Source: Chryseobacterium gleum (lineage in GTDB: Bacteria; Bacteroidota; Bacteroidia; Flavobacteriales_D; Crocinitomicaceae). Taken from it: a stretch of 64,000 nucleotides of DNA. The stretch spans positions 186,001-250,000 of the forward strand of contig CAMDAH010000001.1 in NCBI GenBank assembly GCA_945888625.1. The letters run 5' to 3'. Positions 1 through 64,000 of this stretch are shown here, one piece after another (the first letter of the stretch is position 1; each line of letters begins with the position of its first letter). The notes beneath the pieces were generated by a model, which did no database searches, was not told the origin of the DNA, and saw only the letters and a program-made list of their open reading frames with translations. Made by a program: the position numbers and the translations under genes.

Positions 1-2
1 TG

Positions 3-38
3 AAGGCGCTTCCTGCACCTGTACCCGAAACAATGTAA
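3..38 (+). CDS. 3' end of an upstream gene, possibly coxB
   Basis: The first bases can be read as the last 11 codons of a gene ending KALPAPVPETM, stopping 42 bases before cytochrome oxidase subunit I. In Bacteroidota the gene before coxA is usually coxB (subunit II), so that is the likeliest identity, but no diagnostic residue is visible. A second frame is also open to a stop at 56-58, so even the frame is uncertain. Confidence 0.3.
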   Translation, partial: KALPAPVPETM

Positions 39-80
39 TAAATGGTTTTACCAATTAATAAATAATATAAATATTTCAAA

Positions 81-1898
81 ATGGCTTCATCAGTAGCACA
101 CGAAGGAAATGACCACGCTGACATGCATCATGGCGATCACCACCATGAAGAGGGCTTTGTTTCCAAGTACATTTTTAGTCAAGACCATAAAATGATAGGA
201 AAGCAGTTTTTAATGACTGCTGTTTTTATGGGATTTGTGGCGATGTTATTGTCGATTTTATTTAGAATTCAATTGGCATGGCCAGGCGAAAGTTCCGACT
301 TTTTGTCGTTTTTTTTAGGAGAACAGTGGGCTCCCAACGGAGTCTTAAAGGAAGACATGTATCTTGGATTGGTCACGATACATGGAACAATCATGGTTTT
401 CTTCCTTTTAACTGGAGGTTTGTCGGGAACCTTTTCGAACATATTGATACCTCTTCAATTGGGCGCACGAGACATGGCATCAGGCTTTCTTAACATGCTT
501 TCCTTTTGGTTCTTTTTGATTTCATCAATCATTATGTTGTTTTCTTTGTTCATATCCACAGGTCCCGCAATGGCAGGATGGACGATTTACCCCCCACTTT
601 CAGCGCTTCCTCAGGCGATGTCAGGGTCTGGTTTAGGAATGACTTTGTGGTTGATTTCAATGGCCATTTTCATCGCAGGTTCATTGATAGGAAGTCTTAA
701 TTATATTGTTACAGTAATCAATTTGAGGACGCAAGGCATGACAATGACAAGAATGCCACTTACCATTTGGGCATTTTTTGTTACTGCTATTCTTGGTGTT
801 CTTTCCTTCCCTGTTTTACTTTCTGCTGTTTTGTTATTGATGATGGATCGATTAGTGGGTACAAGTTTTTACTTATCTGACATCATTGTTAATGGCGAAA
901 TGCTCGCTAATCATGGCGGATCACCAATTTTATTTCAGCACTTATTTTGGTTTCTTGGACATCCAGAAGTATATATTGTTTTACTTCCCGCTCTAGGATT
1001 ATCTTCGGAGGTTATTGCAACGAATTCACGTAAACCGATATTTGGTTATAAAGCAATGATAGGGTCTATTTTAGCAATTGGTTTTCTCTCTTTCATCGTT
1101 TGGGGACACCACATGTTTATTACTGGAATGAATCCATTTTTAGGTAGTGTATTTGTATTTACCACTTTACTAATTGCTATTCCTTCAGCAGTTAAAGTGT
1201 TTAATTATCTGACTACATTATGGAAAGGTTCCTTGGTGTTTACTCCTGCTATGTTGTTTGCAATTGCTTTAGTATCTACTTTTATTACTGGTGGTGTTAC
1301 TGGAATCATCTTAGCTGATTCAGCCTTGGATATTGCCATACACGACACCTACTTTGTTGTAGCGCATTTCCATATTGTAATGGGAATGTCTGCAGTTTTT
1401 GGCTTATTTGCAGGTGTTTATCATTGGTTCCCTAAAATGTATGGAAGGATGATGAATACAAGATTAGGTTATGTACACTTTTGGATTACTTTGGTGGGCG
1501 CTTATGGGGTATTCTTTCCAATGCACTTCGTTGGATTAGCTGGAGCGCCAAGAAGGTACTATGATTCTTCTTCTTTTGGGGAATTTAACGATAGTTCTTA
1601 TCAAATGATTATGGACCTCAACGTAATCATTACCATTTTTGCTATTATTGCAGCCATTGGTCAGTTAATATTTGCATTCAATTTTTTCTACAGCATTTTT
1701 AGAGGGGCTAAATCACCACAGAATCCTTGGAGGTCAACCACGCTTGAATGGACAACTCCTGTTGAACACATGCATGGAAATTGGCCTGGCGATTTACCGA
1801 TCGTATACAGATGGCCTTATGATTATTCAAAGCCGGGATCTGAGGTGGACTTTATTCCACAAAACGTTCCACTGGCTGAAGGGGAAGATGAGCACTAA
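81..1898 (+). CDS. coxA: cytochrome c oxidase subunit I
   Basis: Catalytic subunit of an aa3-type haem-copper terminal oxidase in the inner membrane; it reduces O2 to water and pumps protons. The metal ligands are all present: H101 (haem a), the CuB/Tyr motif GHPEVY with H294 and Y298, the CuB pair H343-H344 in WGHHMF, and H429/H431 in AHFHIVMG (haem a3 and haem a). About twelve hydrophobic helices are visible and 605 residues is normal for the family. The N-terminus is unusually His/Asp-rich (HADMHHGDHHHEE), which may be a metal-holding tail. The start is preceded by an A-rich stretch with no Shine-Dalgarno. Its 3' end faces the next gene 6 bases away. Confidence 0.97.
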   Translation: MASSVAHEGNDHADMHHGDHHHEEGFVSKYIFSQDHKMIGKQFLMTAVFMGFVAMLLSILFRIQLAWPGESSDFLSFFLGEQWAPNGVLKEDMYLGLVTIHGTIMVFFLLTGGLSGTFSNILIPLQLGARDMASGFLNMLSFWFFLISSIIMLFSLFISTGPAMAGWTIYPPLSALPQAMSGSGLGMTLWLISMAIFIAGSLIGSLNYIVTVINLRTQGMTMTRMPLTIWAFFVTAILGVLSFPVLLSAVLLLMMDRLVGTSFYLSDIIVNGEMLANHGGSPILFQHLFWFLGHPEVYIVLLPALGLSSEVIATNSRKPIFGYKAMIGSILAIGFLSFIVWGHHMFITGMNPFLGSVFVFTTLLIAIPSAVKVFNYLTTLWKGSLVFTPAMLFAIALVSTFITGGVTGIILADSALDIAIHDTYFVVAHFHIVMGMSAVFGLFAGVYHWFPKMYGRMMNTRLGYVHFWITLVGAYGVFFPMHFVGLAGAPRRYYDSSSFGEFNDSSYQMIMDLNVIITIFAIIAAIGQLIFAFNFFYSIFRGAKSPQNPWRSTTLEWTTPVEHMHGNWPGDLPIVYRWPYDYSKPGSEVDFIPQNVPLAEGEDEH

Positions 1899-1904
1899 AA
1901 GAAT

Positions 1905-2483
1905 TTACTCTAGCAATTCTATTTCTTTTGCTACAAGTTCTAATTCCTTATAAAAGCTTTCTCCAAACGCTCTTACAAGAGGTGTTTTTAGAAAACGAAA
2001 CACTGGAACCGCTAGTTTTTCGCCACAGACACATGCCGGACCACAAACCTTCCACTCGTCGAAATTAATGGCAATATAATCGTTTATTTGTTTTACCCTA
2101 ATTGGGTAGAGGTGGCACGAAATAGGTTTTAAATTTGGTATCTTTTCTGCGATGCAAGCTGTTTCAATGGCACATTTAGCAATGTTGTGCTCGTCGTAGT
2201 GTACAAAAGCACATTCCTTTCCCTTGATTAAAGTGGTGACTAAATCCCCTTCGGGATCCTTACAAGAAACACCTTGGGTGTTTATCACAGTAACCCCTTC
2301 GGATTGCATAAAAGGCTTAATTTTCGGCAAATGAGCAATAATGGCTAGTTCTTCCGCTTTATTTATTGGTGCTCCCGCGTCTCCCTCTATGCAACACGCC
2401 CCTTTACAAGCATTTAAATCACAAACGAATTTACGATCAAAAACTTCGGACGAAATAATTTTATTGTCAATTTCAATTAACAT
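1905..2483 (-). CDS. DUF3109 family Cys-rich protein
   Basis: A 192-residue cytoplasmic protein with many cysteines in the spacing typical of DUF3109, a relative of the YkgJ-type zinc/iron-chelating proteins. Visible clusters are CDLNACKGACC near residue 25, CKDPEGD in the middle, CAFVHYD, a CHLYPIRV motif and CGPACVCG near residue 150. These probably bind a metal or Fe-S cluster; the biochemical role of the family is unknown. It is divergent from rimP and convergent with coxA. A TAAATTTA sequence at 2488-2495 may be its -7 box, but no -33 element is clear. Confidence 0.85.
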   Translation of the reverse strand: MLIEIDNKIISSEVFDRKFVCDLNACKGACCIEGDAGAPINKAEELAIIAHLPKIKPFMQSEGVTVINTQGVSCKDPEGDLVTTLIKGKECAFVHYDEHNIAKCAIETACIAEKIPNLKPISCHLYPIRVKQINDYIAINFDEWKVCGPACVCGEKLAVPVFRFLKTPLVRAFGESFYKELELVAKEIELLE

Positions 2484-2517
2484 TGCTTAAATTTAATGGT
2501 TAATTTAACGAGTTTAG

Positions 2518-2548
2518 TTTGCAAGATATAAAATTATGTTTATATTTG
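2518..2548 (+). promoter_or_regulatory. rimP operon promoter
   Basis: A perfect match to the Bacteroidota housekeeping promoter: TTTG at 2518-2521, a spacer of exactly 19 bases, then TATATTTG at 2541-2548. Transcription should begin near 2553-2556, giving a leader of about 50 bases before the rimP ATG at 2603. That leader contains the hairpin at 2572-2598. Confidence 0.75.
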
Positions 2549-2571
2549 TCAAGTAATTTGATTTTATAAGT

Positions 2572-2598
2572 GAGGGGACGAAAGTCCCCTCTTTTTTT
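2572..2598 (+). terminator. Intrinsic-terminator-like hairpin in the rimP leader (putative attenuator)
   Basis: GAGGGGAC and GTCCCCTC form a perfect 8-bp stem closed by a GAAA (GNRA) tetraloop and followed by seven T residues. It lies between the promoter and the rimP ATG and ends only four bases before that ATG. It cannot be the terminator of the preceding gene, because that gene is transcribed the other way. It therefore looks like a premature terminator that could also block ribosome access to rimP. Confidence 0.75.
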
Positions 2599-2602
2599 GG
2601 AA

Positions 2603-3079
2603 ATGATTAACAAAAATAAAGTAATAGCGCTCGTCGAAGAACGAATGGGGGAATTAAACAATGGTTTATACATTGTGGAATTAACTATTTCATTAGCGAA
2701 TACTATTCATGTTGAAATTGATAAAATACAAGGTGGGGTGTCGGTAAGTGATTGTGTATCAATTTCAAGGAACGTGGAACACAATCTAGACCGAGAGGAA
2801 GAAGACTTTGAATTACATGTTTCATCTGCAGGACTAGATAAACCCTTAAGGCATATTAATCAATACATAAAAAATATCGGTCGACGTGTTGAGTCTGTAA
2901 TGAATGACGGGTCAAAAGTGGAAGGTGAGATTATTAAGATTAATGACGGGTCTATGCTCGTAAAAGATCTTGTTGCGAAACAAGTTGAAAACAAAAAGAA
3001 AAAAGTGATGGTCGAGGAAGTAACGGAGGTTTTCTTCTCGGATGTAAAAGAATCTAAAATTGTTATATCTTTTAAATGA
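2603..3079 (+). CDS. rimP: ribosome maturation factor RimP
   Basis: RimP binds the 30S subunit and helps its late assembly. The order RimP-NusA-IF2 is the classic operon, and the product shows the RimP N-terminal domain (motif VSSAGLDKPL near residue 80) followed by a small SH3-like C-terminal domain. A longer reading frame exists from a GTG at 2570, but its first codons lie inside the perfect GNRA-loop hairpin, so the ATG at 2603 (MINKNKVIAL) is chosen; this gives 158 residues, normal for RimP. Six bases separate it from nusA. Confidence 0.93.
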   Translation: MINKNKVIALVEERMGELNNGLYIVELTISLANTIHVEIDKIQGGVSVSDCVSISRNVEHNLDREEEDFELHVSSAGLDKPLRHINQYIKNIGRRVESVMNDGSKVEGEIIKINDGSMLVKDLVAKQVENKKKKVMVEEVTEVFFSDVKESKIVISFK

Positions 3080-3085
3080 TAAATT

Positions 3086-4321
3086 ATGAATAGCGTTGAA
3101 CTTGTTGACTCCTTTTTGGAGTTTAAAGACTTAAAGAATATTGACAAACAAACCATGCAGCACATCTTAGAGGATGTGTTTAGGGCGATGTTTAAAAGAA
3201 AGTTTGAAACAGACGAACACATAGATATTATTGTAAATATTGACAAAGGGGATGTTCAAATTTTCTTAAACAAAGAGATTGTTGACGATGGAGAAGTGGA
3301 AGACCCTAATACTGAAATGGCTTATTCCGATGCCATTAAAATTGAACCGGATTTCGAAATAGGTGAGGAGGTAACGGAAGAATTTAAATTTGCTGATTTT
3401 GGACGAAGAAACATTCTTTCTTTGCGTCAAAATTTAATTTCACGTATTCTAGAGCTTGAAAAAGATCATCTTTACAAGAAATACAAAGAACGTGTTGGTG
3501 AAATTGTTACAGGCGAAGTCTATCAAGTATGGAAAAAGGAGATTTTGGTAATGGATGACGATCAAAATGAGTTGCTCCTTCCAAAGTCAGAACAAATTCC
3601 AGCAGATTTCTTTAAAAAAGGGGAAACGGTTAGAGCGGTTGTTTCTAAAGTAGATATGCGCAATAGTACACCAGTTATTATTTTATCAAGAACGGCACCG
3701 GAGTTTTTAGAACGATTGTTTGAGTTGGAAGTGCCAGAAGTATTTGATGGCCTTATTACAATAAAAAAAATTGTAAGGGAGCCTGGAGAAAGAGCAAAAG
3801 TTGCTGTTGAGTCTTATGACGATCGTGTTGATCCGGTGGGGGCTTGTGTTGGGATGAAAGGATCTAGAATACATGGAATTGTTAGGGAGCTAAGAAATGA
3901 AAACATTGATGTGATAAATTATACCTCTAACAACCAATTATTAATACAACGAGCGCTGTCTCCGGCTAAAATATCTTCTCTAGATATTAACGAGGAAGAA
4001 AAGAGGGTAAAAGTTTATTTGAAGCCAGACCAAGTTTCTTTAGCAATTGGTAAGGGAGGAAATAATATCAAGTTAGCAGGTAAACTTTGTGGCTACGAAA
4101 TTGATGTTTATCGCGATGGCGATATTGATGTGGAAGATGTTGACTTGGAAGAATTTGCGGACGAAATCGACAGTTGGATCATCGACGAATTAAAAGCGAT
4201 TGGCTGCGATACAGCAAAAGCGGTGTTAGAAATTGGTGTTGAAGACTTGCTTAAGCGAACGGATTTAGAAAAAGAAACAATCGATGAGGTGTTTCGCATT
4301 TTTAAAGCGGAATTTGAATAA
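3086..4321 (+). CDS. nusA: transcription termination/antitermination factor NusA
   Basis: NusA binds RNA polymerase and controls pausing, hairpin termination and antitermination. Domains in order are the N-terminal polymerase-binding domain (about 1-125), an S1 RNA-binding domain (about 138-200), and two KH domains (about 228-345, with VGMKGSRI and AIGKGGNNI as the KH signature loops). After these comes a short helix-hairpin-helix-like tail to residue 411. The long acidic repeats of enterobacterial NusA are absent, which is usual in this phylum. It sits second in the rimP-nusA-infB operon, where it could regulate its own operon through the leader hairpin. Confidence 0.95.
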   Translation: MNSVELVDSFLEFKDLKNIDKQTMQHILEDVFRAMFKRKFETDEHIDIIVNIDKGDVQIFLNKEIVDDGEVEDPNTEMAYSDAIKIEPDFEIGEEVTEEFKFADFGRRNILSLRQNLISRILELEKDHLYKKYKERVGEIVTGEVYQVWKKEILVMDDDQNELLLPKSEQIPADFFKKGETVRAVVSKVDMRNSTPVIILSRTAPEFLERLFELEVPEVFDGLITIKKIVREPGERAKVAVESYDDRVDPVGACVGMKGSRIHGIVRELRNENIDVINYTSNNQLLIQRALSPAKISSLDINEEEKRVKVYLKPDQVSLAIGKGGNNIKLAGKLCGYEIDVYRDGDIDVEDVDLEEFADEIDSWIIDELKAIGCDTAKAVLEIGVEDLLKRTDLEKETIDEVFRIFKAEFE

Positions 4322-4353
4322 TTTAGAAATATAGTTAGATAGAAAATAAATTT

Positions 4354-7110
4354 ATGGCTGAAAAAGCAATACGGTTAGGTAAAGCAGCAAGTGAATTAAA
4401 TGTTGGACTTCCTTCTTTGGTGGAGTTCTTGGCAACGCGTGGGGTAAAAATTGATGCTAATCCAAATACCAAACTTGACCCGGAACATTTTAGTCTATTA
4501 TGTAAAGAGTTTGCTGCGGATCAAAGCATGAAGGAACAGTCAAAAGAACCTTCATTTAGAGAAAAAAGAGAGTCCCTTTCCTTGAAAGATGTTCGTGAAG
4601 GGGATAAAAAAGTAGATAAATCTGCGATCAATGACGAGGATGAGACGGAAATCAATTTAGATGAAATAAAACGTCAAGTATTTAGTATTCCTCAAAAACC
4701 CGAGGTGATTCCAACGCCCGAGCCGGTAATCGTTCCGCCTGTTGTGGAAATAGTTCCCATTGTTGATTTGCCAAAGCCAGATCGTGCAACTACCGTTCAG
4801 GTTGTTGGAAAAATTGATCTTGATGCAATCAACCAAAAGACCCGTCCGGATAAGAAAGTAAATAGCGCGAAGTCTGAGGTACTCGAGGAAACACCCACGC
4901 AGGAAATCAAAACCACTGATAAACCTGTTTCTGTCGAACCAACGGTAATTGAACCTGTTGTACCTGAACTTGCGGTTATCGAAACAATAAGAAGTGAAAG
5001 AAAAGTTTTGTCTGGCCCAACAGTTTTAGGAAAAATAGAGCTTCCTGTAGAAAAAACAAAATCTACTACGGTGAATTCAGAGTCCGCAAATAATAAGCGG
5101 AAGCGGAAGCGAATTAAAGTATCAAACACCCCTTCTCCTGCTCCAACTGCTACTGGGCAGGTACAAACAACTACCAACAAACCACCCGTTGTTCAGAAAA
5201 AAGAAATCTCTGAAAGAGACATTCAAAAAGAAATTAAAGACACCTTAGCACGTCTTTCCAACAAAGGAGGAAAATCAAAGTCATCAAAAAACAGACGAAT
5301 AAAACGCGATTCCTTTGCTCAAAAAAGACAAGAGGAAATTGAGCAGGCGGAATTAGAAGAAAAGATCATTAAGCTCACCGAGTTTGTAACTGTTTCCGAA
5401 TTGGCTAGCATGATGAGCGTTCAGCCCACTCAAGTAATATCTGTTTGTATGTCTTTAGGCATTTTTGCCTCCATAAATCAACGGTTAGATGCAGAAACCA
5501 TTCAAATAGTGGCTGATGAGTTTGGCTTCGAAACGGAATTTGTTTCTGCTGAGGTACAAGAGTCCATTACATTGAAGGAGGATGCACCAGAAGATCTAAT
5601 AACCAGGCCGCCAATTATTACAGTAATGGGTCACGTAGATCACGGTAAGACATCTCTTTTAGATAGAATTCGTAACGCGAATGTAACGGATGGAGAAGCC
5701 GGTGGAATTACCCAACATATTGGGGCTTATTCGTTAATTTTAAACGACAATCGCAAATTAACTTTCCTTGATACACCCGGACACGAGGCCTTTACTGCAA
5801 TGAGGGCAAGAGGAGCCCAAGTTACGGACGTAGCAATAATACTTGTGGCGGCAGATGATGACGTAATGCCACAAACAAAAGAGGCTATTTCGCATGCGCA
5901 AGCGGCTAATGTGCCGATGGTATTTGCAATAAATAAAATTGATAAGGCAGGTGCAAATCCGGACAAAATAAAGGAACAGCTCTCCCAAATGAACATTTTA
6001 GTGGAAGATTGGGGGGGGAAATACCAATGCCAAGAGATTTCAGCTCGTCAAAATTTAAATATTGAAGAATTATTGGAGAAAGTATTACTTGAAGCAGATG
6101 TTTTGGAGCTTAAGGCCAATCCAAATAAGAATGCCATTGGAACGGTAATCGAATCGTCCTTGGATAAAGGAAAGGGCTACGTAACTAACATGTTAGTTCA
6201 GTCCGGAACAATGAAAATTGGCGATGCAATTTTAGTAGGTCGCCATTTCGGAAAAGTTAGGGCTATGCAAGATGAGCACGGAAATTCTATTTCGGAAGCC
6301 GGCCCATCTCAACCGGTTTCGGTTCTAGGAATAAATGGTGCTCCGAGCGCAGGGGACAAATTCAATGTCCTCGACGACGAAAAAGAAGCGAAATCAATTG
6401 CCACTAAGCGGGAACAATTGTTCCGTGAGCAAGGACTTAGAACGACAAAACACATTACTTTGGATGAGATTGGTAGACGATTGGCTATCGGTGATTTCAA
6501 GGAACTTAACATTATTGTTAAAGGTGATGTGGATGGTTCGATTGAGGCCTTATCTGATGCCTTGATTAATTTGTCAACGGAAGAAATCCAAGTAAATATA
6601 ATTCACAAAGGCGTGGGTGCCATTACTGAGGCAGATGTTAATTTAGCTTCTGCTTCTGATGCGATAATTATTGGTTTCCAAGTTAGACCGTCTATTGGAG
6701 CACGCAAATTAGCAGAGACCGAACAAATTGATATCCGACTTTATTCAATTATATATAAAGTGATTGAAGAAATTAAATCGGCAATGGAAGGAATGTTATC
6801 TCCCGATATCGAGGAAAAAATTCTTGGTTCAGCAGAGATTAGAGAAACGTTTGATATTACCAAAGTGGGAACTATCGCCGGTTGTTATGTTCTCGACGGG
6901 ATTATTAAAAGGTCTTCAAGAGTACGCGTTATTCGTGACGGAATTGTCATTCACTCTGGATCACTTGGCTCATTAAAACGATTCAAAGATGACGTCAAAG
7001 AAGTTAAAAACAACTATGAATGTGGTTTAAACATTGATAAATTTGATGCTATTCAAATTGGGGATGTTATTGAGGCATACGAAGAAGTGGAAGTGGCAAG
7101 AAAACTGTAA
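4354..7110 (+). CDS. infB: translation initiation factor IF-2
   Basis: GTPase that delivers initiator fMet-tRNA to the 30S subunit and promotes subunit joining. An IF2_N motif opens the protein (about 1-50), followed by a long low-complexity, charged and Pro-rich linker to about residue 335 and a second IF2_N-like module (about 340-390). The GTPase domain starts with the P-loop at G426 (GHVDHGKT), followed by DTPGHEAF and NKID, then the beta-barrel and fMet-tRNA-binding domains. The length of 918 residues fits Bacteroidota IF-2. It is the last gene of the rimP operon. Confidence 0.97.
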
Positions 7111-7126
7111 AACCGGTTGGTTTTAT
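7107..7126 (+). terminator. weak hairpin after infB
   Basis: Overlapping the infB stop codon, GTAAAACC and GGTTTTAT can pair as an 8-bp stem (two G-C pairs and one G-U) around a GGTT loop. Only a short T-run lies in the 3' arm and none follows it, so termination here would be inefficient. Offered as a possible operon-end signal only. Confidence 0.25.
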
Positions 7127-7222
7127 TGATTCGTTTAGTGCTCTTTTGTTAGTTTGAAGTAGCTAAAAGATAAACTATAGATTATTATTCTTAATTTTAC
7201 AATTCAATTAATCTTTATTGTT

Positions 7223-7414
7223 ATGGGTAAATTCGGTCCTTTAGAAATATTTTTAGTGTTAGCAGTGGTGATACTTTTATTTGGTGGTAAAAAAATACCG
7301 GAATTAATGAAAGGAATTGGCAAAGGAATTAAAGAATTTAAAGATGCCTCTAAGGGCGAGGATAAAACCGAACCTACAGAAAAGTCTGCCGAAACCAAAA
7401 TTGAGCAAAAGTAA
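7223..7414 (+). CDS. tatA: twin-arginine translocase subunit TatA
   Basis: A 63-residue pore-forming subunit of the Tat system, which exports folded proteins. It has one N-terminal transmembrane helix (about residues 7-22), a hinge, the amphipathic helix [18 protein letters not shown] and a short charged tail, exactly the TatA plan. The partner tatC lies at 56440 in this window, so the Tat genes are not clustered. Only three bases separate it from gatA, which suggests co-transcription. Confidence 0.93.
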
Positions 7415-7417
7415 ATT

Positions 7418-8827
7418 ATGTACGCTTCAATCGAAGATGTTAGGCTGAGAATTCAGTCTGGTGAAACGGTGTTGACAATTGTTGAGCATTATCTTGCTAA
7501 GATTGAGGAACAGAAAGACTTGAATGCTTTTATTGAAGTTTTTACGGAGGATGTCTCCGCCCAAGCACTTGAAGTTGATAGAAAGATCAAGGACGGGACA
7601 GCAGGTCAGCTCGCTGGGGTAGTAATCGGAATCAAAGACAATATCTGTTATATTAATCACCAAGTTTCTGCCTCGTCAAAAATTCTTGCAGGTTTTGAGT
7701 CGCTCTATACCGCCACGGCACTTCAACGTTTATTAGATCAAGACGCTGTTGTAATTGGACGACTTAATTGCGACGAATTTGCAATGGGTAGTTCCAACGA
7801 AACATCTGCTTTCGGTCCCGTGAAAAATAATTATAATCCTGCCTTTGTTTCTGGTGGATCTTCAGGTGGAAGTGCTGTCGCTGTATCTGCAGGGATGTGT
7901 ACAGTTGCCTTAGGAAGTGATACAGGTGGATCTGTTCGACAACCGGCGTCTTGGACAGGAACTTATGGACTTAAACCAACCTACGGAAGAATTAGCCGGT
8001 ACGGGCTGATTGCCTACGCATCTTCCTTTGATCAAATAGGGACATTCACAAATTCAATTAACGATGCGGAGCTTTTGTATTCCATTATGGCTGGACAGGA
8101 TGAAATGGATGCAACAACGTCTTCCTTACCCGTTTACAACGAACAGAATAGTAAAGTTAAGTCTTTTCGTATCGGTGTTTTAACAGAATGTTTTGAGCAC
8201 CCTGGACTCGATCCTGAAATCAAAAAAGAAATGATGATTCTAGTGGATAAATTAGCAGCAGTTGGCGTAGAGCTAGTACCTGTAAGTTTTCCGTTTCTGG
8301 ATTATATCGTGCCTACGTATTACGTTTTAACCACAGCAGAGGCCTCATCTAATTTATCTCGATTTGATGGAGTACATTACGGGTATAGGAGTAATCAAGC
8401 CAAAGGCGTAGAGGAAACGTATGTTTTATCGCGGTCTGAAGGATTTGGTGCCGAAGTGAAAAGACGCATAATGACAGGAACGTTTGTTTTGTCACAAGGA
8501 TATTATGATGCGTATTATACCAAAGCACAAAAAGTTCGACGCGTAATGAAAAATGCCACCGATGCTATCTTCAAATCGGTCGACCTTTTACTTTTACCTA
8601 CAACGCCCACTACAGCATTTGAAATTGGTGCAATAAATGATGCGATTCAAATGTATTTGCAAGATATTTTTACGGTTCATGCAAATATAACTGGAAATCC
8701 TGCGGCAAGCATTCCGTTTAAACAACATACCAATGGTATGCCGTATGGCATTCAAGTAATGGCTGATAGGTTCCGGGAAGATAAATTATTTGAGTTTATA
8801 AAAGTAATTGAAGAGGTGAACAAATGA
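7418..8827 (+). CDS. gatA: Asp/Glu-tRNA amidotransferase subunit A
   Basis: Amidase subunit of GatCAB, which converts mischarged Glu-tRNA(Gln) or Asp-tRNA(Asn) to the correct amidated form. The amidase signature and the full Ser-cisSer-Lys triad are present: K73 in GIKDN, S148 in GGSSGGS and S172 in GSDTGGS, with the spacing known for GatA. Length (469) is typical. gatB and gatC are not in the window. Its stop overlaps the next start (ATGA). Upstream it is tightly coupled to tatA. Confidence 0.94.
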   Translation: MYASIEDVRLRIQSGETVLTIVEHYLAKIEEQKDLNAFIEVFTEDVSAQALEVDRKIKDGTAGQLAGVVIGIKDNICYINHQVSASSKILAGFESLYTATALQRLLDQDAVVIGRLNCDEFAMGSSNETSAFGPVKNNYNPAFVSGGSSGGSAVAVSAGMCTVALGSDTGGSVRQPASWTGTYGLKPTYGRISRYGLIAYASSFDQIGTFTNSINDAELLYSIMAGQDEMDATTSSLPVYNEQNSKVKSFRIGVLTECFEHPGLDPEIKKEMMILVDKLAAVGVELVPVSFPFLDYIVPTYYVLTTAEASSNLSRFDGVHYGYRSNQAKGVEETYVLSRSEGFGAEVKRRIMTGTFVLSQGYYDAYYTKAQKVRRVMKNATDAIFKSVDLLLLPTTPTTAFEIGAINDAIQMYLQDIFTVHANITGNPAASIPFKQHTNGMPYGIQVMADRFREDKLFEFIKVIEEVNK

Positions 8828-10317
8828 TAAATCGACAAGTTGTTCCTTTTTTGTTTTTATTAACCACAATAGGATTTTCACAAGGAAAACCCACTTCATC
8901 GAAGCTAAAAGATTCCTTGAATTCCATTGCTTTTTTTAATACGGTAGAACAAAGTTTGAATTTGTTTTATTCCGACTATGCCAACCAATCGGTTTATGAT
9001 TCGATTATCGCCGCCTTAAAATACGAGCCGTCGGATCTCCCTACTTTTTCTGATGATGTTTATTGTCAACGACTAGAGGACATGAGTGAACACAGCCCGT
9101 TTCATATGGATTGTAACCCGACAACTTTAGCAACACTAAAGTTTTTTGTTGCTCAACGTAGAGGATTTACACGAATTGTTTTAGGCAGGTCCAAATTGTA
9201 TTTTGAAATGTTCGAAGAGAAACTAGCGGAATATGGCTTGCCGCTTGAATTGCGTTTTTTAGCAGTTATTGAAAGTGGCTTGAGACCCCAAGTTAAATCA
9301 AAAGCAGGCGCTTTGGGCTTGTGGCAATTTATGTATAAAACAGGGTTGTATTATGGCTTAGTGGAAGATTCTTATATTGATGAAAGAATGGATCCAGATA
9401 AAGCTACGGATGCGGCATGCCGTTTTTTAAAAAAATTATACGGAATCTATGGCGATTGGAATTTATCACTCGCAGCATATAATGCCGGCCCAGGAAATGT
9501 GAATAAAGCCATAGTTAGGTCAGGCAATAAAAAAACATATTGGGAGGTAAGACCTTACTTGCCAACAGAAACGCAAGGATACGTCCCGAACTTTGTAGCT
9601 GCCGCCTATATGTTGACCTATCATGCGGAGCATAATATTATTCCAATGGATGCTAAAATTCACAATGCTCAGTTGGATTCCATGTGTTTAAAGCAAGGGG
9701 TTCATATGGAAACTATTGCGAACGTAGTTGATTGGGACCTGAATGAAATAAAAGAGTTGAATCCCATCTATAAATCATCGTTTATTCCGAAATCTGAAAA
9801 GGGTAGATGTGTTACGGGGCCTTTAGAAAAAATAAACCTGTTAGTGGGCGTTGAAGACTCGCTCTATAAAGTTGAAAATGACAAGTATCACCGAATTAAC
9901 ACTCCCAATATAGTTACTCCTTTTGCCATTGATTCCTTTATTAAAAAGGATTCATCTGTGGTTGATACCATTAATGTGAATTATCAATATTATAAAGTCA
10001 AAGCAGGAGACAATATTAAAATTATTGCGCAAAAGTATGGGGTTGAAATCGAAAAATTATTGGAATGGAACGGTTTGAGAACGACCAATATTTACATAGG
10101 ACAGCGACTTACCATTAAGGCGAAAGCAGTCACCCCTGCGCCAAAACAACCAGTGAAGCCAACTGTATCAGTAAAAAAATATTATACAGTTAAAAAAGGA
10201 GAAACATTTAGTAAAATAGCCCAAAAACATAATTTAACTCAAGCTCAACTGAAAAAATTAAACCCAGGAATTAATATTAACACCATTCGTGTTGGACAGC
10301 GTTTTCGAGTTAAGTAA
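8824..10317 (+). CDS. LysM-containing lytic murein transglycosylase (MltD-like)
   Basis: Cleaves peptidoglycan glycan strands in the periplasm. A signal peptide (1-19, then Gln) precedes an SLT transglycosylase domain with the catalytic Glu at E150 in AVIESGL and the family motifs AGALGLWQFM and SLAAYNAGPGNV. Two LysM peptidoglycan-binding modules follow at about 390-433 and 451-497, linked by a Pro/Lys-rich spacer. This is the MltD architecture. The start overlaps the gatA stop, so it is probably translated from the same message. Confidence 0.92.
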   Translation: MINRQVVPFLFLLTTIGFSQGKPTSSKLKDSLNSIAFFNTVEQSLNLFYSDYANQSVYDSIIAALKYEPSDLPTFSDDVYCQRLEDMSEHSPFHMDCNPTTLATLKFFVAQRRGFTRIVLGRSKLYFEMFEEKLAEYGLPLELRFLAVIESGLRPQVKSKAGALGLWQFMYKTGLYYGLVEDSYIDERMDPDKATDAACRFLKKLYGIYGDWNLSLAAYNAGPGNVNKAIVRSGNKKTYWEVRPYLPTETQGYVPNFVAAAYMLTYHAEHNIIPMDAKIHNAQLDSMCLKQGVHMETIANVVDWDLNEIKELNPIYKSSFIPKSEKGRCVTGPLEKINLLVGVEDSLYKVENDKYHRINTPNIVTPFAIDSFIKKDSSVVDTINVNYQYYKVKAGDNIKIIAQKYGVEIEKLLEWNGLRTTNIYIGQRLTIKAKAVTPAPKQPVKPTVSVKKYYTVKKGETFSKIAQKHNLTQAQLKKLNPGININTIRVGQRFRVK

Positions 10318-10351
10318 ATTAATTTAAACTACTGTTGCTTTTTATTCAACT

Positions 10352-11110
10352 ATGCCAACCATCACCGCTGCAATTATTACTTTTAATGAAGAACGAAATA
10401 TTCAACGCTGTTTGGATTCGTTAAAAAATTGCGTGGATGATATTTTGGTACTTGATTCGTTTTCAACCGATAAAACGCTTGCTATTTGTAAAGAAAACAA
10501 TGTTCGTGTTATCCAACACGAATGGTTGGGCTATTCTAAATCGAAAAACTATTTAAACACTCTTATTACAAGTGATTTAATTTTTTCAATCGATGCCGAT
10601 GAGGCCCTCAGTGATGAGCTCCAGGCTGAAATAAATAGCCTGAGAAGTACGGGAGCACTTGCTTTTTATGCTGTTAACAGAATAACGAATTATTGTGGCA
10701 CTTGGATCAAGCATTCGGGTTGGTTTCCAGATGTTAAAGTGCGGATAAGTCCCCGGGAGAAAACCTTGTGGGACGGAGAAATTGTGCACGAAGAGTTACT
10801 GCTTCCTGAAGGGGAAAAAATCATTGGTTTGAACGGACTTTTAGCGCATTATTCGTATTATTCTCAGGTGGAACATAGACAAAGAGCCGATCAATACTCA
10901 AGATTGACCGCTATGAAATATATGAAGCAAGGTAAAAAAGCGGCCTTTTTTAAGCCATATATCAGTGGGATTATTCGTTTTTTGAAAATGTTCCTTTGGC
11001 AAAAGGGATTCTTAGACGGAAAAAGTGGTTGGGTAATTGCTAAGATTAGTGCTCAATCAAATATTTATAAATACAAAGAGTTAAGGAGATTAATAAGTGA
11101 ACACAAGTGA
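10352..11110 (+). CDS. family 2 glycosyltransferase (LPS core type)
   Basis: A cytoplasmic GT-A fold sugar transferase of 252 residues. The N-terminus has the GT2 signature (AAIITFNEERNI, then VLDSFSTDKT) and the metal-binding DxD motif is D81-A-D83. The C-terminal part (FIRFLKMFLWQKGFLDGKSGW-like helices) resembles the WaaE/KdtX group of LPS core glucosyltransferases. It overlaps the following heptosyltransferase-like gene by 14 bases, which supports a role in LPS or glycolipid assembly. The exact sugar and acceptor cannot be read from the sequence. Confidence 0.85.
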   Translation: MPTITAAIITFNEERNIQRCLDSLKNCVDDILVLDSFSTDKTLAICKENNVRVIQHEWLGYSKSKNYLNTLITSDLIFSIDADEALSDELQAEINSLRSTGALAFYAVNRITNYCGTWIKHSGWFPDVKVRISPREKTLWDGEIVHEELLLPEGEKIIGLNGLLAHYSYYSQVEHRQRADQYSRLTAMKYMKQGKKAAFFKPYISGIIRFLKMFLWQKGFLDGKSGWVIAKISAQSNIYKYKELRRLISEHK

Positions 11111-12101
11111 TATAAAACGAATTATTGTTTCTCGAACAGACAGTATTGGAGATGTCATGCTGACTTTGCCATTGTGCGTTTGGATAAAGAAACAATTTCC
11201 TGAAGCAACCTTGGTTTTCTTAGCTAGGGGCTACACGATTCCAGTGGTTTCTTGCTTTCTGCCTGTTGATGAAATATTGGATTGGGATCTTCTTTATAAT
11301 TTGCCCTCAGCAGAAAAAATCGATCGGATAAAAGCGGACTGTATTATTCATGTTTTTCCTAACTCAGAAATTGCGTCCCTCGCAAAAAAAGGCAAAATAC
11401 CATTCAGAATAGGGACTTCCCACAGAACATTTCACTTTTTGAACTGTAATTTTAAAGTGAATTTCAGTCGGAAAAATTCACTCTGGCACGAAGCTCAATT
11501 AAATTTCGAATTAGCACGTCCTTTAGGTTTAAAAGCGATTCCTTCATTGGAGGAGTTGATGGATCAAAGCGCTAATTTCCTTGTTCCTGTTAATACCTTC
11601 CCAAGTACAATAGCTAAAATAGATATCAGTCAAGCAATCGTTTTACATCCAAAATCGCAAGGTAGCGCCTTGGAATGGCCAATTGAAAAATACCTTGAAT
11701 TAGCAAATGAATTGGTGAAATCCGGAAAAGTGGTGCTAATTACGGGTACAGAGGCAGAGGGCTTACTGATAAGAGAACGTTTTACTTTCTCCCCTCAATT
11801 AATTGACGTAACAGGCCAGCTCTCTTTGTCTCAAATGATTTCGCTTTTATCTGAAGTCAAGGTCGCGGTGGCTTGTTCAACAGGACCAATTCATATTAAA
11901 TCCATTATTGGGGGGAATGCAATCGCGCTGTTTGCAAGTCGTCGTCCTATTCATCCTGGCCGTTGGCGTCCTTTGGGTTTAAAGTCTACGGTCTTGGTTT
12001 TTGACGAAAATTGTCCAGGATGTAAAAAAAGTAAAAGTTGCCGTTGCCTAGAAAATATTAGCGTCGCCAATGTCCTAAATTTCATAAATGAAATTCGCTA
12101 G
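11097..12101 (+). CDS. family 9 glycosyltransferase (heptosyltransferase-like)
   Basis: GT-B fold enzyme of the ADP-heptose:LPS heptosyltransferase family, 334 residues. The N-terminal RTDSIGDVMLTLPL motif and the C-terminal STGPIHIKSIIGG motif (nucleotide-sugar binding) are typical. A Cys-rich stretch (CPGCKKSKSCRCL) near the C-terminus is seen in many Bacteroidota members. It overlaps both neighbours by 14 bases, forming a tightly coupled three-gene set with the GT2 and the UbiA-like protein. Confidence 0.87.
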   Translation: MNTSDIKRIIVSRTDSIGDVMLTLPLCVWIKKQFPEATLVFLARGYTIPVVSCFLPVDEILDWDLLYNLPSAEKIDRIKADCIIHVFPNSEIASLAKKGKIPFRIGTSHRTFHFLNCNFKVNFSRKNSLWHEAQLNFELARPLGLKAIPSLEELMDQSANFLVPVNTFPSTIAKIDISQAIVLHPKSQGSALEWPIEKYLELANELVKSGKVVLITGTEAEGLLIRERFTFSPQLIDVTGQLSLSQMISLLSEVKVAVACSTGPIHIKSIIGGNAIALFASRRPIHPGRWRPLGLKSTVLVFDENCPGCKKSKSCRCLENISVANVLNFINEIR

Positions 12102-12882
12102 AATAGGGCATTTCTTTAAGAACCATTATTTTTTATTGGCCTTCTCAGCAGGCCTCATTTCATACACACTTCCTTACTCCAATGAAAAGAAAGGTTTGCT
12201 TTGTGTTTTTATTTCCTTAGCGGTTTTTCTGGCTTACAATACCCATAAATTGGTTAAGTGGTTGCGCGATAAAAGGTCATGCGTTAGTTTTCAATCCAAG
12301 CGTTTTCTTCCTTCACGCATCTTGTTTTTTGTGACAACGCTCTCCTTTTTAGGAATTGGAATTTCATTACATTTTCGTTGGATTGAATACTTCCTTTTAA
12401 GCATCTTGTTCTTCATGTGCCTTTCCTATTCCGTTTTCCACCCTAGATTTAGTATTAGAAGCATTCCGTATTTGAAATCATTTTTTATCGCGCTGTCATG
12501 GACCATCTTGTGTTGCGCTTTGCCAATGAGCTATGCGAATAAGGAGTTTTACAATGGCAGCTTCTTCTTTATTCTTTTCTATGCGCTTGCAGTTTCATCT
12601 GATTTCAGGGATTTACGCATTGACCCCATTGAATTAAAAACGCTCCCTCAAGTACTGCCCAAAAAAGTGTTGCTTATGCTAATTCTTTTCAGCTTGACTA
12701 CTTTTGGGATAGTAAATCTATATTTTTACGGCCCCCTGTTTTTCATCGCAGCGCTCTTCTCTTCCTTGGTTTTTCTATACTATCTGTTTCAATTTTTTGT
12801 GTTGAAAATGGAACTTAATACGGATCGAACATTGGCCGCATTTGGCCTTTCAGCATTTATTTTGCAAGTTTATTTCCGTTAA
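12088..12882 (+). CDS. UbiA-like membrane protein
   Basis: A 264-residue protein with about seven or eight hydrophobic helices. The stretch DFRDLRIDPIELKTLPQ near residue 172 resembles the second Asp-rich motif of UbiA prenyltransferases (DxxDxxxD...TLP). The first motif (usually NDxxDxxxD) is degenerate here: YNTHKLVKW near residue 53. It is therefore a UbiA-superfamily relative that may have lost or changed activity. It overlaps the heptosyltransferase-like gene by 14 bases, which hints at a lipid-linked or LPS role, but that is inference. Confidence 0.6.
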   Translation: MKFARIGHFFKNHYFLLAFSAGLISYTLPYSNEKKGLLCVFISLAVFLAYNTHKLVKWLRDKRSCVSFQSKRFLPSRILFFVTTLSFLGIGISLHFRWIEYFLLSILFFMCLSYSVFHPRFSIRSIPYLKSFFIALSWTILCCALPMSYANKEFYNGSFFFILFYALAVSSDFRDLRIDPIELKTLPQVLPKKVLLMLILFSLTTFGIVNLYFYGPLFFIAALFSSLVFLYYLFQFFVLKMELNTDRTLAAFGLSAFILQVYFR

Positions 12883-12900
12883 TCTGCAAGGAGATTTAGT

Positions 12901-12908
12901 TATCTTTG
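12901..12908 (+). promoter_or_regulatory. putative -7 box of leuS
   Basis: TATCTTTG matches the Bacteroidota -7 consensus TAnnTTTG and lies 20 bases before the leuS ATG. No good -33 TTTG is found at the expected spacing, so support is partial. Confidence 0.45.
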
Positions 12909-12928
12909 TGCCTTGAAGAAAGCACGAT

Positions 12929-15706
12929 ATGGAAATCGATTTTCAAGCGATAGATAAAAAATGGCAATTGTATTGGTTGGAAAACCACAGCAATAAAGTG
13001 CTTGAAGATCCTAATAAGCCGAAGTATTATGTCTTAGATATGTTCCCCTACCCTTCGGGTGCGGGCCTTCATGTTGGGCATCCCCTCGGGTACATTGCTT
13101 CCGATATCTATGCCAGGTATAAGCGCTTGAAAGGTTTCAATGTGTTGCATCCAATGGGATATGATTCATTTGGATTACCCGCAGAGCAATATGCGATTCA
13201 AACCGGCCAACACCCTGCGATTACCACCGAACAAAATATTGCCAGATATAGACAGCAACTAGATCGTTTAGGGTTTTCTTACGACTGGACAAGGCAGGTA
13301 AAGACCTCTTCTCCTGACTATTACCGCTGGACGCAATGGATTTTTAAACAGTTTTTTAATGCATATTACAACACGTCTTCTGACAAAGCGTGTCCAATGG
13401 AGGAATTAATCTCGGCGTTTTCAAAGAATGGAAATCATGGGGTGAATGCTTTCTCAGATTACGAAAAGATGTTCACTGCGGAAGAATGGAATAGTTGGAA
13501 TGACATGGAACAAGAAGATGTGCTGCAATCATATCGGCTTGCTTTTTTATCGGAAACATGGGTGAATTGGTGCCCAAAACTAGGGACGGTGTTGGCAAAT
13601 GATGAAATTATAAGTGGCTTATCTGTCCGTGGTAGTCATCCGGTTGAACAAAAGAAAATGATGCAGTGGTCCATGCGGATCAAGGCATACGCAGACCGTC
13701 TTCTTTCTGGCCTTGAAGAGCTTGATTGGTCCGATGCGATAAAAGAACAACAGCGCAATTGGATCGGAAAATCCGAGGGGGCAACCGTCTTTTTTGATGT
13801 AGAGGGCCACAATAATCTAGCACTTGAGATTTTTACGACAAGGCCCGACACCTTGTTTGGCGTTACTTTTATGGTACTTGCCCCTGAACATCCTTTTTTA
13901 GAACAAATTGTTACAGAAGAACACAAAGAGGAGGTCAAAAACTATCAATTATCGGTTTCGAAAAGAACGGAACGTGATCGCCAAGCAGATGTTCATCATA
14001 TTTCGGGCGTGTTTACGGGCGCATTTGTAATACATCCTTTCAACAAAACCAGCATTCCTATTTGGACGGCCGACTATGTCTTGTCTACTTATGGAACTGG
14101 AGCCGTTATGTCTGTTCCTTGTGGTGACCAAAGAGATTACAGCTTCGCGAAACATTTCAATTTACCGATCATCAATGTGTTTAAAGGGGTTGATATTGAA
14201 GAAGAGGCGTACGGAGAAAAAGTAGGGATTATTGAGAATTCCAGCTTCTTAGACGGACTAGAAATTAAGGAAGCAATTACCATTGCTTGTCAAAAAATAG
14301 AAGAAGCAAATCGAGGAAATCGAAAAGTGAATTTTCGACTTCGGGATGCCGTGTTTTCAAGACAACGGTATTGGGGAGAACCTTTCCCGGTCTATTATGA
14401 AAAGGGCTTTCCAAAAATGATTGCGGACGAGTACCTTCCCATTGAACTACCCAATGTGGATGCGTATTTACCCACAGCATCTGGAGAACCGCCTTTGGCG
14501 CGTTCAAAAAAGGAAGACTGGAACCACTTTCAAGGCGACCGGATGGAATACAACACGATGCCAGGTTGGGCGGGGAGTTCGTGGTATTTCCTACGTTATT
14601 TAGACCCGGAAAACACAGCCTCTTTTGTTGGAAAAGATAAAGTAGCGTATTGGAAAAACGTGGACTTGTACATTGGTGGAAACGAGCACGCTACGGGGCA
14701 TCTCCTGTATGCCCGATTTTGGACCAAATTCCTCTATGATATGGGCTTCATCCCTTTCAATGAGCCATTCAAGAAGCTGATTAATCAAGGAATGATTTTG
14801 GGGCGAAGTAGCTTCGTTTACCGGATCAAAGGGGAAAACACCTTCGTTTCTTTGAATAAAAAGAAGGATTACTCCACCGATCAACTTCATGTGGATGTGA
14901 ACTTGGTGGACAATGATAAATTGAATCTTCAGGAGTTTAAAAATTGGCTACCGGAATACGCCGATGCCACCTTCATTCTAGAAGATGACGGCACGTATTG
15001 CTGTGGTTTTGAGGTGGAAAAGATGTCAAAATCTAAATTCAATGTGCAGACACCTGACGCCCTCGTTGAGAAGTTTGGTGCCGATACCCTTAGAATGTAC
15101 GAAATGTTCTTAGGCCCATTGGAACAAAGTAAACCCTGGGACACAAAAGGAATTACAGGTGTACATGGTTTTTTGAAAAAAACAACTCGCTTGTTTCTTG
15201 ATGCAACTGGTTTGTGGAGCACCTTGGAGGAAGACCCAACCAAAGAAATGTGGAAAGTGCTACATAAAACGATTCTCAAAATACAAGACGATTTGGATCG
15301 CTACTCATTTAATACGGTCGTTTCTACCTTAATGATTGCAGTTAATGAATTAACAGAGTTGAAATGTAATCACAAACAAATCCTGCAGCCCTTATTAGTC
15401 TTACTCTCTCCGTATGCACCACATGCGGCGGAAGAACTATGGGAAAAACTAGGACTTCCATCGGGTGGATGTGCCTTGGCAAGTTTTCCAGTTTACGATG
15501 AAGCCATGTTAGTTGAAGCTAGCTATGAATACCCCATTTCTTTTAATGGAAAAATGCGCTTCACCCAATCCATTGACCTGCATCTTCCGGAAAATGAAGT
15601 AATCGAACTAATCATGGGCCTCGAAAACACGCAAAAACACTTAGAAGGCAAAACCCCGAAAAAAGTGATTTTTGTTAAAGGGAAAATTGTAAATGTTGTG
15701 TGTTAA
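12929..15706 (+). CDS. leuS: leucyl-tRNA synthetase
   Basis: Class I aminoacyl-tRNA synthetase charging tRNA(Leu). The HIGH-type motif appears as GLHVGHPLG near residue 50 and the KMSKS loop is at 698-702. A large CP1 editing domain lies between, and an anticodon-binding region follows. At 925 residues it is within the range for the phylum. The opposing merR-type gene ends 12 bases beyond its stop, leaving no room for a separate terminator. Confidence 0.97.
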   Translation: MEIDFQAIDKKWQLYWLENHSNKVLEDPNKPKYYVLDMFPYPSGAGLHVGHPLGYIASDIYARYKRLKGFNVLHPMGYDSFGLPAEQYAIQTGQHPAITTEQNIARYRQQLDRLGFSYDWTRQVKTSSPDYYRWTQWIFKQFFNAYYNTSSDKACPMEELISAFSKNGNHGVNAFSDYEKMFTAEEWNSWNDMEQEDVLQSYRLAFLSETWVNWCPKLGTVLANDEIISGLSVRGSHPVEQKKMMQWSMRIKAYADRLLSGLEELDWSDAIKEQQRNWIGKSEGATVFFDVEGHNNLALEIFTTRPDTLFGVTFMVLAPEHPFLEQIVTEEHKEEVKNYQLSVSKRTERDRQADVHHISGVFTGAFVIHPFNKTSIPIWTADYVLSTYGTGAVMSVPCGDQRDYSFAKHFNLPIINVFKGVDIEEEAYGEKVGIIENSSFLDGLEIKEAITIACQKIEEANRGNRKVNFRLRDAVFSRQRYWGEPFPVYYEKGFPKMIADEYLPIELPNVDAYLPTASGEPPLARSKKEDWNHFQGDRMEYNTMPGWAGSSWYFLRYLDPENTASFVGKDKVAYWKNVDLYIGGNEHATGHLLYARFWTKFLYDMGFIPFNEPFKKLINQGMILGRSSFVYRIKGENTFVSLNKKKDYSTDQLHVDVNLVDNDKLNLQEFKNWLPEYADATFILEDDGTYCCGFEVEKMSKSKFNVQTPDALVEKFGADTLRMYEMFLGPLEQSKPWDTKGITGVHGFLKKTTRLFLDATGLWSTLEEDPTKEMWKVLHKTILKIQDDLDRYSFNTVVSTLMIAVNELTELKCNHKQILQPLLVLLSPYAPHAAEELWEKLGLPSGGCALASFPVYDEAMLVEASYEYPISFNGKMRFTQSIDLHLPENEVIELIMGLENTQKHLEGKTPKKVIFVKGKIVNVVC

Positions 15707-15718
15707 AAGTTTTTTAAA

Positions 15719-16627
15719 TCAAACCGACTTTTCGAAATGTTTTAATAGCGACCCTGAGTTTTTGATTTCGATAAGGTATTTTTTGACTAGATCGATATTA
15801 AAATTTATCTGAGCTCCCCCAGCGTATATTGGAATTCCCCCAGCATCTTTATGTAATTGTTTAAAATAGGCAAGCATAAAGTTTTCTTCAACGCTAGTTA
15901 ACCAGGAGGTTAAAATGTATTTTGGTTTTAACATTTCAATGCTCGTTAGTAGTGAGCTGTAGGGCAAACTTTGGCCTATATACACTGTATGAATTCCTTT
16001 GCTTCGAAGTAAAAACTGATAAAAAAGCAAACTTATTTCGTGCCATTCGTGCTCAGGAAGATACAAAAGGATCGGTTCTGTTGTTACTTTGGGGATTTTT
16101 TGTTTGTCAATTTCCGAAATTATCTTTTGTCTTATTAGGTTCGAAATAAAATGCTCTTGTGCTGCGTGTATTGTTCCAACCAACCACATTACACCAATCC
16201 GGTCTAAAAAAGGGATTAAATGTTGACTAAATGTATTTTCTAATCCAAGTTCACTTACAAGTTGCCCTAGGGTATTTCGAAACAACTCTTCGTCCAGGTT
16301 GATCAAGGCAGAAATAAGTTTTTCTTGACTACTGTCTATGATACTATCATTCCTTGTCTGCCAAACTAACCTAGAAATTTCGTCGAAACTCAAAGAGGCT
16401 AAATACGAAATCTTAAACCCATTTTTATTGAGCATGCTAATGTTTAGCAAATGGGTTAATTCATCGTTATTGTAGGCGCGTATTTTAGTTTCTGAACGGT
16501 CGGGATTTAAAATGTTATAACGTTTTTCCCAAATACGTATGGTATGGGCTTTTATGCCTGATAGCGTTTCAAGATCTTTGATTTTATAAACAGACAAACA
16601 ATGATTTTTATTTTGCAAACAAAACAA
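15719..16627 (-). CDS. MerR-family regulator with cobalamin-binding-like C-terminus (CarH/LitR-like)
   Basis: The N-terminal winged helix (YKIKDLETLSGIKAHTIRIW, about 14-33) is MerR type. The C-terminal part resembles the B12-binding module of CarH light sensors: W148-x9-E158-H159 matches the Wx9EH motif that contacts the adenosyl ligand, and E194-W-H196-E-I-S199 matches ExHxxG (the cobalt-ligand His) with Ser for Gly. A Rossmann-like half with GGAQIN follows. In CarH, cobalamin and light control DNA binding. No carotenoid genes are adjacent. The start is uncertain: the frame opens with a TTG, and family members normally begin close to residue 12. Confidence 0.82.
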   Translation of the reverse strand: MFCLQNKNHCLSVYKIKDLETLSGIKAHTIRIWEKRYNILNPDRSETKIRAYNNDELTHLLNISMLNKNGFKISYLASLSFDEISRLVWQTRNDSIIDSSQEKLISALINLDEELFRNTLGQLVSELGLENTFSQHLIPFLDRIGVMWLVGTIHAAQEHFISNLIRQKIISEIDKQKIPKVTTEPILLYLPEHEWHEISLLFYQFLLRSKGIHTVYIGQSLPYSSLLTSIEMLKPKYILTSWLTSVEENFMLAYFKQLHKDAGGIPIYAGGAQINFNIDLVKKYLIEIKNSGSLLKHFEKSV

Positions 16628-16666
16628 GTCCTTGATTGTTCACAGGCTTCAAAAAAAAATAAAGAT

Positions 16667-16674
16667 TACCTTTG
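16667..16674 (+). promoter_or_regulatory. -7 box abutting the engB start
   Basis: TACCTTTG fits TAnnTTTG and ends only four bases before the engB ATG at 16679. Transcription would begin at or just around the start codon, implying a leaderless message. No convincing -33 element is seen at 19 bases. Confidence 0.5.
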
Positions 16675-16678
16675 AGTG

Positions 16679-17287
16679 ATGAAAATAAAAACTGCTTCGT
16701 TCGTTGTATCCAATACAGACCATAAAAAGTGTCCTGATGATGGGAAACCTGAGTTTGCTTTTATTGGTCGCTCCAATGTAGGAAAGTCCTCTCTTATAAA
16801 CCTCGTTACGGGCACAAAGAAGTTAGCTAAAACGTCATCAACTCCCGGAAAAACGCAGTTAATAAATCATTTTATTATCAATGACGAATGGTACTTGGTT
16901 GATTTACCTGGCTATGGGTATGCCAAAGCATCTAAGTCAGCGAGGTTTTCTTGGGAAAAGTTTATTGCAGATTATTTAACGAAAAGAAAATCATTGATGA
17001 ATATTTTTATTCTTTTGGATGCGCGTTTGGACCCGCAGAAAATTGATTTAGAATTTATAAATTGGTGCGGTGAGAATCAGCTTCCTTTTGTTTTAGTGTT
17101 TACTAAAATTGATAAGCTTTCCAAGTCTGCACTGCAGAAGAATCTATTAAAATTTAACAGCGAGATGCTTCAAACTTGGGAAGAGCTACCTCCTATTTAC
17201 ACCTCGTCAAGCACATTGGGTTTTGGAGACGAACCGCTGTTAAATTATATCGAACAAATACTTGTGATGAACAGGGATTTATTTTGA
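16679..17287 (+). CDS. engB: ribosome-biogenesis GTPase EngB/YsxC
   Basis: Essential Era/Obg-type GTPase needed for 50S subunit assembly. G1 is GRSNVGKSSL near residue 30, the G2 Thr and G3 (VDLPGYGYAKAS) follow, and G4 is TKIDK. Length (202) is normal. A GTG three bases upstream is also in frame, but the ATG gives the usual MKIK start and fits the position of the promoter box. The stop codon overlaps the -33 element of yebC. Confidence 0.95.
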   Translation: MKIKTASFVVSNTDHKKCPDDGKPEFAFIGRSNVGKSSLINLVTGTKKLAKTSSTPGKTQLINHFIINDEWYLVDLPGYGYAKASKSARFSWEKFIADYLTKRKSLMNIFILLDARLDPQKIDLEFINWCGENQLPFVLVFTKIDKLSKSALQKNLLKFNSEMLQTWEELPPIYTSSSTLGFGDEPLLNYIEQILVMNRDLF

Positions 17288-17314
17288 CTATCAAAGTTGA
17301 ATTTTTTATCTTTG
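17283..17314 (+). promoter_or_regulatory. yebC promoter
   Basis: TTTG at 17283-17286, a 20-base spacer and TATCTTTG at 17307-17314 match the Bacteroidota promoter. The -33 element overlaps the engB stop codon, so yebC has its own promoter inside the end of engB. Confidence 0.65.
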
Positions 17315-17330
17315 GCAAAATTAAATAGGA

Positions 17331-18041
17331 ATGGGAAGAGCGTTTGAATACCGGCGAGCAGCAAAAGAAAAAAGATGGGACAAAATGTCCAAGATTTTTC
17401 CAAAACTCGGAAAAGCCATTACGATGGCGGCTAAGGAAAGTGGTATGGATCCAGCTACGAATGCAAAATTACGAACGGCCATACAGAATGCGAAATCTGA
17501 AAACATGCCCAAGGATAACATCGATGCCGCCATTAAGCGAGCTGCCCAAAAAGATATTGCCTCGTTCACGGAGGTGAATTATGAGGGAAAGGGTCCACAC
17601 GGCGTTTTGGTTTTTGTAGAGTGTGCAACGGATAACCCAACACGCACTGTGGCAAATGTAAAATCATACTTCAATAAAGCGCAAGGTGGTATCGTTCCTA
17701 CAGGGTCTTTGGAATTCATGTTCGAAAGAAAATGTGTTTTTGAAATTAATATCACGGAAAATATAGATCCCGAAATGCTAGAGCTTGATTTAATTGATGC
17801 AGGATGCGAAGAAATTGAAGTAGTAGATAGTCAACTATTTATCTACGGTGATTATGCTGCTTTTGGATCCTTATCTAAAGCGTTAGAAGATTTGCAGATA
17901 GAAGTGCAAAAATCAAGTTTAAGTCGTTTTCCCACAACACCGCTAGAATTTACAGAAGAACAAATGGTCGATATTGAAAAAATGCTCGATAAAATTGAAG
18001 ATGATGATGACATTCAGCAAGTGTTCACCAATATTATTTAA
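17331..18041 (+). CDS. yebC: YebC/PmpR family protein
   Basis: Member of the YebC/TACO1 family, variously described as DNA-binding transcriptional regulators or translation factors relieving ribosome stalling. The N-terminus [19 protein letters not shown] and the motif YEGKGPHGV near residue 85 are hallmarks, and 236 residues is the family length. It has its own promoter. Confidence 0.94.
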
Positions 18042-18093
18042 TTATATTCGTACAACACGAAACAACTATGTTTAAAGTTAACCATATTTAGTA

Positions 18094-20721
18094 ATGCCAA
18101 CTTTTCATTTTCGCTTTTTCTTTGTTTGTCTTGCTACAATTCTGTTTTCGTGTTCTACTGAAAAAAACACGTTTCCAAATCGATTTTATCACGGAATGAC
18201 AGCAAAGTATAACGGGCATTTTAATGCGGAAGAATTATTAAATCAAGCGCTTTTTACTTTCGTAAATAGCCGCAAAGATGACTTTTATAGTTTATTACCC
18301 ATTACCCCATTACCAAATGAGACCGAGGTGAAAGGTATGTACCCCGCCATTGATACCGCAATTGTTAAATGCTCGAAAGTAATTTTGAATCATTCAATGC
18401 CGAGCGCCGAGGATATGAGTACGAAGGAGGCTGAACATAATAAGTGGATAGATGAAAATTGGATTACGGTGGGCAAAGCGCTTTTTTTTAGACGAGATTA
18501 CGACAAAGCACTTAACAACTTTTTATTTGTCAAACGATTTTTTAAGAAAGACCCATCAAGATACATTTCCGAATTGTGGATTGCCCGCATTTACATAGAA
18601 CAAAATAACTTTTCTGATGCCAAATTACTCCTTGATGAACTTCAAGAAACAGCACTGAGTCAAAAGCGAAAAGCGATATTTAGCTTTCTTAAAAAAAAGA
18701 ATACAGCGGTAGAACAAGAACCTACCATGTCAAAAGATCTTCAGTTTGAAATATTTAAATCACAAGCAGATTTAGCCATCAAAAGAGCCCAATTCGATGA
18801 AGCTGCTTTTTCACTTAACAACGCAATAAAAAAAGCACAAAACAAACAAGAGAAGGCACGTCTTCATTTTATATTAGGTCAGATATACCAACAGAAGGGA
18901 GTTGTAGACGATGCGCAGTATAATTACACAAAGGCTTTATCAGCCGCTGCACTTTATGAGGTTTCTTTTAATGCGCGGTTGAACAGGGCAATGCTTGGAA
19001 ATAATCAGCGATTGAGCAAGGGACTTGACAAAATGCTAAGGGACGCAAAAAACGCACAATATAAAGACCAGATTTATTATGCAAAAGCGTCTTTAGAAAT
19101 AAATAGGGAAAACAAGGATTTAGCTAAAGTGTATTACACCAATTCGGCTTTCTATTCGACAACAAATAAACGGGTAAAAGCCATGGCTTATGAAAAATTA
19201 GGCGACCTGGCCTTTGATCAGAAGGCGTATATAAATGCTCAAAAATACTATGATTCTTGTGCGAAATTTATGCCGGAGGCCTATCCGAATGGCGAATTAA
19301 TTAAATCAAAAGCCCTCAAACTGTTGAACTTGGTAAATGCCCTTGAAAAAGCCATTTATGAGGACAGTGTTCAACGCATTGCCAAAATGCCTGAAAAAGC
19401 TCAATCTGAGTTTTTAAAGCAGCTTATTAAAGATATTAAAAAAGAACAACAACGATTAAAAGAAGCTGAAGCAGCGAAGTTACTTGCGCTTCAACAACTA
19501 TCGAATACCAATCAAAATACAGCCTCAAACAAATGGTATTTTAACAATCAAAAACTAAAAGAGGAAGGGGTCAATGAATTTAGAAAGCTTTGGGGAAGCC
19601 GGGAAAATCAAGACGATTGGCGCAGATCAGATAAACTGACGTTTTCAGAAATAGCAGCTAATAATGCATCCGGAACAGACTCTTCCAATGTTGTTTCCGA
19701 AATTGAAGAGCCCGAAGATTCATTAACGGTTGAAAGTTTAAGAAAGAATCTTCCTTTAACAGATAGCCTCTATGAAGCATCGATAGTAGCAGAAATTGAG
19801 GCGCTTTATACATCTGGCATTCTGTTTAAAGAGTTATTGAATGAAAACGAACTCGCGATGGGCCAATTTGAAAAGATACTTGATAAAAACAGAAAGAGTA
19901 CCACGGACTTGTCTGCCGCTTTTCAATTGTATAAATTAAATGAAATAACGTCATTAGGAAATCAATACAAGGAATATATTATCAAGTATTATCCCAACTC
20001 TGATGTGGCTAATTTTTTCAAAGACCCTGATTTTTTTGTGAAACAAAAGGAAGGAAAAATTGCTGCTCAAAAAGAATATATTCTTTTAGTGGAAAGGTAT
20101 GAAAAGAAAGAATACCAGGCGGTTTTTGACGCATCAGAAGCAGTGGTAAACGGAGATAAGTCTAATGCGCTTCGTTCGGAGTATCTGCTACTGAATGTTT
20201 TAGCCACCGGACAATTAACCGCAGATAAAAAGTCATTGCTACCTAAGTTAAATCGGATTGTTGACGAAAAACCGGGCTCGGTTCAGGCAATTAGAGCCAA
20301 AGAAATGATTGCAATCATTTTGAATGGATTTTCTAAAAATGAAGTTTTACCTGAGCCAAAACCCAGTATTTTTAAATACGACGACAAGGCAACTCAATTT
20401 GTTATGGTTTTGATGGATGCTGAGGAAGATGCGAATGATGCTAAAAATGACATCTCCGATTTTACGACGAAGCAGTTTAAAAACATTAAACTGAAAGTGC
20501 AAAGCAAATTAACGATTAAAGAAACCGCTTTCATTTTGGTTTCCGAGTTTGCGTCAGTTAAATTAGCCAATGATTACATTAATTCTTACAAGGCAGGTTA
20601 CGAGCAATTAAATCAATGGCATAACAATAGAGTGCAGATTATTACACAAGAAAATTTGAAAAAGTTAATAGAATCAAGTAACTTTGAATTATACAAAGAG
20701 TTTTACGACCTCAACTATTAA
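18094..20721 (+). CDS. type IX secretion lipoprotein PorW/SprE
   Basis: An 875-residue lipoprotein (signal ending at Cys20) with an N-terminal motif FYHGMTAKYNGHFNAEELL characteristic of PorW/SprE, followed by many TPR-like helical repeats to about residue 640 and a Lys/Glu-rich linker near 430-480. SprE is needed for gliding motility and T9SS export in Flavobacterium, and PorW is the Porphyromonas counterpart. It is followed after three bases by a bactofilin gene, a conserved arrangement in this phylum. The family assignment is firm; its exact partners here are inferred. Confidence 0.88.
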   Translation: MPTFHFRFFFVCLATILFSCSTEKNTFPNRFYHGMTAKYNGHFNAEELLNQALFTFVNSRKDDFYSLLPITPLPNETEVKGMYPAIDTAIVKCSKVILNHSMPSAEDMSTKEAEHNKWIDENWITVGKALFFRRDYDKALNNFLFVKRFFKKDPSRYISELWIARIYIEQNNFSDAKLLLDELQETALSQKRKAIFSFLKKKNTAVEQEPTMSKDLQFEIFKSQADLAIKRAQFDEAAFSLNNAIKKAQNKQEKARLHFILGQIYQQKGVVDDAQYNYTKALSAAALYEVSFNARLNRAMLGNNQRLSKGLDKMLRDAKNAQYKDQIYYAKASLEINRENKDLAKVYYTNSAFYSTTNKRVKAMAYEKLGDLAFDQKAYINAQKYYDSCAKFMPEAYPNGELIKSKALKLLNLVNALEKAIYEDSVQRIAKMPEKAQSEFLKQLIKDIKKEQQRLKEAEAAKLLALQQLSNTNQNTASNKWYFNNQKLKEEGVNEFRKLWGSRENQDDWRRSDKLTFSEIAANNASGTDSSNVVSEIEEPEDSLTVESLRKNLPLTDSLYEASIVAEIEALYTSGILFKELLNENELAMGQFEKILDKNRKSTTDLSAAFQLYKLNEITSLGNQYKEYIIKYYPNSDVANFFKDPDFFVKQKEGKIAAQKEYILLVERYEKKEYQAVFDASEAVVNGDKSNALRSEYLLLNVLATGQLTADKKSLLPKLNRIVDEKPGSVQAIRAKEMIAIILNGFSKNEVLPEPKPSIFKYDDKATQFVMVLMDAEEDANDAKNDISDFTTKQFKNIKLKVQSKLTIKETAFILVSEFASVKLANDYINSYKAGYEQLNQWHNNRVQIITQENLKKLIESSNFELYKEFYDLNY

Positions 20722-20724
20722 TTT

Positions 20725-21135
20725 ATGTTAAAAAGAAAAGATTTTTTTGGTGGCAATCCCACCTCTTCCGAAAGCACTGAATTCAATAAAATATTAACGG
20801 GAACAGAATTTACTGGCGATATAATTTCAGATTCTAATATTTTAATAGAAGGGGATATTATTGGCAATGTTTCTTGTTCAGGTAAAGTAATGATAAGCTC
20901 TTCAGGCAAACTTAAAGGAAACCTAGTTTGTGTCAATGCTGAAATAGATGGCACAATTCATGGCGAGTTAACGATAGAAAATTTGCTTACGATGCACCCA
21001 ACTGCCCGAATTAAAGGCGATATACAAGCAACGAAATTAACCATTGAAGAAGGCGCTTATTTTGAAGGCGCTTGCGTGATGAAATCGCCTATGACAGCCA
21101 CCACCTTCACTTCGAGTTTTGAGGGCGAAGATTAA
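20725..21135 (+). CDS. bactofilin (polymer-forming cytoskeletal protein)
   Basis: A 136-residue bactofilin: short tails flank a right-handed beta-helix core with repeating G-x-(I/V) turns (GDIISDSNILIEGDIIGNVS, SGKLKGNL, AEIDGTIHGEL). Bactofilins self-assemble into membrane-associated filaments that organise cell-wall or envelope machinery. It lies three bases after the PorW/SprE gene and just before atpZ. Confidence 0.9.
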   Translation: MLKRKDFFGGNPTSSESTEFNKILTGTEFTGDIISDSNILIEGDIIGNVSCSGKVMISSSGKLKGNLVCVNAEIDGTIHGELTIENLLTMHPTARIKGDIQATKLTIEEGAYFEGACVMKSPMTATTFTSSFEGED

Positions 21136-21147
21136 TAGGTTTTTCAT

Positions 21148-21351
21148 TTGAAACAAAAACCCAATTTAATCTTTCGCTTATCTTCATTGGGAATTCAAAT
21201 GGCTTCTATTATACTGATTTTTGGCTTTTTAGGTAATTATCTTGATAAACGTTTCAATTCGAAAAATGCGTACTGGACTGCAGGGCTTCTTGTATTTGGC
21301 GTTTTTGTTTCACTCTACGTAGTGATTAAAGCGGCGATGAGGAATGAATAA
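21148..21351 (+). CDS. atpZ: AtpZ/AtpI-family protein
   Basis: A 67-residue protein with two transmembrane helices (about 11-29 and 42-62), matching the AtpZ family that accompanies F0F1 ATP synthase and may help c-ring assembly or Mg2+ supply. The start is a TTG. It overlaps the next gene by eight bases. No ATP synthase structural genes follow in this window. Confidence 0.8.
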   Translation: MKQKPNLIFRLSSLGIQMASIILIFGFLGNYLDKRFNSKNAYWTAGLLVFGVFVSLYVVIKAAMRNE

Positions 21352-21742
21352 GACGCGCATTTTTAATCGTTATGTAATTCATAGCGCCCTTGCGTTTGGT
21401 AGTATCCTACTTGTTTATTTCGGCGGCTTATCTATTTTTTTTAACGCCAACGCATTTTTACAAAACCTTAGTTTTTTAGTATCCTTTATTGTGTCTGGCG
21501 TTTTGTTTTTTACGGGCTGGGCAGTTATGCTTCCTGCGATCAAAAAAAATCCAAAAGAATTGTTTTTAGGGGCAATAACATTAACGATAGTCCAAATGCT
21601 AGAGTTCATGGCATTCCTGTTAGTTGCTATTATTTATGAGTTACCTCGCCTGGTTCTTTACCACGTTTTATGCCTGTTTTTGTGCTTGATAGTAATACAG
21701 GTTCTTTGTATTATAAAAGCATTAAATGAAAAGCTTATTTAA
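21344..21742 (+). CDS. hypothetical four-helix membrane protein
   Basis: A 132-residue protein with four predicted transmembrane helices. It occupies the slot between atpZ and atpB that in Bacteroidota holds a poorly conserved AtpI-like protein, so an ATP-synthase assembly role is possible but not shown by any motif. Its 3' end overlaps the convergent M28 peptidase gene by eight bases. Confidence 0.7.
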   Translation: MNKTRIFNRYVIHSALAFGSILLVYFGGLSIFFNANAFLQNLSFLVSFIVSGVLFFTGWAVMLPAIKKNPKELFLGAITLTIVQMLEFMAFLLVAIIYELPRLVLYHVLCLFLCLIVIQVLCIIKALNEKLI

Positions 21743-22979
21743 TTTTTTTGATAAACTTCAGAAGCAGTGAGTTTAGGGCATCAAATGCTTCAAAACTCAA
21801 GTTTTCGTAACGGTCTTCTATATCGTGGTAGTGCTTATTAGGCCCCATCGTATATATGAAAAAGGCAGGAACGCCCACTTCCGTAAAATAATAGTGGTCT
21901 GAATTGGCTGCTGGTCCACGTGGTTTAATTGTTTTAAGTAAGGTGTTTCTGGTATTGATTGATTGGAGCAGTTCAAATTCTTTAGGAAATAGGGTAGAAT
22001 TTACTACGGTGATGCCTTCTTCGCCACTCCCAAGAATATCTAAGTTGAGCATGAAACGAATATCCCTAAGCGGAACAATCGGATTAGCAACCATGTGCTT
22101 AGAACCCAGTAGGCCAATTTCCTCTCCAGAAAATGCCACAAAAAGTAGGTTGTATTTGGCAGGACTCTTAACAAATTGCTCGGCGAGGTGAATCAACATA
22201 GCGTTTCCACTTGCATTATCGTTTGCGCCAGGGAAATAGGTGTCCTTGCCCATACGCCCCAAATGGTCGTAGTGTGCGGATAAAAGAATAGTTTTAGTTG
22301 TTTTCTTTTTAGCGGGACAGTAGCCGATTATGTTGTTTGTTGAGTGTTTAGAAATAAAAGATTGATCAATATCAAGTTGTATAAAAGAAGGCACCGTCAT
22401 TAATGCTGATTTAACAATAATTAAATGAAATACTTGTTGGACATCTTGACTAACTGACCAGGTAAGTTTCTCATTGGTCACTTCTATTATAGGCAGTCGG
22501 TCTACCACCTCATTTATTTTGTTTTTTATCATTGTTATAGAATCTTTTGGAAGCCCAGAATAATCTATTAGAAGTGCTTGGTTGTTTGAGATTAGAAAGT
22601 TATTTTTATTTTTTTTAAGAAATTCAGCAGGAGATACATTGACTAGGTAGACAGTTCCTTTTATCCCCGAAGAATTTGGAGAAATAAGAAAGTCTTTTCC
22701 TGGTACTAGGGTATCTTTGTCCGTAACAACAAGCATTTTGCCCGGGAAGGCGTTTACTGAAAAAGAAAATGCTTGAAAATAACTTCCGTCAATAGGCTGC
22801 AATCCAATCGTCTTAAAACTTTCTGAAAGATACTGAGCAGCGATAGAGTCGCCATTGTTAACGTACCCTCGCCCATGAAATTCTGCGGCGCAGAGCTGCT
22901 TGGTGAAGGAGCGATAATCGATTTTTTGTCCCCATATAGAAAGGGTAGCGAATAAACTAAGCAGTTGGATTATTCGCAT
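21735..22979 (-). CDS. M28 family metallopeptidase
   Basis: Secreted or periplasmic di-zinc aminopeptidase-like protein, 414 residues. A signal peptide ends at about residue 17, followed by Gln. The zinc ligands of the family are visible: SAHYDHLG, GANDNASG, the catalytic/metal FSGEEIGLLGS, NLDILG and the final His in SDHYYF. The segment between residues 60 and 190 fits an inserted PA-like domain. Its 5' end overlaps the upstream unknown gene by 23 bases, so the two are likely co-transcribed. Confidence 0.9.
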   Translation of the reverse strand: MRIIQLLSLFATLSIWGQKIDYRSFTKQLCAAEFHGRGYVNNGDSIAAQYLSESFKTIGLQPIDGSYFQAFSFSVNAFPGKMLVVTDKDTLVPGKDFLISPNSSGIKGTVYLVNVSPAEFLKKNKNNFLISNNQALLIDYSGLPKDSITMIKNKINEVVDRLPIIEVTNEKLTWSVSQDVQQVFHLIIVKSALMTVPSFIQLDIDQSFISKHSTNNIIGYCPAKKKTTKTILLSAHYDHLGRMGKDTYFPGANDNASGNAMLIHLAEQFVKSPAKYNLLFVAFSGEEIGLLGSKHMVANPIVPLRDIRFMLNLDILGSGEEGITVVNSTLFPKEFELLQSINTRNTLLKTIKPRGPAANSDHYYFTEVGVPAFFIYTMGPNKHYHDIEDRYENLSFEAFDALNSLLLKFIKKIK

Positions 22980-23796
22980 ACCGCCGACATATTTTGAGCA
23001 TAAATTCTTCGATTATTTCCTGCGACTTTACAAAGTTCCAGGAATTTGTCTCCGCTAAATCAACTAATACGAGTAATGCACCAGCCATATTTGTTTTGTC
23101 ATTTAACTTTTTAATTGAGGTGCCAAAAGATTCGCTTGAGCCCCGAAATAAGGCATTGATGAACTGTAGTTTTTCCGTCAAAGTAAATGAACCGATTAAA
23201 TTATCTAGTGGTATAATGGCGCGCTCACCTCGAATGCTTTTTTCAATTGTTCGAAATTTGGCAATTAGCGGGTGATCGCTTGCAATCACGGCTTCAGGCT
23301 GGGCGCTTTCTTCTTCATTTGAATAGCTAATTGTGGTGGTTTCCTCTTTGTTAATAGCAATAATTGAATCTCCCTCCTCTATGGTTGCTGCATGTTCTTT
23401 GATGATAATTTCTTCAGTAATTCCATGATTACTTTCTATAATCGTTGTTTCTGAATAGTGTTCCTCTATTGTTTTCTCGGGTTCGCTGCTTAGTAGTATT
23501 TCTTCTTCCGCATCAAATAAACTAAAGTCAAATGGCTGCTGAATACCTATTGTGTTTTTCGCCTCTATTACGATAGGCTCCTCTTTTGGTATGTCAGGAT
23601 GAGATTCAACAATTTCCTTTTTGACATCATGCGCCACAAAAAGTCCTTTGTTTTCATACATCTTATACCGAAGAATAATTAATTGTTCTTGGAGTAAGCC
23701 ACATTGCTCAATTAGATAATCTAAGTTATTTACATCGATTGTTTGTTCTTCAATAAGTTTGATATGCTTTGATATGGCTTCAATATGTTTTTTCAT
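22957..23796 (-). CDS. hypothetical acidic-linker protein
   Basis: A 279-residue protein I cannot assign. The N-terminal 60 residues look like a helical coiled segment, residues 60-180 are a highly acidic, Glu/Ile-rich low-complexity linker, and the C-terminal 90 residues form a compact helical domain (RGERAIIPLDNLIGSFTL, LFRGSSESF, NLAETNSW-like motifs) that resembles conserved Bacteroidota proteins of unknown function. No signal peptide. It overlaps the M28 peptidase gene. Confidence 0.8.
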   Translation of the reverse strand: MKKHIEAISKHIKLIEEQTIDVNNLDYLIEQCGLLQEQLIILRYKMYENKGLFVAHDVKKEIVESHPDIPKEEPIVIEAKNTIGIQQPFDFSLFDAEEEILLSSEPEKTIEEHYSETTIIESNHGITEEIIIKEHAATIEEGDSIIAINKEETTTISYSNEEESAQPEAVIASDHPLIAKFRTIEKSIRGERAIIPLDNLIGSFTLTEKLQFINALFRGSSESFGTSIKKLNDKTNMAGALLVLVDLAETNSWNFVKSQEIIEEFMLKICRRYANNPTA

Positions 23797-23878
23797 TGGT
23801 TTTTATTTAATAAATGACATTTTAGAGATTGGTTTCTTACACTTATTCTTTCGTTCAAAAGTTTCCTTAGTGGCTTGT

Positions 23879-23886
23879 CAAAATTA
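23879..23886 (-). promoter_or_regulatory. putative -7 box for the minus-strand 22957-23796 gene
   Basis: On the minus strand TAATTTTG fits TAnnTTTG, about 80 bases before the start codon. No TTTG is found 19 bases further upstream, so the call is tentative. Confidence 0.3.
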
Positions 23887-23957
23887 GAAAACCTATTGCA
23901 ATCAGTTTGATTATTTTGAGAAAAAATTCGTATTATTAGCGTTTAAAATAAACAAAA

Positions 23958-24533
23958 ATGTTTTTAGAACAATTTCCAGGAGAAAGTAAGCAGCAAGGAT
24001 GGATTGAAGTAATTTGTGGGTCTATGTTTTCCGGTAAGACAGAAGAACTTATCAGACGAATTAAACGAACACAATTTGCTAATCAAAGTTTGGTTTTATT
24101 CAAACCTGCGATTGATAATCGATACAGTGAAAATAACGTGGTAAGTCATCAAGGGAATGCCGTTGAAGCGGTGCTTATTAATACATCTGCCGAAATATTA
24201 CGAATTTGGAATAATGAGAAGGTGGTGGCAATTGACGAAGCTCAATTTTTTGACAAGGGAATTATAAATGTTTGCCATGTGCTGGCGTCGAAAGGAGCTA
24301 GGGTCATTATTGCGGGGCTAGATATGGATTATACAGGTAAGCCTTTTGGCCCAATGCCGAATCTTTTAGCCATTGCGGAATATGTTACAAAAGTGCATGC
24401 CATTTGTCTTTCTTGTGGTAATTTAGCGCAGTTTTCTCAACGCACTGCGAGTGAATCTACTCAAGTATTAGTTGGTGCAGTGGAGAAGTATCAACCGCTT
24501 TGTCGATCGTGTTACAATAAACTAAGCACTTGA
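23958..24533 (+). CDS. tdk: thymidine kinase
   Basis: Type II thymidine kinase of the dTMP salvage pathway. The P-loop GSMFSGKTEEL (about 27-37), the Walker B-like DEAQFF and a four-Cys zinc site (CLSCG and CRSCY) are present; 191 residues is the normal size. The TGA stop shares bases with the TTG start of murF-alr. Confidence 0.95.
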   Translation: MFLEQFPGESKQQGWIEVICGSMFSGKTEELIRRIKRTQFANQSLVLFKPAIDNRYSENNVVSHQGNAVEAVLINTSAEILRIWNNEKVVAIDEAQFFDKGIINVCHVLASKGARVIIAGLDMDYTGKPFGPMPNLLAIAEYVTKVHAICLSCGNLAQFSQRTASESTQVLVGAVEKYQPLCRSCYNKLST

Positions 24534-26830
24534 AATTAGAAATTAACTTACCGAAACTAATTCAGCTAGTTGGAGCTCAATTTTATGGGGAAACGCCGCA
24601 AAATGAAATCATCAATGGAGTTGTTATTGATTCCAGGAAGATTGTTTCCGGACATCAGCTTGTTTATTTTGCTTTGCCCGGTGAGTTTAAAGATGGACAT
24701 GATTTTATAAGTGCTGCCTACTCGAAAGGGGTACGGGTTTTTATTGTTACAAAAAAACAATCATTAACTTTTAACCACGCTTGCTTCCTCGTTGTGCAAG
24801 ACACCTTAATTGCATTACAAGCAATTGCAAAATACCATCGTGAGCAATTTCACTTTCCAATTATTGCTGTAACAGGCAGCGTTGGTAAGACAACTACAAA
24901 AGAATGGCTTTATCATTTATTGTCAACTCAATTTCGAATAATTCGAAGTCCTAAAAGTTATAATTCTCAGCTTGGAGTAGCCTTGTCCCTTCTTGAATTA
25001 ACCGAGGATTGTGATATTGCTATTATAGAAGTAGGAATTTCTCATCCAGGTGAAATGGAGGTGCTTGAAAAAATCATATCCCCCGAAATAGTTTTGTTAA
25101 CCAGTATTGGCACGGCTCATTTACATAATTTTACGGATATCAATCACTTGTGCCAAGAAAAAATAAAATTGGCTAGTCGTGCAAAAAAAGTTTTTTTAGG
25201 CCCAACTATAGCCACCGAGAAATTCGCTTTTCTTGACAAAAAAGACTTAGTAAGTAAAGCGGCAGTTGAACTTTCCTTAATTCCTTTCAACGACAGTGCA
25301 AGCAGGGCTTCAGCCGCAATTGCCATTGCCGTGGCAAAGTTTTTTGATGTGGGAGAGGATAGACTGAAGTCTGCCGTCTCCACGCTCCCACGGTTGGCCA
25401 TGCGCTTAGAAACCTATGAGGGAATTAACAACAATACGGTCATTAACGACACCTATAATTTGGATTTAGATGCACTAAGCCATTCGTTAGAATTTCAGAC
25501 CTCGTTGGCAAACGAACGAACTAGGGTTTTAATTATCGGGTTACATGAAAAGAACCCGGTGCTTTTAGAAAAAATTTATGCAATCACCACACCATTTCGA
25601 TTAGATGAAATCCAAGTAGTATACTTAAATGATTATCCCTCGTTTATTTTTGAAAATGCCGTTATTCTGTTAAAAGGAACGCGAAAAGCAAACATGCAAA
25701 AATGGGCTATGCAGCTAAAGCTAAAAAAACATAAAACGCAAATTGAAATAAATTTATCGGCCTTAAGGCACAATTTGTTGCAGTACAAGGAGGCAGTTAA
25801 TAAAAACACAAAGTTGCTGGTAATGGTTAAGGCCCAGGCCTATGGAAGCGGCCTCATTAAAACAGCTCAATTTATTGAGAAAATGGGGATTGATTATCTT
25901 GGAGTTGCTTATGCTGATGAGGGTGTTGAACTGCGAAAAGCGGGTGTGTTATTACCAATTTTGGTTATGAACGCAGAGGAAGAGGCATTCGACGATTGCA
26001 TACAATATAAATTAGAACCTTCAATCTATTCTTTCGAACAACTTGAAGCCTTACTTCATCATCTTATTGCTCAAACGATAGAGGGATTTCCAATACACTT
26101 AAAATTCGATACGGGTATGAATAGACTCGGGTTTTCATCCAAAGAAACTCGAAAATTGATTGACGTAATTCGTTCCCAACCTGAAATTTTGATTAAAAGC
26201 GTTTATTCTCATTTAGCTGAATCGGATAATCGAAAAGATCCTTCATTCACCTTACGTCAAGTTGAAACCTTCACCCAGCTTTGTAACCAGGTCCAAAAAA
26301 TGGTTCCGACACCATTCCTTCGCCACATATTAAATTCGGAGGGAATAATTAATTTTTCTTCAGACCAAACGACTATGGTTCGTATAGGCATCGGAGCATT
26401 CGGAATCAGTTCGAATGAGATTTGGCGGAAAAATTTAAGGCCTGTCATTGCTTGGAAAAGCACAGTTTCACAATTAAAAACAGTAGAGAAAGGCGAAAGT
26501 ATAGGCTACAATCGGTCTTTTTTAGCCCCCAAAAAAATAACGATCGCCATCATTCCACTTGGCTACGGCGACGGGTTTAGAAGAATTTTAAGCAATGGCA
26601 AAGGGGGTGTTTTCATTCAAGGTGCATTTTGCCCAACGGTAGGAAATGTTTGTATGGATATGATTATGGTGGAGGTAAGTCACATTTCCGTAAAAGCAGG
26701 AGATGAGGTTGAAATTATTGGACAAAACCAAAGTATCGAGGCATTATCAACCTCAATGGAAACAATCCCTTATGAGCTCATGACGGGGATTTCACAGCGC
26801 GTTTATAGAAGTTATATTAATGAGGAATAA
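24530..26830 (+). CDS. bifunctional MurF ligase / alanine racemase
   Basis: A natural fusion common in Bacteroidota. The N-terminal half (about 1-395) is a Mur ligase with the ATP loop TGSVGKTTTKEW, which would add D-Ala-D-Ala to the UDP-MurNAc-tripeptide. The C-terminal half (about 400-766) is a PLP-dependent alanine racemase with the Schiff-base Lys at K434 (VKAQAYGSG) and the second catalytic Tyr at Y660 (GYNRSF). It starts with TTG, overlapping the tdk stop (TTGA). One protein would thus make D-Ala and use D-Ala-D-Ala for cell-wall precursors. Confidence 0.94.
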   Translation: MKLEINLPKLIQLVGAQFYGETPQNEIINGVVIDSRKIVSGHQLVYFALPGEFKDGHDFISAAYSKGVRVFIVTKKQSLTFNHACFLVVQDTLIALQAIAKYHREQFHFPIIAVTGSVGKTTTKEWLYHLLSTQFRIIRSPKSYNSQLGVALSLLELTEDCDIAIIEVGISHPGEMEVLEKIISPEIVLLTSIGTAHLHNFTDINHLCQEKIKLASRAKKVFLGPTIATEKFAFLDKKDLVSKAAVELSLIPFNDSASRASAAIAIAVAKFFDVGEDRLKSAVSTLPRLAMRLETYEGINNNTVINDTYNLDLDALSHSLEFQTSLANERTRVLIIGLHEKNPVLLEKIYAITTPFRLDEIQVVYLNDYPSFIFENAVILLKGTRKANMQKWAMQLKLKKHKTQIEINLSALRHNLLQYKEAVNKNTKLLVMVKAQAYGSGLIKTAQFIEKMGIDYLGVAYADEGVELRKAGVLLPILVMNAEEEAFDDCIQYKLEPSIYSFEQLEALLHHLIAQTIEGFPIHLKFDTGMNRLGFSSKETRKLIDVIRSQPEILIKSVYSHLAESDNRKDPSFTLRQVETFTQLCNQVQKMVPTPFLRHILNSEGIINFSSDQTTMVRIGIGAFGISSNEIWRKNLRPVIAWKSTVSQLKTVEKGESIGYNRSFLAPKKITIAIIPLGYGDGFRRILSNGKGGVFIQGAFCPTVGNVCMDMIMVEVSHISVKAGDEVEIIGQNQSIEALSTSMETIPYELMTGISQRVYRSYINEE

Positions 26831-26881
26831 ATAATTAGATTTTTTACTAATGAATGGACTTACGCTTTAACTTTTATTTTT

Positions 26882-27898
26882 ATGTCGCCTAAAATTCAGG
26901 AAGAATTATTACAAGCAGTAAAACTCAAACTAAGCCCTGGTGAAACGATAAGTTTTGCACTGAGCGATGTACTGAGCGTGAGTCATGATGCTGCATATCG
27001 AAGATTAAGAAATGAAACGGCCCTAACGATTGATGAGGTAAAAAAGTTGTGTACGGTCTATAAAATCTCATTTGACGCCTTAATTAATCAAAAGAAAGGT
27101 GTTGCTTTATTTACATATAATCCGCTAAATGAATATGATTTTAGTTTAGAATCGTATTTAGAGGGAATTTTAAGTGCCTTTAATAGATTAAAGGCACTAG
27201 ATGATCCTAAAATTATACTAACAATCAATAATATGCCCTTTTTACAATTGATTAATATACCTCAATTGTTACGGTTTAAACTTTTCTTTTGGGCGAAAAC
27301 ATATTTACAAATTCCTGAATATCAAAACATGCCTTTTCGTCATGAGAAAGTTCCCGAAAAGGCATTTGATTTGGGCAAGAAGATTATTTCAATTTATAAT
27401 ACGATTCCTTCCATTGAAATTTATGATCCAGAATTAATGCGGGGTTTCCTGCGCCAAATTTTATATTATTTTAATTCTAACATGTTCGAAGACCCAAGCT
27501 ATGCCCTCTTTTTATGCGACAGAGCGCTTCTGTTTTCGTCCCATTTAAAAGCCCAAGCAATATGCGGCAAGAAATTTATTTATGGTACTCAAGCACCAGC
27601 GCAAGGAAATCAATTCGATATGTTCCTAAATGAAACAATTAATACGGATGCGGCTTTCTATTTTGAAAGCAAACAGAACAATGGGCTCTTTCTTACACAC
27701 AATGTCATGAATTACTTACATACCAATGACAAGCAATATGTATCAGATACCAAGCAAGTATTGGATAAGCAAATTGCGAATTCTAGTTTGATAAGCGTTG
27801 TTAATGAAAAAGAACGAAATCGATTCTTCTCCGATTTTGATAGAACCATTTTAAATTTCAGAAAGAAGATAGAAGCTGAAATAGAATTTAATAGTTAG
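26882..27898 (+). CDS. helix-turn-helix protein of unknown function
   Basis: A 338-residue protein. Residues about 20-65 form an HTH (FALSDVLSVSHDAAYRRLRNE...TIDEVKKLC), resembling phage-type/BetR-like DNA-binding domains. The remaining 270 residues are mostly helical and lack recognised motifs; similar proteins occur in Bacteroidota as uncharacterised regulators. Its last codons and stop lie within a 34-base element repeated upstream of the gene at 29008. That proximity makes it a candidate regulator of the paired promoters. Confidence 0.75.
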   Translation: MSPKIQEELLQAVKLKLSPGETISFALSDVLSVSHDAAYRRLRNETALTIDEVKKLCTVYKISFDALINQKKGVALFTYNPLNEYDFSLESYLEGILSAFNRLKALDDPKIILTINNMPFLQLINIPQLLRFKLFFWAKTYLQIPEYQNMPFRHEKVPEKAFDLGKKIISIYNTIPSIEIYDPELMRGFLRQILYYFNSNMFEDPSYALFLCDRALLFSSHLKAQAICGKKFIYGTQAPAQGNQFDMFLNETINTDAAFYFESKQNNGLFLTHNVMNYLHTNDKQYVSDTKQVLDKQIANSSLISVVNEKERNRFFSDFDRTILNFRKKIEAEIEFNS

Positions 27899-27972
27899 TT
27901 GCATTATTCGCAAACAACATTTTGTTAATTACTAAAATCAGTTTTCTCAATTTACACGGTTTGATACATTTG
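27881..27972 (+). promoter_or_regulatory. SDR-gene promoter region with TTGC...GCAA element (copy A)
   Basis: Contains an imperfect palindrome, TTGCATTATTCGCAA (27899-27913), then TCAGTTTT (27938-27945), a 19-base spacer and the -7 box TACATTTG (27965-27972), 38 bases before the SDR start. The whole segment aligns without gaps to 28895-28986, with 59 of 90 positions identical over the first 90 bases. Bases 27881-27914 match 30 of 34. Confidence 0.7.
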
Positions 27973-28010
27973 CATATAAATATTAAGTGTCCAAATCGTA
28001 ACTTTTTATC

Positions 28011-28823
28011 ATGCCAACTAGTTTTTATCTCAATAAAACCGTTATAGTCACAGGCTCTTCGAGAGGCTTGGGTAAAGTGTTGGCCTATCAGGCATTACAA
28101 AGTGGGGGGAATGTTATTTTACATGGCCGCGGTACGGAAGATGCTTTAGACGATTATTTCAAAGATCAAATAGCCAAGGGTAAGGCCTTTTACGTTAGCG
28201 GTGCCATTGAGCAAATGGAAACGGCAGAACAGTTGGTTTCGACTGCTATAGAACGCTTTGGCTCCTTAGATGTATTGATTAACAACGCTGGAATTTCAAA
28301 TAAAGGGGCTTTTTTAGAAACGAGAATCAGCGTAGTAAATCAAGTTATTCAAACTAATTTAATGGCTGTTTTACAACTCACCCATCTCGCCCTCCCGCAT
28401 ATTGTTCAATCTAAAGGCAGTATTTTATTTGTTTCATCTTTAGCGGCCTTCGTTGGATTACCAGGCTATCTACCTTATTCAGTCTCAAAAATGGCGCTAA
28501 GAGCAGTAAGTGAAAGCCTTAATATTGAGTTAAAAAGACAAGGGGTTCACATAGGTATTGTTTATTTTGGTTTCGTAGAAAATGACGACGAGAAATACAC
28601 ATTAAACCAAACTGGCCACAAAGAAAAAGTTCCCCCTCGAAATAAACTCATCACCTTTACAAAAGAAGAGGCTGGATTTTGTATTGAAAAAGTATTAAGA
28701 AAACGCCAAAAAAGGAAGACCCCAGGGATAACAGGGAAGCTATTTTATTGCCTTTCTAACTATGCTAGTTTTCTATTTTTCAAAATGCTTTCTCGCCAAT
28801 ATGAAAAACAACAAGCCAATTGA
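28011..28823 (+). CDS. short-chain dehydrogenase/reductase
   Basis: Classical SDR of 270 residues using NAD(P)H. The cofactor motif TGSSRGLG opens the Rossmann fold (about 13-20), followed by NNAG, the catalytic Ser in SSLAAF, and the Y156-x3-K160 pair in YSVSK. The substrate cannot be told. The C-terminal 40 residues are basic then hydrophobic (LFYCLSNYASFLFFKML), which may anchor it to the membrane. It has its own promoter with the palindromic element. Confidence 0.88.
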   Translation: MPTSFYLNKTVIVTGSSRGLGKVLAYQALQSGGNVILHGRGTEDALDDYFKDQIAKGKAFYVSGAIEQMETAEQLVSTAIERFGSLDVLINNAGISNKGAFLETRISVVNQVIQTNLMAVLQLTHLALPHIVQSKGSILFVSSLAAFVGLPGYLPYSVSKMALRAVSESLNIELKRQGVHIGIVYFGFVENDDEKYTLNQTGHKEKVPPRNKLITFTKEEAGFCIEKVLRKRQKRKTPGITGKLFYCLSNYASFLFFKMLSRQYEKQQAN

Positions 28824-28894
28824 AGTATTTGTATAACTCTCACCGCTGTTTTTAGCAAACAAGTTTTTGTGCTTGCCACCATAAAAGAGTTTAG

Positions 28895-28986
28895 ATAGAA
28901 TTTAATAGCTAGTTGCGAAATTCGCAAATGATTTTTAATCACTTGGTTAATTCAGTTTTTAGGTAGCTTAGGAATGGTTACATTTG
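28895..28986 (+). promoter_or_regulatory. promoter region of the 29008 gene with perfect palindrome (copy B)
   Basis: TTGCGAAATTCGCAA (28913-28927) is a perfect 7-bp inverted repeat around a single base. TCAGTTTT (28952-28959), a 19-base spacer and TACATTTG (28979-28986) follow at exactly the same distances as in copy A. The -7 box lies 21 bases before the ATG. This looks like an operator plus promoter shared with the SDR gene. Confidence 0.7.
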
Positions 28987-29007
28987 TTATAATTTAAAAC
29001 AAAAACC

Positions 29008-29805
29008 ATGAAACTACTACTTACAATTTGCCTTACCCTATTTACCCTGTTTTGCGCCGTTGCGCAAGATGTAATGACCTTAAAAAACGGAACAAAAATG
29101 ACTGTTTTCGTTGCGGAAGTTAGCCAAACGGTTATCAAGTTCAAAAAGTCCAATGATGGGCCTATTTACTCTATGAATTTGTCAGATGTTCAAATGCTTA
29201 CTTACAGTAACGGAACAACAGAAACGTTTGGGGCAGCCCCAAAGATTCAAATTAAAAAAGAGGATAATATTGAAGACGAATTGTTAGCACCGTCTAAGCG
29301 TTACGGTGGCCCAAGGGTTGGAATGACTTATTTAGGAGAAGGTACGTCGAGAGAAAGAATAGCTGAAGCGTTTAATAGAGGGGACATCACGCCTTGGATT
29401 TCCCAGTTTGGTTGGCAGTTTGAAACACGTATTTTTACCTTAGACGATGGTTCATGTGGTTTAGTAGAATTCGTTCCTTTAATTGGAGGGCTTGAGCAAG
29501 GATTATTTTTACCGAGTGTTTCTACAATTCTTGGTTTTCGTACCCGTTCAGGTGTAGAGCTTGGGGTGGGACCTAACTTATCTCTTTCGGGGGTTGGTTT
29601 GGTTTTGGCTGCAGGGGCATCATTTAAATTGGGAAAAGTAACCTTCCCTATTAATTTTGTTTTCTCACCCAACATAACCAAAACGACAGCGCCATCGCAG
29701 GAATATGATCCTATTACCGGAGGTTCTATTACAATACCAGGGGTTGAGTCGAAGTCGGGTTTTCGCATGAGTTTAGTCATTGGTTTCAATTCTAGAAAAG
29801 GTTAA
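29008..29805 (+). CDS. secreted protein of unknown function
   Basis: A 265-residue exported protein: signal peptide about 1-19 (CAVA, then Gln). Residues about 20-78 form a small beta-rich module (LKNGTKMTVFVAEV...IKF...GPIYSMNLSDVQMLTYSNG) that also occurs twice in the next gene's product. The C-terminal 160 residues have alternating beta-strand patterns with Gly/Pro turns (GLVEFVPLIGGLEQGLFLP, SGVELGVGPNLSLSGVGL), consistent with a small outer-membrane beta-barrel. Twelve bases separate it from 29817, so they probably form an operon. Confidence 0.75.
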   Translation: MKLLLTICLTLFTLFCAVAQDVMTLKNGTKMTVFVAEVSQTVIKFKKSNDGPIYSMNLSDVQMLTYSNGTTETFGAAPKIQIKKEDNIEDELLAPSKRYGGPRVGMTYLGEGTSRERIAEAFNRGDITPWISQFGWQFETRIFTLDDGSCGLVEFVPLIGGLEQGLFLPSVSTILGFRTRSGVELGVGPNLSLSGVGLVLAAGASFKLGKVTFPINFVFSPNITKTTAPSQEYDPITGGSITIPGVESKSGFRMSLVIGFNSRKG

Positions 29806-29816
29806 TTCGCTTAATT

Positions 29817-30569
29817 ATGAAAATAATATTGATTTTATTTTTTTTAGGATATTCTTCTCTTATTTGTTTTTCACAAGACACACTAGTAAACAGTAAAGGT
29901 TTTATTTTTTCAGTAAAAATAACGGAAGTAGACAGTAATATCATTGCCTATGCTTCCCTCGATACAAGCATTAAAGATCAAATAATTGTTCCTCGCGATA
30001 ATATTATTTTTATTAAATATGAAAGCGGTAAAACAGAGCAATTATATTCGAGCGATACGCTCATTACAAAATCAGGATTAATCATTACTTGCAAAGTATT
30101 GGAGATTGATCAGTCAACGCTTACTTATTTTACTTTTCGGGATAAAATCTTAGGCTCTTCGGTTCTTTTGAAAAGTGATTTACTTCTTATCAAGTTACAC
30201 GATGGAACAAACGAAATTGCAAGCCAGCAGAGTGGAATGAGCGCTAGCAATTATGAAAATTTGGGAGCTAGTGACGCCAAGGTATTTTACAAAGTAAAGC
30301 CGGTAGTAATCGTTTCAGAAATTATAATGGGTGCAGGAACCATATTTGTTGCCCCTATCCTGGCCGGAACGTTGATTGCGTATATTAAACCGACGAAACT
30401 AGAAAACATCATGAATCCAAATAATGATTTGTTAATTTCAAATCCTGAATACAAAAAAGGATACCAAAAAACAGCTGCTAATAAGAAAGTTTTGGCTGCG
30501 ACTGTATCCTATTTTGGTGGAATTGTTGGTTTCATTGGAACATTAGTAATAGCTTTTCAGTTTTGGTAA
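29817..30569 (+). CDS. exported protein with two repeated modules and C-terminal membrane helices
   Basis: A 250-residue protein with a signal peptide (1-19, then Gln). Residues about 20-80 and 80-140 are tandem copies of the same beta-rich module seen in the 29008 product (DTLVNSKGFIFSVKITEVD and DTLITKSGLIITCKVLEID begin the copies). Two hydrophobic helices follow at about 163-188 and 225-248, so the modules would be held at a membrane. No known function. Confidence 0.75.
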   Translation: MKIILILFFLGYSSLICFSQDTLVNSKGFIFSVKITEVDSNIIAYASLDTSIKDQIIVPRDNIIFIKYESGKTEQLYSSDTLITKSGLIITCKVLEIDQSTLTYFTFRDKILGSSVLLKSDLLLIKLHDGTNEIASQQSGMSASNYENLGASDAKVFYKVKPVVIVSEIIMGAGTIFVAPILAGTLIAYIKPTKLENIMNPNNDLLISNPEYKKGYQKTAANKKVLAATVSYFGGIVGFIGTLVIAFQFW

Positions 30570-30650
30570 TTAGGAAGTTAAATCTCTAATTCAAGTAAAC
30601 ACCACCGCTTTTTCTTTTTTATTGGCCACTTTTTTGTCAGTTAGATTCGC

Positions 30651-30658
30651 TAATTTTG
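30651..30658 (+). promoter_or_regulatory. putative -7 box of ferritin
   Basis: TAATTTTG fits TAnnTTTG and lies 16 bases before the ferritin ATG. The -33 TTTG candidate at 30633-30636 is too close (14 bases), so only the -7 box is supported. Confidence 0.4.
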
Positions 30659-30674
30659 TAAAAAAAACAGTCAT

Positions 30675-31196
30675 ATGAATCCTCGCGTAGAAAAAGCCCT
30701 TAACGATCAAATACAAAAAGAAGCATCTTCTTCACAATATTATCTTGCTATGGCCTCTTGGTCTGAAGCAAACGGCCTTAACGGAACGGCAAAGTTCATG
30801 TACGCCCACTCAGATGAGGAACGATTTCACATGCTTAAATTAATAAAGTTTGTTAATGAACGCGGTGGACGAGCCGAAATAGCAGCAGTGACTATTCCCC
30901 CCAAAGAATTTAATGACTTAAAAAATGTTTTTGAATCGCTGCTTAGTCACGAAATACGTGTTACCGAAAGCATCAACGAACTGGTGGATGTTTGTCTTCA
31001 AGAAAAAGATTATACTACCCATAATTTTGTGCAATGGTACGTTTCAGAACAACTAGAGGAAGAGGCATTGGCGCGTACCATGCTTGATAAATTACGCTTG
31101 ATTGGAAATGATCAAGGTGGAATGTATTTATTCGATAGGGATTTAGAAGGCGCTTCAAAAGAGAAGCCGTCGTCCTCTCAGCCAATGGGAAGCTAA
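30675..31196 (+). CDS. bacterial non-haem ferritin
   Basis: Iron-storage four-helix protein of 173 residues; 24 copies would form a cage that oxidises and stores iron. The ferroxidase-site residues are visible: Glu near 16 (QKEASSSQYYLAM), the DEERFHM motif with Glu and His, and later Glu and Gln residues (EQLEEEALA). The stop codon is directly followed by the start of the cyclase gene with no spacing, so the two are almost certainly co-transcribed. Confidence 0.93.
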   Translation: MNPRVEKALNDQIQKEASSSQYYLAMASWSEANGLNGTAKFMYAHSDEERFHMLKLIKFVNERGGRAEIAAVTIPPKEFNDLKNVFESLLSHEIRVTESINELVDVCLQEKDYTTHNFVQWYVSEQLEEEALARTMLDKLRLIGNDQGGMYLFDRDLEGASKEKPSSSQPMGS

Positions 31197-34100
31197 ATGT
31201 TGAAAAGGGTAAAATTCTCACTCTGTTTTCTGTGTCTTTTATCGTTTAATTTAACAGCTCAGTCTGATTTAAGATTTATCAATTATACCATTAATAATGG
31301 GTTGTCACAAAGTGCCGTGACTACTATCGTGGAGGACAATTACCACGGTATTTGGGTGGGAACCCAAGAAGGATTAAATCATTTCGATGGAAGGGAATTC
31401 CGTGTTTACAGTCGTGAAAATACACCCGGTATCTACAGCGCATACATTACTTCTTCTGCAAAGACCGTTAATGGTGATTTATGGTTTGGTACAACCAATG
31501 GCCTACTGCATTTTGATTCCAGATTAGATAAGTTCTCTACAACTTTTCAAAGCAACAAAAAGTTGCTGGCAGTGGAAAGTTTGGTGTATGATGGTAACAA
31601 CTTCCTGTGGGTGAGAACCCAAAGCAAACAGCTATTATGTTTTAATATCGCGACAAATAAGTTTGTTGAGGTGCCCACTTTTATTCCCGACAAAGAGGTG
31701 TTTTTTTTGGCTAATGCATCTGCTGGAAAACTGCTAATGGCAACCAATAAAGACGTTTTTTTAATCGATGTTGATCAGCGCACAAAAATTAAGCTTAAGA
31801 TTCCTATTCAAAATAACCAACCCTTACTATTGCTATCCTCTTACACGCAGGATAATAAAAATGTGATTTTTTCCTCCTCTCAAGGTTTATTTTCTATTTC
31901 ATTAAAAACAAAAGCCATAACAAAAGTATTTAACGCTCTAAGTTTGCGCGTTTGTAGTGCAATTGTTGGAATTCAAAACGTTAATAATTCCTGGGTTTTT
32001 GCCACAAGTGGTTTCGGATTAGTGCAAGTAAAGCAGGACGGCCAGATAATTCGTTGTAACGACGATGTTTTTAAGAAAAATGCGCTGTTAAATAATAACG
32101 CTTCGTGTTTATTAATTGATAGATCCGGAGTTGGATGGGTGGGCACAGAAAGAGGCCTATCTAGTTTTAATCCAAACGACCGAGGTTTTTTTGCCATAAG
32201 TCCTGGCGCCAACTTAAATACGGGGCTGCCAAGTCAAAATGTTTGGAGTATCGGGGAAAGTAAGAATGGGGACCGTATTTACTTAGGTACAGACTCCGGA
32301 ATTTCAATATACAATCCTAAGAACGGATTGGTAGAACACGTTTACAAACAGGGTCAAGTTGTGAATGACGGAAGTGCGTCTGTTCTCTGTATAGCTACGT
32401 TACCCGATGAGACGTTATTACTTGGTTGCTATGATGGCTTTTACCGTTTAAACCCAAAGGTCAAAGGGGCGAAATTTCAGAAAATTAACCTTAAAGTAAA
32501 CCCACAAGATAATTTACATCAACGAGTATACTCCATCTTATCTTATGGCAAAAACGATTATTTTTTAGCTACCAATTCAGGCGTTGTTTTGTGGAATGAA
32601 AATACCGGAAAAACACGCCGTTTCATACATGATTTCGAAAATCCTTTCGCAACAATAAAAGAGGGTATATGTCGAACCATTTTTAGGAATCAACAAGGAG
32701 TCATCTATTTTGCGACTAGTAGCGGAGGGCTCAGTGTTTTTGACCCGAATTTAATGGTAATCAAACCCTATCCTTTAAACTATAAAATTGCTGAATTTTC
32801 AAGAGACATTATTACAAGTATTTGCCAAACAGGACCAGAGGAGTATTTTATGGGAACCTTAGGATCTGGCGTATTGAAATTTAATACCTCGACCTTAAAA
32901 GGCGAATTAATCGATAAACGAAAAGGATTGCCAAATAATGTGGTCTATGGTATCATTAAGGATAATCGTTCTAATTTATGGATGAGTACTAATCGTGGCA
33001 TTGCTAAGTACAATCGCTTGTCTGGTAAAATTAAAAGGTACGACGAGTTAAATGGGTTGATTTGTAACGAATTTAATTCAAATGCGCATTTTATGTCCCT
33101 TAGGGGCATAATTTTTTTTGGTGGAATTAACGGATGCAACTATTTTATTCCTGAGAATATAATTAGTTCTAAACAACTTTCTAATGTAATTATTACCGGA
33201 CTTTCAATTGATTCGAATAAGCAAAATCCCAAAGCAAGAAAAATTAATGCCTATTACTTAGCTAAGCTAAAAGAAGGGATTGTTTCGTTGGATTACAGAC
33301 AGCGAAGTCTAACGGTATTTTTCCAACCTTCCAATTTGTATGCCCCAGAATTAATCATCTATAAATACATTTTGGATGGCGAACAAACTGACACAAAAAC
33401 GTTTTCACTTTCCAACTCGATAAATTTTAATTCCCTATCGTTTGGTAAATATACCCTGCGTATTTATGCAAAAATAGGTGACGGATCCTGGAGTAAGGTA
33501 CCTGCAAAACTTGTATTTGTAATCGAACCTCCTTATTGGGCCACATTTATATTTTGGTTCTTAATGTGTTTTCTTGTATTTGTGTCGGTTTCGTTGATTA
33601 TTCGAAACAGAATAAACCAAACTCGACGCGATCAGGTAAAGTTAGAAATGAAAATTGCGGAAAGAACAAGGGAAATTCGCAATCAAAAGTCCCAAATAGA
33701 AGAACAGAATTCGCGAATAAAGGAGGAAAAAGATAAAGTTATAGAACAACAACAGTTAATTTTTAAAGAAAAAGAGATTGCCGAGAAATGGTTAAAAAAT
33801 GCCTTGCCCGCTCAAGTCATTAAAGAACTCAACATGAACGGAAAAGTACAGGCAAAAGCGTATGAGTTTGTTTCTGTTATGTTCACCGACGTGGTGGGTT
33901 TTACGAAAATCTCAGAGTCGATGTCGCCAAGCCGACTAGTCGCCAAGCTCGATGTGATCTTTCGGAAATTTGATGACATTGCTGCAGCCAATAATCTCGA
34001 AAAAATAAAAACAATTGGCGATGCCTACATGGTGGCAGGGGGCATTCCGGATAAAAACTCTACCCATCCCCTCGACACGTGCATTGCTGCGCTTCAAATG

Positions 34101-35087
34101 CAAGATTATATGAATCGGTTAAAATTTGAGGCAATTGCAAATGGAAAGGATTATTGGCAAATAAGAATCGGAATTAATTCTGGACCGGTAACCACGGGTG
34201 TTATTGGCAAATTGAAAATTGCCTATGATGTATGGGGACCAACTGTTAATCAGGCGCAGCGAATGGAAATGTTAAGCGCACCAGAAAAGGTAACCGTCTC
34301 AGCATCGACATTTAATTTTATCGAGCCTTATTTTGAGTGCGAATACATGGGCAAGGCCCTGACTAAAACGAAGACAATGGTCAATATGTATGCTGTATTG
34401 GCTATTAAGGCAGAATTGTCCTTGGAAGGTAAAGGTCTTGAGCCAAACGATCGCTTCTACCAAATTGTACAACTCCATTTATTCAGTCACATTAAATATT
34501 ACAAGGTAGAACATGAACTAATAAAAAAATTAACGCAAGGCCTGAATCCTGATTTGCTTTACCATTCCGTAGAACACACAAAAGATGTGGTAAAATCGGT
34601 TGAACGGATTGCTTTTCAAGAAGGAATCACAGATGAGAATTTATTTTTGCTAAAAACAGCGGCGTTGTTTCACGACGCTGGTTTTTTGAAGCAATATGAA
34701 AAGAACGAGGAAATTGGTGCTAAAATGGCCGCAGAGATGCTACCAAAATATGGATACAGTCCACAACACATCAAAAGTATAGTGGAATTAATACATGTTA
34801 CTGAAATCCCACACAAGCCCTTGAATCATATTCAGGAAATTATTTGTGATGCAGATTTAGATTACTTAGGAAGGGCCGATTTTGATAGGATTTCTGATAA
34901 TTTAAAGGCCGAACTAAAAACGATGAAAAAAATCAATAGTGACCGAATCTGGGATGAAATGCAAGTTATATTCTTTAATAAACATAGGTATTTCACAAAG
35001 TCCGCCATCGATAATCGAGAGAAAAAGAAACAAGCAAATCTGGCTACTATTTTAACTAGATTGGAAGAAAATAATTACGACAATTGA
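31197..35087 (+). CDS. transmembrane sensor: beta-propeller, Y_Y_Y domain, class III adenylyl cyclase and HD domain
   Basis: A 1296-residue protein. A signal peptide (1-21, then Gln) leads to two-component-regulator-type propeller repeats (about 40-690) and a Y_Y_Y-like Ig domain (about 700-775), all predicted periplasmic. One transmembrane helix (about 782-804) and a coiled coil (about 805-870) follow. The class III cyclase (about 885-1050) has both metal Asp (D898, D942), the adenine-specifying K938 and D1011, and the transition-state N1018/R1022. The C-terminus (about 1085-1290) has an HD pattern: H1123/H1127, H1159-D1160, H1200, D1218. It could therefore make cAMP and also hydrolyse a phosphoester, possibly cAMP itself. 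Starts immediately after ferritin. Confidence 0.9.
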   Translation: MLKRVKFSLCFLCLLSFNLTAQSDLRFINYTINNGLSQSAVTTIVEDNYHGIWVGTQEGLNHFDGREFRVYSRENTPGIYSAYITSSAKTVNGDLWFGTTNGLLHFDSRLDKFSTTFQSNKKLLAVESLVYDGNNFLWVRTQSKQLLCFNIATNKFVEVPTFIPDKEVFFLANASAGKLLMATNKDVFLIDVDQRTKIKLKIPIQNNQPLLLLSSYTQDNKNVIFSSSQGLFSISLKTKAITKVFNALSLRVCSAIVGIQNVNNSWVFATSGFGLVQVKQDGQIIRCNDDVFKKNALLNNNASCLLIDRSGVGWVGTERGLSSFNPNDRGFFAISPGANLNTGLPSQNVWSIGESKNGDRIYLGTDSGISIYNPKNGLVEHVYKQGQVVNDGSASVLCIATLPDETLLLGCYDGFYRLNPKVKGAKFQKINLKVNPQDNLHQRVYSILSYGKNDYFLATNSGVVLWNENTGKTRRFIHDFENPFATIKEGICRTIFRNQQGVIYFATSSGGLSVFDPNLMVIKPYPLNYKIAEFSRDIITSICQTGPEEYFMGTLGSGVLKFNTSTLKGELIDKRKGLPNNVVYGIIKDNRSNLWMSTNRGIAKYNRLSGKIKRYDELNGLICNEFNSNAHFMSLRGIIFFGGINGCNYFIPENIISSKQLSNVIITGLSIDSNKQNPKARKINAYYLAKLKEGIVSLDYRQRSLTVFFQPSNLYAPELIIYKYILDGEQTDTKTFSLSNSINFNSLSFGKYTLRIYAKIGDGSWSKVPAKLVFVIEPPYWATFIFWFLMCFLVFVSVSLIIRNRINQTRRDQVKLEMKIAERTREIRNQKSQIEEQNSRIKEEKDKVIEQQQLIFKEKEIAEKWLKNALPAQVIKELNMNGKVQAKAYEFVSVMFTDVVGFTKISESMSPSRLVAKLDVIFRKFDDIAAANNLEKIKTIGDAYMVAGGIPDKNSTHPLDTCIAALQMQDYMNRLKFEAIANGKDYWQIRIGINSGPVTTGVIGKLKIAYDVWGPTVNQAQRMEMLSAPEKVTVSASTFNFIEPYFECEYMGKALTKTKTMVNMYAVLAIKAELSLEGKGLEPNDRFYQIVQLHLFSHIKYYKVEHELIKKLTQGLNPDLLYHSVEHTKDVVKSVERIAFQEGITDENLFLLKTAALFHDAGFLKQYEKNEEIGAKMAAEMLPKYGYSPQHIKSIVELIHVTEIPHKPLNHIQEIICDADLDYLGRADFDRISDNLKAELKTMKKINSDRIWDEMQVIFFNKHRYFTKSAIDNREKKKQANLATILTRLEENNYDN

Positions 35088-35088
35088 A

Positions 35089-35808
35089 TCAAAGCGTTTT
35101 TGAATTCCTCTGCTGTTCTGTGTTTTTCTTTATTTTTTTTTTCTTCACGGTGTAGGTGTAGCTCAAGCTTATTACATGTCTATTAATAGGCCCCGGCAGA
35201 TTAATTTTTTGATCGTATTGGTAACCAAATTCAAAAGCGTGTGGCCCAGAAAAATCCAGGTTTGTTCCAACAAAATACCGTATTTTATTAAAGCGTCGAC
35301 CTAACGCTGAGTAGGCGGGGTCATAAAAAAATTCAAAATTTAACACGGGGGAGAAAACACAATTATTGATGTCATATGAAAATTGAGGCTTGATGCGATA
35401 CGCTACATCAAAGTCCGAATCATAATCAGCATTCATACGATCAAATCCATATTGATAACGTAGTCGAAGTCCTGCAATAAAACGTTTTTTTTCGTAATTA
35501 AATTGGGCGTTAAAATTAATGCGACCACTACCATAATAATTACCACTCAATGACTTATCAATAATGTAACGAAAGTCTACTGATGGTTTAAACCAGTTGG
35601 CCACTTTATACTTTACATTTACCTGAGGAAAAATGGTTTCAAAACCATTTTCGCCAATTCGATTGGTCCAATCTCCTCCTAATGAAAAGCGCTTGCTAAT
35701 GACTAATTTAATTCCCTTTTGTGTCCACAATTGGAAGGTGCTCCCTTGTCCAAACACACAAGAATTAAAAAACAGCAAGGTTAAAATGAAGAGAAAAAAT
35801 CGTCGCAA
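35089..35808 (-). CDS. DUF2490 family outer-membrane protein
   Basis: A 239-residue exported protein: signal peptide 1-20 (VFG, then Gln) and about ten amphipathic beta strands ending in aromatics, matching DUF2490 (small outer-membrane barrels). The start is a TTG directly beside the stop of the upstream lipoprotein gene, so the two are translationally coupled. One base separates its stop from the cyclase gene stop on the other strand. Confidence 0.82.
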   Translation of the reverse strand: MRRFFLFILTLLFFNSCVFGQGSTFQLWTQKGIKLVISKRFSLGGDWTNRIGENGFETIFPQVNVKYKVANWFKPSVDFRYIIDKSLSGNYYGSGRINFNAQFNYEKKRFIAGLRLRYQYGFDRMNADYDSDFDVAYRIKPQFSYDINNCVFSPVLNFEFFYDPAYSALGRRFNKIRYFVGTNLDFSGPHAFEFGYQYDQKINLPGPINRHVISLSYTYTVKKKKIKKNTEQQRNSKTL

Positions 35809-36216
35809 TTATATTTTTTTCTTTAGATTAATAGTTCCAAGGTCAATCACAGCATCTTTTTCAGTTATTTCAACGGTCATTAATTTAGGTGATTGTAATC
35901 CGGCACATGGAAAACAGTTTTCATAGAAAAATACCGTGTAGGTACCTGGACGTAAATAATTAAATTCAAAACTACCGTCATAGCTTGTTTTAATATCATC
36001 GTCAAAATAGGTGTCGTCAGTGCCATAAACAATGTATACATCCTCATCATTGAGAATACCGCTACCATTTGCCATAAGTAATTGATCATCGTAATAAAAG
36101 CTTCCCGTTAGTTTCCCTTTAATTTTTGCTCTACCTCCTAAGCCAGCTGATTTAACACAACCTGCACAAATTAGTATGATTAATAATCCTCCAAAAAATT
36201 TCGTTAACAATTTCAT
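35809..36216 (-). CDS. small lipoprotein
   Basis: A 135-residue lipoprotein with signal peptide ending at Cys20 (ICAGC). The mature part has a beta-sandwich look (IKGKLTGSFYYDD, DGSFEFNYLRPGTYTVFFYE), similar to carboxypeptidase-regulatory/Ig-like modules. A longer frame from 36243 exists, but its first codons overlap the predicted -7 box, so the ATG at 36216 is chosen. Paired with the DUF2490 barrel, it may be part of an outer-membrane complex. Confidence 0.8.
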   Translation of the reverse strand: MKLLTKFFGGLLIILICAGCVKSAGLGGRAKIKGKLTGSFYYDDQLLMANGSGILNDEDVYIVYGTDDTYFDDDIKTSYDGSFEFNYLRPGTYTVFFYENCFPCAGLQSPKLMTVEITEKDAVIDLGTINLKKKI

Positions 36217-36236
36217 AATGTTTATATTTACACTGG

Positions 36237-36244
36237 CAAACATA
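36237..36244 (-). promoter_or_regulatory. -7 box of the lipoprotein/DUF2490 operon
   Basis: On the minus strand TATGTTTG fits TAnnTTTG, 20 bases before the lipoprotein ATG at 36216. It overlaps the alternative upstream ATG and so argues for the shorter gene. Confidence 0.45.
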
Positions 36245-36319
36245 CAACTTTAAAATGTTTATTTTTTTTCAAAAAGGTTAAAATTTATTTATTGGTATTT
36301 TACTTTTAATTTTATACAC

Positions 36320-39300
36320 ATGATTAAAGTTTCCTTTACCATTTTGTTTTTATTTGCGTTAAATTTCATTTACAGCCAAGTAAAGATAAATGAGTATTCT
36401 TGTTCTAATTTGGCTGGGCCAACGGACGCTTATGGCGAAAGTGAAGATTGGATAGAGTTGTTAAATACAACCGCGGGGCCTATTAATTTAACGGGTTGGT
36501 ATTTGTCCGATAAGGCAATGAACCTTACCAAATGGCTTATTCCAAGTGGTTCTATTTCTGCAAATGGCTTTAAAATGGTATTTTGTTCCAAAAGAAACTT
36601 AGTAAATGGAAATGAGTATCATCCCAACTTTAACCTTTCTCAGACGGAAGGAGATTGGATTATTTTAACTAATCCCTCCTTGGTGGTGGTGGACTCATTC
36701 AAAATTGTTCACATGACAAAATCCAATCATTCTGTCGGTCGAACGACCAATGGCGCGGCAACATTTAGTTTGTTTACGACTCCTACGCCCAACGCGAATA
36801 ATAGCGGTGCAGTTAATTTCTACACGCCAACACCTGTTTTTAATTTGCAAGCAGGGTTTTATCCCGCGGCACAGTCTATTACGATTACCTGTCCTGACCC
36901 TAGCGCGACCATTCGGTATACCCTAGATGGCTCTGACCCTGTCGTTACTTCTCCAATTTATTCAGCGCCGATACCAATAGCAACCACAAAAGTGATAAGA
37001 GCCGCGGCATTTAGTAGCAATTTACCTTCTTTCACCGCGACAAACACTTATTTTATAAATGTGAACCATTCCATACCAGTTGTTTCTGTTTCTGGTCAAG
37101 GCGTATATACCTTGCTCCAAGGATCGCAAATTACCCCTGTTGGCTCCTTCGAATTGTTTGAGGAAAACGGCGTTTTTATTGATGAGGGACAAGGAGATTT
37201 TAATGAGCATGGGAATGATTCTTGGGGTTATCCTCAAAGAGGATTTGACTTTATTTTGAGAGATGAATTTGGTTATAATGGAGATTTAGAACATGTTATT
37301 TTTCCGGAAAAAGCAAGAGATAATTTCCAACGTTTAATCTTAAAGCCTGCCGCAAGTGATAATTATCCATTTGAAAATGGGGCGCATATTCGTGATGCTT
37401 TTATTCATGAACTATCTATTAAAGCTGACATGAAATTAGATGAGCGAACGTGGAGACCCTGTGTGATCTATCTGAATGGACAGTATTGGGGCGTTTATGA
37501 ATTAAGGGAAAAAGTAGACGATGCTGATTATACTGACTTTTACTATAATCAAGATAAATTCAACTTATACTATTTAAAAACTTGGGGAGGCACATGGGAA
37601 GACTATGGTGCGCCTAATGCCCTGCCGGATTGGAACAACCTAAAAAATTATATTGCTACTAACAGCATGGCTAACCCAAGCAATTTTAATTATGTCGATA
37701 GTTTACTGAATTGGGAATCGCTTTGTGATTATTTTATGATAAACTCCTATGTTGTTAATCAAGATTGGCTGAATTGGAATACCTCTTGGTGGAGAGGACT
37801 CGATACAACTGGCGATAAGAAAAAGTGGCGTTATTCGCTTTGGGATATGGATGCTACTTTTGGTCACTATATCAATTATACGGGAATTCCAGATCCAAGC
37901 GCCAATGCAGACCCATGTAATGCCGAAAACTTGCCGAATCCCGGAGGCCAAGGACACACCGACATACTTCAAAAGCTTATTCTCGAAAATCCAGCAGTAG
38001 AACAATATTATATTACACGTTACATTGATTTGATAAACACCAATTTTTCTTGCGATACCATGATTATGCTTCTCGATAGTATGGTCAATGAAATCGCCCC
38101 TGAAATGACGGCACATTGTGCCAAATGGGGTGGGACATACGCCGGATGGCAGGCAAATGTACAAACATTGCGAGATTTTATCAATGCACGATGTCTTGCA
38201 TTGGCGCAAGGATTAATTGATTGTTATCAATTAAGTGGACCTTTTCCAGCCACTTTTAACGTTACGCCTGTAAACGCAGGAAAAATTAAAGTTAACTCGA
38301 TTTGGCCACAGGCTTATCCGTGGTCTACTACGTATTTTGGAGGAATAAACACCAATATTATTGCTCAGGCTAATCCGGGGTATATATTTAGTAATTGGAC
38401 TTATGTTACAGGGCCTCTTCTTTTTCCAATCGCACAAGACACAAATGGCGTGAACATTACTGGCCCCGAAACTATCGTGGCTGTATTTGTAGCGGATAAT
38501 CCTGATTTGGATGGCGATGGTTGTTTGAATGTGGATGAAATTGCAGCAGGTACAAATCCTAATAATCCCGACACTGACGGCGATGGTGAAAACGATTGTG
38601 CAGAAATAGGGGCTAATCCTTTGACGCCTTTGGATACGGATGGCGATGGAATTATTGATGCCTTAGATTCTTCTGTTGCCGATACAGATGGCGACGGGGT
38701 CAACGATGAAACTGACCCAGCGAATAATGACCCCTGTATTCCAAATCTTACATCACCAAACTGTGATTCTGATGGTGATGGATTAACCTATAGCCAAGAG
38801 ACAGCAGAAGGAACAAATCCGTCTAACCCTGATACTGATGGAGACGGTATATCGGATGGCGCTGAAGTAGCAAATGGGTCAAACCCTTTAGACCCTTGCG
38901 ATCCAGACGATTCCTTACCGCTTTGCCAAATAGATACAGACGCTGATGGTTTAACCGATGCTTATGAAGGCGTTTTAGGAACCGATCCTACCAATCCAGA
39001 TTCAGATGGCGATGGGTATAGTGATGGACAAGAAGTTACCAATGGTTCTGACCCATTAGATCCCTGCGATCCAGACGACACCTCCCCTAAGTGTGCAACA
39101 GGTATTCATATTCCTACAGCATTCTCCCCCAATGGCATTGGAAATGAGGCAAATAATGGCTATTCTATCATTGTTGGGTATGACATTGCGTCATTTACAT
39201 TCAATGTGTATGATCGATGGGGTAATTCGATGTATCAATCCAGTGCTAGAAATTTCGTTTGGGACGGAACTTATAAAGGATCAAATTGCAATGCGGGCGT

Positions 39301-39379
39301 TTATGCGTATATAATTGATGTTATTTATATGGATGGTAAGAAAGAAACCCTTTCTGGAAATATCACGCTAATTCGTTAA
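36320..39379 (+). CDS. T9SS type B surface protein with lamin-tail, chitobiase-like, CotH kinase and TSP3 repeats
   Basis: A 1019-residue secreted protein. Signal peptide 1-19 (then Gln); a lamin-tail domain (about 22-155); a chitobiase/FN3-like module (about 165-245, YTLDGSDP); a CotH-kinase domain (about 255-620) with the family motif W508-D-M-D511-A-T-F; Ca2+-binding thrombospondin type 3 repeats (about 730-905, many DxDxDG loops); and a gliding-motility type C-terminal sorting domain (about 925-1019, TAFSPNG...VYDRWGN). CotH kinases phosphorylate Ser in spore-coat proteins; here the substrate is unknown. The porP/sprF-type gene follows after one base, the usual partner of type B cargo. 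Confidence 0.92.
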
Positions 39380-39380
39380 G

Positions 39381-40406
39381 ATGCCCAAGTTCTTTTTAGG
39401 ATTTTTATTTACAATAATAAGCAGTCATCTTGTTGCTCAAGATTACCATTTTTCCCAATTTGACAAAGTTTTGATGGTACTAAATCCCGCTACTGTCGGA
39501 AATTTTGAAGGCTTCGAACGGCTTAGTATTCAAAATAGAAACCAATGGATCGGTGCCGGCACACAATTTACTACCACCATGGCTTCTGCCGAACTTACCT
39601 TTGGTAAAACAGCAAGAAAAAACGATCCGTTTGTTGGGTTAGGGATCTTATTCCTAAACGATGTGGGCGGCGACTCCAAATTCGGAATGACTGCAGGTGG
39701 TATCTCATTAAGTGGTAATCTACCCCTTTCAAAATCACACCGTTTATCCGCAGGAATTCAAACATCCTTTAACAATCGATCGGCTGATTTTTCTAATTTA
39801 TCCTTTTATTCTCAATGGAATGGAAGCGGATTTGATCCCAGTATTCCTATTGATGAACCGAACCAGTTGGCATCATTTAGTTATGTTGATGCAGGTTTAG
39901 GAATTCATTATATTTTTGATAAAAAGAGTAATTCCAGCAGTGGGGGGAAAGAATTGGTGTTTTCCAGCGGCTTCTTTATTCAACACATTAATCAACCCAA
40001 ATTGCGTTACAATGCTTTAACGCTAGATAGACTCAATGCAAAATATGGTTTATATGTATCGTCTAAATTAGGAATTAATACGGTTGCGGGTATTGAGCTG
40101 AAAGTAGCGCAATTTTTTCAGGGGCCTCATTACGAAGGACTCTATGGTTCTTTTTACCAGGTTAAACTCAAACGTGAATCAAAATCTACTGCTTTAAGAA
40201 ATGAGAAAAAACTAGGCGTCGGGTTTTATGTTAGGTCTTCCGGTGCACTCATACCTGCTTGCTTTTTAGACTTGGGTTACTTCCAAATGGGTGTTTCTTA
40301 CGACCAAGAATTAAGCAAACTTTCAAGGGCATATCGAAGTTCTTTAGAGTTTACATTTAGTTTTACAGCAACCAAAAAATCGTTTTTTTCAGGGAGAAAA
40401 CTATAA
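39381..40406 (+). CDS. PorP/SprF-family outer-membrane protein
   Basis: A 341-residue outer-membrane beta-barrel with signal peptide (1-19, VAQ) and the family N-terminus DYHFSQF...LNPATVGNF. PorP/SprF-like proteins secrete or anchor T9SS cargo that carries type B sorting domains. It starts one base after such a cargo gene, so it is probably its dedicated partner. The 3' end overlaps the convergent GH3-family gene by six bases. Confidence 0.92.
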   Translation: MPKFFLGFLFTIISSHLVAQDYHFSQFDKVLMVLNPATVGNFEGFERLSIQNRNQWIGAGTQFTTTMASAELTFGKTARKNDPFVGLGILFLNDVGGDSKFGMTAGGISLSGNLPLSKSHRLSAGIQTSFNNRSADFSNLSFYSQWNGSGFDPSIPIDEPNQLASFSYVDAGLGIHYIFDKKSNSSSGGKELVFSSGFFIQHINQPKLRYNALTLDRLNAKYGLYVSSKLGINTVAGIELKVAQFFQGPHYEGLYGSFYQVKLKRESKSTALRNEKKLGVGFYVRSSGALIPACFLDLGYFQMGVSYDQELSKLSRAYRSSLEFTFSFTATKKSFFSGRKL

Positions 40407-41927
40407 TTCTTTTTCTTTCAAAAAAGCTAACCAATCGTGTTTCTGTTCTTCATTTAAGATACAAGGCATTTTGTTTTGGCCACCTAATTTTCCCCGATAT
40501 GCCATAAATTGGTAGATTGTTCCCTCTGGTATAATGGTTATTTGTGGGTTTTTTAGAGTGTATTTCCGGGCTGATTTATAATCGTCATTAATTTTGCAAA
40601 GTTCGGCGTCGATTAAATTAATGAGCTGATTCGCGTCAGGATGTGGCTTATTGGATTCGATGAAAAAGTGATGGTATTGTTTTGTTAAATCCACAGAGAT
40701 GGTAAATTCAGCCTCTTCCATTAACCCTTTCTTCTTAATGTTTTTAAGCGCTGAATAGATATTATCTAGCGATAGATGCTCTCCACAAAGACTTAAGAAC
40801 TGCTTTATCCTTCCTGTAATGATAATTTCTTTTTCGGAAATATTCGTGAATCGCACCAAATCCCCCAGTAAATAACGCCAAAGCCCAGCGTTTGAAGTGA
40901 TAACCAATGCGTAGTCAATGCCCAGCTTTACTTCGCTTATCGTTATGGCGTTATGCTTTGAAATGAGTTCGCCCTCTTCATTAAAATAGTTCGAGTTGAA
41001 AGGAACGAATTCATAGAAAATGTTACTGTTTAAAAGGAGCTTCATGCTCGGTTTTTTACTATCTGTTTGGTAAGCAAAGTACCCTTCACTTGCTAAGTAA
41101 GTATCTAAAAGAAATACTTTTTTTCCACATATTTTTTTGAAGCGGTCTTCGTAGGGGGCCATGTAAACACCGCCGTGTACATACACTTGAAAGTTTGGCC
41201 AAATGTCATGAATATCTTTCAGTTGGTAATGGGAAATAATTCTTTCAAGAAGAATCAGGCACCAACTTGGAATGCCGGCGATCAATCCAATATTCCATTG
41301 CGGGGCTTTTTCAACAATCGCATCTATCTTTTCATTCCAATCTTTTATAGCTGCTATTTTTGCACCCGGTTTTGTAAATGGCTTAATAAGTACGGAAGCA
41401 TGTTTTTTTAAAATACCACTCAAATCACCTTCAATATGTTTGCCTGTTCTAACTAGTTTGGTTGTCCCTCCAAAAGCGAGCATGTTGGCATCAAAAAAAG
41501 AGTCGTCTAGAGCTAATTCATGTAAAACTGAAAATTGCATCAATGTCGTTTTTTGAAAAGATCGGATCATCTGAATAGAAACAGGTATACGCTTACTAGG
41601 TGAACCGGTGGTTCCAGAAGATAAAGCATAATATTTAATTTTTCCTTTCCAAGTTGTGTCTTTTTGACCTGCGATTGTTTTGTGTAGCCATTTATTGTAG
41701 AATTCGTCGTAGTCCGCTATGGGAACTAGCGTTTGGTATTCTGTAACTACATCAGGACGCGCAAGTATTTTAATGAAATTATGAAAAAAACCAAATTGAG
41801 TATGCTTTGCTGCAGAAAGTAAGTTTCGAAGAACGAGCAACTGATTTTTGTAATCGATGTTCTTTTTAATTATTCGTTTATGACTTATCTCAGCCGTAAT
41901 TTTGAAAATTCTTCCTATTATTTTCAT
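40401..41927 (-). CDS. GH3 auxin-responsive promoter family protein
   Basis: A 508-residue member of the GH3 family, acyl-adenylate-forming enzymes that in plants conjugate amino acids to hormones such as auxin. The ATP-binding signature YALSSGTTGSPSKRIP (about residues 100-115) and the later YLASEGYFAYQ and LSLCGEHLS motifs are typical. Bacteroidota homologues are common but their substrates are unknown. It is divergent from the universal stress protein gene. Confidence 0.88.
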   Translation of the reverse strand: MKIIGRIFKITAEISHKRIIKKNIDYKNQLLVLRNLLSAAKHTQFGFFHNFIKILARPDVVTEYQTLVPIADYDEFYNKWLHKTIAGQKDTTWKGKIKYYALSSGTTGSPSKRIPVSIQMIRSFQKTTLMQFSVLHELALDDSFFDANMLAFGGTTKLVRTGKHIEGDLSGILKKHASVLIKPFTKPGAKIAAIKDWNEKIDAIVEKAPQWNIGLIAGIPSWCLILLERIISHYQLKDIHDIWPNFQVYVHGGVYMAPYEDRFKKICGKKVFLLDTYLASEGYFAYQTDSKKPSMKLLLNSNIFYEFVPFNSNYFNEEGELISKHNAITISEVKLGIDYALVITSNAGLWRYLLGDLVRFTNISEKEIIITGRIKQFLSLCGEHLSLDNIYSALKNIKKKGLMEEAEFTISVDLTKQYHHFFIESNKPHPDANQLINLIDAELCKINDDYKSARKYTLKNPQITIIPEGTIYQFMAYRGKLGGQNKMPCILNEEQKHDWLAFLKEKEL

Positions 41928-41985
41928 TTTATTATTTTTATCATAAAATTAAGCAAGGTCTATCCGTAAAAATAATCAAAGAAAT

Positions 41986-42006
41986 AAAATAAGTTTTGCT
42001 TATTTT
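41986..42006. promoter_or_regulatory. inverted repeat between GH3 and usp genes
   Basis: AAAATAAG and CTTATTTT form a perfect 8-bp inverted repeat around TTTTG in the divergent intergenic region. It is AT-rich, so chance is possible, but its location upstream of the usp -7 box suits an operator. Confidence 0.35.
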
Positions 42007-42011
42007 TAACT

Positions 42012-42019
42012 TAAATTTG
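42012..42019 (+). promoter_or_regulatory. -7 box of the usp-fbp operon
   Basis: TAAATTTG fits TAnnTTTG and ends 14 bases before the universal stress protein ATG. The nearest TTTG (41995-41998) is only 13 bases upstream, shorter than the usual 19, so activator dependence is possible. Confidence 0.45.
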
Positions 42020-42033
42020 CATAAAAAAATAAA

Positions 42034-42855
42034 ATGAATCAAAAAACTTTCATTGTACCTCACGATTTTACTAATGCAGGAGACGTCGCTTTAAGTCATG
42101 CAGTCGCCATAGCAAAAATTGCAGGGACTATAATTCAACTCTTACATGTGGTGTCAGATGAGGACCAAATCAAAGAGGCAGCAGCAAAGTTGGATGAAAT
42201 AATAAGCCATTTCGCTGCTGAAAACGTAGAAATAATGCCTAATATTCGAATTGGAAATATATTCGAAGATATTGGTGATTTCGCTTCGGAACACCAAGCG
42301 GAGCTGATTTTTATGGGAACACATGGGGCGCACGGATGGCAGCATATTGTTGGCAGTAATGCACTAAGGGTAGTAACTCATTCTAATGTTCCGTTTATTA
42401 TAGTACAGGAAAAAGCAGTTAAGCCTGCCGGGTATGACGCGATCGTGGTGCCAATGGACTTAAACAAAGAAACCATGCAAAAGTTATCAATAGTCGCTAA
42501 CCTAGCAAAATATTTTAATTCAAAAGTTTACGTAGTTACACCAGCCGAGACAGATTCTTATCTAAAGTATCAACTGGAGTCAAATATTATTTTCGCTGAA
42601 AAATATTTCAAGGATTTGCATATTGAAATGACCTCCGCTATTTTACCAAGTGCAGGTTTCGACAAAGAAGTGGTGAAACATGCCGTTAGTGTAGATGCAG
42701 ATTTAATTGCTATTATGAATTTAAATAGAAATAGTTTTTTAAATGTTATCTCCTCAAATTATGAGCAATACATGATAACTAACGATGCACTTATCCCAAC
42801 ATTAATCGTAAATCCTATCGAGTCTAATACGATTTATGGCGCCTGGTTTGATTAA
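42034..42855 (+). CDS. tandem universal stress protein
   Basis: A 273-residue protein with two USP domains (about 1-130 and 140-273). The first ends in the nucleotide-binding style motif GTHGAHGWQHIVGSNALRVVTHSNVP (written in parts: GTHGAHG, VGSNALRV); the second is more diverged. USPs bind ATP or act in stress signalling. It is 18 bases before fbp, so the two likely share a message. Confidence 0.9.
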   Translation: MNQKTFIVPHDFTNAGDVALSHAVAIAKIAGTIIQLLHVVSDEDQIKEAAAKLDEIISHFAAENVEIMPNIRIGNIFEDIGDFASEHQAELIFMGTHGAHGWQHIVGSNALRVVTHSNVPFIIVQEKAVKPAGYDAIVVPMDLNKETMQKLSIVANLAKYFNSKVYVVTPAETDSYLKYQLESNIIFAEKYFKDLHIEMTSAILPSAGFDKEVVKHAVSVDADLIAIMNLNRNSFLNVISSNYEQYMITNDALIPTLIVNPIESNTIYGAWFD

Positions 42856-42873
42856 TCGTAAGCTAGTTTTTAA

Positions 42874-43872
42874 GTGATAAAACCCGTTTCATTTTCCCAA
42901 TTTATTCTTAGTGACGCCTCTATCGATCAAGAATTATTGTTGGTATTGCAAGGTATTGAAGAAGCAGCTAAAAGCGTTGCCTTGGAGGTGCGTCAGGCAG
43001 GTTTAGTTGACTACGTCCTTGGTGCACAAGGGGCTGATAATGTGCAAGGAGAAGCACAACAAAAACTTGATTTACTTGCCGATAAAATGTTTATTGCTTC
43101 GTTTGAAAAATGTGGTGCGGTTTGCGCAATTGCATCAGAAGAAAATGAGCATTCTGTTGAATTTGCCTCGGAAAAAGCAAAAAAAGCGCCTTACCTTGTT
43201 TTATTTGATCCCTTGGATGGGTCTAGTAACATTGATGTAAATGTATCCATAGGAACTATTTTCTCTATTTATAAAAGAATTTCTCAAGCAGAATCACCAG
43301 TCGAATTAATGGATTTCTTGCAGCCGGGAACGAAACAAGTTGCTGCTGGTTATATCTTGTATGGCCCTTCAACGATGTTTGTATTTTCTTCAGGTTTTGG
43401 TGTCAATGGTTTTACTTTAAACCCAACGTCAAATGTATTTTTCATGTCGCATCCAATGATGAAAATGCCTGAAAATGGACGTCTTTATGCTATGAATGAA
43501 GGAAATATTAACGACTGCGACAAAGGGTTGAAATCTTATATTGCTTACTGCCAAAGTAACGAAAACGACTTTGGGACACCGTATTCGGGTCGTTACATTG
43601 GTTCTTTGGTTGCAGACTTTCACCGCAATTTAATAAAGGGAGGGATATATATCTATCCGGCAGTAAAAGCCCATCCTGAAGGGCGCTTGCGTTTGTTGTA
43701 CGAATGTAATCCCTTGGCCTATATTGCTGAACAAGCTGGCGGAATGGCAACTACAGGCGGAGAAAGAATACTCGAGATTATTCCTAGCGCTTTGCATCAG
43801 CGTATTCCCTATTTTGTTGGATCAAAAAACATGGTTGAAAAAGCAATGAATTGCTTGGAGGTGAATAAATAA
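42874..43872 (+). CDS. fbp: class 1 fructose-1,6-bisphosphatase
   Basis: Gluconeogenic enzyme hydrolysing fructose 1,6-bisphosphate. The metal site FDPLDGSSNID (D112, D115) and the active-site motif GRLRLLYECNPLA with the following EQAGG are classic class 1. Length 332 is normal. The start used is a GTG; no better ATG is nearby. It follows the usp gene in a probable operon. Confidence 0.95.
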   Translation: MIKPVSFSQFILSDASIDQELLLVLQGIEEAAKSVALEVRQAGLVDYVLGAQGADNVQGEAQQKLDLLADKMFIASFEKCGAVCAIASEENEHSVEFASEKAKKAPYLVLFDPLDGSSNIDVNVSIGTIFSIYKRISQAESPVELMDFLQPGTKQVAAGYILYGPSTMFVFSSGFGVNGFTLNPTSNVFFMSHPMMKMPENGRLYAMNEGNINDCDKGLKSYIAYCQSNENDFGTPYSGRYIGSLVADFHRNLIKGGIYIYPAVKAHPEGRLRLLYECNPLAYIAEQAGGMATTGGERILEIIPSALHQRIPYFVGSKNMVEKAMNCLEVNK

Positions 43873-43894
43873 ATGCCTTTTAAGTACTAGTATC

Positions 43895-43925
43895 ATTGCC
43901 TCTTTGGTTAAATTAGGTAATTTTG
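43895..43925 (+). promoter_or_regulatory. mfd promoter
   Basis: ATTG at 43895-43898 (one mismatch to TTTG), a 19-base spacer and TAATTTTG at 43918-43925. Transcription would start near 43930, only a few bases before the ATG at 43935. Confidence 0.6.
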
Positions 43926-43934
43926 CGCCCACCA

Positions 43935-46900
43935 ATGGAACGGAAACAATTCCTGGATTTATTTAAATCACATCTTCCTATCGAACAAACTGCGCAAGCC
44001 TTGTTTCGAGCAGAAGCGCGCGTCCATTGGTCGGGAAATGTGGGTTCATCAAAAAGCATTTGCGCTTCATCGGTCGCTGATCAAGTCCCGGGACACCATG
44101 TTTTTATCTTAGGTGATAAAGAACAAGCAGCTTATTTTTTGAATGATTTACAAGGTCTATATCCTCAAGATAAACGCATTCTTTTTTTTCCTGCATCGTA
44201 TCGGGTTCCTTATCAATTGGAGGACACAGACAATGCCAATGTAGTTGCAAGATCGGAGGTACTAGCTAGAATCGCTAATGGAAGTAATACTTGGGTAATC
44301 ACCTATCCTGAAGCGCTTTTCGAAAAGGTACCCTCTCAAAAAATACTCGTTGAAAACACCTTCCGACTTGATGTTGGAAAATCATATTCAATCGATTTTA
44401 TAAATGAATTGCTGATTGAATACCAATTCGAGCGACTTGATTTTGTTTATGAGCCTGGCCAGTTTGCCATTCGTGGAGGAATCATCGATGTTTTTTCTTA
44501 TGCCAATGATTTCCCTTTTCGTATAGAGTTTTTTGGCGATGAGGTGGAGTCTATTCGTACTTTTGATGCCGCAAATCAATTGTCGCTTTCAAGTCATAAA
44601 TTTCTTTCTATCCTACCCAATATTCAAGGTCAAATGTCGCAGAATGGCGTAGCGTCTATCTTTTCATTCATTGGTGAAAATTCAACGGTATGGCTAAGTT
44701 CATTTGAACGCATTGAGTCTGCGCTGCATAAAGAGTTCGAAAAAGCAAAGGACATTTTTAAAAAACTAACGATTAGCAGGCCCGAATCTTCGCCAGAAGC
44801 ACTTTTTTTATCTCCGAGTGAATTTTTGAAAAATGTATCGAAGGTTCCGATCCTTGAATTTGGTCCGGATTATCATTTTCCACCATCCGATAAATTCGCC
44901 TTTAATTTTATTCCTCAGCCGAGTTTTAACAAGAATTTTGATTTGTTGTCAGCGGATCTAATTCAGAAGCAAAGCGAAACGTTCCAAAATATAATTTTTT
45001 CCAATCAGCCCAAACAAATTGAACGGCTTTTTCAAATTTTCGAGGATATTGGAGGTGGGGTTTCTTTTGAACCAATGGATCTCCCACTGCAGGAAGGATT
45101 TATTGCGCCGAATTTAAAATTAGTTTGCTATACCGATCATCAGATTTTTGAACGCTACAATCGTTTCCGATTAAAAGAAGGATTTAGTCAAGCAAAACAA
45201 GCCTTGACATTAAAAGAAATTTACAATCTTCAAAAAGGAGACTATGTGACGCATATTGACCATGGTGTCGGCCAGTTTTCGGGATTAGAAACGATTGATG
45301 TTAACGGAAAACCGCAAGAAGCGATTCGACTCCTTTATAAAGATGGAGATGTTTTGTATGTTGGTATCCATTCGTTGCATCGCATTTCTAAGTTTACTGG
45401 AAAGGATGGCTCCGTTCCTAAAATGAATAAATTAGGAACCCAAACTTGGACGACCTTAAAAAATAAAACGAAAAAGAAAATCAAGGAGTTGGCCTTTGAT
45501 TTAATTCAACTTTACGCCAAACGAAAGTCGCAACCCGGTTTTGCATTTGCTCCAGATAATTATCTTCAGAATGAATTGATTGCTTCGTTTATGTACGAAG
45601 ATACCCCGGATCAAAATAAAGCAACGTTGGATGTAATGAAAGACATGGAATCCGATACGCCGATGGATCGTTTGGTTTGTGGAGATGTTGGTTTCGGGAA
45701 GACAGAAGTGGCTATTCGAGCGGCATTTAAAGCGGTATGTGATAGTAAACAAGTTGCGATTTTAGTCCCAACGACTATATTGTCCATGCAGCATTATCGT
45801 ACTTTTAAGGAACGACTAAAAGATTTTCCCTGTAAAATTGATTTTATCAACCGATTCAAATCGGCAAAAAACACCACCGAAACATTAAAGAAATTGGCCA
45901 GTGGTCAAATTGACATTCTCATTGGCACCCATGCCTTGGTTGCTGAAAAAGTGAAATTCAAAGACTTGGGACTGATGATTATTGATGAAGAACAAAAATT
46001 TGGTGTTTCAGTAAAAGATAAATTAAAAACCATTCGAACGACGGTTGATACCCTTACGCTAACGGCGACACCGATTCCAAGAACCTTGCAATTTTCCTTA
46101 ATGGGCGCCCGCGATTTGAGTATAATCAATACTCCACCACCGAATAGGCAGCCTGTACTAACGGAAGTGATATCTTTTAATGAAGAAATTCTACGAGACG
46201 CTATTGCTTACGAAGTAACGCGCGGGGGACAGGTGTTTTTTGTCAATAACCGTCTTTCGAACATGAAGGAAATTTCTGGGATGATTCAACGACTTTGTCC
46301 AGGAGTTCGCATCGCAATTGGCCACGGACAAATGGATGGCACTCAATTGGAGAAGGTGATGATGGACTTTATTGATGGTAAATACGATGTGCTTCTTGCC
46401 ACCACGATTATTGAATCCGGCATTGATATTTCAAATGCCAATACCATCATTATCAATGATGCCAATCAATTTGGTTTAAGCGATTTGCACCAACTTCGTG
46501 GAAGGGTAGGTCGTTCGAATAAAAAAGGTTTTTGTTACCTGATTGCTCCCAAATTTAGTTTGCTAACTTCCGAAGCCAGGAAAAGACTAGAAGCATTAGT
46601 GCAATTTTCTGATCTAGGTTCAGGCTTCAATATCGCCATGAAAGACTTAGATATTCGTGGTGCTGGAAATATGTTAGGGGGCGAACAAAGCGGGTTTATT
46701 TCCGAAATCGGCTTTGAAATGTATCAAAAGATCTTGAATGAAGCCATGCAAGAATTAAAAGAAAGTGAGTTCAAGGAAATGTTTGACGAAAGAAATACCG
46801 ATACTTTCGGCAATTTTGTCCAGGATTGCATCTTTGAAAGCGATATGGAAGTGCGGATTCCAGATGATTATGTCAATAATGTTACTGAGCGCTTGAGTTT

Positions 46901-47267
46901 ATATCAGGCCTTGGATAATTTAAAAGACAAAGCAGCTTTAGAAGCATTCTCCACACAATTAGTGGATCGATTCGGTCCTTTGCCAATAGCGGTAAAAGAA
47001 CTTTTATTCTCCTTCGAATTACGATGGTTGGCAGAGGACTTAGGTATGGAACGCTTGGTTATCAAAAGCGAAAAATTGGTAGGGTATTTTATTTCAAATC
47101 CTCAATCGCCTTTCTACGAAACCGAAACTTTTACCTTATTACTCAACAAAATCATGAGCATAGGCAAAGAATACCGGCTTGTACAAAACAATGACAAGTT
47201 ACGCTTAGTTATTGAGCCGGTTCGCCACATCAAAGATGCCTTTGAGAAAATGATGGGATTGAAGTAG
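43935..47267 (+). CDS. mfd: transcription-repair coupling factor Mfd
   Basis: Removes RNA polymerase stalled at DNA damage and recruits UvrA. In order: UvrB-like N-terminal domains, a CarD-like polymerase-interacting domain (about 440-510, GDYVTHIDHGVGQF), a RecG-type helicase with Walker A at about 583-590 (GDVGFGKT) and DEEQ box, and the TRCF C-terminal domain. The frame is open from a TTG at 43923, but that codon sits within the predicted -7 box, so the ATG at 43935 (MERKQFL) is chosen, giving 1110 residues. Confidence 0.95.
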   Translation: MERKQFLDLFKSHLPIEQTAQALFRAEARVHWSGNVGSSKSICASSVADQVPGHHVFILGDKEQAAYFLNDLQGLYPQDKRILFFPASYRVPYQLEDTDNANVVARSEVLARIANGSNTWVITYPEALFEKVPSQKILVENTFRLDVGKSYSIDFINELLIEYQFERLDFVYEPGQFAIRGGIIDVFSYANDFPFRIEFFGDEVESIRTFDAANQLSLSSHKFLSILPNIQGQMSQNGVASIFSFIGENSTVWLSSFERIESALHKEFEKAKDIFKKLTISRPESSPEALFLSPSEFLKNVSKVPILEFGPDYHFPPSDKFAFNFIPQPSFNKNFDLLSADLIQKQSETFQNIIFSNQPKQIERLFQIFEDIGGGVSFEPMDLPLQEGFIAPNLKLVCYTDHQIFERYNRFRLKEGFSQAKQALTLKEIYNLQKGDYVTHIDHGVGQFSGLETIDVNGKPQEAIRLLYKDGDVLYVGIHSLHRISKFTGKDGSVPKMNKLGTQTWTTLKNKTKKKIKELAFDLIQLYAKRKSQPGFAFAPDNYLQNELIASFMYEDTPDQNKATLDVMKDMESDTPMDRLVCGDVGFGKTEVAIRAAFKAVCDSKQVAILVPTTILSMQHYRTFKERLKDFPCKIDFINRFKSAKNTTETLKKLASGQIDILIGTHALVAEKVKFKDLGLMIIDEEQKFGVSVKDKLKTIRTTVDTLTLTATPIPRTLQFSLMGARDLSIINTPPPNRQPVLTEVISFNEEILRDAIAYEVTRGGQVFFVNNRLSNMKEISGMIQRLCPGVRIAIGHGQMDGTQLEKVMMDFIDGKYDVLLATTIIESGIDISNANTIIINDANQFGLSDLHQLRGRVGRSNKKGFCYLIAPKFSLLTSEARKRLEALVQFSDLGSGFNIAMKDLDIRGAGNMLGGEQSGFISEIGFEMYQKILNEAMQELKESEFKEMFDERNTDTFGNFVQDCIFESDMEVRIPDDYVNNVTERLSLYQALDNLKDKAALEAFSTQLVDRFGPLPIAVKELLFSFELRWLAEDLGMERLVIKSEKLVGYFISNPQSPFYETETFTLLLNKIMSIGKEYRLVQNNDKLRLVIEPVRHIKDAFEKMMGLK

Positions 47268-47269
47268 GG

Positions 47270-47440
47270 TTGCTTCTCTCGGTCTATCGACGCCTCTCGC
47301 CTCCGCTCGATCCACTTTCAAGAGCTCATCTATCGTGTCTCTCGACTCCGCTCGATCCACATTCAAGAGCTCATCGAGTCCGACTAGGCGGATCGAGAGG
47401 GCGGAATCACTCGGCAAGCAGCGGACGAGGCTAGCGAATA
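47270..47440. repeat. GC-rich intergenic repeat cluster
   Basis: A GC-rich island between the convergent mfd and haemoglobin genes. Two 36-base units, 47295-47330 and 47340-47375, match at 34 of 36 positions with a 45-base period; each contains CTCCGCTCGATCCAC and ends AAGAGCTCATC. A partial third copy precedes them, and GGATCGAGAG at 47391-47400 is an inverted copy of part of the unit, so hairpins can form. This resembles REP-like dispersed intergenic repeats of Bacteroidota. It may also act as a two-way terminator. Confidence 0.75.
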
Positions 47441-47447
47441 AGATCAA

Positions 47448-47795
47448 TTACTTTTCAACTTTACTTTGAATAGTCCACCCAATAAGGGCAGCTCTTTGTT
47501 TAGCGGCCTCTGCTTTTTCACCGATAAAAAGCGCATCAACTGTCTGGTTAAAATGCTTTAGCCATATATCAAAGTGTTTTGGTTTTAAGGGCATATGAAG
47601 GTGTTTTTCGACGACATTGGTGGTGTATCCCGGTTCGTCAAGGAGTGCAAAACACCAAAAGTGAATCATGTGTGGCAGGTGTTTGTCTAGGTCTATACCA
47701 ATAAAAAAGGGAGCCAAGTCTTCGTCGGCGACTAACTTGCTGTAAAACAACGTGATTAATTGCTCGATATCGCTTCTATTTTCAATTTTTTTCAT
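47448..47795 (-). CDS. group III truncated haemoglobin
   Basis: A 115-residue 2-on-2 globin. The group III pattern is clear: HLPHMIHFW with W47, the proximal His at H65 (VVEKHLHMPL), HFDIWLKHF and the C-terminal AKQRAALIGW helix. It binds haem and may handle O2, NO or related stress. It lies three bases after the giant outer-membrane protein gene on the same strand. Confidence 0.92.
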   Translation of the reverse strand: MKKIENRSDIEQLITLFYSKLVADEDLAPFFIGIDLDKHLPHMIHFWCFALLDEPGYTTNVVEKHLHMPLKPKHFDIWLKHFNQTVDALFIGEKAEAAKQRAALIGWTIQSKVEK

Positions 47796-47798
47796 TTG

Positions 47799-50700
47799 CT
47801 AAAAATACGCCCTTACTTCCATATTTCCACTATGAACCGTTCTAACGCCCTCTGATTTCCTGCCAAGATACTGAATCGTTAACTGTAAATTTTTGGATAA
47901 GGTGCGTTGATAACTAAAATTCCAAGTGTAATTAATTCCTGGTTGCAAGGACTCGAGCATTTCAAATCCAACAGCTGAACTAGCTGTTCCTACGTAGGAC
48001 AATGAAATGGCTTTTACTCCGCCTTGAATACTCCCTTTCTCGGTTTGGTTGTATTTAAAACTGCTTCCGATTTCTTTTAATAGGCAAGTTTCCCCTCCAA
48101 AACCCAAGTCGTTTTTTTTATCAATTAGCCGTCCGTCAAGTGTCAAACGATAGTTTGTGGAAGGTTGGAAAATAAAACTTGAAAAAAGTGAAGAATAAGT
48201 AATGTCGTAGTTTCTGCTTGTGGTGTAATCAGCTGCTGCACTTTTTATTCCTTTTTGCCCTTTCACTTCTATGGAAAAGGTAGGAACAACGTTCCAACGG
48301 GTAAACAATTCGTGGTATTCATTTTTTTTGGAGTCGAATCCCGATGCAAGTAAACTTTTATTTTCACTGTCTTGATAAATATATTCTGCATTGATTACAC
48401 TTGAGGTTCGATTGAAGTACAATGTATTTCTAATTAGTCCGCTTGTACTAATCAGATTGATGTCTGAAATGGCATTTGCAAAAGGGTTGAAAAAGGTGTT
48501 TAAATCAAACAAACTGGTTTTCCGATTAATACGAACCCGTGTTTGGTTGGAGAACTTTGCGAGTAAACCGAGCATTCCTTTCTTCTTTGCCCATAGTTTT
48601 TCTGGTCGCCAAAAAACACTTTGGTTGAGTTCGTTGGAGTACGTTTTAACATATTCATTACTTGGAGTGAAAATCCGAATGTAACTAGCTTGGTCAACGT
48701 ACTGGGCAATTTCAAATTCATTTAGGTCTTTTACGCCGTCGTTGTTGTAATCAACCCAAGTGTAGACTCCTTGTCCATCGTTTACTTTAATATAAATAAA
48801 TGTTCGTTTTTGTTCTAGCCCTGAACCTACCTCATAAAACGTACTCCAATTCAGCGCGTTTTTAAACCACCGTGCTTCGTAATCTATGCGGCCAATTAAT
48901 GAGTTTTCGGGACTTTGATTAATTAAGGAACTGTCGCGAATAGTTAAAGAGCGATAACCACCGATAAGGGTAAGACGTTGATTTTTTAATTTTTTTTGTG
49001 TTATTTCTCCTCCATTGGTTCTCGCCACGGCTGCTTTGCGCAAAGCACTACTGTCGGCTCGCTGATCAAAGCGTTCCCGATAGTAAATTTTAACTGCTGC
49101 TGAGGCGGTATCTGAATTAGCTAAGTAAACTTCATAATCGAAAAATTGATAGCTTGTTGAGTTAATCTGTTGTGAGGTCCCAACGAAAACGTTTTTTTCA
49201 TGGTCGTCTTTAAAGCCAATTTTTAAGCGCCCAATTTTTTTATTAAGGTCTATTCGGTGCCTTAAAAATCGATTATCGCCCATGTTTTTCGAGGTCAAAT
49301 AACTGCCGTCCCATGTCGCCGACCAACCTCGTTGATTCCAGCGTCCGTCGGAATACATTCTATTTCCTTGGTAAGCGTTCCCAATAGAAAAATGCTGGCC
49401 GGATAAATTGATAAATCCATAGGATTTTTGTTTGATTTTAGAACTAATTGTCCCGACAAGTTGCTGGCCTAAATAACCTTTATTGCGCGTGTTCCAGTCG
49501 CGATCAAATTCTACGCTTCGGTATTGTTCTATTGGCGAAAAATTTTGGTGTAAGTATTCAGCGTCTAATTTGTTTTCTATCTTCCAACCTTTACTACTGT
49601 CACCAATGTTACGTAGTTGAGTGATTTTCGTGCGCTGTGCCAAACCTGTATTGTCTTTATTGTCAAGGTTAGAGAAGGTATTTAGGTGGTTGGTTGAAAG
49701 GGCGGTTTCACTTTCTATCGTTATATTTTTGCTCAGTGAGTAGCGAAATCCTGTGGTTAAAAGTTGTTTTTGTTTTGGTGTTATGATGAGCCTCGATGCT
49801 TGGTAATCACCTTGAGGAACTCCCGCAATTGGAGCAAGCCAACGATAAACTTTTCCTAGGGCATTGTAATTATTTAATACGTAGTTTCCCTTATTTGTAC
49901 CTACATATTGAAAAACAGCTCGAAATTTAGCAGAGTCAGGGTGAACACTGAATACTAGAATAGAGTCAAAACCCAAAGAGTCGACCATTTTATATAATAC
50001 TTGGTTGTCGAAATAACCAATGGAATCAACACTTGAGATTTGCGCCAACGATAGGTTATCGCCAATTGTGCTTAGGTAAAATTTTTGGCTCGGACTTAAG
50101 TTTTGCTGTAGGGATTGATTCTTGGCATCTTGTTCGGAGTAGGCATTTAACCAAAAACTTAGTTTTTTGCTTTTGAAAATACTAGCGCTTTGTACTAAGG
50201 AACGGGCATAATTTTGATCGGAGTATTGAAATTCAACGACAATTCGACTGTCTTTAGTTATGAGGTTTCGCGCAGTAAAAACAAGTTCAGAGGTATTGTA
50301 GTCCATCACATAATCGAATTCCTGCCCACGTTCTAAAAGTCGCCCATCGATATATACTCGTTCTGTTCCAGCCAAAACTAAAATGAAAGGTTCATTTTCA
50401 CTTCCTTGAAGACGATAGGGACCCTGGTTGCTTTCAACGCCTGGAATAATTTGCCGATTGAACTTTCCTTTGGACAAGGCAGCACTTGCCTGCGTGTACC
50501 AAAGGGAACTGTCTTTTAAGAGCCACTTATTTTCTATGCTTAAGCCTTGGGCTCTTTTTTTGTAGGTCATGAAGTAGCCGGTTGGTTTGGACAACCAAAA
50601 ATCCCCAACGGTTAGTTTAAAGTTATCATTGTAAACTTGAATAAACACTTGGTCGAACTCTTGAAGTTTGTTTGTATTGCCGTCCGGTTGAATCGGGATA

Positions 50701-51239
50701 TTTGCATCTGAAACGGCAGCAAGGACTTTTAAGTTAGGGGTTAAATTTCCAGACAACTCCAAATTTAAGGCAGAATTAATCCCCAAATCTTGTCTGTTTC
50801 CGAAACTAACTCCCCTTGAAAGGCTTCCGTTTTTAGCCAATTCCTGCCCGCCAAAGACGTCGTTAACGGAATAGCTATTAATTATTTTAAATTTTTCTCG
50901 TTCATCAATTCCTTTTTTACTCAACACCGTTGAATCATAGCGTTGATAACTGCGCGTTAGGTCAAACGGAAGAACGCGATAATATAAATGAACAGTAGCC
51001 GTGTCTTTGCGATATAATCGAAATGTTGCACTTGAGTGGTCTATATAATAGTCCTCAGGAGCAAGCGTATCACCTGAGCAAATTGCAATAAATGAATTTG
51101 GATAAATACTTAAAGTATCTATTTTTATTAATTCATAAGTAGATTTTATTTTGAACGTGCGATTAGTACCTGTTTGTGAGTGAACAGAGTTGCTGTACAA
51201 GACAAAAAAAAATATAATTAGTACAAAGCGCATTTGCAT
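47799..51239 (-). CDS. very large exported beta-rich protein, probably outer-membrane
   Basis: About 1146 residues. A signal peptide ending SVHS-then-Gln is followed by long beta-strand-rich sequence with aromatic and polar alternation (for example RRFN-type strands, SLSWRTF and repeated YxYxx patterns), typical of a large outer-membrane barrel or surface assembly protein. A frame open from 51305 adds 22 residues before MQMRFVLII, but the signal peptide fits the later start. No known domain is recognised; it is not an obvious TonB receptor (no plug or TonB box) and not SprA by any motif I can see. Confidence 0.8.
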   Translation of the reverse strand: MQMRFVLIIFFFVLYSNSVHSQTGTNRTFKIKSTYELIKIDTLSIYPNSFIAICSGDTLAPEDYYIDHSSATFRLYRKDTATVHLYYRVLPFDLTRSYQRYDSTVLSKKGIDEREKFKIINSYSVNDVFGGQELAKNGSLSRGVSFGNRQDLGINSALNLELSGNLTPNLKVLAAVSDANIPIQPDGNTNKLQEFDQVFIQVYNDNFKLTVGDFWLSKPTGYFMTYKKRAQGLSIENKWLLKDSSLWYTQASAALSKGKFNRQIIPGVESNQGPYRLQGSENEPFILVLAGTERVYIDGRLLERGQEFDYVMDYNTSELVFTARNLITKDSRIVVEFQYSDQNYARSLVQSASIFKSKKLSFWLNAYSEQDAKNQSLQQNLSPSQKFYLSTIGDNLSLAQISSVDSIGYFDNQVLYKMVDSLGFDSILVFSVHPDSAKFRAVFQYVGTNKGNYVLNNYNALGKVYRWLAPIAGVPQGDYQASRLIITPKQKQLLTTGFRYSLSKNITIESETALSTNHLNTFSNLDNKDNTGLAQRTKITQLRNIGDSSKGWKIENKLDAEYLHQNFSPIEQYRSVEFDRDWNTRNKGYLGQQLVGTISSKIKQKSYGFINLSGQHFSIGNAYQGNRMYSDGRWNQRGWSATWDGSYLTSKNMGDNRFLRHRIDLNKKIGRLKIGFKDDHEKNVFVGTSQQINSTSYQFFDYEVYLANSDTASAAVKIYYRERFDQRADSSALRKAAVARTNGGEITQKKLKNQRLTLIGGYRSLTIRDSSLINQSPENSLIGRIDYEARWFKNALNWSTFYEVGSGLEQKRTFIYIKVNDGQGVYTWVDYNNDGVKDLNEFEIAQYVDQASYIRIFTPSNEYVKTYSNELNQSVFWRPEKLWAKKKGMLGLLAKFSNQTRVRINRKTSLFDLNTFFNPFANAISDINLISTSGLIRNTLYFNRTSSVINAEYIYQDSENKSLLASGFDSKKNEYHELFTRWNVVPTFSIEVKGQKGIKSAAADYTTSRNYDITYSSLFSSFIFQPSTNYRLTLDGRLIDKKNDLGFGGETCLLKEIGSSFKYNQTEKGSIQGGVKAISLSYVGTASSAVGFEMLESLQPGINYTWNFSYQRTLSKNLQLTIQYLGRKSEGVRTVHSGNMEVRAYF

Positions 51240-51347
51240 ACGAAGGTAAGGGATATCATCAAAACGTAAACGAGTTATTTTGATTGCCATATTTGAAAAA
51301 CACAAGCATATCTTTATTATTTTTATACCGACTAAATATACAAGCCC

Positions 51348-52637
51348 ATGAAATTGTTATTCTTTTTTTCTTTTTTCTTTTTTGCGTTGCCGAGTGAAGC
51401 GCAGTTAGTGCCTACGTTATGGCAAATTAACAAGGATAAAATTACCTCATGGCTGTATTATTTCGGTGATGAGTTTACCAAAGGGCAAGTGGATGACACG
51501 AAGTGGTTTGATAATTATCCGTGGGGTGGATTATCCATTCCCAATGGTATTTATGCCGCCCCTGAAAATACGCGATTAGAAAACGGTAAAGCCATCTTAA
51601 AAGTAGATACCTGTTCTTATTACAGGACTTTTCCAGCATGGATGCTAGAGGAAAACATTAAGAAAAATGATCCTTTGGTGGTTAATGGCACGGTTAAATT
51701 AAACTATGTAACAGCCGCTTTGTGGAGCAAAAAGCAATTCAAATATGGTTATTTTGAATGCCGGTGTTTTATTCCTGAAGGGAAAGGATTGTGGCCAGCC
51801 TTTTGGTTGTATGGCGGTAAACCAAATGATGAAATTGATTTCATGGAGGCCAAAGGAGAAAGGAAGAATGAGTTTCACCTTGATATTCATTGTCCAAATG
51901 ACTGTGATAGATTGAAAACGAAACCTTTTAATTTTAAAAAGTTATGGGGAAATTGGATAAAAACAAAACAGCCAATTACAGGGCAATGGGTAGTTTTTTC
52001 AGGCGTCTGGCTGCCTGGCTATGTTAATTTTTACATGAATGGTCGGCCAGTGGCTAAATACCTAGGTGATTTTTCAGCTGAAATGAATATGATTGCAAAT
52101 ATATCTGTTGCTGTGGACGGAGGTGCTTTTGACCCTGGACCAGACAAGAACACTACCTTTCCAAGTGAATTTGCTGTTGATTACATGCGCGTTTGGAAGT
52201 TACCAAGTGACGATTTTCCCTCAGCAACTCATCGAGGTATATTTACCGAGGGGAAACTTACGAATTTGTCACAAACGGATGATGACGTAATTGCCAAAAA
52301 AAAAATCGGACCTCTTTTAGCATTGGAAGGCACAGAGTCTAATTCACTAAAGCGAAAAAACAGGAAAACGTTGCCAAAAGAATTAGTGGAAAGCGAGCAA
52401 GGATTCGTTAGTCTAATGCTCGTTAACGAACAAGATTATCAATTACATTTTAACGGAATAACGACCAGTAATTTGAAAGTGGAGATTTTAAATGACAAAG
52501 GCACACGAGTAAAGTCGTTTGATACAAAAAGTAAATACCAATTTTTCTCTACAAGCGATTTTCAAGTGGGTAATTACAACCTAGTTATATCTAATGGAGA
52601 AAATGTTAAAACAGCTATTCCGTTTACAAAGCAGTAG
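51348..52637 (+). CDS. family 16 glycoside hydrolase
   Basis: Secreted beta-glucan/galactan-type hydrolase, 429 residues. Signal peptide 1-18 (SEA, then Gln). The GH16 domain (about 40-285) has the catalytic signature E162-I-D164-F-M-E167 and the aromatic lining WPAFWLYGG. After a linker, the last 75 residues (LKVEILNDKGTRVKSF, GNYNLVIS, VKTAIPF) look like a T9SS type A C-terminal sorting domain. Substrate is not determinable. The 3' end overlaps the convergent glutaminyl cyclase gene by 14 bases. Confidence 0.9.
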   Translation: MKLLFFFSFFFFALPSEAQLVPTLWQINKDKITSWLYYFGDEFTKGQVDDTKWFDNYPWGGLSIPNGIYAAPENTRLENGKAILKVDTCSYYRTFPAWMLEENIKKNDPLVVNGTVKLNYVTAALWSKKQFKYGYFECRCFIPEGKGLWPAFWLYGGKPNDEIDFMEAKGERKNEFHLDIHCPNDCDRLKTKPFNFKKLWGNWIKTKQPITGQWVVFSGVWLPGYVNFYMNGRPVAKYLGDFSAEMNMIANISVAVDGGAFDPGPDKNTTFPSEFAVDYMRVWKLPSDDFPSATHRGIFTEGKLTNLSQTDDDVIAKKKIGPLLALEGTESNSLKRKNRKTLPKELVESEQGFVSLMLVNEQDYQLHFNGITTSNLKVEILNDKGTRVKSFDTKSKYQFFSTSDFQVGNYNLVISNGENVKTAIPFTKQ

Positions 52638-53712
52638 GATTCTTCACAGTTTGAACTTCGAATAATTTAGTCCAATACTTTCCGGTCATATATGTTTTTT
52701 TAGTGACATTATTGTAGGCAATTCCATTTAATACTTCTCCGTTACCCTTTCCTTTTGTTGCCAATTCTGTTGCATCAATAATTGCTAACACCTTTCCTTT
52801 TAGTGGTTCTATTACAGCGATCAAGTTAGTAGTCCATATGTTGGCGTAAATTAATCCGTCAATAAATTCTAACTCATTTAATTTAGAAATAGGACCTTCA
52901 TTGGTGTATACCTGTATGGTTTTTTGTGCTTTGAATGTCTTCGGATCAAGATACGTTAGTCGTTCTGTCCCATCAGACATTATCAGAGAGATTCCGTCGT
53001 TACAAATTCCCCATCCCTCCCCAGCATATGAAAATAACGTATCACGGCTAAATTCTTTTAGGTTGTAGACAAAACAGCTTTGGTTTTTCCAGGTTATTTG
53101 AAAAATCTTATTGCCTAAGATGGTTATCCCTTCACCAAAATAAGAGGCATCTAATGTTGTTCTTCTAATTATTTTTCCCGTTTGTAAGTCGACCTCTCCC
53201 ACCAAGGAACTACCGCTGCTATTTGGATCGCCTGTGCTTTCAAAAAAAGCATTTCCACTGAAAGCAAGCCCTTGAGTAAAATTGGAATCTAAATGGGGGT
53301 ACTCTGCTACTATTTTTATTCCCCATTGTTTAGGTACGATATCTGAAACAATTTGAATAACGCGCTCATCTTTAACTTCTTTACCATTGACCTGTTTTGC
53401 AAAGAGCGCTATCGAAATTGTGCCAACCCCTAAACCGTCTGTTTTTAGCTCAAAAGCTGTTTTTTTTGATGGATTTTTCCATCGTGAAACAATGCTGTCG
53501 CCGACACGAAGTTCCATTTCTTTTATTAATTCTTTCGATAGTATTGGAATAGTTAAGGTCGATCCATGGGTTACTACCGTATTTTCGCTTAAATCAAAAA
53601 AACAGACTAGGTTTTCTTCCTCTATTTCAGGGGCATTGTTTTTAAATAGTAGAAAGACAATTAATCCGATGCCAAGAACGATGGCGCTAGCAACGATGAT
53701 TTTTTTTCTCAT
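52624..53712 (-). CDS. glutaminyl-peptide cyclotransferase
   Basis: Converts N-terminal Gln to pyroglutamate on exported proteins. A membrane anchor (about 5-24) precedes a five-bladed-propeller-like QC domain of the bacterial/plant type, with motifs TQGLAFSGNAFFESTG, GEGITILG, EGWGICNDG and LNGIAYN...GKYWTKLFEV. Located at the end of a pheS-ytxJ-QC run of minus-strand genes with 3-4 base gaps. Confidence 0.9.
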   Translation of the reverse strand: MRKKIIVASAIVLGIGLIVFLLFKNNAPEIEEENLVCFFDLSENTVVTHGSTLTIPILSKELIKEMELRVGDSIVSRWKNPSKKTAFELKTDGLGVGTISIALFAKQVNGKEVKDERVIQIVSDIVPKQWGIKIVAEYPHLDSNFTQGLAFSGNAFFESTGDPNSSGSSLVGEVDLQTGKIIRRTTLDASYFGEGITILGNKIFQITWKNQSCFVYNLKEFSRDTLFSYAGEGWGICNDGISLIMSDGTERLTYLDPKTFKAQKTIQVYTNEGPISKLNELEFIDGLIYANIWTTNLIAVIEPLKGKVLAIIDATELATKGKGNGEVLNGIAYNNVTKKTYMTGKYWTKLFEVQTVKNPTAL

Positions 53713-53715
53713 GTG

Positions 53716-54051
53716 TTATTTTGCTTTTAGGTTGGCCAAAATACGTTCAGACTGAATTTGTTCGTGCGAAGCATCATACGTCACCACACCATTATTTATT
53801 ACAATGATTTGGGGAGATTGGTGCGTAATTTTAAGCATTTTTTCAATGTCATTTGAAATGCTCCGGTAAGCAATTAAATCTAACACATACCAGTCGGCAG
53901 TATCATTTTCAAAGCAATTCAGTGTATTTTTTAAGATACGCACTGAAATGTAGCATCTTGTGGAGTGTTTAAAAATTACTTGCGGTTTAGTATGACTTTC
54001 AACTACTAATTCAGTCAACATCTGATTTGATATGAGTTCTTTTTGGGCCAT
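53716..54051 (-). CDS. ytxJ: YtxJ-family bacillithiol-system redox protein
   Basis: A 111-residue thioredoxin-like protein with a single active Cys in KHSTRCYIS (near residue 32) and the family motif HQSPQIIVINNG. YtxJ (DUF2847) acts as a monothiol bacilliredoxin, removing bacillithiol from proteins. Its presence suggests the organism makes bacillithiol. Encoded between pheS and the glutaminyl cyclase gene. Confidence 0.88.
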   Translation of the reverse strand: MAQKELISNQMLTELVVESHTKPQVIFKHSTRCYISVRILKNTLNCFENDTADWYVLDLIAYRSISNDIEKMLKITHQSPQIIVINNGVVTYDASHEQIQSERILANLKAK

Positions 54052-54055
54052 AGTA

Positions 54056-55072
54056 TTAAAATTGTTTTAAAAACCGAATGTCATTTTCAGAATATAGCCG
54101 TAAATCGTTTATTTTGTAATTGAGTTGTGCTATGCGTTCAACACCCATTCCGAAGGCAAATCCACTGTAAATTTTAGAATCAATCCCACTTGCATCGAGC
54201 ACTGCAGGATCAACCATTCCGCAGCCTAGTATTTCAAGCCATCCTGTATACTTACAAACATTACATCCTTTACTATCACAAATTGTACAGGAAACATCCA
54301 CTTCAGCGCTTGGTTCTGTGAAGGGAAAATAGGAAGGGCGCATTCTTATTTGAGCACTTTCACCAAAAATAGATTGGGCAAAATATAAAAGTGTTTGCTT
54401 TAAGTCGGCAAAGGAAACGTCTCTGTCGATATAGAGCCCTTCTACCTGATGAAAAAAACAATGTGCTCTAGCAGAGATAGCCTCATTTCTGTAAACACGT
54501 CCAGGTGAAATGGTGCGAATCGGGGGCTTGCTATTTTCCATGACCCTCACTTGGACCGAGCTGGTGTGTGTGCGAAGTGCCATTTCACGATCTCCTTTTT
54601 CAATAAAAAAGGTGTCTTGCATGTCTCTTGCCGGATGTTCTTTTGGAAAGTTCAGGGCAGAGAAATTATGCCAATCGTCCTCAATTTCAGGCCCTTCGGA
54701 AATAACAAACCCAATTCGATTAAAAACCTCAATTATTTCGTCTCTAATAATGGATAAAGGGTGATGCGTTCCTTGCGTTATATTTTCTCCTGGACGGGTT
54801 AAATCGTTATTAGTGAATGCATCCTGCAACGGACCTTTTTCCGATTTTTTCTGGTTGTAAAAATCTTCTAGTTTAATTTTTACAACGTTAATTTGTTGTC
54901 CAAATTCTTTTTTGTTTTCGTTAGAAGCCGTCTTCAACTCAAGGTACAGGTCCTTTAATTTGCCCTTGGCTCCTAAGTATTTGATTCTAAATACTTCAAG
55001 CTGATGCTCATCTGACACTTGTTGCATGTCAGCGTCTATTTCTGTTAAAAGATGTTGAATGGTTTGAATCAT
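54056..55072 (-). CDS. pheS: phenylalanyl-tRNA synthetase alpha subunit
   Basis: Catalytic alpha subunit of PheRS (338 residues). An N-terminal coiled coil binds tRNA; class II motif 2 appears as SPGRVYRNEAISARAHCFFHQVEGL (parts: SPGRVYR, FHQVEG) and motif 3 as GMGVERIAQL. The beta subunit gene is not in the window. First gene of a likely pheS-ytxJ-QC operon. Confidence 0.96.
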   Translation of the reverse strand: MIQTIQHLLTEIDADMQQVSDEHQLEVFRIKYLGAKGKLKDLYLELKTASNENKKEFGQQINVVKIKLEDFYNQKKSEKGPLQDAFTNNDLTRPGENITQGTHHPLSIIRDEIIEVFNRIGFVISEGPEIEDDWHNFSALNFPKEHPARDMQDTFFIEKGDREMALRTHTSSVQVRVMENSKPPIRTISPGRVYRNEAISARAHCFFHQVEGLYIDRDVSFADLKQTLLYFAQSIFGESAQIRMRPSYFPFTEPSAEVDVSCTICDSKGCNVCKYTGWLEILGCGMVDPAVLDASGIDSKIYSGFAFGMGVERIAQLNYKINDLRLYSENDIRFLKQF

Positions 55073-55129
55073 TTTTTACGTGTAACTTTTTCGAACATAC
55101 AATTGTTTTACAATAACAAACGTTCTTTG

Positions 55130-55137
55130 CAAAGTTA
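55130..55137 (-). promoter_or_regulatory. -7 box of pheS operon
   Basis: On the minus strand TAACTTTG fits TAnnTTTG, about 57 bases before the pheS start. A -33 element at the expected spacing is not evident. Confidence 0.4.
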
Positions 55138-55229
55138 AAAGGATTTTGATTAATTTAATATTCCTTTTTTCACTTTTATGGCTTGTTTTTATTTGCTAAG
55201 GCAACATACTGCTTTTCGCAGCGTAACAA

Positions 55230-55260
55230 TTTGATTATTGGTAAATATGTTTTAATTTTG
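55230..55260 (+). promoter_or_regulatory. promoter of the small lipoprotein pair
   Basis: TTTG at 55230-55233, exactly 19 bases, then TAATTTTG at 55253-55260, 16 bases before the ATG. A full match to the Bacteroidota consensus, in the 205-base gap between pheS and the lipoprotein genes. Confidence 0.7.
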
Positions 55261-55276
55261 TATATAATTTGTAATT

Positions 55277-55648
55277 ATGAAAAAAATAATTTTTGGGGTA
55301 TCTATGTTATTCCTGTTAGTTATCATTGGGTCTTGTAAATCTAAAGATCCGGCAATCTTAAAAGTTTTTGTGCGGTCATCTTCTAATCAACTTATGAATG
55401 GTGCTAGGGTTGTCATTATCGGAGACCAACAATCAAATCCGCCTACATTGGATTTTGTTGATACTTCTTACACTAATAGCTCTGGATTTACGGTAATTGA
55501 TATGGATCAATATTTCGATGTTTCTGGTCCTGATAAAACGACCGGTTATTTCGATATTGTTGTCAAACACAACACAAAAAATGCCAGCGGTTACACAAGA
55601 TGTCGTGTACATACTACTTCAGTAGAAACAATTTACTTACCTAATTAA
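55277..55648 (+). CDS. small lipoprotein with Ig-like/regulatory domain
   Basis: A 123-residue lipoprotein (Cys20 in IGSCKSKD). The mature part (LKVFVRSSSNQLMNGARVVI, DTSYTNSSGFTVIDM, GYFDIVVKH) has the beta-sandwich pattern of carboxypeptidase-regulatory or Big-like modules. It is followed after seven bases by a paralogue. Confidence 0.8.
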   Translation: MKKIIFGVSMLFLLVIIGSCKSKDPAILKVFVRSSSNQLMNGARVVIIGDQQSNPPTLDFVDTSYTNSSGFTVIDMDQYFDVSGPDKTTGYFDIVVKHNTKNASGYTRCRVHTTSVETIYLPN

Positions 55649-55655
55649 TTTATAA

Positions 55656-56024
55656 ATGAAAAAATTTGCCCTTTTAATTTTCGCTTTAGTTGGCTTGATT
55701 ATCATTTCTTCTTGTGTAAAGAAAGAAGATACAATCGCAGAAATAGAAGTTCGTGATGAAAATAATGATGTAGTGGAACAGGCAATGGTTGTTTTGTATG
55801 GAACCTCTACTTGCAATTGTCCTTCACAAGTGGCAGTATACGATACTGCATACACCAATGCTGCAGGTATTGCTACATTCAATTACAACGAAATCTACCA
55901 GCTTGGACAAGCAGGCGTCGCTGTTTTAGATATTAATGCGTACAAGGCCAATCGTTTCGGTCAAGGAATCATCAAAGTGGAAGCTGAGATGACGAATAAA
56001 GAAACGGTTATCATACAACCTTAA
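55656..56024 (+). CDS. small lipoprotein, paralogue of the preceding gene
   Basis: A 122-residue lipoprotein (Cys20 in ISSCVKKED) with the same fold pattern as its neighbour: AEIEVRDENNDVVEQAMVVLY, YDTAYTNAAGIATFNY. The K-E-D just after the Cys resembles the lipoprotein export signal for surface exposure known in Bacteroidota. Its stop overlaps the opposing gene's stop by four bases. Confidence 0.8.
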   Translation: MKKFALLIFALVGLIIISSCVKKEDTIAEIEVRDENNDVVEQAMVVLYGTSTCNCPSQVAVYDTAYTNAAGIATFNYNEIYQLGQAGVAVLDINAYKANRFGQGIIKVEAEMTNKETVIIQP

Positions 56025-56329
56025 GCACAGATTCTTCGGGCAGTTGCCAATTCAGATAGATCAGATAAATAGATTGTTTTCGTATCTAAGGTTTTAGCAC
56101 TTAACTCATACTCTGTTCCCTCAGGATAATGAAAAGCAACAAACATTTCGCTAATTTCATGATTTGGATTCAGTTTTTGTAGCAAGTTAATCAGTCGGTT
56201 TAAATCAATCACGTTGATTACCATAGAACTGTTGTAGTTAAAGTTTCCTGTTGTTATCTCGCCAAAAATGTGGGCTTCCTGTTCACAAGAGGTAATTTTA
56301 ATTTGATTGATTTTCATTTGCTTTTCCAT
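56021..56329 (-). CDS. hypothetical small protein
   Basis: A protein of 102 residues from the ATG at 56329 (MEKQMKINQI). A longer frame begins at 56350, but that codon overlaps a predicted -7 box. The middle (INVIDLNRLINLLQKLNPNHEISEMFVAFHY) has a mixed alpha/beta pattern; no family recognised. The open frame, own promoter box and lack of any competing gene on the other strand support it being real. Confidence 0.6.
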   Translation of the reverse strand: MEKQMKINQIKITSCEQEAHIFGEITTGNFNYNSSMVINVIDLNRLINLLQKLNPNHEISEMFVAFHYPEGTEYELSAKTLDTKTIYLSDLSELATARRICA

Positions 56330-56347
56330 AGGGCTCAATTTATGAGA

Positions 56348-56355
56348 CAAATTTA
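56348..56355 (-). promoter_or_regulatory. -7 box of the small minus-strand gene
   Basis: TAAATTTG on the minus strand fits TAnnTTTG and lies 18 bases upstream of the ATG at 56329. Confidence 0.4.
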
Positions 56356-56427
56356 TAGGCTCAGAACGTAAGCTATTTACGATTTGTTTTCGTTCATTAG
56401 TTTTTAGAGGAATCTTCTATTTTTTGG

Positions 56428-56435
56428 TAATTTTG
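56428..56435 (+). promoter_or_regulatory. -7 box of tatC
   Basis: TAATTTTG ends four bases before the first tatC ATG at 56440. No matching -33 TTTG is present at 19 bases. Confidence 0.45.
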
Positions 56436-56439
56436 TATA

Positions 56440-57240
56440 ATGGATAATACAAGTAACATGTCTTTTTTACAACACCTAGAGGAACTTCGATGGCGTTTGG
56501 TCAGGTGTGTAGTTGTTATTTTAATACTAGCGATTGTAATATGGTATTTTCAAGAAGAAATCATGGTAAATCTTTTTTTATCCATGAAGGATAAGGATTT
56601 TATAACTTTTCGATTTTTTTGTAACTATTTAGGTGTTTGTGTTGAAGAAATACCGGTTAAAATGCAAAGCATGACGGTTTCGGGTCAATTTACCTATGCA
56701 TTAATGATGAGTTTTTTGGGGGGCTTAGTAGTTTCTTTTCCTTATATATTTTATCAAATATGGTCTTTTGTTAAGCCAGGGCTTAAATTGAAGGAAAAAA
56801 AGATGTCTAGAGGCCTTGTCTTCTACGTTAGTATATTGTTTTTTTCGGGCATTTTATTTGGTTATTTTCTTGTTGCGCCTTTGAGCGTTCAGTTTTTTGG
56901 TTCCTATCAAATAAGTAAACAAATTGAGAATAATTTCACAATTGGATCGTACATGAGTATGATTCTATCCACTATTTTTTATTCGGGTTTGTTTTTTCTA
57001 TTACCCATTGTTAGTTATCTACTCACTAAAATCGGTATAATTGATGTGGCATTTTTAGTAAAATATAGAAAGCATGCCATTGTTGGCATTTTAATTTTAG
57101 CAGCTGTCATTACGCCGCCAGATATAACCTCACAAGTTATCGTTTCAATACCAATAATTATTTTATATGAAATTGGCATTATCGTTTCAAGAAGAGCGGA
57201 GCGCTTAGCCAAAAAGCAAGCAGCGGAATTGAAAAATTGA
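56440..57240 (+). CDS. tatC: twin-arginine translocase subunit TatC
   Basis: Core receptor of the Tat export system in the inner membrane, 266 residues with six transmembrane helices. The family N-terminus MSFLQHLEELRWRL starts at residue 7; an ATG there (56458) is an alternative start and would give a short leader. Motifs such as FPYIFYQIWSFVKPGLK are typical. It is physically separate from tatA at 7223. Confidence 0.94.
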   Translation: MDNTSNMSFLQHLEELRWRLVRCVVVILILAIVIWYFQEEIMVNLFLSMKDKDFITFRFFCNYLGVCVEEIPVKMQSMTVSGQFTYALMMSFLGGLVVSFPYIFYQIWSFVKPGLKLKEKKMSRGLVFYVSILFFSGILFGYFLVAPLSVQFFGSYQISKQIENNFTIGSYMSMILSTIFYSGLFFLLPIVSYLLTKIGIIDVAFLVKYRKHAIVGILILAAVITPPDITSQVIVSIPIIILYEIGIIVSRRAERLAKKQAAELKN

Positions 57241-57304
57241 TTGGTATTATTTGTCACGAATTTTTAGCTGTATCTTGACCAATTACCAATTATTTCTTCC
57301 TCAT

Positions 57305-57332
57305 GAGCAATGCGGAACGCGCTCTTTTTTTT
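57305..57332 (+). terminator. terminator after tatC
   Basis: GAGC plus GCG pair with CGC plus GCTC around a GAA loop (with a three-base bulge), followed by eight T. It lies 65 bases past the tatC stop and 27 bases before lptB. Confidence 0.5.
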
Positions 57333-57358
57333 ACTTCAATTATTACTAATTTAGCAGT

Positions 57359-58084
57359 GTGAAATTATTTACAACAAGCATCAAAAAAACATACAGAGGT
57401 CGGCCGGTGGTTGATGGTGTGTCTGTAGAAGTAAAACAAGGTGAAATTGTTGGTTTATTAGGACCAAATGGCGCTGGCAAAACAACTTCTTTCTATATGA
57501 TTGTTGGATTAGTTAGGCCAGATCAAGGCCAGGTTTTTCTTGATGAGCTTGAAATCACAAAATTACCGATGTATAAAAGGGCCCAATTAGGAATTGGGTA
57601 TCTTCCACAGGAGGTTTCTGTTTTCAGGAAGCTAAGCGTAGAAGATAATATCATGGCAATTCTTGAAATGACCCCACTTACGTCTGCTCAAAGATCCGAA
57701 AAATTAGAAAAGTTATTGGAAGAGTTCGGTCTTTTGCCTATTCGAAAAAATTTAGGAAATCGTTTGTCCGGTGGAGAAAAAAGACGTACTGAAATTGCCC
57801 GCGCACTTGCTACTGATCCCAAATTTATTCTCCTTGATGAACCTTTCGCCGGGGTAGATCCTATTGCAGTGGAAGATATCCAAAGTATAATTTCTGAATT
57901 AAGAAAACGTAACATTGGTGTCTTAATAACGGATCATAATGTGCAAGAAACACTTTCTATCACGGATAGGGCCTATTTGCTTTTTGAAGGAAAAATATTG
58001 AAGTCAGGTACAGCAGAAGAACTCGCTGCTGACGAACAGGTAAGAAAGGTTTATCTGGGCCAAAATTTTGTCCTGCGAAAGTAA
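57359..58084 (+). CDS. lptB: LPS export ABC transporter ATPase
   Basis: ATP-binding subunit that powers LPS movement from the inner membrane via LptFG. Walker [10 protein letters not shown], the ABC signature [16 protein letters not shown] and Walker [12 protein letters not shown] are all present, and the GEKRR-type signature with 241 residues fits LptB. Start is a GTG. Its 3' end meets the PKD protein's stop with three bases between. Confidence 0.93.
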
Positions 58085-58087
58085 GAC

Positions 58088-60763
58088 TTACATAAGTAGG
58101 TTAACCGATCCTGTGATTAATTGCCATGCACTTGGAATGTTGCAAGGCTTGTATTTCAAAACGTAGGCATAAATTCCATCAGGGCAAATCAGCCCGCGGT
58201 ATTTTCCATCCCACCCCATTTCTTTGTTATCCGTTTTAAAAACTAATTCACCCCAACGATTGTACACACAAAACTCCCATTCAATAATTTCAAAATCGGT
58301 AATGGGTTTAAAAACATCGTTTTTACCGTCTTCGTCAGGAATAAAGGTATTAGGTATGTAAAGTGTAAATGGACTTACCTTAACAGTACAAATGGCGGAG
58401 TCTCTACAACCAAATGCGTTGGAAACTATCTGAATTGGGTTGTCGGTCCCTGACACAACGTATTCATGAGAAAAACTGGCTAAAGTAGACGAAAAGCCAT
58501 GATGGTCGAAGTAGTAAAGGTAAGTGGAAGCTCCACTTGACTCATCGATAAAATTAACAGTGTTATCGCAGACATCCACTTCGTTAGGTGTAACACTAAA
58601 TCCTGCAATCGGAGAGGGATTAACGGTAACGACATCTTGTTGAAGCAGGTATAAAGTATCAACGCAACCCTCTAAAGTTATTAGTGTCAATCCAACGCTG
58701 TACGTGCCTACTTGATAGTAAACATGGGTTGCATTAAAGGAGGCGGATGTGCCGCCATCTCCGAAATCCCATGAGTAAATGGTGTTCCCGTCAGATGTAC
58801 TCGTATTTATAAATGTTGCTGTTGATGGGGCACATTGTAATGTGTTGAGGAACACAAAGTTGATAATTGGCTCAGCAAAAACGTAGACTTGCTTTACAAT
58901 GGAATCGATACAATTATCAAAACTTCCGTACAGCGTTACCGGATGGAATCCAGCGGTCAAATAAGAAACATCGTTAACATCAATGGTATTGGCGGAGGCA
59001 GGAACAGCATTTGAACCAAAGTTCCACCAATAAGTGCTGTTGGGCGGCCCGCTCACGTTGGCGTCAAAATCATATAAGCCTCCATTAATACAAAGGGAAT
59101 CATCGTGTACAAAATCCAATATCAAGGGTTCGTTTATCGTAATCTGAACACTACTTGTATCAGCGCAATTTAACCCTGAACTTGCGATTAATTGCACAGT
59201 ATAATTTCCTGGATTTGTGTAGGAATAAGTTGGTGATAACGCCGAACTTACATCGGTATTGATCCCCGCTACACCAAAGTCCCATGCGTACTGTATACTA
59301 TTAACCGATGAATTACCGAAAGGAATGGTTAGTCCTAAACAAGCGATATCAGGTGGAATGAGAATACTTGAAATAGCAAGGCCAAATAGGTAGACAGAAT
59401 CGGTAAAACTTGTTTGACACTCTCCATTGTCTCCTGCTAAGGTTACCACATGATATCCGGGTGTTGCGTAATTTATGGTTGGTCCCGCTAAACCTGTTGC
59501 ACTGGGTTGTGATGCATTGCTATCAAAGGTCCAATTGTAAGTGCCGATGTTAGGAGAACTTGAGATCCCAACGAAATTAAATTGGTTTCCGACAATGCAT
59601 AATGAATCTTCTGCGGTCCATGAAATAGAGAAAGGGTTATTTACAATTATTGAAATATAAGCGGTATCCGTACAAGCTTGTCCGGGATTAACGATTAATT
59701 GTGCTTGGTAAGTTCCCGGTGCCGGATAGGTATAATTAGGTTCAAATAAATTACTAACGTCATTACTCGTTCCTGCAACACCAAAATTCCAAGCGTAGGA
59801 TGATCCTCCGTATGAATTGTTATCGAATTGTACATTCAGTCCTTGACAATAAGATATAAAGGTGGGTAGTTGTTCCTGGGTTGGCAAAATAGCTTGCATC
59901 GTGATGTTACAATTGAAGACACGAAATAAAAAATCGCGGACGGTTTCACCGATGACAACACCATTTCTAATTTCTTGCACCCGAACGCCTACAACAAAAA
60001 GGCCCACCATGTTAGGATTTACATTTAGTATACCTGTTACAGCATTAATGGTCACGGATGAGCCCGGCCCCAAAGGTGTTGCAGCATTGAATCCACCTGC
60101 CCAATTAACTGGTTGGTAGGGTGGAGCAGGTGCTTGTGTAGGCATAGGGTTAATGGAGTTGGCTCCTGCATTTGGCGTAACGAGTGAATACACTAATTGG
60201 TCGCCGTCAGGATCCGTTGCAACATGATTAAAAATTAAATTGTCGTTACTGCAAAGCAAGATTGGCGGATAATTTACAAAGCGAGGACTACTGTTTTGGT
60301 AGTAGTTGGAACCGGATCCCGGTATGGTAGTGGATAAGGTAATACCCGTATCATCTGGATTAATTAGGTTAGTAACGTTTGGTCCCCTGCAGCATCGTTG
60401 ATAGGAAACAGTGTATCCATTTGGTGACGGGGGCAAAGTAACCACTACCGTATAAATAGCTCTTTCAACGCAAATATTTGTGGGAGGAGTTGCACAAGGA
60501 TTATTAAAAATGACGGGCAGAACGGTACTTCCCGGAAAAGGAACGCTGATGTTTTGATACAAGGAATTGCCTCCTAAATAAATTGTTAGCATAAGTGGGT
60601 TGTCGTATTCAGCACCCGTTGAATTACAATCTCTATACAAGGTGATAAAAAAACGGTATTGGTTGTTGCCTAAATAATTATAATAGATATCTCCCCCAAT
60701 AATATGTGCAGCAAAACTAAGTTTTGAAATGAGCACAAAAAGGCAGAGTGTAATTACTTTCAT
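58088..60763 (-). CDS. PKD-repeat surface protein with T9SS type B sorting domain
   Basis: An 891-residue secreted protein. Signal peptide about 1-18, followed by the phylum-specific N-terminal module HIIGGDIYYNYLGNNQYRFFITLYRDC (parts: HIIGGD, YRDC) of about 280 residues. Several PKD-like domains follow (YAWNFG, YSWDFGDGG). A gliding-motility C-terminal sorting domain closes it (about 800-891, IPNTFIPDEDGKND...VYNRWGELVF). Probably an adhesin or matrix protein exported by T9SS. Confidence 0.9.
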   Translation of the reverse strand: MKVITLCLFVLISKLSFAAHIIGGDIYYNYLGNNQYRFFITLYRDCNSTGAEYDNPLMLTIYLGGNSLYQNISVPFPGSTVLPVIFNNPCATPPTNICVERAIYTVVVTLPPSPNGYTVSYQRCCRGPNVTNLINPDDTGITLSTTIPGSGSNYYQNSSPRFVNYPPILLCSNDNLIFNHVATDPDGDQLVYSLVTPNAGANSINPMPTQAPAPPYQPVNWAGGFNAATPLGPGSSVTINAVTGILNVNPNMVGLFVVGVRVQEIRNGVVIGETVRDFLFRVFNCNITMQAILPTQEQLPTFISYCQGLNVQFDNNSYGGSSYAWNFGVAGTSNDVSNLFEPNYTYPAPGTYQAQLIVNPGQACTDTAYISIIVNNPFSISWTAEDSLCIVGNQFNFVGISSSPNIGTYNWTFDSNASQPSATGLAGPTINYATPGYHVVTLAGDNGECQTSFTDSVYLFGLAISSILIPPDIACLGLTIPFGNSSVNSIQYAWDFGVAGINTDVSSALSPTYSYTNPGNYTVQLIASSGLNCADTSSVQITINEPLILDFVHDDSLCINGGLYDFDANVSGPPNSTYWWNFGSNAVPASANTIDVNDVSYLTAGFHPVTLYGSFDNCIDSIVKQVYVFAEPIINFVFLNTLQCAPSTATFINTSTSDGNTIYSWDFGDGGTSASFNATHVYYQVGTYSVGLTLITLEGCVDTLYLLQQDVVTVNPSPIAGFSVTPNEVDVCDNTVNFIDESSGASTYLYYFDHHGFSSTLASFSHEYVVSGTDNPIQIVSNAFGCRDSAICTVKVSPFTLYIPNTFIPDEDGKNDVFKPITDFEIIEWEFCVYNRWGELVFKTDNKEMGWDGKYRGLICPDGIYAYVLKYKPCNIPSAWQLITGSVNLLM

Positions 60764-60808
60764 CGATATAATAGACGTAAAATTAGGTTAAATGTTTGCT
60801 TAAATAGA

Positions 60809-61609
60809 TTAGTTACAAAATTGAAAATTATAAATAGAAGTAGAATAGCAAAAATTATCCCACTTTTCAATAGCCGACCCGTCCACCGTTTTGTTAAGAA
60901 CACCATCAGTAAAAATTAATTCTTTAGCATAAAAAAAATGTGCTGCAGCGTTGTAATAGTCTGATCTAGCGGGGTGTTCGGGAGAGCATACAGCAAGAGT
61001 TTTTCCTATTATTTTTTCTGAAAGCAGGAGTTTTATCGCGCTAATCACATCGTTAAGGTGCACTAAATTAACTGGAGCAATTCCGTTACTCAGCGGCATT
61101 GATTTTTTTATGATTTGATGTATGGGATGCCTTTTTGGGCCAATTAATCCACCTAATCTTAGGATACAGTGGTTTTTTTGTCGAGCAACAAGGCGTTCTG
61201 CCAAGACAAGCGGAGAGGAGTTTTTTAGGCGACTTGATTCGTTTACACTCCCGATGGTATCCTCGTATACGCTAGTTGAACTCAATAATATTAGCTGCGT
61301 ATCGGCAGGAATTTGCGCTATTATCGAGGCTATAATTGCAGGGTAATTAATAAACCCCGTTGGAGGCAGTGCTAGTATTAGGACATTTGTTTCTAGCAAG
61401 TTATTTCCCAATAAATTAAAAGCGACATCTTTTTCCGAAAATGTTACGCCAAGTGGCGACCAGGAATTATTTTTAAACAGTTCCCATTTTTCAACTTCCC
61501 TTGATGAAACAACCACATTAAATCCCATCTGATGTAAGCTGGCGGCAAGCGGAATACCGAGCCATCCTCCGCCAATAATTGTTACTTTTTCTTTCATTAT
61601 GGGATTCAT
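60809..61609 (-). CDS. NAD(P)-binding epimerase-like protein (YeeZ-like)
   Basis: A 266-residue Rossmann-fold protein with the glycine motif IIGGGWLGIPLA near residue 12, a SSTSVYEDT motif typical of extended SDR/epimerases and an IGPKRHP motif. Resembles the YeeZ family; substrate unknown. An ATG at 61597 (MKEKVTII) may be the true start. It lies upstream of the PKD gene on the same strand, 45 bases away. Confidence 0.82.
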   Translation of the reverse strand: MNPIMKEKVTIIGGGWLGIPLAASLHQMGFNVVVSSREVEKWELFKNNSWSPLGVTFSEKDVAFNLLGNNLLETNVLILALPPTGFINYPAIIASIIAQIPADTQLILLSSTSVYEDTIGSVNESSRLKNSSPLVLAERLVARQKNHCILRLGGLIGPKRHPIHQIIKKSMPLSNGIAPVNLVHLNDVISAIKLLLSEKIIGKTLAVCSPEHPARSDYYNAAAHFFYAKELIFTDGVLNKTVDGSAIEKWDNFCYSTSIYNFQFCN

Positions 61610-61613
61610 GTTG

Positions 61614-61621
61614 TAACTTTG
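61614..61621 (+). promoter_or_regulatory. -7 box of lpd
   Basis: TAACTTTG fits TAnnTTTG, 19 bases before the lpd ATG, in the short divergent gap. Confidence 0.5.
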
Positions 61622-61640
61622 CTAGCATAAAGATAAGAAG

Positions 61641-63044
61641 ATGAGTAATTATGACATAATTATTATTGGCTCTGGACCTGGCGGTTATGTTTCTGCCATT
61701 CGATGTGCTCAATTAGGAATGAAGACAGCTATTATTGAGAAATACAATACGCTAGGCGGCACGTGCTTAAATGTTGGGTGTATTCCATCAAAGGCATTGT
61801 TAGATTCTTCCGAACATTTTTTCAATGCGAAGCATAATTTTAAAGAACACGGCATTGATGTGAAGGATTTGACCGCAAATATGGAGCAAATGATTCAACG
61901 TAAAAATGATGTGGTCAGTCAAACATGTTCAGGTGTTAAGTTTTTAATGGATAAAAACAAAATCGATGTGCATTATGGCTTGGGTTCATTTGTGGATAAA
62001 CAAACGGTCTTAGTTAGTACTGCAGACGGTTCGAAAACTACGCTTACGGCCAAAAATATTGTAATTGCTACTGGATCAAAACCCAATTTCTTCCCTGGAA
62101 TGGAACCGGATAAAAAGCGTATTATCACGTCAACGGAGGCCTTAGATTTGAAAGAAATACCAAAAAAAATGCTGGTGATCGGCGCAGGTGTGATTGGACT
62201 TGAATTAGGATCTGTATTCAGTCGACTAGGCACCGAAATTGTGGTCATTGAATTTGCATCTACGCTTTTACCGACCATGGACGGCACAATAGGTAAGGAA
62301 TTTGCAAAAATTTTAAAGAAAGAAGGGATCAAATTTCAAATGGAGCATCGGGTGCAGAAGGTTTTGAACAAGGGAAAATCAGTGGTAGTTACCGCCATAA
62401 ATAAAAAAGAGGAAACAGTAACTTTTGAAGCGGATTATTGCTTGGTTGCGGTTGGAAGAAAAGCGTATACGGAAGGCCTGAATATTGATAAGGTTGGCCT
62501 CTCTGCAAATAACAAGGGACAAGTGGAGGTGAACGAAAACTTGCAAACAGCAGTTCCTACCATTTTTGCTATTGGCGATGTGGTTCGTGGCGCAATGCTC
62601 GCGCACAAGGCAGAAGAAGAAGGGGTATTTGTCGCTGAATTTTTGGCAGGACAAAAACCGCATATTAATTATAATTTAGTGCCAAATGTTGTTTATACAT
62701 GGCCTGAGATTGCAGCCGTAGGAAAAACAGAGGAGGAGCTTATTGCTATGGGTATTGAATATAAAGTTGGAAGTTTTCCGATTAAAGCGCTTGGAAGGGC
62801 TAGAGCAAGTATGGACACCTCAGGAGTAATAAAAATTATTGCAGATAAAAAAACAGATGAGGTTCTAGGCGTTCATATGATTGCTCCTCGTGCAGCAGAT
62901 TTAATCATGGAGGCGGTTGTTGCCATGGAATATAAGGCGTCAGCCGAAGATATTGTACGAATCTGTCACCCACATCCAACGTATTCTGAAGCGATGAAGG
63001 AAGCGGCAATGGCAGCAACTGATAATCGCGCAATGCACGTTTAA
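61641..63044 (+). CDS. lpd: dihydrolipoyl dehydrogenase
   Basis: FAD-dependent E3 subunit of 2-oxoacid dehydrogenase complexes (467 residues). The FAD motif IIGSGPGGYVSAIR opens the protein, the redox disulphide is C42/C47 in GGTCLNVGCIPSKA, and the C-terminal HPHPTYSEAMKEA carries the active-site His. It touches the convergent aroE stop. Confidence 0.96.
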   Translation: MSNYDIIIIGSGPGGYVSAIRCAQLGMKTAIIEKYNTLGGTCLNVGCIPSKALLDSSEHFFNAKHNFKEHGIDVKDLTANMEQMIQRKNDVVSQTCSGVKFLMDKNKIDVHYGLGSFVDKQTVLVSTADGSKTTLTAKNIVIATGSKPNFFPGMEPDKKRIITSTEALDLKEIPKKMLVIGAGVIGLELGSVFSRLGTEIVVIEFASTLLPTMDGTIGKEFAKILKKEGIKFQMEHRVQKVLNKGKSVVVTAINKKEETVTFEADYCLVAVGRKAYTEGLNIDKVGLSANNKGQVEVNENLQTAVPTIFAIGDVVRGAMLAHKAEEEGVFVAEFLAGQKPHINYNLVPNVVYTWPEIAAVGKTEEELIAMGIEYKVGSFPIKALGRARASMDTSGVIKIIADKKTDEVLGVHMIAPRAADLIMEAVVAMEYKASAEDIVRICHPHPTYSEAMKEAAMAATDNRAMHV

Positions 63045-63773
63045 TTAGCTGTTCCAAAGCGCCCAACTTTTCATCGCTTGGGCTTTAAGCATACTTTCGC
63101 CATTCATTATTGTAGCACCTTTTTCCGCGGCATTTTTGAGAAAAACGGTCTGTTGCGGATTGTAAATTAAATCGATGACAAGGTGATCTATGCCTATACC
63201 ATCAAAAGAAATCGGCAAACAATCGTTCACTTTTGGGAAAGTACCAACAGGCGTACAGTTAACGAGTAGTTTACACGCATTTAGCATCTGACTGTTAAGT
63301 GCTGAATAAGAAAACTGTTTGTTGTTATTTCCGGGGTTTCTAGCCATATAGTTGACATCAATTCCTATTTCCCTCAATACATAGGCTACTGCTTTGGCGG
63401 CACCGCCGGTTCCGAAAAGTAGTGCGCGTTCATGTTGATTGGTTAAAAAGGGTTTTATCGCTTGCTGAAATCCAAAAGCATCGGTATTGTAACCAATTTT
63501 TTTTTCTCCATGAAAAACGATGGTATTTACGGCTCCAATTTCGTGTGCCACCGAATCAAGTTCGTCTAAAAAGGGAATTATTTCTGACTTATACGGAACC
63601 GTAACGTTTAGTCCAGAAAGTTCTTTTTCGAATAATTCATTGATTTGTGCAATAGAGTGCAATTCAAAGTTTTTGTATTGTGCTTTAATCCCTTCTCGTT
63701 CAAAAAAATCTGAAAAAAAGTTGGCAGAAAAAGAATGTTGCAGTGTTTTTCCAACTAAACCGTATACTTTCAT
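63045..63773 (-). CDS. aroE: shikimate dehydrogenase
   Basis: NADPH-dependent enzyme of aromatic amino-acid synthesis (242 residues). GLVGKTLQHSFSANFF, NVTVPYKSEI (with catalytic Lys), NTDAFGFQ and FGTGGAAKAV (cofactor loop) are clear AroE motifs. It follows the M15 peptidase gene by 19 bases, a likely operon. Confidence 0.95.
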   Translation of the reverse strand: MKVYGLVGKTLQHSFSANFFSDFFEREGIKAQYKNFELHSIAQINELFEKELSGLNVTVPYKSEIIPFLDELDSVAHEIGAVNTIVFHGEKKIGYNTDAFGFQQAIKPFLTNQHERALLFGTGGAAKAVAYVLREIGIDVNYMARNPGNNNKQFSYSALNSQMLNACKLLVNCTPVGTFPKVNDCLPISFDGIGIDHLVIDLIYNPQQTVFLKNAAEKGATIMNGESMLKAQAMKSWALWNS

Positions 63774-63792
63774 TCCCTATTACTTTATCAGG

Positions 63793-64000
63793 TTATAATA
63801 ATTCTGGGCGATATTCGAAATGCATGGTATCAAAATGTTTCCACTTACCTCCCCAGATAAATCCGTGCTTTTCAAAAACATCAACGATTCCTTGCGGAAT
63901 TTTGTTTTGGTATTTTGGCTTCGCTTTCTCATCGGTACAGCCACAAGCCCATTGCCAGTAATTGGAATAGCTCGTATTTAAATCAATGGTAATTCCAAAG
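63793..64000 (-). CDS. M15-family peptidase (D-Ala-D-Ala carboxypeptidase type), C-terminal part
   Basis: The window edge cuts this gene; 68 C-terminal codons are visible. The motif FIWGGKW...FDTMHFEYRPELL is the zinc-site signature of M15 (VanY-like) peptidases, with the zinc-binding His in MHFEY, and a WQWACGCTDEKAKPKY segment before it. Expected to trim peptidoglycan stem peptides. It lies upstream of aroE on the same strand. Confidence 0.82.
   Translation of the reverse strand, partial: FGITIDLNTSYSNYWQWACGCTDEKAKPKYQNKIPQGIVDVFEKHGFIWGGKWKHFDTMHFEYRPELL

Follow-up and report, generated by a model that had tools for sequence, protein, structure and literature searches.

A sensor propeller, an adenylyl cyclase and an HD domain on one polypeptide: a candidate self-limiting cAMP module of the Bacteroidota

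Analysis of a 64,000-nucleotide stretch of bacterial DNA (the window) identified a protein that carries a propeller sensor, a class III adenylyl cyclase (AC) and a C-terminal HD domain, and that we read, with a probability of about 0.58, as a membrane-anchored, self-limiting cAMP module that follows the logic of the plant CAPE proteins but belongs to a different family. The proposal that this one protein both makes and removes its own signal is supported only indirectly, by the fold of the HD domain, the register of its active-site residues and the linkage of stand-alone HD relatives to cyclase genes.

Domain order and cyclase residues of the fusion protein

The open reading frame, its ATG start and every residue named by an earlier, sequence-only reading of this DNA were found at the positions which that reading had given (Table 1). 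Its description of the N-terminal half as a propeller and Y_Y_Y sensor of the two-component type, detached from the usual kinase, agrees with Pfam matches (Reg_prop, 2.1e-21; Y_Y_Y, 4.4e-10) and with matches of this half to the sensor structures 4a2l and 3v9f in the PDB. The protein shares this sensor with hybrid two-component systems but has no histidine kinase or receiver; neither family was among the 14 Pfam families that it matched, and a kinase-type hybrid identity was ruled out on the missing kinase domain. The cyclase domain matches Guanylate_cyc (7.5e-46; 156.5 bits against a cut-off of 21.9), and residues 1126-1220 match HD (PF01966; 24.2 bits against a cut-off of 22) with the H..HD..D pattern present. 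An AF2 model of the AC-HD part (residues 831-1296) has a pLDDT of 88 and a pTM of 0.81.

Table 1. Features of the fusion gene and its upstream neighbour (positions in the window)
Feature	Position	Strand	Basis
Ferritin gene, abutting the ATG of the fusion gene with its stop codon (0-nt spacing)	30675..31196	+	ORF list; comparison of loci
Sensor-cyclase-HD gene, 1296 aa, ATG start	31197..35087	+	ORF list and translation
Signal-peptide-like stretch, residues 1-21	31197..31259	+	judged by eye from the sequence
Two-component-regulator propeller, ~residues 24-680, presumed periplasmic	31266..33236	+	Reg_prop, PorZ_N_b_propeller; PDB 4a2l/3v9f matches
Y_Y_Y domain, residues 716-776	33342..33524	+	Pfam
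Single transmembrane helix, residues 778-806	33528..33614	+	hydropathy
Coiled coil/transducer ahead of the cyclase, residues 807-883	33615..33845	+	sequence; AF2 helices from residue 832 onward
Class III adenylyl cyclase domain, residues 884-1067	33846..34397	+	Pfam, residues, conservation
HD domain and C-terminal helices, ~residues 1111-1296; H1123, H1127, H1159, D1160, D1220	34527..35084	+	Pfam, conservation, structure and profile comparison
Q1256-x2-F1259, in register with the Gln and Phe that do not vary in class I PDEs	34962..34973	+	conservation, profile alignment

The complete set of adenylyl cyclase residues claimed for this domain is in place, and comprises what we take to be the metal ligands (D898/D942), the adenine-binding pair (K938/D1011) and the transition-state pair (N1018/R1022). 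When the window protein was aligned with its best 120 relatives, D898, K938, D942, D1011 and N1018 were each conserved in 121/121 fusions. The metal Asp pair and the ATP-type Lys/Asp pair, together with an intact Asn/Arg pair, support the assignment of this domain, by its residues, as a probable ATP-type class III adenylyl cyclase. The PADLOC PycC models gave only weak matches to it (31.6 and 15.2 bits), and a Pycsar cyclase identity was set aside for this reason.

Position 1022 is Arg in 74, Gln in 45 and His in 2 of the aligned fusions, so 47 of the 121 have replaced the transition-state Arg, yet their HD residues are intact. Many members might then be chiefly phosphodiesterases in which a degraded cyclase serves as a regulatory nucleotide sensor, a use for which GGDEF-EAL proteins with a degenerate GGDEF domain offer a parallel and which would accord with HD residues that stay invariant while R1022 varies. 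We consider this improbable, as the window protein keeps R1022 and the metal Asps and the Lys/Asp pair are found in every fusion.

Distribution and genomic context of the HD family

Of 1602 candidates in a search with the HD part, 1082 matched at E<=0.001; the best 120 of these all carry PF00211 and are mostly ~1300 aa long, and some bear source labels that name a ligand-binding sensor domain, a class 3 adenylate cyclase and an HD phosphohydrolase. At the level of genomes, where matches come partly without a cyclase fusion and lie in open frames of ~190 to 1866 aa, the HD family was found at E<=0.001 in 93 of 120 genomes of the window's order and in 40 of 41 of its own family (the exception being G074), and at E<=1e-20 in 101 of the 296 phylum genomes searched. 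In named genomes 533 stretches were confirmed, and the best 80 of them, a sample skewed to close relatives in which some frames end at contig ends, held 56 propeller-AC-HD, 21 AC-HD and 5 HD-only frames. Records of the fusion family include Brumimicrobium salinarum, B. aurantiacum and Fluviicola. Because the HD domain or the fusion recurs across the order, the phylum and named genomes, the domain order singled out by the sequence-only reading is a widespread, conserved Bacteroidota family and no one-off.

Same-genus relatives of ~523-544 aa are missing the propeller and keep the transmembrane helix, the coil, the cyclase and the HD domain, which indicates that AC-HD behaves as a unit. One 1866-aa open frame (L104) reads GAF-AC-HD over its C-terminal 692 aa. 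The HD family is also fused to PycTM (PF18967) in Bacteroidota (L065-L068 and L123), and L065-L068 have N, S or E at the position of Gln1256; open frames of 390-430 aa, common in the phylum-wide list, may be of this HD-PycTM kind too. In one genome the HD domain is fused to a YitT membrane protein (L102, 1501-2961), and in Chryseobacterium balustinum a YitT gene starts 7 nt after the HD gene (L203, 4513-5983).

Linkage of stand-alone HD genes to cyclases was surveyed at 40 loci, hand-chosen from the order's genomes, each with ~5 kb of flanking sequence to either side. Eight of the 40 have a class III cyclase as a separate gene nearby, a ninth (L052) has one that is cut by the contig end, and none was found within this distance in 31 or 32. 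HD and cyclase genes stand tail-to-tail at six loci, five with receiver-cyclases (L048, L049, L051, L074, L075) and one with a TPR-cyclase (L086), and at L050 and L090 an HD-less propeller-cyclase lies on the same strand with opposite-strand genes between. In 10 genomes that were checked, 8 of them chosen for linkage, 6 have a single cyclase, which abuts the HD gene in 5 and is 7 kb away in G024. Two Chryseobacterium records have tandem cyclases ahead of the HD gene, and the one record examined further has a YitT gene after it. A tree of 103 HDs, in which 18 of the 56 propeller-AC-HD rows were kept along with the window protein, places the cyclase-adjacent stand-alone HDs in three separate parts; every cyclase-linked row falls in one set of 86 rows (100/96) that includes 22 stand-alone HDs, and the four PycTM-fused rows lie outside it.

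The ferritin gene directly upstream is often conserved as well. A same-strand ferritin frame precedes 28 of the 49 propeller-AC-HD frames that have >=700 nt of upstream sequence, 25 of these 28 overlapping the fusion gene or sitting within 115 nt of it, and 0 of 20 propeller-less frames. The recurrent pairing points to iron or oxidative state as a possible part of the setting in which the protein functions. A literature search found no report of a ferritin and sensor-cyclase-HD pair, and promoter-like and terminator-like sites showed no enrichment over shuffled sequences. Elsewhere in the window, one open frame combines Mur ligase and alanine racemase domains (24530-26830), and a CotH/TSP3/CHU_C protein followed by PorP/SprF (36320-40406) suggests type IX secretion.

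The HD domain between class I phosphodiesterases and YpgQ-type hydrolases

Among the 121 aligned fusions, H1123, H1127, H1159, D1160, D1218 and D1220 are each conserved in 121/121, and H1206, D1222, W1252, Q1256 and F1259 are invariant as well, part of which reflects the shared ancestry of these nearest relatives; H1206 is frequently another residue in other HD contexts. The metal site proposed by the sequence-only reading thus stands for H1123/H1127 and H1159-D1160. H1200, which it had also listed, is His in only 75 of the 121 fusions (otherwise F in 22, Y in 15, N in 7, E in 1 and K in 1) and was ruled out as a metal ligand of the HD family by this lack of conservation. Over 140 HDs drawn from five contexts, the metal ligands never vary, and neither does the candidate acid His. 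Residue 1256 is Gln in 56/56 propeller-AC-HD proteins, 33/35 AC-HD proteins (L193 and L195 have Asn), 10/10 cyclase-adjacent HDs, 22/35 other stand-alone HDs and 0/4 PycTM-fused HDs, a pattern that is confounded with descent.

Fold, active-site register and linkage to cyclases point to cyclic-nucleotide hydrolysis as the putative function of the HD domain. Its fold matches that of class I phosphodiesterases (PDEs) along 196 of its 206 residues; in the VIA-align ranking, class I PDE domains share the top with YpgQ, with ties. In a profile alignment to PDE4D, which is forced and has low per-column confidence, the acid His, the metal ligands, Q1256 and F1259 land on their PDE counterparts, the last two on the base-binding Gln and the clamp Phe; D1220, and not the D1218 of the sequence-only reading, falls on the metal Asp. 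Gln and Phe came into register together in 1 of 300 shuffles, and the D1220 register held in only 32 of 40 half-size profiles. A narrower profile (A1) aligned locally to PDE with an E of 0.03; against PDB sequences it reached PDE9A and trypanosomal PDEB1 at sub-threshold levels only (E 0.15-0.21). A search of PDB sequences with one HD-PycTM protein gave the HD entries 2qgs (E 0.05) and 2pq7 (0.74), along with apparent chance matches, and no PDE. In global mode hhalign gave an uninformative alignment of 28 columns between the HD domain and PDE, and enlarging the PDE side by 120 vertebrate PDE4 proteins made no difference, the template still counting as one sequence (Template_Neff 1).

The likeness to class I PDEs in fold and register is set against clear differences. 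The window protein has no match to PF00233 (PDEase_I) at E<=1 and stays under the Pfam cut-off, and its best-scoring relative reaches 22.1 bits against a cut-off of 24.8. The class I PDE signature is HDxxHxGxxN, which is absent from the window HD, where residues 1159-1168 read HDAGFLKQYE, and the domain has ~200 residues where class I PDEs have ~320. Foldseek places YpgQ-like HDs first, with 2pq7/YpgQ ranked over PDEs, and YpgQ-type HDs are the closest in sequence to the domain's first two thirds (hhalign E 1.2e-13), sharing with them an HD core with H-x3-H, HD and DAD motifs.

Since the HD sequence is closer to YpgQ-type HDs and PF00233 is not reached, cAMP hydrolysis is open to doubt. Further points against the reading as a self-limiting cAMP module are the low per-column confidence of the PDE4D alignment, the many stand-alone HD loci with no cyclase close by, the Asn at 1256 in two AC-HD fusions and the replacement of R1022 in 47 of 121 relatives. 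YpgQ is a nucleotide pyrophosphohydrolase, and the HD domain could be an enzyme of this type, or another nucleotide hydrolase, that acts beside the cyclase on ATP, dNTPs or an alarmone and not on cAMP. We think this unlikely, because the YpgQ-type alignment spans only residues 18-135 of the 206 and ends before the C-terminal third with the invariant W1252, Q1256 and F1259 (W-x3-Q-x2-F), because the same genome encodes a separate YpgQ-type protein, and because the HD domain is repeatedly linked to cyclases. PRK10119 did not match the window HD at E<=0.01 and matched the stand-alone relative L203 at E 0.0021, far under its cut-off, and no NCBIfam family above its own cut-off covers the HD domain of the fusion protein.

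It is also conceivable, though rather unlikely in our judgement, that the HD domain is mainly a receptor for cAMP or AMP, turning over little of it and exerting feedback on the cyclase. The window genome (G000, 98% complete) has two class III cyclases and yielded no match to cNMP_binding (PF00027) and no HTH_Crp_2 above cut-off, so another cAMP receptor would be needed, and the fusion of HD relatives to PycTM and YitT membrane parts fits a receptor as well. Set against this, the metal ligands and candidate acid His conserved across all 140 HDs have the look of an enzyme. The missing PF00027 match may reflect an assembly gap, as all 14 other same-genus genomes compared have one. The second cyclase, 9 kb past the window (L001, 1450-3372, 640 aa), has no HD domain and, by eye, a TPR-like N-terminus.

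A putative make-and-break cAMP switch

The closest known parallel to the self-limiting module proposed here is CAPE (COMBINED AC with PDE), described for Marchantia and other streptophytes as a class III AC and a cAMP PDE on one polypeptide, both activities having been shown in vitro with separate recombinant domains (PMC5159850). The likeness, known here from sequence, is that a cyclase and a cyclic-nucleotide PDE-like domain share a polypeptide. The CAPE PDE is N-terminal and is described as class I (PMC8115329), whereas the window protein has the AC and fails PF00233, and its putative hydrolase domain is a C-terminal HD, so that the order is reversed, behind a propeller sensor. Compared with Pycsar systems (PycC cyclase and PycTM effector), to which the family is tied by its PycTM-fused relatives, the window protein differs in having no PycTM and in carrying ATP-type residues. 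The open-licence literature that was searched showed no comparable fusion of a cyclase with a PDE in bacteria. The remark of the sequence-only reading that cAMP signalling is little explored in this phylum fits the sparse literature and a 2005 census, which reports four sequenced Bacteroidetes without ACs (PMC1183210).

In the proposed mechanism, the propeller and Y_Y_Y domain, presumably periplasmic, would sense a ligand and set the geometry of a cyclase dimer through the one transmembrane helix and the coiled coil. The cyclase would convert ATP to cAMP, and the HD domain would hydrolyse 3',5'-cAMP at a class-I-PDE-like site in which H1127, H1159, D1160 and D1220 may bind metal, H1123 may protonate the leaving oxygen, and Q1256 and F1259 may hold the base. 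With synthesis and breakdown united on a single polypeptide, the signal would come in short, local pulses, possibly in a context of iron or oxidative state, given the ferritin neighbour.

A broader proposal, possible but tentative, is that the HD family makes up a class of bacterial phosphodiesterases for 3',5'-cyclic mononucleotides that has so far escaped notice and would be the prokaryotic cousin of the class I PDEs. Bacteroidota would join it to cyclases in self-limiting modules of the CAPE type, placed behind many sensors and in the present case coupled to ferritin, and a variant with an altered base-binding position, where Gln is replaced by Asn, Ser or Glu, would be fused to Pycsar-type membrane effectors as a built-in off switch for another cyclic nucleotide.

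If these readings are correct, the fusion protein would be a bacterial one-polypeptide switch that makes and breaks cAMP, parallel to plant CAPE and to the GGDEF-EAL proteins of c-di-GMP signalling, and the HD family would explain cAMP removal in many Bacteroidota. Class I PDEs would gain a bacterial relative and the HD-PycTM proteins a handle. In this way, a link between iron storage and cAMP in Crocinitomicaceae and their kin becomes testable.
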